From: Acidimicrobiales bacterium
GTDB taxonomy: Bacteria; Actinomycetota; Acidimicrobiia; Acidimicrobiales; SZUA-35
DNA: 39,886 bases
Assembly: GCA_024638815.1 (NCBI GenBank)
Contig: JAHEJM010000003.1
Location: 1 to 39,886 of the forward strand
Direction of reading: 5' to 3'
This document shows, in pieces, positions 1-39,886 of the stretch; positions within the stretch are counted from its first letter, which is position 1, and every line of letters starts with the position of its first letter. The position numbers and the translations under genes are program-made. The notes under the pieces were generated by a model that was not told where the DNA came from, searched no databases, and was given only the letters and a program-made list of their open reading frames with translations.

Positions 1-42
1 CCCCGGGGAGGGGGTTGCCGGGCCACCAAAGTGCTGGGGGGT

Positions 43-405
43 TCAGCGGCGGACGGACTCGAACTGGGAGAGCAGGCGGAGAAAGGCGAAGATCCCGACG
101 AACAAGGCGACGGCCACCACGTCATTGCCGGTGGGGGCCAGGGCGGCGTAGAGTCCAAAGCCGGCCGACAGGGCGGCCAGCAGGCCGATGGAACCGACGT
201 GACGATCATCGACCCGACCGGCCAGGAAGAACGTGGCGATGCCGAACACCAGGGCGGCCAGCAAGGAGCCGACCACGGCCGGAGCCGACGTGTCAGCCGC
301 CAACAGCACGGCCTCTGCGGCCAACAGGACGGCGTCAGCCGCCAACAGCACGGCGTCAGCAGCCGGCAGCGCCGTTGCGATCGACGCCTGCGTGATCGTT
401 GCCAT
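43..405 (-). CDS. Small membrane protein with heptad-type repeats
   Basis: Unrecognised protein of about 120 residues. The N-terminal third contains three and a half copies of a seven-residue AADAVLL-like repeat, encoded by 21-bp direct repeats at roughly 292-366. Two to three hydrophobic segments follow (AVVGSLLAALVFGIATFFLAG; IGLLAALSAGFGLYAALA; DVVAVALFVGIFAFLRLL), so it is probably an inner-membrane protein. The ATG at 403-405 overlaps the stop codon of the upstream gene by one base (TGATG), which implies translational coupling to the large membrane protein before it; a TTG one codon earlier is also possible. No functional assignment is justified. Confidence 0.55.
   Translation of the reverse strand: MATITQASIATALPAADAVLLAADAVLLAAEAVLLAADTSAPAVVGSLLAALVFGIATFFLAGRVDDRHVGSIGLLAALSAGFGLYAALAPTGNDVVAVALFVGIFAFLRLLSQFESVRR
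292..366. repeat. 21-bp direct repeats in coding sequence
   Basis: Three full units (292-312, 313-333, 334-354) and a partial fourth. Units 1 and 3 are identical and unit 2 differs at a few positions. They encode the seven-residue repeats of the small membrane protein on the minus strand and preserve its frame. Confidence 0.8.
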
Positions 406-1631
406 CAACCGACGGACCCCGCCGATCGTCGACCCGTGAGCTCGCCCAACGTGGTGCTGAGCGCCCCCCTCACCTTGGGGTCACGCAGCTTCCAGATGAC
501 CCCGTCGACGAAGAAGTGGTGAAGCTGGAACGCGGCCGTCATCACGGCAATGGCCACACCGAACGAGACCGCGGTGACCGAGGAGATCAGCTGGCCGCTC
601 CAGCGGAACATGAAGGCCCCGATGAGGAAGATGCCGAGCCCCCACACCGCCGATTCCCGGACCAGCATGAGCCATGACCCCTGCCGGCCGGTGCGGATCT
701 GGCGCTCCCGCATCTGCAGGAACCAGGCGATGAACAGGTACTGGACCGAGTGGAAGAGGTTGACGAACTCGAAGTAGCTGTCGGTGCGCCACGTCCCCAC
801 CGACAGGTTGAACCACACCAGTTGGGCCAGGGCCGGAACGAGGAAGATCACGGGCATGGGAACCGCTGAGCGACGCAGGGCGTCGATCAGGGCCACGGCC
901 AGCACGCAGCCCAAACCGATGACGGCCCAGTTGGTCACCGTCAGCACCCACAGCGGCAAGCCGATGCTGGGCATGACCACGTCGAAGAAGGTGAGGTCAA
1001 CCCCCGGGATCTCGATGCGGGCCTGGAACTCGAGGCAGGTGGCGTACACGAACCAGGTCAGGCTGGACCGTAGCAGCGGGGTGACTTCGAACCCCGACCG
1101 GCGGGCGTACAGCAGGGTCAGGCCGATGGTCTGACCGCTGAAGTGGTAGGGCGACCAGATGAAGAAAGCCTTGACGAACCATGGAGCGAACCCGGACGGG
1201 CTGGCCAGGGAGCCGACCACACCGAGCCCCACGACCACCGGCACCACCCAGGCGGTGATGGGGAACTGGCTGGTGGTCTCCCGGGAGCGGTAGAGCCGAT
1301 AACTGGTGGCGGCGAAGTGGGGCCAGTTGAGGATCCAGAACGCCATGAGGGCCCAGCGGGCGGCCGAGTTGCCGAGGAAGGTGGCATCCTCGGCCCCCGA
1401 GTTGTGATCCAGGAACACGATGCCGAACCGTATGTAGACGAAGAACAGGACGGAGAAGCCGCCGAGGAACATGGCGTCGATGAACGGGCCCACGAAGTAG
1501 GTGGCCGACCCGGTCGACGCCGGGGTGGCGGCCCGATCGACGGCGACCGTCGACGATGGTGTCATGGTCACGGCGTCATCGACCGGACCCGCAGTGTCGA
1601 CGTCGTCGGTTCGCAGTCCCCTCGCCCACAT
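405..1631 (-). CDS. Polytopic membrane protein with conserved-looking His motifs
   Basis: A 408-residue integral membrane protein of unknown function with about eight to nine hydrophobic segments after a polar N-terminal stretch of about 45 residues. Histidines occur in or beside membrane segments: NWPHFAATSYRLYRS, WSPYHFSGQTIG, NLFHSVQYLF and FQLHHFFVDGVIWKLRDP. A spread of His residues like this is seen in membrane metalloenzymes such as the Brp/Blh carotene oxygenases, but I cannot establish homology. The ATG at 1629-1631 is used; ATG at 1563-1565 is a plausible shorter start, and neither has a strong ribosome-binding site. It is translationally coupled to the small membrane protein that follows. 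Confidence 0.65.
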   Translation of the reverse strand: MWARGLRTDDVDTAGPVDDAVTMTPSSTVAVDRAATPASTGSATYFVGPFIDAMFLGGFSVLFFVYIRFGIVFLDHNSGAEDATFLGNSAARWALMAFWILNWPHFAATSYRLYRSRETTSQFPITAWVVPVVVGLGVVGSLASPSGFAPWFVKAFFIWSPYHFSGQTIGLTLLYARRSGFEVTPLLRSSLTWFVYATCLEFQARIEIPGVDLTFFDVVMPSIGLPLWVLTVTNWAVIGLGCVLAVALIDALRRSAVPMPVIFLVPALAQLVWFNLSVGTWRTDSYFEFVNLFHSVQYLFIAWFLQMRERQIRTGRQGSWLMLVRESAVWGLGIFLIGAFMFRWSGQLISSVTAVSFGVAIAVMTAAFQLHHFFVDGVIWKLRDPKVRGALSTTLGELTGRRSAGSVG

Positions 1632-1729
1632 GCCGGTCGAGGGTACACAGCCACACCGGCGTCGTCGAGGCTCGGGGATGTTCGGCCCAGATCAACGGGC
1701 CGAACGCCACCCCGGGTCGGTACAGCCGT

Positions 1730-2830
1730 TCAGCCGGTCGTGGTTGGGTGAAGGCCGGCGATGCGACCCTCGTCGGGAGGCACCCGGCCATCACGAACCT
1801 CGGACCAGGTTCGTCGGGCCGCCTGCGGGCCGAATCGGTGCTCGACCGACAGCCAAGACCGGCTGTGGTCGATGAAGGAGAAAAGCGCCGCCCCGGTTCG
1901 TCGGCCGTACTCGTCGCGACCCCACTCGCTCATCATGCGACCGATCTCGGTCGGGGCGAAGAACAACTCGGGTTTCGGGCCGGCCTCCACCCTGGCCGGT
2001 GGGGCGTCGTGGTGGCTCATGCCGACGGTCATCGAATAGTGGAGCCGGTCGCTCAGGTGCTGGTGGACCGCGGCCAACACCGTGGTGTTGCCGGCCATGT
2101 CTATGGCCACCGACGGAACCGGGGCCACGGTGTCGAGCCGGTCATAGGCCACGACCGAGTCGTACAACCCGAGTGATGAGACGAAGCCGGCATTGCCGGC
2201 CGAGGTGACACCGACAAGGCGGGCCGCACCTCGCCCGGCGGCACAGTGGGCGAAGCCGACGGCCGTCTTGGATGAGGCCGACAACACGATCACCTGGTCG
2301 GCGTCGAAATAGCGATTGGCGGCGAAGAACTCCTCGGCGGCAAAGCCGGTGATGAACAGGCCTCGGAGGAGGGCGTGACGGTCCTCGCCGTCGGTGCCGG
2401 GCTCGTACAGCGGGTCGAGGCGGGTGTCGAGGAAGGCCCGGTAGACGGGGGCGTGGGCCTGGCGATTCGGGCCGTCGTCGCGGAAGCCGTGGTTGGAGGA
2501 GCTCACGGTCATGGTCACCTGATCGGCCATGGGGTACCACCCGTAGTAGCGGCCACCGACGGCGACGTCAGGATGGCGGGACTCGACCAGGTCGGCCCAG
2601 CCCATGGCCGGGACCCGACCCCAGCCTTTTTCGGCCGGGAAGAAGTCCCAGTAGCCGAAGGCGTCGCCCATTGCGGCATAGGTGATGTTGTTGGCGGTGA
2701 CGGCGAAGCGGTCGACCCGCAACCGAACCTGACCCTCCTCCAGTGGCGGGTCCTCGGTCTCGAACAGCCTGGTCCGACCGTGGTCGGCCCGATCGACCTC
2801 GAGCACGGTCGTGGTGGCGCTCGTCGTCAT
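1730..2830 (-). CDS. DUF2855 family protein (MDR-like oxidoreductase)
   Basis: A 366-residue protein resembling the DUF2855 family, distant relatives of the medium-chain dehydrogenase/reductase fold. The N-terminal part looks like a GroES-like segment (EGQVRLRVDRFAVTANNITY, then GDAFGYWDFFP and WGRVPAMGWADLV). The middle carries VIVLSASSKTAVGFAH, the position of a nucleotide-binding Rossmann segment, followed by GVTSAGNAGFV. Substrate and cofactor are unknown. The ATG at 2828-2830 is preferred over upstream in-frame starts because a purine-rich AGGAGGGG lies about 5 bases before it. A 157-bp gap containing a long inverted repeat separates it from the DinB-like gene upstream. Confidence 0.75.
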   Translation of the reverse strand: MTTSATTTVLEVDRADHGRTRLFETEDPPLEEGQVRLRVDRFAVTANNITYAAMGDAFGYWDFFPAEKGWGRVPAMGWADLVESRHPDVAVGGRYYGWYPMADQVTMTVSSSNHGFRDDGPNRQAHAPVYRAFLDTRLDPLYEPGTDGEDRHALLRGLFITGFAAEEFFAANRYFDADQVIVLSASSKTAVGFAHCAAGRGAARLVGVTSAGNAGFVSSLGLYDSVVAYDRLDTVAPVPSVAIDMAGNTTVLAAVHQHLSDRLHYSMTVGMSHHDAPPARVEAGPKPELFFAPTEIGRMMSEWGRDEYGRRTGAALFSFIDHSRSWLSVEHRFGPQAARRTWSEVRDGRVPPDEGRIAGLHPTTTG

Positions 2831-2897
2831 CTTGCCCCTCCTGGAACCATCGTGCAGCGTCTCGCTGCCGGGAACCGGGCGGTCCCGGCTTGCGATG

Positions 2898-2962
2898 CGA
2901 GATTTCCTTGGTAGTCGATACCTTGAACATTGCGGCAAGTCATTTGTACCAAGGAAATCTCG
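2898..2962. repeat. Perfect 16-bp inverted repeat, 33-nt loop
   Basis: The left arm at 2898-2913 (CGAGATTTCCTTGGTA) is exactly complementary to the right arm at 2947-2962. It lies between the DinB-like gene and the DUF2855 gene, both on the minus strand, and starts 68 bp upstream of the DUF2855 start codon. The arms are more AT-rich than their surroundings. There is no T-run expected of a simple terminator. It could be an mRNA hairpin, a regulator site or a small mobile-element relic. Confidence 0.85.
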
Positions 2963-2967
2963 AGATA

Positions 2968-2982
2968 CCGGCCGAAGGCCGG
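2968..2982 (-). terminator. Short GC hairpin after the DinB-like gene
   Basis: CCGGCC-GAA-GGCCGG forms a tight 6-bp stem immediately downstream of the DinB-like gene's stop codon at 2988 (minus strand). There is no T-tract, so termination is only a guess from its position. Confidence 0.3.
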
Positions 2983-2987
2983 GATAC

Positions 2988-3542
2988 CTAGATGACGAGC
3001 GGATAGCCGTCGAGTTCGATGAGCAGGCCGGAGACGGGGCGGTCGGGAAGACTGCGGCCCAGATGGTCGGAGCGGACCTCGGCGATCCACGTGCTGTGTT
3101 GGTATTCGTGATTGATCACGGCGATGAGCAGTCCGGCGGCGATGTGGCGAAGCTGTCGAGGCGCACCGACCCGACCGGCATCGATGTCGTTCATGCGAAC
3201 CCGCAGGCGCTCGGCGGCCCGGATTCGATACGATCGCAACCGCTCGCCATCGGGCATGTCGCCCCGGTCCGCTTCGGCCGTCGCACTGTCCATCAACCGA
3301 TCGAGTTCCGGATCGAGCAAAGGCTCGGCCGCGGTCAGGTTCCGAACCATGAAATGGGACACCGCGGCCTGATGGCCGAGGTGCCAGGCGATGGGACTGA
3401 AGTTCTCGTGGGGCCGCCATCGCACATCGTCGTCGCGTAGATCCGACCACAGCGAGTCGGTGTAGGCCAGCGCCCGATCGTACTCCTCGAGCAGCCGACC
3501 GATGTCGTGGCGGGGTGAGTGTGTGGCGTCGAGATCGGACAT
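2988..3542 (-). CDS. DinB-superfamily protein
   Basis: A 184-residue protein with the four-helix DinB_2-type fold signature. Candidate metal ligands are the histidines of IAWHLGHQAAVSHF (residues about 50-63) and of INHEYQHSTWIAEV (about 140-153). The His-x-x-His and HExxH-like spacing matches DinB/EgtB-N domains, which hold a divalent metal and commonly act in thiol transfer or dehalogenation-type chemistry. The actual substrate cannot be inferred. It is full-length for a stand-alone DinB protein. The stop of the enoyl-CoA hydratase-like gene at 3553 would place it downstream of that gene on the same strand, with a 10-nt gap, so the two probably share a transcript. Confidence 0.75.
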   Translation of the reverse strand: MSDLDATHSPRHDIGRLLEEYDRALAYTDSLWSDLRDDDVRWRPHENFSPIAWHLGHQAAVSHFMVRNLTAAEPLLDPELDRLMDSATAEADRGDMPDGERLRSYRIRAAERLRVRMNDIDAGRVGAPRQLRHIAAGLLIAVINHEYQHSTWIAEVRSDHLGRSLPDRPVSGLLIELDGYPLVI

Positions 3543-3552
3543 CGCCGCCCCC

Positions 3553-4413
3553 TCAACTGCCGGGCAACGGAAGGCGGGCGAATTCGGGTGCTCGCTTCTG
3601 GAGGAACGACTGGACGCCTTCGGCGAAATCGGGCCGCCCGAAGCTCTCGATCATCAACTGCTGGGACTCGACTTCGGCCTGACCCAGACCGCGATGGAGC
3701 TGCTGGTAGACCTGGCGCTTCATGATGGCGATCGACGACGGCGAGCACCGGGTGGCCAACTGCTCGAGGTAGTCCCGGCAGTAGGCAAGCAGCCGGTCGG
3801 GCTCGACCAGGTGGTTGGCCAAGCCCAGTCGCAGAGCCTCCTCGCCTTTGACCCGGCGGGACGAGATGAGCAGGTCGAGGGCCACCGCCGGGCCAACCAG
3901 TCGGGGCAGCAACCAGCTCAGCCCCCACTCGGCGATCAGGCCCCGCTCGGCGAAGGCGGTGACGAACAGGGCGTCGGGGGTGACCACTCGCAGGTCGCAG
4001 GCCAGGGCGAACGGGTAGGCCATGCCGGCCACGGCACCGTTGACGGCGGCGATGATCGGCTTGTCCATGGCCATCAGGTAGGTGAGGCGACCGTCGAAGT
4101 CACCGTCGGCACCGGCCCACGGATAGCGCCGGTGATCGGTGTCGTCGCCATCCTCCTCCTCGTCGAGATCGATGGTTTGCCGGCCCGACGACAGGGCGTC
4201 GAGGGCATTCATGTCGGCCCCGGCGCAGAACGCCCGGCCGGCCCCGGTGATGATGATGCCGACCACCCGGCGATCTCCGGCCGCCTGTTCCAGAGCATCG
4301 CGGATCTCGACATCCATGGTGGTGGTCCAGGCGTTCATCGACTCCGGTCGATTGAGGGTGATGGTGGCAACCGGGTCGTCGACCTCGTAGAGGATCTCGG
4401 TGTAGTCGCTCAT
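3553..4413 (-). CDS. Enoyl-CoA hydratase/isomerase family protein
   Basis: A 286-residue crotonase-superfamily protein. The N-terminal ATITLNRPESMNAW segment, the oxyanion-hole region ITGAGRAFCAGADM, the second oxyanion segment AAVNGAVAGMAYPFALACDL and the GLIAEWGLSWLLPRLVG segment carrying the likely acid/base Glu are all present. It should act on an acyl-CoA thioester (hydration, isomerisation or a related reaction) in the cytoplasm. An acidic insertion (DLDEEEDGDDTDHRR) lies after the first oxyanion segment, where the family often varies. The ATG at 4411-4413 is chosen because AGAGAGG lies just upstream and homology begins there; an upstream in-frame extension does not resemble protein. 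Confidence 0.88.
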   Translation of the reverse strand: MSDYTEILYEVDDPVATITLNRPESMNAWTTTMDVEIRDALEQAAGDRRVVGIIITGAGRAFCAGADMNALDALSSGRQTIDLDEEEDGDDTDHRRYPWAGADGDFDGRLTYLMAMDKPIIAAVNGAVAGMAYPFALACDLRVVTPDALFVTAFAERGLIAEWGLSWLLPRLVGPAVALDLLISSRRVKGEEALRLGLANHLVEPDRLLAYCRDYLEQLATRCSPSSIAIMKRQVYQQLHRGLGQAEVESQQLMIESFGRPDFAEGVQSFLQKRAPEFARLPLPGS

Positions 4414-4492
4414 GGCCTCTCTGTAACACAGATTCGCCGGCTCGGGCGATTCGTCACGCCCCAGGGCACGCCTTCGGGCACGCCGGTTCCGG

Positions 4493-5728
4493 TCAGGCGT
4501 CCAGTTGGTGGCAAAGCTCGGACAGGAAGTACTCGCAGTCGGTGACGATGCCCACCGCCTGATGGGTGCCACGGTCGGTCAGCTTGATGACGGTGTCGGC
4601 GTCGGTGTCGACACAGAAGGTGGCGACCCTGGCCGGGAGGATGTTGCCCACCGCCACCGAATGCAACATCGTGGCCACCATCAAGCAGACACCGGCGTTG
4701 CCCACCACGGCCCGCATGGCGTCGGTGGCTTCCAACACATCGGGGATCACATCGGGGAGCGGGCCGTCATCGCGGATCGATCCGCACAGCACGAATGGTG
4801 TACCGGTGGTGACGCAGGTATGCATGACCCCGCCGGTGATCAGCCCCTGTTCGACGGCGGCGGCGATCGACCCGGCCCGGCGGACCCGGTTGATGGCCCG
4901 CAGATGGTGGGTGTGGCCATGAGGTCCGGACTGCCCGCTCTCCAGGTCGACACCGAGGGAGGTGCCCAGCATGTCGGCCTCGATGTCGTGAGCGGCCAGA
5001 GCGTTGCCGGCCAGCAACACCGTCACCCAACCCTTGTCGATCAGCCGGGCCAGCAGCGGGGCGCTGCCGGAATGCACGATGGCCGGTCCACCCACCAGGA
5101 CCACGTCTCGACCGGCGGCCCGGGCTCGGCCCATGGCCTCGGCGGCGTCGGCGATCATGCGCCGCTTGGGTCGCTCGGTGGACACGTCACTGCCCATGAA
5201 CCGGAAGTCGATGTCGCCTCCGTCGACCTCGTCCTCGACGTCGACCCGCACCCCGGTGTAGCCGACCACGAACTGCTGCCCGGCCTTGGCCTTGTGCATG
5301 GGACAGGTTTCGGCTCGCCAGGTCCCGTCGTCGTCCTGCCGGACCCGGATCCCGCAGTCCATCTCGATGTGCTCCACCTCAACCGCCTGACCGGCGATGA
5401 GCACCGAGGTGGGGAAGTTGGTGGTGGAATGGAAGTCCTCGGGCAGCACCCCGTCAACATCGGCGGTGGCCAGGGTGGCCTCGGTCTCGTCGAAGGTGGC
5501 GCCCAGCCGGCCGGCCCGGCGGCAGGCCGCCAGCAACGTCGCCCGGTCATCGGCCTGGATGACCAGCTCGGCCAATGACTGGTCGTTGGCCCGCTCCCCC
5601 ACCCGGAACCGTCGGAGCCTGGTGGTGACCCCCATGGCGTCGAGTTCGTCGAGCACCTGAGCCAGGCGTTTCTGATCCAGCAGATCCCCGTGAAGGGTCA
5701 ACTTCTCGCTTTGCACATGACCTGCCAT
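4493..5728 (-). CDS. LOR/SDH-domain protein, archaeal-type ornithine cyclodeaminase-like (TIGR00300)
   Basis: A 411-residue protein of the TIGR00300 family. The N-terminal 100 residues (LHGDLLDQKRLAQVLDELDA, then LAELVIQADD) match the LOR/SDH conserved region, and the rest is a deoxyhypusine-synthase-like Rossmann domain (VVLVGGPAIVHSGSAPLLA, GVMHTCVTTGTPFVLCGSIRDDGPLP). Characterised relatives are the archaeal ornithine cyclodeaminase and the C-terminal half of cyanobacterial AgrE/ArgZ, which convert ornithine to proline and ammonia. Activity here is inferred from family. The cysteines in EMDCGIRV and ETCPMHKAK are noteworthy. It is transcribed alone or as the first gene of the leftward 4.4-5.7 kb group. 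Confidence 0.8.
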   Translation of the reverse strand: MAGHVQSEKLTLHGDLLDQKRLAQVLDELDAMGVTTRLRRFRVGERANDQSLAELVIQADDRATLLAACRRAGRLGATFDETEATLATADVDGVLPEDFHSTTNFPTSVLIAGQAVEVEHIEMDCGIRVRQDDDGTWRAETCPMHKAKAGQQFVVGYTGVRVDVEDEVDGGDIDFRFMGSDVSTERPKRRMIADAAEAMGRARAAGRDVVLVGGPAIVHSGSAPLLARLIDKGWVTVLLAGNALAAHDIEADMLGTSLGVDLESGQSGPHGHTHHLRAINRVRRAGSIAAAVEQGLITGGVMHTCVTTGTPFVLCGSIRDDGPLPDVIPDVLEATDAMRAVVGNAGVCLMVATMLHSVAVGNILPARVATFCVDTDADTVIKLTDRGTHQAVGIVTDCEYFLSELCHQLDA

Positions 5729-5894
5729 TCGTCGGTGACCGGGCTCGGCTCTCCCGGCTCAACAGTATCCCTTCGGCGGATCGGCGAACACCGGCGGCAC
5801 GGTCGCCAGCCGGCGTCGTGCCCTGCGTCTCGCCCGGTGTTCTCGCCGTGCCCGCCGCCGGACCGTGTCATCGGCAACCCACTACCGTTGTGCC

Positions 5895-6716
5895 ATGAGG
5901 ATCGGCATCAGCATTCCCAACTTCGGCGACTACGGCGACCCGGCGGCCGTGATCGATCTGGCCGTGACCGCCGAGCGGGTCGGGTTCGACGGGTTCTTCC
6001 TGTGGGATCACATCGTCATCGCCGATGGTGTCGACGTCGCCGATCCATGGGTGATGCTGGGGGCCATGGCCCAGGCCACCGAGCGGATCATGCTGGGACC
6101 GATGGTCACCCCGATCCCCCGGCGACGGCCGTGGGTGCTGGCCCGCCAGGCGACGTCGGTCGATCACCTGTCGGGGGGTCGGCTGATCCTGGGGGTCGGA
6201 CTGGGGGCGCCGGCGGCCGAGGAGTTCGGCACCTTCGGCGAACCCGAATCGGACCGGACCCGGGCCGAGCTGCTGGAGGAGGGGTTGGACGTATTGACCG
6301 GCATATGGTCGGGCGAGCCGTTCTCCTACTCGGGCCGGCACTTCGAGGTGGCCGAGACGGTGTTCGGTCCCCGCCCGGTGCGGTCGAGCGGCATCCCGAT
6401 CTGGGTGGCCGGCATGTGGCCCAACCGTCCGCCGTTCCGCCGGGCGGCCCGGTATGACGGAGTGGCCCCCATCCGGGCCGACATGGCGCCCATGGGTCCC
6501 GAGGAGCTGGCCGACGTGGTGGCTTATGTGACGCAGCACCGGGCCGAGGTCGAAGCGGCCGAGCAGCCGTTCGATGTGGCCGTCGGCGCCGCCCCCGACC
6601 CCGACACCATCGCCGCCCTCGCTGACGCCGGGGCGACCTGGGTCATGATCGGCCCCGACTTCGGAGCCGCCGTCGACGATGTCAAAGCCATGATCGAAGC
6701 CGGCGTTCCTCGATAG
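5895..6716 (+). CDS. LLM-class flavin/F420-dependent oxidoreductase
   Basis: A 273-residue luciferase-like (bacterial TIM-barrel) oxidoreductase. It begins MRIGISIPNFGDYGDP and continues with ERVGFDGFFLWDHIVI, VTPIPRRRPWVLARQATSVD, LSGGRLILGVGLGAPAAEEF and IPIWVAGMWPNRPPF, all characteristic of the family. In actinobacteria such proteins commonly use F420, but FMN cannot be excluded and the substrate is unknown. The ATG at 5895 is where family homology starts, rather than an upstream in-frame GTG at 5865. It is divergent from the LOR/SDH gene across a 166-bp gap. Confidence 0.88.
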   Translation: MRIGISIPNFGDYGDPAAVIDLAVTAERVGFDGFFLWDHIVIADGVDVADPWVMLGAMAQATERIMLGPMVTPIPRRRPWVLARQATSVDHLSGGRLILGVGLGAPAAEEFGTFGEPESDRTRAELLEEGLDVLTGIWSGEPFSYSGRHFEVAETVFGPRPVRSSGIPIWVAGMWPNRPPFRRAARYDGVAPIRADMAPMGPEELADVVAYVTQHRAEVEAAEQPFDVAVGAAPDPDTIAALADAGATWVMIGPDFGAAVDDVKAMIEAGVPR

Positions 6717-6884
6717 CTCGGTCTGGCCGGTTGCGCTCCGGTGGTTCATGTGCACGGTGGTGGTGTCCAACGTCTCGGAGATGTGTTCGACGGGAGTTCG
6801 TCCCAGCGGTAACAGCCGCATTGGACAACTCGATCCGCCACCCCGCCTGCCGGGGCGTTGGGTGAACTCGGCGCTCGGGCTTCG

Positions 6885-6903
6885 TGTCGGACACGGTCCG
6901 ACA
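6885..6903. promoter_or_regulatory. Operator-like palindrome (8-3-8)
   Basis: TGTCGGAC and GTCCGACA are perfect 8-bp arms around a 3-bp centre. The palindrome ends 22 bp before the start codon of the alpha/beta hydrolase, a typical position for a repressor operator such as those bound by TetR-type proteins. No regulator gene is adjacent in this window. Confidence 0.55.
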
Positions 6904-6925
6904 ATCAACCGGTACCATCCCTCCA

Positions 6926-7831
6926 ATGGGAACCTACCACCCCGAGCTGACAAAGGCATGGCTCTATCCGCCATCCCTCGGCCTTCCCCGAACGCTGCCC
7001 TTCTTCCGCGCCATGGAGGCGCTCCAGAGGCGCTTCATCAGTCCAAAGGCACGCAAGGTGTCGGTCAGCGAAACCGCCGATGTCTATTTCGTCGGGCCAC
7101 CGTCAGGACGCACGCCTGCCCCGGCGCTGCTGTGGATGCACGGCGGCGGTCTGGTGATCGGGACCGCCGTTTCGGAGTTCTCCTTTACCCTCGAGCGGTA
7201 CAGCCCGCACATGGATGTGGCGATGGCATTCGTCGAATACCGCCTTGCCCCCGAACACCCGTTCCCGGCTGCGTTGGACGACTGTGCCGCAGCGCTGGAG
7301 TGGTTGGCCGCCCAGCCCGATGTCGACTCCAGCCGCATCGCCATCGGAGGTGTGAGTGCCGGTGGCGGCCTGGCAGCGGGATTGGCCCTTCGAGCTCGTG
7401 ATGAGATGGACGTCCAACCGGTCTTCCAATTGCTGATCTACCCGATGATCGACGACCGCACCGCCCACCGAACGGACCTCGACGACATGCCGGCCAAGCT
7501 GTGGAACCAGACCTGCAATCGCTTCGGCTGGTCGTCCTATCTGGCTGGTGCCACGGGTGACGACGTGCACTCCCACGCCGCACCATCCCGCGCCGAAGAT
7601 CTGTCCGGCCTACCGCCGGCGTGGATCGGAGTCGGCACGCTGGACCTGTTTCACGACGAGAACGTCGAGTACGCCCGACGCCTGCAGGAGGCCGGCGTGC
7701 CCTGTGAACTGAAGGTGGTCGAGGGTGGCTACCACGGCTTCGATCTGGGCCGCGCCCCGGTTGTACAGGACTTCCACCGCAGCCAGATCGACGCACTTGG
7801 GGCGGCGTTTGATCCGGACCCGGCAGGCTGA
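6926..7831 (+). CDS. Alpha/beta hydrolase fold-3 esterase (HSL family)
   Basis: A 301-residue carboxylester hydrolase. The oxyanion-hole motif HGGG (in LLWMHGGGLVIG), the nucleophile elbow GVSAGG with the catalytic Ser, and a C-terminal GGYHGFD with the catalytic His identify the hormone-sensitive-lipase family; the acidic residue is probably the Asp in WIGVGTLDLFHDEN. It would hydrolyse short acyl esters in the cytoplasm. The ATG at 6926 fits the family; it has no obvious Shine-Dalgarno sequence, so a short leader is possible. An 8-3-8 palindrome just upstream suggests repression by an unlinked regulator. Confidence 0.88.
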   Translation: MGTYHPELTKAWLYPPSLGLPRTLPFFRAMEALQRRFISPKARKVSVSETADVYFVGPPSGRTPAPALLWMHGGGLVIGTAVSEFSFTLERYSPHMDVAMAFVEYRLAPEHPFPAALDDCAAALEWLAAQPDVDSSRIAIGGVSAGGGLAAGLALRARDEMDVQPVFQLLIYPMIDDRTAHRTDLDDMPAKLWNQTCNRFGWSSYLAGATGDDVHSHAAPSRAEDLSGLPPAWIGVGTLDLFHDENVEYARRLQEAGVPCELKVVEGGYHGFDLGRAPVVQDFHRSQIDALGAAFDPDPAG

Positions 7832-8081
7832 GCGCCGCCTCGACAACCTTCGATCTCTGTGATCGCCCCGCCGACTTCGCCATGTAGCTGCGCGGCCAAA
7901 CGCCGGTTCATCAGCGCGCCGACTCGCCGTTTGCAAGCGTCGTCACCGCGCCGGTCACAGTCATGCCCAGGACGTCCCCGCTCCCCGCTCGTCGGTGAGG
8001 ATAGGTCTGCCGGCCGGAGGCCACCGGGTCGGAGCGTTCCTGCTCGGGAACGGCAGCTTGCATAACATCGGCAAGCAGAAC
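7832..8081. other. Gap with no recognisable gene
   Basis: About 250 bp between the esterase and the GNAT remnant. Short open frames exist on both strands, but none has recognisable protein character. It leads into the decayed region that follows. Confidence 0.5.
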
Positions 8082-8267
8082 TCATGCCTGGTCAGTGGCC
8101 AACCGAGAATAGAGGGTCATGTCGTGCCAACCGTCGGCGTGAAGGTTTGCGCCGCGGCGAACACCCTCTTCGGTGAAGCCGGCTCGCAACGCCACACGTC
8201 GAGAGGCATCGTTTCGGGTTGAGTGTTGAAGCTGGATGCGGTGGATGCCGAGTCGATGGGACCATTC
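8082..8267 (-). pseudogene. GNAT acetyltransferase C-terminal remnant
   Basis: About 60 codons read LGIHRIQLQHSTRNDASRRV then ALRAGFTEEGVRRGANLHAD and DMTLYSRLATD. This is the C-terminal half of a RimJ/RimL-type GNAT N-acetyltransferase, including the acetyl-CoA-binding N-x-x-S region. The N-terminal half, with the main acetyl-CoA loop, is absent: upstream of about 8267 the reading frame turns into unrelated sequence. It is therefore a 3' remnant, not a working gene. Confidence 0.7.
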
Positions 8268-8583
8268 CGTCGACAAGACACACACAGGCGACAACCAAGA
8301 CGACCATGGCTCGCGTGGTGAGTGCACCCCATCCCGTGACGACCGAGATTGCTCCCGCCATCGCCGTGATGGCCACGGCGGTCAGCGGCGCAATCGCCAG
8401 AGGCGGCGTAGTTGCTTCGACTTGCTGAGTGGCGAACTCACGAACGACAAGCGCAGCAGCCGCCGCGATCACGAGCAGTGCCCACGGCGAAAAGCCATCC
8501 GGCGTCGGACGGACGACCGCGACGGTGTGGCTGACATCTACAGCAAGTCTCGTCACAGCTAGCCGTCGGAGCTGCGTGATCAT
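8260..8583 (-). pseudogene. Possible truncated membrane protein
   Basis: An open frame from the ATG at 8581-8583 encodes about 105 residues with three hydrophobic stretches (ALLVIAAAAALVVREFA; LTAVAITAMAGAISVV; RAMVVLVVACVCLV). It then runs into the GNAT remnant in a different frame. Its 5' end also overlaps, antisense, the start of the methyltransferase pseudogene. I treat it as a possible gene fragment cut off at a deletion junction near 8265; it could equally be a chance frame. Confidence 0.3.
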
Positions 8584-9263
8584 CTCATCCGGATTGGAGC
8601 TCTCGAGGGCGACTCCGTGGTTGTTGATCTTGGGGCTGGGACGGGCCAACTGGCGACCATGGCAGCCACCGTTGCCGCAGAGGTCATAGCGATCGAACCG
8701 GAACCGGACATGGTTCGCGTTGGCCAAAGGGCGACAGCCGAACTCCCGGCTGTCCGATGGATGCTCGGAGCCGATCGCGATTTACTCGAACTACTGGCTC
8801 AGCCGGTTGATCTTGTCTTGATTGGCAATGCATTCCATCACATGAATCACGTGAGGCTGCTGGCCGACCTCGACTCGCTCGTTGGTCCATCCGGTGCGGT
8901 CGTGGTCTGCACCTCGAGCATCCCTGTTTGCCTCAGGACACCGATTGGTCGATCGCGCTCCGACAACAGCTGAGCCGAGAGCTCGGTCGCCCGATCAGCA
9001 GCGCCGGCACTCCGGACCACGAGTCGGACGTGGCGGTCCTTACCCACTCGCCGTTCTCGGATGTCGAAAGGTGGCTGTGGACGCGGGAACAGAACCGAAG
9101 GGCGCAGAGCATCGTGGGTGAGGTCCTCTCGAGCGCCTCCGGGGCGATCGATGAGGCTGCCGCCGAGCGGCTCCTCTCCACTCTTGAGCGGTACCTCGTG
9201 AACGGGATGGTGCCTGAGAAGGTCGAGACCACGGCCCTCATCGCCAGAAGACCAGCAAACTGA
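8512..9263 (+). pseudogene. SAM-dependent methyltransferase, broken
   Basis: A class I methyltransferase with recognisable motifs: VADIYSKSRHS before motif I, then VVVDLGAGTGQLATMA (motif I, SAM-binding glycines), VIAIEPEPDMV (motif II acidic residue) and IGNAFHHMN (motif IV). Two lesions are visible. A TAG stop at 8560-8562 interrupts the pre-motif I segment. Near 8925 the frame shifts, so the C-terminal part (WSIALRQQLSRELGRPISSA onward to 9263) continues in another frame. A shortened product could start at the GTG at 8617, but it would end after about 118 residues. The substrate is unknown. Sequencing error could explain one lesion, less easily both. Confidence 0.65.
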
Positions 9264-9535
9264 ACCGCTCATACCGCCCGGCCCAACCGCCGGCGGGCTT
9301 GCGCACTACTGACCCTGTCAAGCCGACAACTACGGGATGTGTTGGCCTACATCAAGGCGCTGCGCTCGGCTGGTGACCCGAATGTGATCCGGATCGCCGA
9401 TGGTGAGTTCGGATTGTCGTTGCGAACGATTCACCGTTGGCCTTGGCTTTGCTCAGCTGATAGTGGCTGCAAACGTCAGCTATTTAAATTGAATTAGAGC
9501 TTGTTACTCGAACTTATGTTTGATATAGTGATGGC
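9264..9535. other. Gap with possible coding relic
   Basis: A start-less frame at about 9312-9452 reads SSRQLRDVLAYIKALRSAGD then NVIRIADGEFGLSLRTIHRW. It looks protein-like but has no start codon, and I do not recognise the family. The 60 bp before 9536 are unusually AT-rich for this window and could hold the promoter of the DUF222-HNH locus. Confidence 0.3.
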
Positions 9536-10731
9536 ATGACCGAAGGCGGGTTGCCACCAGAACCACACAGCGACGATCTGACGCTGTTGGAGACCGCTCT
9601 CGATGCGATGGTGGCAACCGATCCCGCCTGCCTCCCTGTGGCCGAGCTGTTGGATCGAGCCTGTCGACTGCAAAGGTTGTCGGCTCGGATCGACGCCGCA
9701 CGGGCCACCGTGTTGGCGGCCGCCGATTCGGCGTCCGAAGCGCCCGGCGTGCTGCGCGAGCTCGGGTTCCGAACCGCATCCCAGGTCGTTGCCGCCGAAA
9801 CCGGGGCACCGGCCCGGGAAATCCACACCACCGCCCGCACCGGGCAATGGCTCAACCAGTTCCCGGTCTTCGCCCAGGCCGCCGCCGACGGGGTGTTGAC
9901 CCTGCGGCACCTTCGGGAATTGAAATCACTGGACACACCGCAGCGGCGAGACGCCCTGGTTGTGTCCCAGGACGAGCTGGTGGCCGCCGCTCGGGATCAT
10001 GACTTTGTGGAGTTCACCAACCGGCTCACCGTGTGGTTGATCAACCACACCACGTCCGACGAGGTGACCGAACAGGTCAAGAAGACCTCGTGCACGTGGA
10101 ACACCAACACCGACGGGTCGATCGACGGCCGGTTCCACATCGACCCGCTGTCAGCGGTGGCGGTCGGCACTGCGCTGGGTGATGAGATGCAGCGCCTGTT
10201 CCGCCAACAATCCGAAGGCGACGGCAAAGCCGACACCATCAACCGGCGCAGGGGCCAGGCCCTGGTCGGCCTGATCGTTGGTGGGGCTGAAGCCCCGGGG
10301 TCGGCCACCACCACCCCACTGGTCAACCTGGTGATCGGCCAGAAGATCTTGGAGAACTTCCTCGAGCGATACTTGGATCCCAACACCGTATGGCCTTGCT
10401 TCGCAAGTCCAACTCGAGTTTGCCGTCGGCAAACTCGCCCACTCAACGCTCGATCCGGCGATGTTTGCCGCAGGCAAACTCGGGTTTGCCGGGCAGCGCC
10501 CGGCAAAACATCGACATGTCGGTCAAAGCCCGAGGGTTCCCACCGTGGATGAAACGGGCGTTACTGATCGAAGCCAGAGCCAGGTGCAGAATCCGGGGCT
10601 GTGATGCGCTGTATCACTGGCTGCAAGTTGATCATGTTGAACCCCATTCGAAGGGTGGGCCTACCAGCCTTGCCAACGGGCAGATTCTCTGTGATCCGGA
10701 CAACAAGTGGAAGCGCGATCTCGTGGCCTGA
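9536..10731 (+). pseudogene. DUF222 / HNH endonuclease protein, frameshifted
   Basis: A member of the abundant actinobacterial DUF222-HNH family, associated with mobile or repetitive genes. Frame 2 encodes the DUF222 domain (LLDRACRLQRLSARIDAA, ELGFRTASQVVA, INRRRGQALVGLI) to about codon 285. Homology then moves to frame 1 (LLRKSN, about 10393), to frame 3 (LEFAVGKLAHSTLDPAMFAA, about 10412-10470) and back to frame 1 (ARGFPPWMKRALL and the HNH domain). The HNH part is intact: CRIRGCD, LQVDHVEPHSKGG and NGQILCDPDNKWK carry the His-Asn-His core and zinc-type cysteines. At least three shifts mean it is not a functional full-length gene; the C-terminal HNH piece could still be made from ATG 10390. 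Confidence 0.8.
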
Positions 10732-10833
10732 ACCAGGCGACGACGAGCAATCCGCTCCACTCCTGCAACTTGACAATCGAAATCAAACCGTGAACCCCCG
10801 GCCACGGTGGGCGGCCGATGCCGTCGGCTCCTC

Positions 10834-13097
<2,264 letters not shown>

Positions 13098-14255
13098 ATG
13101 GCATCCACACTCAACCGAGACATGGCGGTGACGTTGAACCTGGTCGGTCTCGACGCATTGATCAAGGTGTTGAACAAGGCCGGCTTCGAGGTCTACGGGC
13201 CCACGGTGGCCAACGGCGTCATCGGCCACGATCGGATCGACTCGTTGGATGATCTGCCCCACAAGGTGACCGATGAACAGTCGGGGGGGCACTATCGGCT
13301 GGTCGACCGTGACGACGGGGCCCGCTTCGGCTACGCCGTGGGACCCGGTTCCTGGAAGGACGTGCTCCACCCGTCCCGGGTCAAGGTCTGGACTCTCACC
13401 CGGGAACCGGGCACGGTGGCGGTGTCGATCAACAAGCCCGAACCCGTTCCCCGGGCTTTCGTCGGAGTCAGGCCGTGCGAGCTGGCCGCCATTCGCAAAC
13501 AGGACCGGGTCCTGGCCCACGGACCTCACCCCGACCCCGTGTACCAGATCAATCGCCACGACACCGTCATCGTGGTCGTCAACTGCGGCGATCCGGCCGA
13601 CACCTGCTTCTGTACCTCGACCGGCACCGGCCCGGCGGCTGCCGGCGGCTACGACCTGGCCCTGACCGAGCTGGTGGACGGGGCCCGGATTCACTATGTG
13701 GTGGACGTCGGCAGCGAACGGGGCGCCCGGCTGATGGCCATGATGCCACCCCGAACCATGTGGCCGACCACAACCGGCGAACACGGCAGGGCCGAGCAAG
13801 TCACCGCAAAGGCGGCCGACACCATGACGGCCCGGCTGGACACCGACCTGGCCGACCGACGGGTGGCCGACCTGCTGTACGACAACCTGGAGTCCGACCA
13901 GTGGGACGACATCGCCCGGCGATGCCTGACCTGCGGCAACTGCACACTGGCCTGCCCCACCTGCTTTTGCACCAACATGGAGGACGTCACCGACCTCAGC
14001 GGGGCGGTCACCGACCGGTGGCGGGTGTGGGACACGTGCTTCAGCCTCGAGTTCTCCCACATGGGCCCGGGTCCGGTGCGGGCCGCCGCCTCCTCCCGCT
14101 ACCGCCAATGGCTGGTCCACAAGCTGGGAAGCTGGCACGACCAGTTCCGCGAATCGGGATGTGTGGGCTGTGGGCGCTGCATCACCTGGTGTCCGGTCGG
14201 CATCGATCTGCGGGACGAGATCACGGCCATGGCCGACGGCTCCGGAGGCGCATGA
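13098..14255 (+). CDS. hydB: Group 3b-type [NiFe] hydrogenase beta subunit (Fe-S electron transfer)
   Basis: A 385-residue iron-sulfur subunit of the cytoplasmic sulfhydrogenase/group 3b type, which relays electrons between the catalytic dimer and the flavin subunit. An N-terminal domain of about 250 residues contains GVRPCELAAIRKQDRV and NCGDPADTCFC, typical of the sulfite-reductase-A-like family. Two [4Fe-4S] motifs follow at the C-terminus: CLTCGNCTLACPTCFC (276-291) and CVGCGRCITWCP (355-366). The first gene of a beta-gamma-delta-alpha operon, the same order as in Pyrococcus hydrogenase I. The ATG of the gamma gene overlaps its stop by 4 bp. Confidence 0.9.
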   Translation: MASTLNRDMAVTLNLVGLDALIKVLNKAGFEVYGPTVANGVIGHDRIDSLDDLPHKVTDEQSGGHYRLVDRDDGARFGYAVGPGSWKDVLHPSRVKVWTLTREPGTVAVSINKPEPVPRAFVGVRPCELAAIRKQDRVLAHGPHPDPVYQINRHDTVIVVVNCGDPADTCFCTSTGTGPAAAGGYDLALTELVDGARIHYVVDVGSERGARLMAMMPPRTMWPTTTGEHGRAEQVTAKAADTMTARLDTDLADRRVADLLYDNLESDQWDDIARRCLTCGNCTLACPTCFCTNMEDVTDLSGAVTDRWRVWDTCFSLEFSHMGPGPVRAAASSRYRQWLVHKLGSWHDQFRESGCVGCGRCITWCPVGIDLRDEITAMADGSGGA

Positions 14256-15175
14256 TGGACGTAGGCCGCGCCCTGATCCGCACCCACACCCCACCTCCGA
14301 CCTCACCGCTGTTGATCCCACGCCCCTACCGGGTGGTGGACAGGGTTGAGGAGGTCACCGGCGGCGACGTGGTGACTCTTCACGTGATACCGGTGGAAGG
14401 AGCGCTGCCCACCTTCCGCCCGGCCCAGGTGTCGATGGTGGGCGCGTTCGGCGTGGGCGAGGCCGCCATCTCCATCAGCTCGGCCACCTCCAACCGGGAC
14501 TTCCACGCCTACACCATCCGCCGGGCCGGTCCCATCTCGGGAGCATTGGTCGACACCCCGGTCGACGGCGTGATCACGGTGCGGGGGCCGTTCGGCAAGC
14601 CCTGGCCCATCGCCTCTCTGGCCACCACCAATCTCATCATCATCGGCGGTGGGCTGGGTATGGCCCCGCTGCGGTCCGTGGTCGAGGAGTCGGTGGAGCG
14701 ACTGGAGGCGGGCGGTATCGGCCGCCTGGCCGTGGTCTACGGAGCCAGGAATCCGGACCAGATCATGTATCGGGGCGATCTGGATCGGTGGCGCCGGGCC
14801 GGGGCCGAGGTGGCTCTGACCGTGGACACCGTGGAGAACGCCGACACCGCACACGGTGTACCGGGCAACGACCCCCACGACGAGTGGTCGGGGGCGGTGG
14901 GCCTGGTGACCGACGCGCTGGGCACCGTCGATCTGGACTGGACCGACACCACGGCCTATGTGTGCGGGCCCGACGTCATGATGCACTTCACGGCGCAACG
15001 GCTGCTGAAACTGGGGGTGGCAGCCGAGAACATCTGGTTGACGCTGGAGCGGAACATGCAGTGCGGCAATGCCCTGTGCGGACACTGCCAGCTCGGCCCG
15101 TTCATCGTGTGCCGGGACGGACCGGTGGCCAATTACCCGAGGATCGCCCGCTTCCAGACGGTCAAGGAGTTGTGA
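14252..15175 (+). CDS. hydG: Hydrogenase gamma subunit, FAD/NAD(P)-binding
   Basis: A 307-residue ferredoxin-reductase-type diaphorase subunit that exchanges electrons with NAD(P). The FAD domain is in the first 110 residues ([16 protein letters not shown]). The NAD(P)-binding domain has [17 protein letters not shown] and [17 protein letters not shown], and [13 protein letters not shown]-terminal [2Fe-2S] motif reads [17 protein letters not shown]. This matches the dihydroorotate-dehydrogenase electron-transfer/HydG family. The start ATG at 14252 lies inside the ATGA overlap with the beta gene; a second ATG follows directly. Confidence 0.9.
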
Positions 15176-15177
15176 AC

Positions 15178-16017
15178 GTGTCGTCCCCCCACACCGACCC
15201 CATGGCCATGACCGCCGGCACCGCCACGGCCCGGCCGCGCCGGGCGGCCGGCGGCGACAACACGACCAGGCCAACCCTGGCGGTGTGGAAGTTCGCTTCG
15301 TGCGACGGCTGCCAGCTCAGCCTGCTCGACTGCGAGGACGAGCTGCTGGCCGTGGCCGGACACATCGATATCGCCTACTTCCCGGAAGCAAGCAGCCGGA
15401 TGCTCGGAGGCCCCTACGACCTGTCACTGGTGGAGGGTTCGATCACCACCGCCCACGACGCGGAGCGCATCCACACCATCCGGGACCAGTCGGAGGTGCT
15501 GATCACCATCGGGGCCTGCGCCACCGCCGGCGGCATTCAGGCCCTGCGCAACGGGCGCGATGTCGGCGAGTTCATCGACAGCGTCTACGCCCATCCCGAA
15601 TTCATCTCCACCCTCGAGACCTCCACCCCCATCGCCGATCACGTCGAGGTCGACTTCGAACTGCGGGGTTGCCCCATCGACCGGGGCCAGCTCATCGAGG
15701 TGATCACCGCTCATCTCTCGGGCCGCCCGGCTCGCATTCCATCCACCAGTGTGTGCACCCAGTGCAAGGCCCGGGGCACACCGTGTGTCATGGTGGCCAA
15801 TGGCACACCGTGCCTGGGCCCGATCACCATGGCCGGCTGTCATGCGTTGTGCCCCGCCTACAACCGGGGCTGCTACGGCTGCTTCGGGCCCATGGAAAGC
15901 CCAAACGTCGATGCGTTGTGGGATCTGTTCACCCAGCTCGGCATGAACGACCGGGCCAAGCAGCGGGCCTTCCACGGCTACAACGGCTGGGTCGGACCCG
16001 GGGAGATCCAATCATGA
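15178..16017 (+). CDS. hydD: [NiFe] hydrogenase delta (small) subunit
   Basis: A 279-residue small subunit with no twin-arginine signal, consistent with a cytoplasmic enzyme. Cysteine motifs include [12 protein letters not shown] near residue 45 for the proximal [4Fe-4S] cluster, [24 protein letters not shown], and a cysteine-rich C-terminal part ([29 protein letters not shown]). The GTG at 15178 is preferred because AAGGAG at 15164-15169 gives 8-bp spacing; the GTG at 15172, overlapping the previous stop, is too close to that site. Its stop overlaps the large-subunit ATG by 4 bp. Confidence 0.9.
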
Positions 16018-17372
16018 ACGAACCGGGCGGCGAACTCGATCTTCACGTGCCGGTTCTGGCCCGGGTCGAGGGTGAAGGGGCCATGCACGTGAAGGTGGCC
16101 AACGGTGAAGTGGCCGACATCCGCCTCGAGATCTACGAGCCGCCCCGGTTCTTCGAGGCCTTCCTCCGGGGTCGTGACTACCACGAACCGGTCGACATCA
16201 CAGCCCGCATCTGCGGTATCTGCCCTGCGGCCTACCAGATGAGCGCCTGCCACGCCATCGAGCGGGCGTGCGGGGTGAGCGTGGGGGCGGCGGGCGAGAC
16301 CGGGCACGCCATCCGGGAACTGCGCCGGCTGCTCTATTGCGGCGAATGGATCGAGAGCCACATCCTGCACATCGGCTTCCTCCACGCCCCCGACTTCCTC
16401 GGCTACCACTCCGGGATCGACATCGCCACCGACCATCCGGAGATGATCGAGGGGATACTGGCCCTCAAGAAGGTGGGCAACGGGGTGATGGAGATGCTGG
16501 GCGGTCGGCCCATCCACCCGGTGAACGTGCGCCTCGGCGGCTTCCACCGGACTCCCAGCCGGTCCGAGCTGGCCGCCTTGCGGGCACCTCTGAGCGAGGT
16601 TCGGGATGTGTGCATCGACCTGATCCGCTGGACGGCCGGGTTCGACTTCCCCGACCTGACTCAAGACTATGAGTTCGTCTCTCTGCGCCACGACAACGAG
16701 TACCCCCTCAACGAGGGCCGCATCGTGTCCAACCTCGGACTCGACATCGACCCGTCGGACTTCGAGCGGTACTCGGAGGAGTATCAGGTGTCGCATTCCA
16801 CCGCGCTGCACTACCGCCTGGTCGATGGCATGAACGAGGGTGGCTGGTACCACACCGGACCGCTGGCCCGGTGGGCCAACAACTTCGATCTGCTGCCCTC
16901 CCTGGTGCAGGATCTGGCCGCCGACGTGGGAATCGAGCCGGTGGAGGCCAACCCGTTCAAGAGCATCGTGGTTCGGGGTCTGGAGACCCTGTTCGCCATC
17001 GACGAGGCCCTGCGCATCATCGACGCCTATCGGCCGCCGAGCCGGCCCTTCGTGGAGGTACCGGCCCGGGAGGGTGTGGGGTGGGCCGCCACCGAGGCTC
17101 CCCGGGGCCTGCTCTATCACCGCTACGAACTCGACGAGGACGGCACCGTGCTGGCGGCCCGGATCGTTCCCCCGACAGCCCAGAACCAGCCCACCATCGA
17201 GTCCGACCTGCGGCAGTTCGTGGCCCGGCACCTGCACCTCCCCCACGACGAGCTGTCGCTGCGGTGCGAGCAGACCATCCGCAACTACGACCCGTGCATC
17301 TCCTGTGCCACCCACTTCCTGACGCTGAGCATCGAGCACCTGGACGGCACCGCCGAGATGGACGGGCCATGA
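16014..17372 (+). CDS. hydA: [NiFe] hydrogenase alpha (large, catalytic) subunit
   Basis: A 452-residue catalytic subunit that ligates the Ni-Fe centre through two CxxC motifs: RICGICP (residues 65-71) and DPCISCATH (426-434). The surrounding [27 protein letters not shown] and [17 protein letters not shown] are typical of group 3 enzymes, and the beta-gamma-delta-alpha order indicates group 3b. These cytoplasmic enzymes couple H2 to NAD(P)H, and in archaea some also reduce polysulfide. Eighteen residues follow the final His. They are probably removed by the protease encoded immediately downstream during Ni insertion. The next gene overlaps by 4 bp. Confidence 0.94.
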
Positions 17373-17911
17373 CGGACCCGACTCGACCGCTGGTGATCGG
17401 GGTCGGCAACCGGGATCGGGGCGACGACGCCATCGGTCCGGCGGTGGCCGACATCGTGGCCGAGCGGTGGCCGAACCGGGTTGACACCGCAGTGGTGGAG
17501 GGGGATCTGTCCACCCTGCCACTGCTATGGTCGGCCGATCGGCCGGTGGTGGTGGTCGATGCCGCCGTCCTGGCCGGAGATGCCGGCACCTCGACCGGCC
17601 CGGGAACCGTGATCGAATTCGACGGCCTGGGTCGACCCTGGCCTGTCGGCAACGAGGGGCCAACGCTGTCGACCCACGGCATCGGCCTGGCCACCGCCGT
17701 CGAGCTGGCCCGGCGGCTCGATCGGCTGCCCGGCTCACTCACCGTGCTGGCCGTCACCGTGGGCGACGGGTCGTTGGACCACCGGGCACCGTTGAGCCGG
17801 CCACTGGAACAGGCCCTCGATGCCCTCGTCACTCGGATTGGGGTCATCCTGAATCTGTCCGAGCCGGTCCCCTACCCTGGGAACGGGGTGACACCGCAGG
17901 GGGAAGCATGA
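17369..17911 (+). CDS. Hydrogenase maturation protease (HycI/HoxW type)
   Basis: A 180-residue endopeptidase of the M52 family. The start [20 protein letters not shown] carries the diagnostic GxGNxxxxDDGxG-like motif with the metal-binding Asp. [11 protein letters not shown] and [16 protein letters not shown] supply the second acidic residue and the conserved His. It should clip the C-terminal tail of the large subunit after Ni insertion. No hypA-F genes are in the window, so the remaining maturation proteins must be encoded elsewhere. ATG at 17369 overlaps the large-subunit stop; its own stop overlaps pcm by 4 bp. Confidence 0.88.
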
Positions 17912-18558
17912 CCGAGTCCGACGAGTTCGACCGAGAACGCCAGGCCATGATCCGAACCCAGATCGTGACCCGGGGGGTGCGGGACGAGCGGGTCCTGGCT
18001 GCCGTCGAGCGGGTGCCCCGACACCGGTTCGTGGAGACCACGATGGTTGATCAGGCCTACGACGACACTCCCCTTCCCATCGGCTTGGGCCAGACCATCA
18101 GCCAGCCGTACATGGTGGCCTTCATGGCCGAGGCGGCCGAGCTCGAAGCCGATGACCGCGTCCTGGAGATCGGTACCGGCTCGGGCTACGGGGCCGCCAT
18201 CCTCGGGTGTCTGGCCGATGAGGTGTGGACCGTCGAGCGCCATCACGAGTTGGTGGCGCTGGCCAAGGCCCATCTGGCCGACGGGGCGTTCGGGCATGTG
18301 CACGTGATCGAGGGCGATGGCACCAAGGGCTTGCCCGACCAGGCCCCGTTCGATGCCATCGTGGTCACCGCCGCCGCCCGACACGTGCCGGAGGCCCTCA
18401 TCGATCAGCTGGCCGACGGCGGTCGCCTCATCGTTCCCGTCGGCCGGTCGAGCCGCGACCAGATGCTGATCCGGCTTCGCCGTTGCGGTGAGCGCATCGA
18501 CTGGGAGGAGCTGGGTGCGGTGCGGTTCGTTCCCCTGGTGGCCGACAAGGATTCCTGA
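17908..18558 (+). CDS. pcm: Protein-L-isoaspartate O-methyltransferase
   Basis: A 216-residue repair methyltransferase that methylates isoaspartyl residues in damaged proteins with SAM. Family signatures are MIRTQIVTRGVRDERVLAAV, VPRHRFV, PLPIGLGQTISQPYMVAFM, the SAM motif VLEIGTGSGYGAAILG, and FDAIVVTAAARHVPEAL. It is full-length. The ATG at 17908 has AGGGGGAAG just before it and overlaps the protease stop by 4 bp, so it is the last gene of the hydrogenase operon. Confidence 0.92.
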   Translation: MTESDEFDRERQAMIRTQIVTRGVRDERVLAAVERVPRHRFVETTMVDQAYDDTPLPIGLGQTISQPYMVAFMAEAAELEADDRVLEIGTGSGYGAAILGCLADEVWTVERHHELVALAKAHLADGAFGHVHVIEGDGTKGLPDQAPFDAIVVTAAARHVPEALIDQLADGGRLIVPVGRSSRDQMLIRLRRCGERIDWEELGAVRFVPLVADKDS

Positions 18559-18868
18559 ACCGACACCGTTTCAGGGCGCGCTCACGATGGACGGTTGGAG
18601 CAAGCGGCCCGTTCTGAACGGCATCAAGGAGCACAACGCCGGCATCGTTCAGCTCCATACGGTTGGCGCGCTGCACGAAGAGCCGTCGACAGGACTACGC
18701 TCCATTTCCCTGATGTGGCGCGTGACCCCGGGCTGGGTGATACCGGTTCTCCATACCCGGAAGCTACACCACAACATCAGGTTTCGGTAAGCCAAGCAAA
18801 CCACCGTGTTGCATCCATTTTCGCCAGGGTTCAGGATCACCGAATGGACTTCGAACACCACGAGAGCT
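18559..18868. other. Intergenic gap, nothing clear
   Basis: 310 bp between pcm and the MttB-family gene. A short hairpin (CCGTT-CTG-AACGG, about 18609-18621) is visible. A 67-codon frame from 18589 has no recognisable homology. A promoter for the MttB-family gene is presumably here, but no convincing hexamers are seen. Confidence 0.4.
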
Positions 18869-20422
18869 ATGGCTGAGGCTGGGATCCGGCGCGGCGGGCG
18901 ACGGGGCCGGGCCTCGATGGAACGGCAAGCGGTGGCCGCACTGATGGAGCGCTGCCAGGTACCTCGTCGACACATCCCGACCTACGAGCTGCTGGACGAT
19001 GAGTCCCTCGGTCGGCTGGAGGACCACGCCGATTGGATCCTGGACGAGATAGGCATCGAGGTTCGCGACGACGCCGAGACCGTGGAGCTGTTCGCCGCCG
19101 CCGGTGCCAGGGTGGACGGAAGCCGGGTTCGGTTCGAACCCGGTCTGGTCCGGTCGTTGTGCGTGACCGCGCCGTCGACGTTCACCATGGTGGGGCGGGA
19201 CGGTCGGGAGGTGCCCATCGGTGGTGACCATGTTGTGCTGCTGCCGGCGTACGGCCCACCGTTTGTCACCGACCTGGACCGGGGTCGGCGTTACGCCACC
19301 ATCGAGGACTTCGCCAACATCGTCAAGCTGACGTGGGCGACGCCATGGCTCCACCATTCCGGGGGCACGGTGTGCGAGCCGGTGGACGTGCCGGTCAACA
19401 AGCGCCATCTCGACATGGTCCATGCCCACCTTCGATGGTCGACCAAGCCGTTCATGGGGTCGGTCACGGCCCCCGATCGGGCCGCCGATTCCATCGAGAT
19501 GGCCCGCATCGTGTTCGAGGGGTCGGGTTTCGGGCCGGGATTCCTGGACCGACACTGCGTGATCCAGGGCAACATCAACGTCAATTCACCCCTGGTGTGG
19601 GATGACACCATGACCCAGTCCCTCAAGGTCTACGCCCGGGCCAACCAGGGGTGCGTGATCTCACCGTTCATCCTCGGTGGAGCCATGGGGCCGGTGACCC
19701 AACCGGCATTGCTGGCCCAGGCCCACGCCGAGGCCATGACCGGGATCGCCCTGACCCAGCTGGCCCGCCCCGGCGCACCGGTGGTCTACGGGAACTTCCT
19801 GACCACCATGGATCTTCGTTCCGGGGCGCCCACCTTCGGCACCCCCGAGTCGGTGCTGTCGACCTACGCCATCGGCCAGCTGGCCCGCCGGCTGGGACTG
19901 CCACTGCGGTGTGGAGGTCACTACACGGCGGCCAAGACGGCCGATGGCCAGGCCATGGCCGAGTCGGCCGACGCCATGGACGCCGGGATCCTGGCCGGGG
20001 CCAACTATGTCATCCACGCCGCCGGCTGGCTCGAGGGCGGTCTGGTCTTCGGCTACGAGAAGTTCATGCTCGATCTGGACCGCTGCGGCATGCTCCATCG
20101 TCGATTGGCCGGCTTGACCATCGACGACGAGCAGCTGGCGGCCGACGCCTACCGGGAGGCCGGGCCCGGCCAGGCCCACCTGGGAACGGCCCACACCCTG
20201 GCTCACTTCCGCACCGCCAACCACCTGTCCCCACTGGCCGACACCAGCTCGTACGAGCAGTGGACCGAAGGCGGCGCACTCGACGCCCAGCGTCGGGCCA
20301 ATGCGGCGTGGAAGCAGGCCCTGGCCGACTATGAGCCGCCCGACATCGATCCCGGCGTGGAGGCCGACCTGCAGGCCTTCATGACCGAGCGCAAGAGCTC
20401 CGTGCCCGACGCCTGGTATTGA
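18869..20422 (+). CDS. Trimethylamine/glycine-betaine methyltransferase (MttB) family protein, non-pyrrolysine
   Basis: A 517-residue TIM-barrel methyltransferase of the MttB superfamily (COG5598). The RRGGRRGRAS start, YELLDDESLGRLEDHADWIL, GPPFVTDLDRGRRYAT, GNINVNSPLVWDDTM and FGTPESVLSTYAIGQLARR agree with the family. There is no in-frame TAG, so it is not a pyrrolysine enzyme; such members (MtgB-like) demethylate quaternary amines such as glycine betaine or proline betaine onto a corrinoid protein. No corrinoid protein or reactivase is nearby, so the partner is unknown. The ATG at 18869 is preferred over a TTG at 18806 because homology starts just after it. Confidence 0.85.
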   Translation: MAEAGIRRGGRRGRASMERQAVAALMERCQVPRRHIPTYELLDDESLGRLEDHADWILDEIGIEVRDDAETVELFAAAGARVDGSRVRFEPGLVRSLCVTAPSTFTMVGRDGREVPIGGDHVVLLPAYGPPFVTDLDRGRRYATIEDFANIVKLTWATPWLHHSGGTVCEPVDVPVNKRHLDMVHAHLRWSTKPFMGSVTAPDRAADSIEMARIVFEGSGFGPGFLDRHCVIQGNINVNSPLVWDDTMTQSLKVYARANQGCVISPFILGGAMGPVTQPALLAQAHAEAMTGIALTQLARPGAPVVYGNFLTTMDLRSGAPTFGTPESVLSTYAIGQLARRLGLPLRCGGHYTAAKTADGQAMAESADAMDAGILAGANYVIHAAGWLEGGLVFGYEKFMLDLDRCGMLHRRLAGLTIDDEQLAADAYREAGPGQAHLGTAHTLAHFRTANHLSPLADTSSYEQWTEGGALDAQRRANAAWKQALADYEPPDIDPGVEADLQAFMTERKSSVPDAWY

Positions 20423-20436
20423 GCGTCTCCTGTGCG

Positions 20437-20466
20437 TTGACGTGGTCTACGACCATAACCCACAAT
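20437..20466 (+). promoter_or_regulatory. Candidate promoter for the small secreted protein
   Basis: TTGACG (20437-20442) and CACAAT (20461-20466) are separated by 18 bp. The start codon of the small secreted protein lies 55 bp beyond the second hexamer. Confidence 0.4.
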
Positions 20467-20521
20467 GGTGTGGCCGGTTGCAGTGGACCGCCATCGCTTG
20501 GGCACCCATCGGAGGAGACTC

Positions 20522-20788
20522 ATGAAACGCATTCTGGCCGCTTTGGCCGTTGTCGCCGGTGTTGTCGGACTGTCGATCACCACGGTTTCGGCCGAACCTG
20601 TCCCACCCCGACCGGGTTGCGGCTACGGCGACACCAACCACGCTCATCAGGCCGCCCCCGGTCTCGACCCACTTGGTCTGCGCCCAGGGTTGGGTCTGGG
20701 TGACGAGAACCACCCCCACACGTTCCCTCCGGGCCAAGCCCCGGCCGGCGCCGGGGACCAGTCAAGCCCCCGTCGCGGCTGCAAGTAG
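20522..20788 (+). CDS. Small secreted protein with doubled GxGDxNHxH motif
   Basis: An 88-residue protein. It begins with a clear Sec signal peptide (MKRILAALAVVAGVVGLSIT, with probable cleavage after VSA near residue 24). The mature part of about 64 residues holds two copies of a G-x-G-D-x-N-H-x-H motif: GYGDTNHAHQAAPG and GLGDENHPHTFPPG. The paired His and Asp/Asn suggest metal binding, by inference only. Cysteines occur at GCGYGD and at the C-terminal RGCK, possibly forming a disulfide. GGAGGAG lies 4 bases before the ATG at 20522, an excellent start. Family unknown to me. Confidence 0.7.
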   Translation: MKRILAALAVVAGVVGLSITTVSAEPVPPRPGCGYGDTNHAHQAAPGLDPLGLRPGLGLGDENHPHTFPPGQAPAGAGDQSSPRRGCK

Positions 20789-20821
20789 CGGCGCTCGGTC
20801 GCTGCCTCCCGCCCTCCAGGG

Positions 20822-21670
20822 TCAGCTCAGAGTTCGGGCGATCGTGCCCGACTCGTCACCGGCCCGCTCGATGAGGGACACCGCCTGGTCGAAGGCCATG
20901 CCGAACCGGGCCTCGATTCGCCCAGCGGTCTCACCGATGACATCCGGCAACTCACCGGGCGTACCGAGCACCGACACGATGGCCACGATCGGGTACTCGG
21001 CGTCGGGGTTCTCGGGCCGACCGAGTTCGAGCACGGCGGTTCGCAGCGCCGGGGGAAACCCCCACTCGTCGAACATCCAGCCGGCCACCTCGATGTGATC
21101 CCAACCGAATGCGGCCCGTTCCAATTCGATCAGTTCGCCCGCTCCGGCCTGCCACTCGGTGAGCAGATCCAGGTAGGCCGGCTGGTGGTGGGCAAGAATG
21201 GGCACGGCGATATCACCGAGCAGCGAGGCGGTGAAGTTCTCGGTGCGGCGAACCCGATCGAACTGCTCGGCCAGCATCGCCGCCGTTCCGGCCCGCCACG
21301 CCGCCTTCGTCCAGAATGCCTCCATGTCGAAACCGGCCGGGGCCACCGAATTGGCGGCCCCACCGGCGGCCAGGGTTATGAGAAGCGACTCGAGGTGATT
21401 GCGGCCGAGCATCATGACCGCCTGGCGCACGCCGTTGATCGGATTTCGGGGCGCGTAGGCGGCCGAATTCGCAATCGACAGCAGGCGGGCCGACAGGCCC
21501 GGATCGGTCACGAGGATGTCACTCACCTCGGCCAGGTCACAATCGGGGGCCGACGTCTTCTCGATGGTGGTCGACACGACGGCGGGAATGGTGGGGAGTT
21601 CGACATCCACCAGGAGCTTCTTCAGCTCATTGCCCGACCCGCCACGGAGTCGTTTCAAGCCCAGAACCAC
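20822..21670 (-). CDS. HDOD-domain signalling protein
   Basis: A 282-residue single-domain HDOD protein, a regulatory relative of HD phosphohydrolases lacking catalytic HD residues. Signatures are LPTIPAVVSTTIE, LVTDPGLSARLLSIANSAAY, GVRQAVMMLGRNHLESLLI and LLGDIAVPILAHHQPAYLDLL. HDOD proteins act in signal transduction, often with c-di-GMP or chemotaxis components. GTG at 21668-21670 starts 7 nt after the pentapeptide/channel gene stop, so it is the last gene of a four-gene leftward operon. Confidence 0.85.
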   Translation of the reverse strand: MVLGLKRLRGGSGNELKKLLVDVELPTIPAVVSTTIEKTSAPDCDLAEVSDILVTDPGLSARLLSIANSAAYAPRNPINGVRQAVMMLGRNHLESLLITLAAGGAANSVAPAGFDMEAFWTKAAWRAGTAAMLAEQFDRVRRTENFTASLLGDIAVPILAHHQPAYLDLLTEWQAGAGELIELERAAFGWDHIEVAGWMFDEWGFPPALRTAVLELGRPENPDAEYPIVAIVSVLGTPGELPDVIGETAGRIEARFGMAFDQAVSLIERAGDESGTIARTLS

Positions 21671-21677
21671 GGAGACC

Positions 21678-22643
21678 TCATTCTGCTCTCCGGCCCATTT
21701 TCGTGGCGAAGATGCTCAGCAGTCCGCCCAGCATCACATAGCCGATCACGACTTCGGCCATGGCCAGAATCTGGGCGGCCGTCGACGCCGGAAGCACATC
21801 GCCGTATCCCAGCGTGGTCAGCGTGACCACCGAGTAGTAGACAGGTGACAGCCCGGTTTCGTAGGCGCCGTAATCGACGGCCACGAATTCGTAGGCAACC
21901 GAGAACACGGCGGCCATGAGCATCGTGCACAGCGCCCACCGCAGGTAGCTTCGGCCGCAGTCCGAGGTCGCCCACCACAGGTAGTAGACCAGGGCGTTGA
22001 TCCGGCTCTTGGTCCGGAACTCGTGGAGGTAGTTCTGATCCATGATCGCCCGGCGAACCAGGTAGGCACCGGCGAAGTCCACGCTCAGTATGTCGACCCC
22101 GATCCAGTCGGCCGTCGTGTACTCGGTCAGCCCCTTCACCCGGGAACGGCTGAGATCGGCATCACGGAAGACGGCCCGGCCCACCGCACACTCGCTCAGG
22201 TCGGTGTCGGTCATGTCGGCCCGCGACATGTCGGCCCCGGTCAGCACCGCCTCCCGCAACCGAGCCCCCTTCAGCTTGGCCACCCGCAGGTCGGCGCCGG
22301 TGAGATCGGTATGGGACAGCGACGCACCTTCCAGCGTGGCGTTGAACAGTACGGCGCCGGTCAGATCGGCTCGGCCGAACACGGCGTTGGGGGCATGAAC
22401 CCCGTGAAGGTCGGCCTTTGTCATGGTGGCCCCCAGCAATTGGGCGTTGCTCAAGTCGGCATCGACGAGGGTTGCCTCCGTCAGCACCGTGCCGATCAGA
22501 CGAGCACCGCTCAAGTTCGCCCCCGACAGATCGACACCGGTCAGATCGCGGCCCGACAAATCGGCACCACTCAAGTTCGCCCCCGACAAATCGGCACCGG
22601 CTGCACGTCGATCCTGCCCGCTGGGCGTTTCCGTGCTTGTCAT
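21678..22643 (-). CDS. Pentapeptide-repeat / two-TM potassium channel fusion
   Basis: A 321-residue fusion. Residues about 15-168 are pentapeptide repeats of the A(D/N)LSG type, forming a right-handed quadrilateral beta-helix. After a linker, the first TM helix spans about 232-252. The pore loop has the potassium selectivity filter TLGYGD (277-282) in VTLTTLGYGDVLP, and the second TM helix is about 290-313. This is an Ion_trans_2-type channel with a cytoplasmic pentapeptide domain that probably gates or anchors it. Its ATG overlaps the stop of the HDOD-GGDEF gene by one base (TAATG), so it is translationally coupled to a probable c-di-GMP synthase. Confidence 0.9.
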   Translation of the reverse strand: MTSTETPSGQDRRAAGADLSGANLSGADLSGRDLTGVDLSGANLSGARLIGTVLTEATLVDADLSNAQLLGATMTKADLHGVHAPNAVFGRADLTGAVLFNATLEGASLSHTDLTGADLRVAKLKGARLREAVLTGADMSRADMTDTDLSECAVGRAVFRDADLSRSRVKGLTEYTTADWIGVDILSVDFAGAYLVRRAIMDQNYLHEFRTKSRINALVYYLWWATSDCGRSYLRWALCTMLMAAVFSVAYEFVAVDYGAYETGLSPVYYSVVTLTTLGYGDVLPASTAAQILAMAEVVIGYVMLGGLLSIFATKMGRRAE

Positions 22644-24241
22644 TACTGCATGGGCTCGACCGACACCCGGTCCTTGCCCGCACGCTTCGACTGGTAGAGG
22701 GCACCGTCGGCGGTGACGTAGAGCCGTTCTCGGTCCTCCATGCTGGCCAGTTGACCGCCAAAGGTGTGGGACACCCCGACGCTGACCGTGACCGGCAGTG
22801 GCCCGGCCACAGTGTCGATCGGCTGGTCGCTGAACAGGGCGCGGAAGCGTTCGGCCGCCAGTGCGATCTCGTCGGGATCGACGTCGGGCATGACCACTGC
22901 GAACTCCTCACCGCCGATCCTGGCGGCGAGATCACTGCGCCGGGTTGCCGCCGACAGGCGCCGGCCCACCTCCCGCAGGACATCATCGCCCACGCTGTGG
23001 CCGTGGGTGTCGTTGACCGCTTTGAAGTTGTCCAGGTCGAACAGAATGAGACCGAGCTCCGACGGCTTGGCGAGCCGAAGTCGACCGCCGACCTGATTGT
23101 CGAGGTAGGCCTTGAACGTCCGGCGGTTGGCGATCCCCGTCAGCGGGTCGGTGGCCGCCTCGTCACTGAGTCGCTGGTTCGTTTCGATGAGCGAACGGTT
23201 GCGTTCCTCCTGCCGGAGCAACTGGTTGGCCAGAGTCTGACTGAGCCGGGCCATACGCGTCTGGGCCTTGATCATGATCTCCGACACCGGCGTCGACGGG
23301 GCCGCACCCAGATCGAACATCCCGATGATGGCGTCGAGGTCGGGGCCGGCGGAACTGATGATCTGCTCGAGCTGGGCGGCGGTGACACCGAGGTTGGTGG
23401 CGCCACTCAGGATCAGGTGATTGTGGTACTCGGCCCGAGCATCCTCGTCACCGGCCAGCAACAGCTGAGCCGCCGCATCGGCCACCTGCAACAACCCCGC
23501 CAGCTCAGACACTCCCCTGGCCAGCCGGGGTTCGGACCGGTACCGGGTGGCGCCGGCGAGTGCCTCGGGCAGGCCCCACGAGGTGAGGATGGCCGCAGTG
23601 ACGTCATCGGCGGTGTAGCCCAGTAGTTGGCGCTCTTCGTCCGGCCGCATCCACGGTCGATCATCGGGTAGATGAGCGACATACAACGGCCATTTGACGA
23701 GAGCGAGCACGCCGATGTTGCTGAGCAGACCGCCGACGAAGGCGTCGTCGCTCAATCGATGATCGCGGATGAAGGCGAATCGTTGGGCCAGCACACTTGA
23801 CAGCAGGCTGCGGCGCCAGATCATGGCGGTGTCGACCGGTCCCTCCTTGGCATTGGTGACCAGGCTGAACCCCAACGACAGCAACTTCACCGTGTGACTG
23901 CCGAGCAGCGACGTGGCTCTATTGAGATTGGTGACCTGTCGAGTCTGGCCGTAGGTGGCCGAATTGGCCACCCGCAACAGGCGGGCGGTCAAACCGGGAT
24001 CGCTCCCGATGGTGTTGACCAGGTCGTTCAGTGATGCATCTTCGTCGTCGGCCAACCGGATGACCTCGACCGCCACCGGAGCAAGGGTGGGCAGTTCGCC
24101 GAACTGGGCCACGACGTTTTCGAGCGGCGGCGCATCAGGATGGGGACCGGTTCGTTCCGCAACGGTGGGGTCGGTTTCGGGCCCACGGTCGGTGCCGGTG
24201 CCCGAGGGGAAAGCGGCGGTTGTCGAAGCCATATCACTCAC
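22643..24241 (-). CDS. HDOD-GGDEF protein, probably active diguanylate cyclase
   Basis: A 532-residue two-domain protein. HDOD spans about 43-250 (FGELPTLAPVAVEVIRLADD, DPGLTARLLRVANSATYGQ, LLGSHTVKLLSLGFSL), followed by a helical linker at about 325-360. The GGDEF domain at about 362-530 has FDLDNFKAVNDTHGHSVGDD and the active-site motif GGEEF at 443-447. An RxxD inhibitory I-site (R434-D437) lies at the correct distance upstream. It should convert two GTP to c-di-GMP, with HDOD as input. GTG start at 24239-24241 with GGAG about 8 bases upstream. Confidence 0.9.
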   Translation of the reverse strand: MSDMASTTAAFPSGTGTDRGPETDPTVAERTGPHPDAPPLENVVAQFGELPTLAPVAVEVIRLADDEDASLNDLVNTIGSDPGLTARLLRVANSATYGQTRQVTNLNRATSLLGSHTVKLLSLGFSLVTNAKEGPVDTAMIWRRSLLSSVLAQRFAFIRDHRLSDDAFVGGLLSNIGVLALVKWPLYVAHLPDDRPWMRPDEERQLLGYTADDVTAAILTSWGLPEALAGATRYRSEPRLARGVSELAGLLQVADAAAQLLLAGDEDARAEYHNHLILSGATNLGVTAAQLEQIISSAGPDLDAIIGMFDLGAAPSTPVSEIMIKAQTRMARLSQTLANQLLRQEERNRSLIETNQRLSDEAATDPLTGIANRRTFKAYLDNQVGGRLRLAKPSELGLILFDLDNFKAVNDTHGHSVGDDVLREVGRRLSAATRRSDLAARIGGEEFAVVMPDVDPDEIALAAERFRALFSDQPIDTVAGPLPVTVSVGVSHTFGGQLASMEDRERLYVTADGALYQSKRAGKDRVSVEPMQ

Positions 24242-24344
24242 AGTTCACTCCAGGGCGGTCTAGATCTCTGATCGGACAACACGCCGCGTTGCCAAGCAGT
24301 CCGATCCAGAAACTCCCGATGAGGGAACGAATCGTGGTTCGACC

Positions 24345-26024
24345 TCATGACGGTCCTTTCTCCGCCGCCGCCAGTCTCGCCCCCAGTCCGCCGCCGCCCC
24401 GACGGCCGCCGGCCCGAACCCCCGTCCCTGACGGTCGGCTCGGTGCGGCCGGGGTGGCGTCGGTCGTCGAAGGCACCGAACGGGCTCCGAACGACACCAC
24501 CGTCACACGATTCGAACCCTCCTGCCACGAGGCATGCATGGCCTGTTCGGCGCTGACGATGATCTGCTCACGATCCCGGGTCCCGGCCAACTGTCCCGAC
24601 TTGACGTGACACGCTCCGATCGCAACCGTGACCGTGATAGGGCCGACCTCGGTCTCGACCACCTCGTTCACGAACTCGTCTCTGAGACGTTCGGCCGAGG
24701 ACTCCAACTCCGATGGGGACACACCGGACACGACCACCGCGAACTGGGTGGCGGCGAGACGGGCCACCATGTCGCGGCTCCTCGACCCCTCAGTCAATCG
24801 CCGGGCCACCGTTCGCAACACGACGTCGCCGATCTGCCGACCGTGGGCCTGGTTGATCGACTTGATGTGATCGACGTCGACCAGGATGAGTCCGAGTTCG
24901 GTCGGCCGGGGCACTCGGACGTGGCTGTTGATCTGATTGTCGAGGTAGGCCTCGAGGGTGCGGCGATTGGCCAGACCGGTTCGAGAATCGGTGGCGGCCT
25001 CGGTAGCCAACCGACTCGGTTCCGGACGGGAGACGGATGCTTCCGGTGCGGCAGCCTGGTTCGAACCGCCGACCCCCTCCATACCCAGACGGGCGATCTT
25101 GGCCTGGGCCGCAGCCATGATGTCGGCCACCGGTACCGCGGTCACCGACTGCAGTTCGAACAGCGACGCGATGTCGTCGAGGTCGGGACCGGCGTTGGTC
25201 ATGACCTCCCCCAACTGGGCCGCGGTGAAGCCGAGGTGGGTGGCGGCCGAGAACACCATGTCGTTGTAGGCCTGAGCCTGCTTCTCCTCGGTGTCGGCCA
25301 GCAACAGCAGGGCACCGGCATCAGCCACCTGCAACAACCCGGCCAGCTCCGGTTCGGTGCACTCGGGGTGGTTGGGCCGGCTGCGGTACTGGACGGCATT
25401 GCTCATGCTCTCGGGCAGTCCCCATGAGGCGAACACCTCGGCCGTCACGTCATCGGCGGTGTAACCAAGCAGTGTTTCTTCGTCGGCCGCCGACAACCAC
25501 GGGACCTTGTCCGGCAGCTGGGCGGTGTACACCGGCACCTTGACCAGAGCGAGAATGCCGACATTGCCCAGCAGTCCGGTGACGAAGGCGTCGTCGGCCA
25601 CACGCTTTTCCCTGTCGGCCACCAGCTGTTGGGCAAGCACGCTGGCGGCCAGGCTGCGACGCCAGATCAGGGTGGTGTTGACCGGACCGGCGGAAAGGGT
25701 GCTCACCAGGCTGAACCCCAGCGACAACAGTTTGACCGTGCGCAGACCGAGCAGGGTCGTGGCCCGCAGCAGGTTGGTGACCTCACGGACCTGGCCGTAG
25801 ATGGCCGAGTTGGCCACCCGCAAAAGGCGGGCGGTCAGGCTGGGGTCGGTCCTGATCACCGCCACCAGATCCGACAGTGAGGAATCCTCATCCTCGGCCA
25901 GACGCAGAACCTCGACCGCCACCGGAGCCAGCGTGGGCAAGTCGCCGAGTCCGGCCACGACATCATCGATCGATGGACGCTCCAACCGACCGGACGCCAT
26001 GAGCTTGTTGGCGATCTTGTACAC
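24345..26024 (-). CDS. HDOD protein with degenerate GGDEF domain (likely c-di-GMP receptor)
   Basis: A 559-residue paralogue of the next gene with the same HDOD-linker-GGDEF plan (HDOD about 20-235, GGDEF-like about 340-510) and a basic, glycine-rich tail. The active-site motif is AATQF (424-428) in place of GGDEF/GGEEF, so cyclase activity is not expected. The RxxD I-site is retained (R415-D418), the pattern of degenerate GGDEF domains that bind c-di-GMP as receptors. GTG start at 26022-26024 with AGGAGG 5 bases upstream. First gene of the leftward operon; a 103-bp gap separates it from the active paralogue. Confidence 0.87.
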   Translation of the reverse strand: MYKIANKLMASGRLERPSIDDVVAGLGDLPTLAPVAVEVLRLAEDEDSSLSDLVAVIRTDPSLTARLLRVANSAIYGQVREVTNLLRATTLLGLRTVKLLSLGFSLVSTLSAGPVNTTLIWRRSLAASVLAQQLVADREKRVADDAFVTGLLGNVGILALVKVPVYTAQLPDKVPWLSAADEETLLGYTADDVTAEVFASWGLPESMSNAVQYRSRPNHPECTEPELAGLLQVADAGALLLLADTEEKQAQAYNDMVFSAATHLGFTAAQLGEVMTNAGPDLDDIASLFELQSVTAVPVADIMAAAQAKIARLGMEGVGGSNQAAAPEASVSRPEPSRLATEAATDSRTGLANRRTLEAYLDNQINSHVRVPRPTELGLILVDVDHIKSINQAHGRQIGDVVLRTVARRLTEGSRSRDMVARLAATQFAVVVSGVSPSELESSAERLRDEFVNEVVETEVGPITVTVAIGACHVKSGQLAGTRDREQIIVSAEQAMHASWQEGSNRVTVVSFGARSVPSTTDATPAAPSRPSGTGVRAGGRRGGGGLGARLAAAEKGPS

Positions 26025-26147
26025 GGCGACCTCCTGCCGACCCGACGATTCTGATTGTCCTCATCGGCAGGGATTGTCAAAAACGAAAGCGAACGGCTTG
26101 TGTGCTTGCCTATGGTTGATCTCTGAGCGCACCCCGGAAAGGCATCA
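26025..26147. promoter_or_regulatory. Divergent promoter region, HDOD operon / LysM gene
   Basis: This 123-bp region separates divergently transcribed genes and should carry both promoters. It includes a repeated GATTGTC (about 26052 and 26079) and a TGCCGA...TCGGCA inverted pair. No consensus hexamers are certain. Confidence 0.4.
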
Positions 26148-27086
26148 ATGTTGCACACCACCGTCATTCAGCAACCGCAACCGAACGACATCGTGGGTTC
26201 ACGCATCCAGGTCGGCGGACTGGCCACCGGCTTCGAGGCCACGATTCGAGCCCGGGTGCGAGACGGCAATGGGCAGGAGCTGGTCTCCATGTTCTGCATG
26301 TGTGGAGGTGGGGCCGGCGAGATCGGCCAGTTCCACCTGGAACTGGACCTGCCGGCTCGGCCCGAGACGCCCAACGGCTTCGTCGAGGTTTTCGAGGACA
26401 ATGCCGCCTACCCCGACGAGGGGCCATACGACGGCCCGGCGGCCGAGATCAACAAGTCGATCGTGCCGGTCGTCTTCGGGTCTCATCTGGTCGAGAGCTA
26501 TACCGGGTACCGCTTCCACGTGGTTGTCGAGGGTGACACTCTGTCGGGCATCGCCGCCGCCGAGTACGGGGACGGAGACCGGTGGCCGGCCATCTATGAG
26601 GCCAACCGCAATCAGATCGGTGATCCCAACCTGATCTTTCACGGCCAGTGGCTGCGGATCCCACACCATGTCGGTGCCGCCACCGCCACCGTCGACGTCT
26701 ACTTCGTCAACGTTCCCAACTTCATCAGGGGCACCGAGCCCTACGTCGAGGCGGTGTCGCGCTCGGTACCGGCCGCGGCACCGGCCGGGGGTGCCCTACA
26801 GACCCTGTTCGCCGGTCCCACCGCGGCCGAGCAGGCCGCCGGCTTGGCGCTGGAACCCTCCGGTGCCACCGGCTTCACCGGCCTGTCTATCAGCGCAGGC
26901 ATAGCCCGGGTCGCCCTGGTCGGAGGGTGCGACAGCCGTGGTTCGACGATGTCGGTGGCCAATCTGATCACGCCGACACTCAAACAGTTCCCAACCGTCG
27001 ACCATGTCAAGATCTACAGCCCCGACGGCGAGACGGACTCCCCGGAAGGTCCCGGCGACTCGATTCCCGCCTGCCTGAACCCCTGA
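26148..27086 (+). CDS. Gmad2 - LysM - GerMN domain protein
   Basis: A 312-residue three-domain protein. The N-terminal Gmad2-like immunoglobulin domain is at about 5-108 (VIQQPQPNDIVGSRIQVGGL, GQFHLELDL). A LysM peptidoglycan-binding domain is at about 121-172 (FHVVVEGDTLSGIAAAEYGD, WPAIYEANRNQIGDPNLI). A GerMN-like domain is at about 180-300 (VDVYFVN, ALQTLFAGPTAAEQAAGL, GLSISAGIARVALVGGC). These domains are normally extracytoplasmic, yet no signal peptide or lipobox is visible from the ATG at 26148, which has GGAAAGG upstream. It is divergent from the HDOD operon and ends 10 bp from the convergent DUF721 gene. Cell-envelope role inferred. Confidence 0.8.
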   Translation: MLHTTVIQQPQPNDIVGSRIQVGGLATGFEATIRARVRDGNGQELVSMFCMCGGGAGEIGQFHLELDLPARPETPNGFVEVFEDNAAYPDEGPYDGPAAEINKSIVPVVFGSHLVESYTGYRFHVVVEGDTLSGIAAAEYGDGDRWPAIYEANRNQIGDPNLIFHGQWLRIPHHVGAATATVDVYFVNVPNFIRGTEPYVEAVSRSVPAAAPAGGALQTLFAGPTAAEQAAGLALEPSGATGFTGLSISAGIARVALVGGCDSRGSTMSVANLITPTLKQFPTVDHVKIYSPDGETDSPEGPGDSIPACLNP

Positions 27087-27096
27087 CCGTCGACGC

Positions 27097-27477
27097 TCAG
27101 CGCACCCTGGTGGTGACCCGCCGGAGCAGACCGGAACCGAAGGTGGCGTCGAACCGCTTCTTGATCTGGCCCTCCATCCACGAGATCTGGGAGGCCCAGG
27201 CCGAGTCGTCGCAGGCGACGGTCAGCACACCGTCGATCAACTCCACCGGCCGGGTGGCCGAGGCCAGGCCGGGGCCGACCAGTTCGGGCCAGCGATCGTC
27301 GAGCTGGGTCAACACACTGACCGGCGGCGCCCCCAGATTGCGGACGAACGTCTCCAGACTGTCACCCAACGAGGTGAAACCGACCTTGGCCGCCTCGGCC
27401 GCGGTCGAATGCCCCGGCTCGGTCGTCGGGTCCGAGTCACCGATCGACGGGACGTCGTCGTCGCCGCCGGTGGTCAT
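27097..27477 (-). CDS. DUF721 protein, DciA-like replicative helicase loader
   Basis: A 126-residue DUF721 protein. The conserved core is LDDRWPELVGPGLASATRPV and LIDGVLTVACDDSAWASQIS, an RNase-H/KH-like DciA domain; the N-terminal 30 residues are acidic and variable. DciA proteins interact with and help load the replicative helicase DnaB in bacteria lacking DnaC/DnaI. Its position after recF is the usual actinobacterial one, with start and stop overlapping recF by 4 bp. gyrB, expected next, is displaced. Confidence 0.85.
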   Translation of the reverse strand: MTTGGDDDVPSIGDSDPTTEPGHSTAAEAAKVGFTSLGDSLETFVRNLGAPPVSVLTQLDDRWPELVGPGLASATRPVELIDGVLTVACDDSAWASQISWMEGQIKKRFDATFGSGLLRRVTTRVR

Positions 27478-28574
27478 GACCGATCCTCGATCAGGTCGCC
27501 GCCGGCCGGGTCGAAGCGAAGCAGGCGATCGGGATCGATCGACGTCGGCAGCTCGGTGGCACTGGTGATGACGGTCTGACCGGGGGGCAGGTTGGCCAGC
27601 AGGGCGTCGGCCCGATCGACATCGAGTTCGGACAGCACATCGTCCAACAACAGCAGCGGCGGTTCCCCGATGACATCGGCCAGCAGACGATGGGCGGCCA
27701 ACCGCATGGCCAGGGCCAGGGTGCGCTGCTCCCCCTGGGACGCCTCGGTCCGGCTGGCCATGCCATTGAGGCTGATGGCCAGCTCATCGCGGTGTGGTCC
27801 CACCGTGGTCACTCCCCGACGCACATCGGTATCGCGGGACTCACCCAGAGCGTGGGCCAGCGACAGCCCCGACCACGACCGCACGTAGGAGGCACCGACA
27901 CGATCGCCGGTGACACCCGAGGCCGAGGCCAGGGTGGTGTAGGCGTGCTGGACCTGGGGAAGTAGCCGCTCCACCAGTTCTTCCCGCCGGTGGGTGACCT
28001 CGGTGCCGGCCGAGGCCAGCTTGTCATCCCAGACATCGAGGGTCAGCAGGGCGGCGTCGTCCAACCGACCATGGCATTGCTTGAGCAGGGCATTTCGCTG
28101 CTTGAGCGCCCGCTCGAACTCGCGCACCACGGCATCGGCCGTCGGGTCGAGACCCACCAGCACGTCGTCGAGATATTCCCGCCGAACCGCCGGGCCCTCC
28201 TTCAACAGCGACAGATCATCGGGAGCGAAGACCGTGACCCGCAGCGCCCCCAGCAGATCGCGGCCGCGGCGCAATCGCTGGCGGTTGACCTGGGCCCGAG
28301 TCCGGCCTCGGCCCAGCTCCAGTTCGATGAGCACGTCGCGCCCGTCACGCAAACCCTCGGCCCGGACGATGGCGGCGGCGGCTCCCTTGCGGATCACACT
28401 CTCGGTCGGGGCCCCCCGGAACGATTTCAACGACGCCAGCACACCGAGGGCCTCCAGCAGGTTCGTCTTGCCCATGCCGTTGGCACCGATGATGGCGGTC
28501 AGCCCCAGGTCGAGAGCCAGCTCGAGTTCTCGGTAGCTGCGAAAATCGGTGAGCCAGAGCCGGGTGACCTGCAC
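27474..28574 (-). CDS. recF: DNA replication/repair protein RecF
   Basis: A 366-residue SMC-like ATPase that helps load RecA at gaps through RecOR. Walker A is GANGMGKTNLLEAL, the ABC signature is ASQGEQRTLALAMRLAAHRL, and Walker B is LLLLDDVLSELD. The start is the GTG at 28572-28574 (VQVTRLWLTDFRSYRELEL), where homology begins; longer in-frame extension would run into dnaN. The ribosome-binding site is weak. It lies between dnaN (40-bp gap) and DUF721 (4-bp overlap). Confidence 0.95.
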   Translation of the reverse strand: MQVTRLWLTDFRSYRELELALDLGLTAIIGANGMGKTNLLEALGVLASLKSFRGAPTESVIRKGAAAAIVRAEGLRDGRDVLIELELGRGRTRAQVNRQRLRRGRDLLGALRVTVFAPDDLSLLKEGPAVRREYLDDVLVGLDPTADAVVREFERALKQRNALLKQCHGRLDDAALLTLDVWDDKLASAGTEVTHRREELVERLLPQVQHAYTTLASASGVTGDRVGASYVRSWSGLSLAHALGESRDTDVRRGVTTVGPHRDELAISLNGMASRTEASQGEQRTLALAMRLAAHRLLADVIGEPPLLLLDDVLSELDVDRADALLANLPPGQTVITSATELPTSIDPDRLLRFDPAGGDLIEDRS

Positions 28575-28614
28575 ACCGGTCAAGTCTAGGCAGGCGGGCC
28601 CGAGCCTGATTCGC

Positions 28615-29706
28615 TCAGGAGACCCGGACCGGCATGATGAGGTAAAGGTAGTTGTCGGCCTCGGTGGAGCGGACGATGGCCGGCTTGAGCTCATCGATGG
28701 TCGACAGGGTGATCTCGTCCCCGGCGCAGACCTCGATGCCCTCGATGAGGAAGTCGGGGTTGAAGGCGATGGTCAGGTCATCACCGACGTGGGTACCTTC
28801 CACGCTCTCCCGGGCCGTTCCGACGTCCTGAGTGATGGCCACCAGTTCCACGCCGGCATCGGAGATCTCGAGCCGGATCGGTGTGGACTCCCGAGCCAGC
28901 AGTTTGACCCGGCGCAGCGCCTCCAGCATCTCGGTGCGGCCCACGGTCAGCGTATTGGGATGGCTCTCGGGGATGAGGCCGCGGTAGTTGGGGAACTCGC
29001 CCTCGATCAGGCGGGTCACCAGCCGTACGTCGCCAACGGTGAAGGCCGCCTCCCGCTCCCCCAGCAACAGATCGACCGTGTCACCCTGACCCAGCACCCG
29101 GTTCAGCTCACCGAGGGCCCGGGACGGGATGAGCACACTCTGACCCTCATCCAGCACCGACACGCCGGCCACATCCCTCATGGCCAGGCGGAACGAGTCG
29201 GTGGAGACGAGGCGAAGGCCCCCGTCCTCGGCGGCCAGCAACACACCGGTGAGGATTGGGCGCGAATCATCGGAGCTGGCGGCCATGACCACCTGCTTGA
29301 GAGCCAGGGCCAGCTGTTCGCTGGGGAGCTGGACCGAATCGGTGCCGAGGTCGGCCATGTTGGGGAACTCGTCGCCGGAGATGAGCCGAATGGAGAACTC
29401 GCTGCGGCCGGAACTGATCGACAGTGCCTCCTCCTCGGCCACGAACGACACCGCGCCGGGCTGAAGAGCCCGAACAATGTCGGTGGCCAACCGAGCGGGA
29501 ATGACAACGACCCCGTCGGCCTCGCCGGCCACGGTGACGGCGATGGAGATGGTCAGATCGAGATCACTACCGGTGAGCGTGAGTTGGTCGCCGATGAGCT
29601 CGGCTCGGACACCCGACAAGCCGGGCATACCGCCCCGGCCACTGACGGCCCGACTGGCGATACCGAGGGCTTCGACGATGACGTCGCGCTCACAACGGAA
29701 CTTCAT
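28615..29706 (-). CDS. dnaN: DNA polymerase III sliding clamp (beta subunit)
   Basis: A 363-residue beta clamp of standard length. It opens MKFRCERDVIVEALGIASRA and contains GDQLTLTGSDLDLTISI, LPSEQLALALKQVVMAASSD and the C-terminal YLYLIMPVRVS. It encircles DNA as a homodimer and tethers polymerase III. AAGGAG 8 bases before the ATG at 29704-29706 fixes the start; a TACAAG/CTTGTA palindrome overlaps this site. Separate promoter from dnaA, 452 bp away. Confidence 0.97.
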   Translation of the reverse strand: MKFRCERDVIVEALGIASRAVSGRGGMPGLSGVRAELIGDQLTLTGSDLDLTISIAVTVAGEADGVVVIPARLATDIVRALQPGAVSFVAEEEALSISSGRSEFSIRLISGDEFPNMADLGTDSVQLPSEQLALALKQVVMAASSDDSRPILTGVLLAAEDGGLRLVSTDSFRLAMRDVAGVSVLDEGQSVLIPSRALGELNRVLGQGDTVDLLLGEREAAFTVGDVRLVTRLIEGEFPNYRGLIPESHPNTLTVGRTEMLEALRRVKLLARESTPIRLEISDAGVELVAITQDVGTARESVEGTHVGDDLTIAFNPDFLIEGIEVCAGDEITLSTIDELKPAIVRSTEADNYLYLIMPVRVS

Positions 29707-30158
29707 TGTGGGATCTCCTTACAAGAGCTTGTAGCACTCTAGTTTCACTTCGTGATCGAATCATTCAACTTAGGGCCAAGTTTCCGTAACGTTCGGCCGT
29801 GAGCCGAACTTCGGGCGATGGGCGCGGTCGCCATGCGCCTTCTGAGGTAACGGTGACGAAAGCCGGTGAGTTGATCGATGGTGGGTGGGTCCGATCTCGG
29901 AACGGGTGTTGTCCGCAGTCAATACTCTTCAGATGTCTTGTAGCAGTGGTAGGGGTAGTAATGCTGTGGATTGTGGAGGAAGTGGCGTTTGCCCTGCTCA
30001 GAGGAGGTTTGGTCATCCATAGGACCTGGGGCGTCATCCATATCTGACAGCGCTGTAATTTGCCGGCCTGGGGACGACCTTCCCCTCGTCCACGGATCAG
30101 AGGGTGGTTGTCCCCACCGCGTCCGCAGTTTTTCCCGACGATGGCGGGCGGTTATCCA
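29707..30158. other. dnaA-dnaN intergenic region with DnaA-box-like sites
   Basis: 452 bp with no gene. In mycobacteria and streptomycetes the origin lies in this interval. One-mismatch DnaA boxes (relative to TTATCCACA or TTGTCCACA) are TTGTCCGCA 29909-29917, TTGTCCCCA 30108-30116 and TTATCCACT 30152-30160. Weaker matches are TGTGGATTG 29965-29973 and two TCATCCATA at 30013-30021 and 30034-30042. A GTTCGGC/GCCGAAC hairpin is at 29791-29809. It also carries the dnaN promoter. It may be one half of a split origin. Confidence 0.5.
29720..29733. promoter_or_regulatory. Palindrome overlapping the dnaN ribosome-binding site
   Basis: TACAAG-AG-CTTGTA is a perfect 6-2-6 palindrome whose dnaN-proximal end overlaps the AAGGAG of dnaN. 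It could fold in the leader mRNA or bind a protein. Confidence 0.4.
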
Positions 30159-31772
30159 CTAGTAATCCCCGGACTGGGCTCGGGCTCGCACCGCTTTCTC
30201 CAAGGCCATCACATGGTTGTAGATCTGCGACCGCTCTTTCATGAGAGCCGAGATCTTGTCGCAGGCATGCATGACCGTTGTGTGGTCCCGGCCACCGAAT
30301 TCGCGGGCGATGTGGGGGAAGCTGAGGTCGGTGAGCTCGCGGGTCACATACATGGCCATCTGCCGGGCGATGACCAGAGGCCGGCGGCGCGATTTGCCGA
30401 TGAGTTCCTCGGTGGCGAACCCGAACTGTTCCACGGTGGCGTCCAGGATCATGGCCACGGTGATGGGTCGGGGCTGACGATCGGCGATGAAGTCGCCCAG
30501 TACCTGTTCGGCCAGGACCTTGTCCAGTGGCTGGTCGGTCAGATTGGCGAACGCCGTCACCTTGTTCAGCGCCCCCTCCAACTCACGGATGTTGTTGGTG
30601 ATGTTGGCGGCGATGAACTCGCTGACGTCGTTGGGCAGGTGGATTGCCTCCCGTTCCGCCTTCTTGCGCAGGATGGCCATACGGGTCTCGATGTCGGGGG
30701 GTTGGATGTCGGTCAGCAGCCCCATCATGAACCGGCTCTTGAGCCGCTCCTCCAGGGTGGGGATGGCATCGGGGGGACGGTCCGACGACAGGACAATCTG
30801 GCTGTTGGCCCCGTAGAGATCGTTGAAGGTGTGGAACAGCTCCTCCTGGAGTCGGTCCTTGCCTTCGATGAACTGGATGTCGTCGACCAACAGCACATTG
30901 ATCTGCCGGTAGCGACGCTTGAACTCATTGGCCGACGAGTTCTTGATGGAGTCGACGAACTCGTTCAGGAAGGTCTCGGTGGAGACATACAATACCTTCT
31001 TCTGCGGCTCCAGATCATTGATGAAGTGTTGGATGGCCCGCAGGATGTGGGTCTTGCCCAGGCCGGCGCTGCCGTAGATGAACAACGGGTTGTAGGAGCC
31101 ACCGGGCCGTTCGGCCACCGAGAGGGCGGCGGCCACCGCGAATCGGTTGGACGGGCCGGTCACGAAGTTCTTGAAGGTGTACCTGGTGCGAAGGTCGTTG
31201 TCGACGTGGGTCAGCGGATCGGCGGGCACACCGGCGGTTGCGGCTGAAGCCCGGGGTGGTGGGATCTCACCGGTCATGGTGGCGTCGGCCATGACCGAGG
31301 CGGCGACGGCCGGTGACGGGCGGGAACGGTACGGGTCGTCCAATCGATGGTCGAAGCCCTCGACCGACGAGTCGACCGGCTGGGCCCGCAGGTCGATGGA
31401 ATTCAGATCGATGGTTCCCTGATGGTTGCGATGCAGGCCATCGGGGCCGTCATCACCGGCGCGGTACCCCCGCCGTCTCGGATCGGACGGTGCCAGGTTG
31501 TGCACTGGGTGGTCACGATCGCTTGGTCCCAACTCGAAGGTCACGGCCAGATCCTGGCCGGCGGCCTCGCACACCGCATCCTCCACCAGAGGTCGGTAGC
31601 GTCCGTCCAGACGATCGCGGAGAATGCCATTCGGCAGTGCCAGGGTGAGCCGGTCCTCGGTGAGCTCGACCGGGGCCAGTTGGGCGAAGGTGCTTTGCCA
31701 CACCCCGTCCGACACCTGGCTACGGAGCAGCTCCGATGCCTCTCCCCACAGCTCGGCCGCCGCGGTCGCCAT
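30159..31772 (-). CDS. dnaA: Chromosomal replication initiator protein DnaA
   Basis: A 537-residue initiator. Domain I is residues 1-90 (WQSTFAQLAPVELTEDRLTL). A long variable domain II of about 120 residues follows. The AAA+ domain has Walker A GSAGLGKTHILRAI and Walker B VLLVDDIQFIEGK. Domain IV carries the DnaA-box-binding signature GRDHTTVMHACDKI. It binds DnaA boxes, including those in the two flanking intergenic regions, to open the origin. The ATG at 31770-31772 is used; GTG at 31775 or TTG at 31796 are alternatives, and none has a strong ribosome-binding site. Confidence 0.96.
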   Translation of the reverse strand: MATAAAELWGEASELLRSQVSDGVWQSTFAQLAPVELTEDRLTLALPNGILRDRLDGRYRPLVEDAVCEAAGQDLAVTFELGPSDRDHPVHNLAPSDPRRRGYRAGDDGPDGLHRNHQGTIDLNSIDLRAQPVDSSVEGFDHRLDDPYRSRPSPAVAASVMADATMTGEIPPPRASAATAGVPADPLTHVDNDLRTRYTFKNFVTGPSNRFAVAAALSVAERPGGSYNPLFIYGSAGLGKTHILRAIQHFINDLEPQKKVLYVSTETFLNEFVDSIKNSSANEFKRRYRQINVLLVDDIQFIEGKDRLQEELFHTFNDLYGANSQIVLSSDRPPDAIPTLEERLKSRFMMGLLTDIQPPDIETRMAILRKKAEREAIHLPNDVSEFIAANITNNIRELEGALNKVTAFANLTDQPLDKVLAEQVLGDFIADRQPRPITVAMILDATVEQFGFATEELIGKSRRRPLVIARQMAMYVTRELTDLSFPHIAREFGGRDHTTVMHACDKISALMKERSQIYNHVMALEKAVRARAQSGDY

Positions 31773-31796
31773 CACCGGGCGTCCGATCGTGGCCAA

Positions 31797-32579
31797 GCCG
31801 AGCCGCCCACCGGCCGGCCGCTTGCCGCTGCAGCAGCACTATTCACAGGGCTGGGTGTATATTGTGGATGACCACCGTCAGCCCGAAACAGGCTTGTGGT
31901 GCCGAGCAGCTGTCGCCCCGATCGTTGCTTGGCGGTCATGAAAGCGTGTACTCCCCAGTTCCCTAGCTTTTTCCACAACAGGCTGAGGAAATCCCCGGCG
32001 TCCGTGTTGTTTCATCATCCCTCGGACCACATTTTCCCCATCGAGCCCCCTCGAATGTGGAAAACTTTGCGTCGCGCCACGCACCGTTCGAGGAGGAACT
32101 TCCGAGCCAAAAATTCCTAACTACGCTTGCGTAGTTACATCGTTGGGATTAGTGTGAGCTTGTCCATCCATAGTCTGAGACACCTACGCCCCAAGACTCC
32201 GGCTGTGGATTAGTGAACGCTAGCAGGTGCGTGGCCGGTCGCCCACGCCATCTGTGGAAAAGCTTGTGAGGCCCCGGTCGGTAGCTCCGACCGATCGGTT
32301 CAGTTGTCCCTGCCCGGGCGGAGCCGTAGCCTGGTAGCAAGCTCGACTCGTACCGTCACCGTGGTGCACGGCCACGATGTCGTCTGCTGAAGTCTGACGA
32401 ACCCCCCGTTCGCCACCGCAGCTCACCGGTGAAGGTGTCGCCCGGCCACGATGACCGGTCGGATGTTCCACACGCCGACGTGCCAGGCGGGTTGGGTCGA
32501 GGCGGGTCCGTCACCCGCTGTCGTTCCGACACCCCTCGGGCGGCGGTTCCATCGAATATCGTGTCGTGGAGACAGTGTC
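31797..32579. other. oriC: Candidate replication origin (dnaA-rpmH interval)
   Basis: About 780 bp without a gene, locally AT-richer than its surroundings. DnaA-box-like sites with one mismatch to TTATCCACA are TGTGGATGA 31863-31871, TTTTCCACA 31969-31977, TGTGGAAAA 32056-32064, TGTGGATTA 32204-32212 and TGTGGAAAA 32253-32261. Weaker matches lie at 31839, 32032 and 32160. A 20-bp palindrome sits in the middle. The AT-rich run near 32107-32120 could be an unwinding element. It also contains the promoters of dnaA and rpmH. Confidence 0.65.
32118..32137. promoter_or_regulatory. 9-2-9 perfect palindrome within the candidate origin
   Basis: TAACTACGC and GCGTAGTTA flank a TT centre. It follows an A-rich run and lies between DnaA-box pairs. 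It may bind a dimeric protein or form a hairpin; no coding sequence explains it. Confidence 0.6.
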
Positions 32580-32714
32580 GTGAAACGAACTTTTCAACCC
32601 AACAATCTCAAGCGGGCCCGCAAGCACGGATTCCGGGCCCGAAAGGCCACGGTCGGTGGTCGGGCCGTACTCAAGTCCCGGCGGGCCAAGGGTCGTCATC
32701 GACTCAGTGCGTGA
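32580..32714 (+). CDS. rpmH: 50S ribosomal protein bL34
   Basis: A 44-residue, highly basic ribosomal protein: [20 protein letters not shown], then [19 protein letters not shown]. It is the canonical first gene rightward of the origin. The GTG at 32580 is the start by homology, with GGAGA upstream. Its stop overlaps the rnpA GTG (GTGA). Confidence 0.96.
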
Positions 32715-33175
32715 TCGGCTCAGTCAGCCGCCGGCACACGTTCACCGAGTTTCGACTCCGAGGCCGAAGGGTGCAGCAGGGCGCAGTACGCGTGACCTAC
32801 CTCGCTCCGACCGGAGCCGTCTCCGACGCGCCTTGCGGGGCTCCGTCGACCCCACGTCCCTGCGAGCTGGATCGCCTTGAGCTGGCCTACGCCCTGGGTC
32901 GCCGCTACGGCACGGCGGTGGAACGTAGCCGGGCCCGTCGCCGGCTGCGTGATGCCTTCACCACGGCCTGGTTTCGATATCGGGAGCAACACAAAGCGGG
33001 CGGCGAACAGACCGCCGACCGATCAGGGCATGGCCCGGCGCCGGATCCTGTGACCGGCGCCTTTTTGTTGTCCGGTTCCCGGCGGGTTTTGACCGCATCG
33101 TTCACCGACCTCGTGGACAACATGGCGGACTGTCTTGGTCAGTTGACCCCGGCCCCGGCTGGAGACTCGGCATGA
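32711..33175 (+). CDS. rnpA: Ribonuclease P protein component
   Basis: A 154-residue protein cofactor of RNase P, which matures tRNA 5' ends. Family features are [25 protein letters not shown], the central [20 protein letters not shown] then RRLRDAF, and C-terminal SFTDLVDNM. The hallmark RNR basic motif reads RSR here, and about 40 extra residues ([18 protein letters not shown] region) separate the RRLRDAF helix from the C-terminal strand, so the protein is longer than the usual 110-125 residues. GTG at 32711 overlaps rpmH; the stop overlaps yidD by 4 bp. Confidence 0.88.
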
Positions 33176-33423
33176 CCGCCCCCGCCCCGACCACGGAGCA
33201 TCGAGGCCCAGTGGCCCGCTTTCTGTTGGCCGCCATCCGGGCCTACCGCTACACCGCCCCCGCCCGCGTCCCCCGTTGCCGTTACCTACCGACGTGTTCG
33301 GAGTACGCGACCGAAGCCATCGAACGATTCGGTCCGGCCAAAGGAACCTGGCTGGCCCTCAAACGCCTTGGTCGATGCCATCCCCTGGGCTCCCACGGCC
33401 TCGATCCCGTACCGGAGAAGTAG
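33172..33423 (+). CDS. yidD: Membrane protein insertion efficiency factor YidD
   Basis: An 83-residue YidD/DUF37 protein that assists YidC-dependent membrane insertion. The motifs [30 protein letters not shown] and [19 protein letters not shown] are diagnostic, including the conserved Cys residues. Its position between rnpA and yidC is the standard one. ATG overlaps the rnpA stop; 3 bp separate it from yidC. Confidence 0.95.
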
Positions 33424-33426
33424 TCC

Positions 33427-34689
33427 ATGTTTGAACAGATACAAGACCTCAGCCTCGGAGCCATAGCCCGGCTGCTGGCCTTCTTCTACGAGCTGCCGGT
33501 GGTCGGTGGTTCCTACGGCGGGGCCATCATGTTGCTGACCCTGGCGGTGATGGTGCTGTTGATGCCCCTCACCCTCAAGGCCACCCGTTCCACCATCAAG
33601 ATGACCCAGATGCAGCCCAAGATGCGGCAGCTGCAGAAGAAGTACAAGGACGACAAGCAGGCCCTCAACGCCGAGATGATGGCCCTGTACCAGGCCGAGG
33701 GGGTCAACCCGGTCGGTGGCTGCCTGCCCATGCTGGCCCAGCTGCCGGTCTTCCTCATTCTGTTCAACGTGCTGCGGGGTCTCACCCGGCGGATCTCGGA
33801 GAAGCCGTACTTCCAGGTAGCCAATGAGGCTCACGAGCTGGCCGGTCGGCCCACCACGGTGTCGCGGAACTTCGATCCGGCCTATCTCGACCAGAGCACC
33901 AAGCTCTACACCGATCTGACCCAGACCGACACCATGGACTTCGGTCCGTTCGACCTGGGCCTGAGCACCTGGGATGTGGTCCAGAGCGACTTCGTCCAAG
34001 CCATTCCCTACCTGATCCTGATCGCCTTCGTGGTCGGATCCAGCTACTACCAGCAACGGCAGATCTCGGCCCGTCGGGGTGATACCGCCAATGACGAGAT
34101 GACCCAGCAGCAGCGGACCCAGCAGCAACTGCTGAAGGTCCTGCCCCTGATGTCGGGAGCGTGGAGCTTCGTCTTCCCCACCGGCCTGGTGTTGTACTGG
34201 GCCACCTCGAACACGTTCCGCATCGGCCAGCAGGCCTACATCACCCGCTCGCTCTACACCGGTGAGGGGCTGGGGGCCCAGATGATCCGCCAGCAGCAGG
34301 AGGAGAAGACAAAGGACAAGGACGGGTCCGACGGCGACGATGACGCCGCCCCGGCCAAGAAGTCCTCATCGTCAGGGGGCAGGTCCGGGGCCAAGTCGGG
34401 TTCGAGGAAGCCGGCGGCGTCGAACGGATCGAAGGCCGGTGCCGGCAAATCAGGCGCCGTCGGGTCGGGTGCCACTGCGTCGAACGGTGACCGCCACGAC
34501 GACGACATCGAACCGATCACCGTCGGATCGGCTCGGGATCGGGAGGAGCGTTGGGCCCGGCGTCGGGCTCAACGGGCCAAGATCAAGCAGCGCCGATCGG
34601 ATTCCTCGTCGTCGGGCCCGACATCAAGTCGTGTCACCCCCAAGGGAACAAAACCGTCGGGGTCGAAGAAGAGCAGGCGAAAGCGTTAA
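33427..34689 (+). CDS. yidC: Membrane protein insertase YidC
   Basis: A 420-residue Oxa1/YidC/Alb3-family insertase. Core transmembrane segments are IMLLTLAVMVLLMPLTLKATR, VNPVGGCLPMLAQLPVFLIL, AIPYLILIAFVVGSSYYQQR and LPLMSGAWSFVFPTGLVLYW. The cytoplasmic hairpin MTQMQPKMRQLQKKYKDDKQ lies between the first two. The C-terminal 140 residues are a charged Ser/Lys/Arg/Gly-rich tail ending SGSKKSRRKR, probably interacting with ribosomes. It lacks the large periplasmic domain of proteobacterial YidC, as usual in Gram-positives. Confidence 0.95.
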   Translation: MFEQIQDLSLGAIARLLAFFYELPVVGGSYGGAIMLLTLAVMVLLMPLTLKATRSTIKMTQMQPKMRQLQKKYKDDKQALNAEMMALYQAEGVNPVGGCLPMLAQLPVFLILFNVLRGLTRRISEKPYFQVANEAHELAGRPTTVSRNFDPAYLDQSTKLYTDLTQTDTMDFGPFDLGLSTWDVVQSDFVQAIPYLILIAFVVGSSYYQQRQISARRGDTANDEMTQQQRTQQQLLKVLPLMSGAWSFVFPTGLVLYWATSNTFRIGQQAYITRSLYTGEGLGAQMIRQQQEEKTKDKDGSDGDDDAAPAKKSSSSGGRSGAKSGSRKPAASNGSKAGAGKSGAVGSGATASNGDRHDDDIEPITVGSARDREERWARRRAQRAKIKQRRSDSSSSGPTSSRVTPKGTKPSGSKKSRRKR

Positions 34690-34858
34690 ACACACCAAGC
34701 GCGCAACCAGGACGGTTGCTCGACCATCGAAGGGCCTCTTCCGGCCCGGTCGGGCCCGGGCTCCCGGTTGCGAACCTCGGCAGGTTTGGTCGGACGGGCA
34801 CCGATGGTGCGTGATCCCGACCGGCTGGGCGAGTGAAACAGAGAGGTACACGAACAAC

Positions 34859-36013
34859 GTGGAATGGATAAAGACAACGGCAAAGACGGTGCCCGAGGCC
34901 ATCGACCTGGCCCTGGACAATCTGGGTGTCGATGAAGCCGAAGCCGAAATCGTGGTCATCGAGGAGCCGAGCAAGGGCTTGTTCGGTCGTGTGCGGGGAT
35001 CGGCCCGGGTCGAAGCTCGGATCAAACCCCGCTCGATCCGGCCGAAGGTCGACCGGGCCCGGAACCGGCGAGACGGCCGCTCCGGTGATCGGGACAAGCG
35101 ATCGAAGCGGTCGCGGAGTCGTGGCCGAAGCCCCAAGGGTCGTGACGACACCAGGCCCGAGACGGCCAAGAAACCGCGCACCGTCGACGATCAGCCCGGT
35201 CGACGAAACGACACCAAGGGCGAGGACCGAGTTGCCGATGAAGGCTCGTCCCGCTCTCAAACCTCCCGGGACCACGGAGCCGACTCGGCGAAACGGTCGA
35301 CGGGGACCTCGTCGCATGGCGGTGGTTCCGACACCGGCTCCGCAGGCCGCAAACGCGGTCGCCGTCGGGGCGGGGGTTCCGAGGATGGCTCGGGCCGCAC
35401 CACCGGGAGCGAGCGGGCCAAGAGCTCTGACGACGGCACAAAGCAGGTCGGCAGGGCTGGGAAGTCCAGACAGTCATCGAAGAGGGTCGACACCCGTCGG
35501 CCACCACAAGAGGAGACACCCGTGCAAGAGGTAGCCGATCACCTGAAGACCTTCCTTGGTGGCCTGACCGAGGCGTTCGGTCTTGGCGGTGACGTCGTCA
35601 TCGATGAATCCGAGCCTGATGTTCTGGTCGCAACCGTGGATGCCCAACATGGCCTCATGGTCGGGCCCAAGGGCCGCACCCTGGACGCCATCCAGGAGCT
35701 GGCCCGAGTATCGGCCCAGCGGACCACACCGAGTTCGATTCGTATCAAGGTCGACGTCGGCGGCTATCGAAGGCAGCGGGCCGAGGCGTTGGAGGCTTTC
35801 GCCCGAAAGGCGGCGGACAAGGCGGTGGACAACGGAATCGAGATCGCCCTCGATCCCATGTCGCCGGCTGACCGCAAGGTCATCCATGACGCCCTCAACA
35901 CCGACAGCCGCGTGGAAACGCGCTCGGTCGGCAATGAGCCGCGCCGCAAGGTGCTGGTGGTGCCGGTGTCGTCGAACGACTCGTCGGATGGCGGGTCGGA
36001 TGAGGAGGAGTAG
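34859..36013 (+). CDS. jag: Jag/KhpB-type RNA-binding protein with long basic linker
   Basis: A 384-residue protein. The Jag_N domain is residues 1-50 (EWIKTTAKTVPEAIDLALDN then VIEEPSKGLFGRV). A linker of about 165 residues is extremely rich in Arg, Lys, Ser, Gly and Asp and is presumably disordered. A KH domain (VGPKGRTLDAIQELARVSAQ) and an R3H domain (YRRQRAEALEAFARKAADKA; LDPMSPADRKVIHDAL) follow. KhpB binds RNA and influences cell elongation in firmicutes. GTG at 34859 is the start, where Jag_N homology begins; GAGAGG lies upstream. The linker is longer than in typical Jag proteins. Confidence 0.9.
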   Translation: MEWIKTTAKTVPEAIDLALDNLGVDEAEAEIVVIEEPSKGLFGRVRGSARVEARIKPRSIRPKVDRARNRRDGRSGDRDKRSKRSRSRGRSPKGRDDTRPETAKKPRTVDDQPGRRNDTKGEDRVADEGSSRSQTSRDHGADSAKRSTGTSSHGGGSDTGSAGRKRGRRRGGGSEDGSGRTTGSERAKSSDDGTKQVGRAGKSRQSSKRVDTRRPPQEETPVQEVADHLKTFLGGLTEAFGLGGDVVIDESEPDVLVATVDAQHGLMVGPKGRTLDAIQELARVSAQRTTPSSIRIKVDVGGYRRQRAEALEAFARKAADKAVDNGIEIALDPMSPADRKVIHDALNTDSRVETRSVGNEPRRKVLVVPVSSNDSSDGGSDEEE

Positions 36014-36066
36014 GCCCGGCCTCGTCCGGCGCCGTTGTCCCTGACCGGTAGAGGACGGGTTCGACC

Positions 36067-36765
36067 ATGGCCGACGATCGGCTGCTGTCGGTGCTCGAAC
36101 AATCGAGGTCGCTCGGATTCCTGGGCCCGGGCCCGGTGGAGGATCACATTGATCACGCCCACCGGTTCACCCGGGCCCTCGACGCGGTCGTGGCCGGCGA
36201 TCTCGACTGGTTGTCGAGCGGCCGGCGCCGCCACCGTCTCCCGAGGCTGGCCGACCTCGGCGCCGGTGGCGGTGTGCCCTCGCTGCCCATGCTGGTCGAC
36301 CAGGATGACGGCGGTCACTCGCCGTTGGCCGGGGCCTCGGCCGTGCTGATCGACGCGTCGCAGAAGCGGTGTTCGTTCCTGATCTGGGCCTGCACCGAAT
36401 TGGGACTGAGCGATCGGGTCGAGGTGTGGTGCGGTCGGGCCGAGGAGATCGCCCATCAGGATCGGGCTCGGTTCACCTTTGACCTCGTGGTGGCCCGGGG
36501 CTTCGGTCCACCGGCATGGACGGTGGAGTGTGGGGCTCCGCTGTTGACTCCGGGCGGCCTGCTGTGTATCAGTGAACCACCGCAGCGGCGGTCATGGCCG
36601 GCCGACGGTCTGGCCCTTGTCGGCCTGAGCGGTCCGTTGCTCGGTGGCCGGGACGGCGGCGCTGGTGACATCGCTGTCTTTCGGCGAACCGGGGAGATCG
36701 ACGACCGGTTCCCCCGTCGGGCCAAGGTCGGCAGCCGTGACCCGTTGTTCCAACTCGGGGAGTGA
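36067..36765 (+). CDS. rsmG: 16S rRNA (guanine-527-N7) methyltransferase, divergent
   Basis: A 232-residue RsmG-like protein, identified by position between jag and parA and by family features. These are a SAM motif LADLGAGGGVPSLPMLV in place of the common DVGSGAGLPGIPLA, VLIDASQKRCSFLIWACTEL (motif II), FDLVVARGFGPPAWTVECGA and a C-terminal PRRAKV. It should methylate G527 of 16S rRNA. It is more divergent than the neighbouring genes and carries a small insertion (LVDQDDGGHSPLAGA) after motif I. Confidence 0.85.
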   Translation: MADDRLLSVLEQSRSLGFLGPGPVEDHIDHAHRFTRALDAVVAGDLDWLSSGRRRHRLPRLADLGAGGGVPSLPMLVDQDDGGHSPLAGASAVLIDASQKRCSFLIWACTELGLSDRVEVWCGRAEEIAHQDRARFTFDLVVARGFGPPAWTVECGAPLLTPGGLLCISEPPQRRSWPADGLALVGLSGPLLGGRDGGAGDIAVFRRTGEIDDRFPRRAKVGSRDPLFQLGE

Positions 36766-36806
36766 GCCACTCCGGGGCTCACTCCCCCACCACCGCCGGT
36801 GTCCGT

Positions 36807-36854
36807 GGCCCAAAGAAGCCCAAATCATACCCATTACCACCCATGCCCTACCCC
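36807..36854 (-). repeat. Helically phased G-tract repeat upstream of parA
   Basis: C-tracts on the plus strand (G-tracts on minus) start at 36809, 36819, 36830, 36840 and 36851, spaced 10, 11, 10 and 11 bp, with one extra at 36846. Read on the minus strand, 36842-36812 is one 31-bp unit matching about 20 of 31 positions of the unit at 39670-39700. It lies in the 214-bp gap between rsmG and parA. Confidence 0.6.
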
Positions 36855-36979
36855 ATGTGGGATGATGGCAGAATGGGACGGTTGGTTCGTAGTAGGTTGA
36901 AGAAGGACGCTGTCCCGACAAGATGGCACGGTGCCGTCGACCATCGTCGAGGACACCACCGTCGAGTCAAGGAGTTCCG

Positions 36980-37801
36980 TTGACCGAGACCATTCCTTCG
37001 CCAACCGAGGTCACCCGGCAACCGAGCACCGGCGCGCGGTTGCTGGCGGTGGCCAATCAGAAGGGCGGCGTGGGGAAGACCACCACCACGGTGAACCTCG
37101 GCGCGGCAGCCGCCGAGCAGGGTCATCGGGTGCTCGTCGTTGACCTCGACCCCCAGGGAAACGCCAGCACCGGGCTCGGCATCAACCCCCGCACGCTGGA
37201 GGCGTCGATGTACGACGTGCTGTTGCGGGACGTTCCCATGGACGATGCCATCGAGGCGGCCGCGGTGCGGAATCTCTTCCTGGCTCCGGCCAATCTCGAT
37301 CTGGCCGGGGCCGAGATAGAACTCGTGCCGGCGTTCTCCCGGGAAATGCGGCTGAAGAATGCCCTGGCCAAGGTGTCGGACGACTATGACCTGGTGCTGA
37401 TCGACTGCCCACCGTCACTCGGCCTGCTCACGGTCAACGCCCTGGCCGCGGCCGACGAGGTGCTGGTGCCCATCCAGTGCGAATACTACGCCCTCGAGGG
37501 TCTGGGCCAGCTGCTGCGCAACGTCGATCTTGTTCAGCGCAACCTCAATGCCGAGTTGCATCTGTCCCATATCGTGCTGGTCATGTACGACGCTCGCACC
37601 AACCTTGCCTCCCAGGTGGCGGCCGAGGTTCGGGAGCACTTCGGCGATCTGGTGTGCAGGACGGTCATCCCCCGTACCGTGCGGCTGTCGGAGGCACCCA
37701 GCTTCGGTCAGCCCATCACGGTATTCGACACCGCATCCCGCGGGGCCCTGGCCTATCGGGATTTGGCCCGGGAGATCGCCGGTGAGCCAAGGCCCCGGTG
37801 A
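36980..37801 (+). CDS. parA: Chromosome partitioning ATPase ParA
   Basis: A 273-residue deviant-Walker ParA/Soj ATPase. Walker A is KGGVGKTTTTVNLGAA, Walker A' VDLDPQGNASTGLG, and Walker B LVLIDCPPSLGLLT. It also has the VLVPIQCEYYALEGLGQLL segment and the C-terminal DNA-binding-type basic residues. It positions origins by ATP-dependent nucleoid binding and ParB-stimulated hydrolysis. TTG at 36980 is chosen because AAGGAG lies exactly 5 bases upstream; an ATG-initiated extension at 36923 has no such support. Overlaps parB by 20 bp. Confidence 0.95.
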   Translation: MTETIPSPTEVTRQPSTGARLLAVANQKGGVGKTTTTVNLGAAAAEQGHRVLVVDLDPQGNASTGLGINPRTLEASMYDVLLRDVPMDDAIEAAAVRNLFLAPANLDLAGAEIELVPAFSREMRLKNALAKVSDDYDLVLIDCPPSLGLLTVNALAAADEVLVPIQCEYYALEGLGQLLRNVDLVQRNLNAELHLSHIVLVMYDARTNLASQVAAEVREHFGDLVCRTVIPRTVRLSEAPSFGQPITVFDTASRGALAYRDLAREIAGEPRPR

Positions 37802-38786
37802 CACCGGCAGACGCCAAGGTGACACCGGCGGCGCCGATCCCGATCGTTTCTCGCCCGACCCGGTTACCGGTATCCACTCCCCTGTCCTCGACGCCCTCCT
37901 GTCGGATCTGAGCCGGTCCGAGGACGCCGGGCCCGACCACCGCCCTTTGGGCTCTTCTGCGTCGAAACCGGCTGAACTACGGACGATTTCCGTCGAGTCG
38001 ATTCGGCCCAACGAGTACCAGCCGCGCCGTCGATTCGAAGAGTCGACGCTCAGCGAGTTGGCCGACTCGATTCGGGAGCTGGGCGTGCTGCAGCCGATCC
38101 TGGTTCGCCCCCTTGCCCACGGCGGCTACGAACTGATTGCCGGCGAGCGTCGCTGGCGGGCCGCCAGGCGGGTCGGTTTGGCCGACATTCCGGCCATTAT
38201 CCGCACTACCAGCGATCTGGAGTCGCTGGAGGAGGCGATCGTAGAAAACCTACATCGTGCGGATCTGAACGCCTTGGAGGAAGCCAACGCCTATCAGCAA
38301 CTGGTGGAGGACTTCGCGCTCACCCAGGACGAGGTGGCGCGGCGAGTCGGTCGGAGCCGATCGGCCGTGGCCAACACCTTGCGTCTGCTGCAGCTGCCGG
38401 GATCGGTCCAGCGCCTCATCATGGCCGGCCGGCTGTCCGCCGGCCACGCCCGGGCCGTCTTGGCGGTCCCCGATCCGGTTCGGCAGCGGGAGCTGGCCGA
38501 GTACATGGTCGACGCTCGTCTCTCGGTTCGCCAGGCCGAGGAGTTGGTGAAGTCGACTAGGGAGGCATCCGACGCCCCGGCGGCCAACGCCGCCCCCTCT
38601 TCCCCGCCGTCGACAACGCAGTCGTCGGCGGTGTTGGAGGTTGAAAAGCGTCTGTCGGATCTGCTCGATACCAAAGTAGTCGTTACCGAGAGTTCGAAAA
38701 ACGGCAAGATCACCATTGATTTCGCCGACCGAACCGACCTCGACCGTATCTTCAGCCTGATCCATCCACTGGACGACGGCCCCTAG
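37782..38786 (+). CDS. parB: Chromosome partitioning CTPase/DNA-binding protein ParB
   Basis: A 334-residue ParB. After about 70 variable residues come the N-terminal CTP-binding domain (SVESIRPNEYQPRRRFEEST, then GYELIAGERRWRAAR with the GERRxR arginine box and ENLHRADLN) and the HTH domain that reads parS (LTQDEVARRVGRSRSAVANT, AGRLSAGHARAVL). The C-terminal dimerisation domain is VLEVEKRLSDLLDTKVVV. It loads at parS and spreads as a clamp. GTG at 37782, preceded by GGGAGA, lies inside the parA end. A matching parS is at 39351-39366. Confidence 0.95.
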   Translation: MSQGPGDTGRRQGDTGGADPDRFSPDPVTGIHSPVLDALLSDLSRSEDAGPDHRPLGSSASKPAELRTISVESIRPNEYQPRRRFEESTLSELADSIRELGVLQPILVRPLAHGGYELIAGERRWRAARRVGLADIPAIIRTTSDLESLEEAIVENLHRADLNALEEANAYQQLVEDFALTQDEVARRVGRSRSAVANTLRLLQLPGSVQRLIMAGRLSAGHARAVLAVPDPVRQRELAEYMVDARLSVRQAEELVKSTREASDAPAANAAPSSPPSTTQSSAVLEVEKRLSDLLDTKVVVTESSKNGKITIDFADRTDLDRIFSLIHPLDDGP

Positions 38787-38943
38787 AGCTGTTCTTCCTG
38801 CAGTGTCTTGCTGCGTGCCGGCCCCGGCCGCTCAGAAGCAGCCGCAGTCGCGCGGATGCTTGTACCATCCCCCACAGGCTGTGGATAAACATGTGGGAAT
38901 CTATGAGAAGGTCCGTCTGACAGGTACGGCGCATCGGCTTGTT
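38787..38943. other. Convergent gap with perfect DnaA box
   Basis: 157 bp between the converging parB and LAGLIDADG-like genes. TGTGGATAA at 38880-38888 is the exact reverse complement of the consensus DnaA box TTATCCACA. It is the only perfect one I found, and it lies partly within a CCACAG-G-CTGTGG palindrome. Confidence 0.6.
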
Positions 38944-39336
38944 TCACGCCGACTCCCACGGGGTCAGTTGACGCTGCGGCTGCCCTGGCGACATCGGCTG
39001 TTCCCAGCTCCGGCACATCGTTTCGAACCGGGCTCGGACGTGATCGTCCATGAGATCGACGTGGCGAGCGAGGAAGGGAGCGAACACGTCCCGGAGGTAG
39101 GCGCTACGGGCCATCCATTGGAGGTACCGGCGGCCGCCGTGATCGTAGGGACCGTAGAGCTGAGAGCCAGGGAACTTCTCATGCATCCAGCGCAGAGTTT
39201 GCTCGTGTCGGGTGTTCATCTTCAGGGTGACTTGCGCCCCTGAGCGTGGAGCCTGCCTGTTGATGTTGAATGATCCCTCACCGACGAGTAGGCCAACCAC
39301 AAACCCGATCTCTCGATCCGTCAACGCCGGCTCCAT
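38944..39336 (-). CDS. Small LAGLIDADG-like endonuclease-family protein
   Basis: A 130-residue protein with a single LAGLIDADG-type helix motif (IGFVVGLLVGEGSFNINRQ, residues about 10-28, acidic Glu at the catalytic-like position). The following strands resemble homing endonuclease half-domains (AQVTLKMNTRHEQTLRWMHE; YGPYDHGGRRYLQWMA). One motif implies a homodimer if it cleaves DNA; it may instead be a domesticated DNA-binding protein. It is not inside an intron or intein. TACACT sits 6 nt before the ATG at 39334-39336, suggesting a leaderless transcript, with a parS site overlapping the promoter. Confidence 0.65.
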   Translation of the reverse strand: MEPALTDREIGFVVGLLVGEGSFNINRQAPRSGAQVTLKMNTRHEQTLRWMHEKFPGSQLYGPYDHGGRRYLQWMARSAYLRDVFAPFLARHVDLMDDHVRARFETMCRSWEQPMSPGQPQRQLTPWESA

Positions 39337-39342
39337 GTTCTC

Positions 39343-39348
39343 AGTGTA
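39343..39348 (-). promoter_or_regulatory. Candidate -10 element, leaderless mRNA
   Basis: TACACT on the minus strand ends 6 nt before the LAGLIDADG-like ATG, placing the transcription start at or near the A of ATG. A TTGCCG further upstream is about 20 bp away, a loose -35 at best. Confidence 0.4.
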
Positions 39349-39350
39349 AC

Positions 39351-39366
39351 AGTTCCACGTGAAACT
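39351..39366. promoter_or_regulatory. parS: parS centromere site
   Basis: The central 14 bp, GTTCCACGTGAAAC (39352-39365), fit the broadly conserved parS core GTTNCACGTGAAAC exactly; the outermost base pair differs from the T...A of the 16-bp consensus. It is the expected loading site for the ParB encoded 0.6 kb away. It lies directly upstream of the -10-like element of the LAGLIDADG-like gene. Confidence 0.82.
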
Positions 39367-39409
39367 GTCGGCAACAGCAGTGATGGCCTGAGCGGGAAGG
39401 GTAAGTAAT

Positions 39410-39472
39410 GGGTACACTCGGGTTTGATCTGGGCTTAATAAGGGTAGATAGGGGTTGAATTCGGGCAATCCC
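39410..39472 (+). repeat. 31-bp phased G-tract repeat, block A (2 units)
   Basis: Units 39410-39441 (32 bp) and 39442-39472 (31 bp) both begin GGGTA. G-tracts start at 39399, 39410, 39420, 39431, 39442, 39452 and 39463, a mean spacing of 10.7 bp. It lies 44 bp from parS. Confidence 0.75.
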
Positions 39473-39607
39473 GTCAACGCCGCTCTGACGGCTGTCCGGC
39501 CGGCAGGCGTTCGCCTACCTGTCCGACTTCAGTACGGATTCGGGGGCGGAAGTGCGACGAGTCGAACCCGAAACTGATCGAGAAGCTCGGTCCGTGCCCC
39601 ATCCGAT

Positions 39608-39762
39608 GGGTACCAACTGGTATGACGGTGGCACTGTTGGGTACAAACCGGTCTCGCAGGGTCGTGTTTGGGTATGAACCGGTATGACGGGGCTCTATTT
39701 GGGCACCAAAGGGATTGAATCGGGCTTGAATGGGTATAAAACGGGTTAATCCGAGGGTATTC
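39608..39762 (+). repeat. 31-bp phased G-tract repeat, block B (5 units)
   Basis: Five contiguous 31-bp units start at 39608, 39639, 39670, 39701 and 39732. Shared positions are GGG plus T/C and A at 1-5, AA near 8-9, GG(T/G) at about 12-14, a third G-tract at about 21-24 and T-rich ends. G-tracts (GG or longer) recur at about 10.4-bp mean spacing across 156 bp. The array ends at the stop codon of the partial gene at 39761. It is not evidently coding. Confidence 0.78.
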
Positions 39763-39886
39763 AGGGCATCGAATACGCCTGATGGTCCAGCAGTTCCATG
39801 GCCAGGAGGACGGCCACCGTCTCCGAGCGGTTCCACCCCCGGGCGTCACCCAGTCTGGTGATCTTGTCGTAGTCCCCGTCGGTCAG
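39761..39886 (-). CDS. Partial small protein, possibly ribbon-helix-helix type
   Basis: The C-terminal 41 residues of a gene that continues beyond the window end: LTDGDYDKITRLGDARGWNR, then SETVAVLLAMELLDHQAYSMP and stop. The pattern of a short strand, a helix, a turn with RS, and a hydrophobic helix resembles CopG/Arc-like ribbon-helix-helix DNA-binding domains, but the N-terminus is missing. Its stop codon touches the end of repeat block B. Confidence 0.45.
   Translation of the reverse strand: MTDGDYDKITRLGDARGWNRSETVAVLLAMELLDHQAYSMP

Follow-up and report, generated by a model that had tools for sequence, protein, structure and literature searches.

What is the function of a helically phased run of G-tracts that adjoins a parS-like site in the origin region of an actinobacterium that is apparently uncultured? 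The window, i.e. the whole stretch of DNA that was analysed, comprises the first 39886 of the 107036 bases of contig C54. The gene orders recF-dnaN-dnaA and rnpA-yidC-jag-rsmG-parA-parB can be read in it, and the array sits in the origin region; ParA and ParB were named by domain match, and the names of the remaining genes in these two clusters are presumptive. Presumptive dnaA, read from the sequence (30159-31796, minus strand), has its start about 7.6 kb from the first array. The canonical partition genes are parA (36923-37801, plus strand, start codon uncertain) and parB (37797-38786, plus strand, start also uncertain), the latter encoding ParB_N, HTH_ParB and ParB_C domains and no N-terminal LG[KR]GL. 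The parS-like site GTTCCACGTGAAAC (39352-39365, unstranded), assigned to the canonical ParB system, fits the parS pattern. Between parB and parS there is also an ORF (38944-39336, minus strand) with a GLLVGEGSF stretch that resembles a LAGLIDADG motif; no supporting family match was found for this ORF.

A phased and oriented array beside parS

The original prediction, which placed a G-tract every 10-11 bp, agrees with what was counted. Runs of at least three G number 21 in 39390-39780, 14 of the 20 successive gaps between them measure 9-12 bp, and the best local period of the G-tract array is 10.6 bp. The phasing was reproduced by none of 2000 dinucleotide-preserving shuffles, which have a mean of 1.8 gaps of 9-12 bp and never reach 14. 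The accompanying claim of a 31-bp repeat stands in part. Trinucleotide matches in 39600-39770 do peak at lag 31 (z 10.8), and some local 31-bp duplication lies on top of the three-turn periodicity; but peaks also occur at lags 11, 10 and 21, and the GGGT-GGGT distances in relatives that bear the operon described below peak at 10-11, 21, 31-32, 42 and 53 bp, with no such peaks in operon-free parB loci or in background sequence. These pair distances are the unbiased evidence on spacing, the chain detector used elsewhere in this study favouring T, TA and gaps of 10-11 bp. Among the 265 sites in chains that score at least 8, TGGGTATGAA is the unit seen most often, the gaps are mostly 10 bp (74) and 11 bp (90), and T follows GGG in 72 %, a figure to be read with the detector's preference for T and TA in mind. 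A 31-bp iteron as the basic unit was rejected on the strength of lags 10, 11 and 21 and of the 10-11-bp GGGT peaks in relatives; the unit is about 10.5 bp (TGGGTATGAA-like, at gaps of 10 or 11 bp), and 31 bp is three such units, or turns.

Array 1 (39399-39465, plus strand), with seven GGG tracts 9-12 bp apart, adjoins parS, and array 2 (39608-39766, plus strand), with about 16 phased GG/GGG tracts of GGGTA type, runs into the 3' end of the gene for a ribbon-helix-helix (RHH) protein. Together they come close to the 'about 23' G-tracts first reported, GG being counted as well as GGG and the grouping into two arrays having been made by eye. The limits first given for the element have to be widened, as array 1 starts near 39399 and not at 39410, and more arrays lie outside that span. 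Array 3 (36807-36853, minus strand) consists of five chained GGG tracts between rsmG and parA, where cross-regulation of parAB is possible, and a further array is located past the window at contig positions 41315-41402, upstream of parA2. The element had also been called non-coding, which is right for almost all of it, the last tract (39764) being inside the 3' end of the gene at 39761-40387 (minus strand). Elsewhere in the window, other tandem repeats occur at 276-366 and 22504-22600 (21/42 bp and 30 bp).

The GC content of arrays 1 and 2 is 49 % and 53 %, against 66 % for the whole window. Together with the helical phasing, this lower GC would suit an element in which alternating GC and AT tracts bend or wrap DNA without a dedicated reader, and a structural or general nucleoid-protein element is indeed what had been proposed. 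However, the array sites are oriented, forming direct repeats that point one way: on the same strand, GGG and CCC runs number 258 and 6 inside arrays, as against 401 and 361 in the flanks. The array GGG count is high by construction, and the informative part is the depletion of CCC, of which about 49 runs would be expected from the flank rate. A strand-neutral bend code was rejected on these counts. The arrays are, moreover, confined to loci of genomes that carry one particular operon and are missing from 21 parB loci of 20 relatives without it, which leaves a purely structural explanation very improbable.

The operon at the edge of the window and its products

The original prediction tied the array to parS, which array 1 does adjoin, but a better partner is an operon at the right edge of the window. 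Here the gene for an adaptor of 208 aa (39761-40387 of C54, minus strand, stop codon at 39761-39763; in-window part 39761-39886) follows the adjacent gene for ParA2 (289 aa), and this minus-strand operon ends in the last 126 bp of the window. In relatives with contigs long enough, the operon sits between parB and trxB; where both of these genes are present, the parB-trxB gap is 564-694 bp in six operon-free loci versus 2.7-13.8 kb in ten operon-bearing loci. The two lie on separate contigs, parB on one and the operon on another, in G001, G006, G007 and G009, where their synteny is presumed.

ParA2 matches Pfam AAA_31 (E 1.5e-17), and its sole PDB match is the segregation protein 1wcv, which we take to be Soj. 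Its Walker A sequence, KGGSCKT in 17/17 proteins, fits KGGXXK[S/T], the deviant Walker A pattern of ParA/MinD-type ATPases. By these matches ParA2 is of ParA/MinD type and not actin-like. Its conservation equals that of canonical ParA (mean identity 0.83 for both, 15 genomes).

None of the three adaptors scanned had a Pfam or NCBIfam match at curated cut-offs; by Pfam the protein has no RHH domain, and unlike the HTH ParB of canonical ParABS, which has both, it has neither a ParB_N CTPase nor an HTH domain. A PDB sequence search gave nothing useful with the adaptor and nothing relevant with the plasmid adaptors discussed below. In the alignment, a conserved start (LG[KR]ARGLNSIA, which resembles LG[KR]GLGSLIP) is followed by a variable tail and a conserved C-terminal stretch of about 90 residues. 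An AlphaFold2 model of a relative's adaptor, built with 12 related proteins (one partial), has strand-helix-helix twice and a disordered tail; pLDDT is at least 90 for 76 of its 172 residues, nearly all of them in the two RHH units. When this model was submitted to Foldseek, all of the 11 highest-ranked matches were to chains from structures of the F-plasmid relaxosome, the best with E 1.5e-3 and probability 1.00; there was no match with E below 0.001, and single-chain Arc was far down (E 1.1). The matches carry no chain names; we take the chains for TraY, since the entry that lacks TraM also has a matching chain and TraY is a tandem RHH protein. The adaptor is thus predicted to hold two RHH domains in one chain, as TraY does, behind a disordered tail; TraY, however, is a relaxosome accessory factor at oriT and not the partner of a ParA. 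An asymmetric single-chain pseudo-dimer of this predicted kind would fit oriented sites.

Three genomes have a phased array within the gene for the adaptor itself (L025:10667-10746, L069:4532-4611 and L070:5905-5982), apparently in the portion that encodes the disordered linker; the same DNA would in these cases encode a linker and carry candidate binding sites.

ParA-family ATPases position many kinds of cargo, and the ParA2-adaptor pair might on that ground move some other cargo, or anchor the origin, instead of serving partition. The predicted DNA-binding fold of the adaptor, along with presumptive sites at the origin, speaks against this idea, which we hold to be most unlikely.

Distribution of the array and the operon

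The genomes used were, as far as seen, all drafts or metagenome-assembled genomes (MAGs). In the family, the adaptor was found in 16 and ParA2 in 17 of 39 genomes, G004 being scored as operon-bearing by ParA2 alone. Wider samples yielded 3/295 genomes of the class, one of which is G194 with a distant ParA-RHH pair, and 1/396 genomes of the phylum, the source genome itself. Apart from the distant pair in G194, the carriers found belong to four genera (g1, g3, g5 and g7) of a single family. The 12 carrier loci of the named collection are all from MAGs, labelled Acidimicrobiales, Acidimicrobiia, Acidimicrobiaceae or, in one case, actinobacterium. The pair in G194 (L041:852-2419), which belongs to another family of the class, is a distant ParA and an RHH-like protein beside a small helix-turn-helix-like gene, and no clear phased array was detected upstream of it. 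A tree of ParA, ParB and RsmG (midpoint-rooted, with RsmG incomplete) unites 14 of the 16 operon-bearing genomes in a single clade (support 0.96) and places G015 and G031 with the operon-free genus g11. The operon was probably gained once, and genome counts are not independent, because the carriers are essentially one clade.

When 61 genomes were searched at the nucleotide level with permissive settings, relatives yielded the adaptor gene but not the array itself, and most of the weaker matches look like chance. Recent arrival on a plasmid or phage was considered and rejected: no relative of the adaptor was present in PLSDB (tblastn, one adaptor), in INPHARED (tblastn, one adaptor) or in IMG/VR (pattern scan and tblastn), and recent arrival is also disfavoured by a ParA2 that is conserved to the same degree as canonical ParA.

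The array follows the operon. The chain detector, which was built after the motif had been seen, favours T and TA, penalises gaps other than 10-11 bp and was run on controls with the same settings, returned 35 chains that score at least 9 across 247 kb from 21 loci of the 17 operon-bearing genomes. It returned none of that score in 64 kb from eight operon-free genomes, none even at score 6 when the operon-free set was extended to 21 parB loci of 20 genomes (151 kb), and none in 346 kb of background from elsewhere in the operon-bearing G000, G005 and G011. When the allowed gaps were lengthened by 3-5 bp or shortened by 3-4 bp, no chain was found at operon-bearing loci; shortening by 4 bp gave one chain in background. 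By genome, a chain of 9 or more is present in 14/17 and of 7 or more in 15/17, and the array is thereby conserved in relatives, as the original prediction required. G017 has only chains below 9, and G015 and G031, operon-bearing members of one genus, have no array by this detector. The weak chain in G017 (L075:7840-7908, score 7.2) is between parA and parB, and ParB there is almost without an N-terminal stretch.

Across the whole of 39 genomes, the pattern GGGTA-N4-6-GGGTA-N4-6-GGGT has 24 matches, 17 in operon-bearing and seven in operon-free genomes. Fifteen of the 17 are beside parB or the operon, as against none of the seven on a parB contig. A reversed control pattern, compared by number of matches, has 36 in these genomes, i.e. 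there is no genome-wide enrichment, and in the source genome two of eight matches to a two-unit pattern are at the locus, with 26 for its reversed control. The evidence therefore lies in the placement of the matches and not in their number, because the reversed pattern is as frequent or more so. Taken together, these results establish the array as genuine, conserved and linked to a single operon.

The same distribution bears on canonical ParB as the reader of the array. In several genomes the array adjoins parS, as would be expected of an aid to loading at parS or to spreading; yet the 20 operon-free relatives keep ParB, with an exact parS match in 14 of their 21 loci, and none has an array, and in operon-bearing genomes arrays are also found beside the operon, away from parS. 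ParB as the array reader was rejected because operon-free relatives keep ParB without arrays, and we give service to ParB hardly any credence.

Canonical ParB tends to differ between the two groups. The motif [LIVM]G[KR]G[LIVMF], searched for as what we take to be the ParA-activating N-terminal peptide (LG[KR]GL), is absent from the ParB N-terminus in 16/16 operon-bearing genomes read, less certainly so in G010, where the stretch before ParB is partly masked, and in G017, where the frame is open for 17 residues before the domain. This count covers 16 of the 17 operon-bearing genomes (G004 had no ParB match; L141 was read by eye). The motif is present in 15 of 21 operon-free loci, which come from 20 of 22 genomes (G003 and G022 had no ParB match), the exceptions being G019 and all five g11 genomes. 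Among loci with an exact match, parS is downstream of parB in 13/13 that bear the operon and upstream of parB in 13/14 that do not, the exception, L139, having it downstream without the operon. Chromosomal ParB activates ParA via an N-terminal peptide (PMC7333895). It is conceivable, if on balance doubtful, that the tandem-RHH protein on the array took over activation of ParA2, or even of ParA1, and that ParB kept parS clamping and SMC loading. For such a hand-over, the motif loss and the parS shift are a lead and not proof, because they concern about one clade.

A candidate plasmid-style partition system on a chromosome

We think it quite probable that the array is the centromere and operator of a second, plasmid-style type-I RHH partition system, which is carried on the chromosome beside canonical parABS and consists of ParA2 as a deviant Walker ATPase, the tandem-RHH adaptor and GGGTA sites every 10-11 bp. 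As to mechanism, we infer that each single-chain adaptor would contact one GGGTA unit through the major groove, using its pseudo-dimeric RHH ribbon, and that adaptors would stack on one face of the DNA into a co-oriented filament, because the units recur once per turn in the same direction. Their disordered tails, with the ParB-like basic motif first, might then reach nucleoid-bound ParA2-ATP and stimulate its ATPase, such that the origin would be carried by a diffusion ratchet, in parallel to or instead of ParB-parS. The operon may also be autoregulated through the arrays at its promoter. Of the original prediction, the idea of a protein-binding repeat that is tied to origin segregation and resembles iterons in logic, with one site per helical turn, thus looks probable.

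RHH proteins often act as repressors, and it might be argued that the adaptor is merely a tandem-RHH autorepressor of the CopG/Arc-like kind whose arrays regulate its own operon, and perhaps parAB, with no part in partition. Several genomes have arrays that precede parA2, and in G000 an array precedes parA, which is in keeping with such an operator. Many others, though, are downstream of the adaptor gene, beside parS or, as in L025, L069 and L070, inside adaptor coding sequence; the arrays seem longer than an operator needs; and a ParA ATPase partners the adaptor wherever the two were seen in a genome. An operator and nothing else is, in our estimation, unlikely.

The closest known parallels to the proposed second partition system are the type-I RHH-ParB (type Ib) systems, namely ParF-ParG of TP228, delta-omega of pSM19035 and the ParAB of pCXC100, which share with it a ParA ATPase, a small RHH protein with a flexible N-terminal tail, fold and tail alike being predicted here, and an adjoining array of short repeats (PMC5016525, PMC13245405). 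In type-I RHH systems this tail bears an arginine that stimulates the ATPase; the adaptor tail, disordered in the model, opens with the conserved LG[KR]ARGLNSIA. In contrast to these, the system considered here is chromosomal, is at the origin, coexists with canonical parABS, has a GGGTA unit every 10-11 bp, has arrays that flank its operon and, in three genomes, others within the gene for the adaptor, and is predicted to have two RHH domains per chain, known type-I RHH adaptors being single-RHH dimers. It is classed as a variant of type-I RHH partition and not as a plain member, because two RHH units are in one predicted chain. Archaeal SegAB also has a chromosomal ParA-like ATPase and an RHH protein with binding sites close to its own operon; as described in PMC9178275 and PMC12284271, SegB binds a palindromic 13-bp motif across the chromosome, whereas the sites here are oriented direct repeats in local arrays. 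ParR-parC, of the type II (ParMRC) systems, likewise has direct repeats of about 10 bp, on which the RHH protein ParR forms a superhelix (PMC5016525), but its motor is the actin-like ParM and not a ParA-type ATPase. Further papers cited are PMC7022226 and PMC5962788.

Among plasmids, the actinobacterial pAL1, pGnB68, pGS01 and pNOCA01 share with this locus a parA followed by a gene for a small protein that reads as two RHH repeats, its best Pfam RHH match being below the cut-off. The ten best-listed plasmid relatives of ParA2 have 30-34 % identity to it, with the ParA of pAL1 at 33 % and of pGS01 at 31 %, and pGnB68 and pNOCA01 not among the ten listed; between the adaptor and the plasmid tandem-RHH proteins, sequence similarity is weak (hhalign probability 19 %, E 0.0012). 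Phased arrays, which are not in the gene tables, occur upstream of parA in 4/4 plasmids with over 400 bp there, at 11 bp in pAL1 (L121), 11 bp in pGnB68 (L128), 12 bp in pGS01 (L123) and 13 bp in pNOCA01 (L125), and differ from the chromosomal arrays in these unit lengths and in sequence. Two of 250 background windows reach the statistic of three of the four plasmid arrays. There was no or weak periodicity in pINDO-MA30-4 and G194; pGKT3 has too little upstream sequence, and pTC1 and the Variovorax plasmid begin at parA. By analogy, ParA2, adaptor and array may so work like the plasmid modules.

What would this mean for the biology of these bacteria? In a 2026 paper (PMC13245405), HTH-ParB systems are described as the only partition type on bacterial chromosomes, and no description of a chromosomal system of ParA2, RHH protein and array was found in the literature searched. 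That statement would have an exception in a conserved RHH-type system that has its own array and shares the origin with parABS, and such a system would make it testable how a chromosome works with two centromeres and whether ParA activation can move between adaptors. Most probably, the array is where a second segregation machine lands, one of a type that is otherwise known chiefly from plasmids. The array signature is suggested as a means of finding unannotated RHH centromeres, whose adaptors, in the three scanned here, escape the family models. Should the hand-over from ParB be true, a bacterial chromosome would be moved by a plasmid-style RHH centromere.
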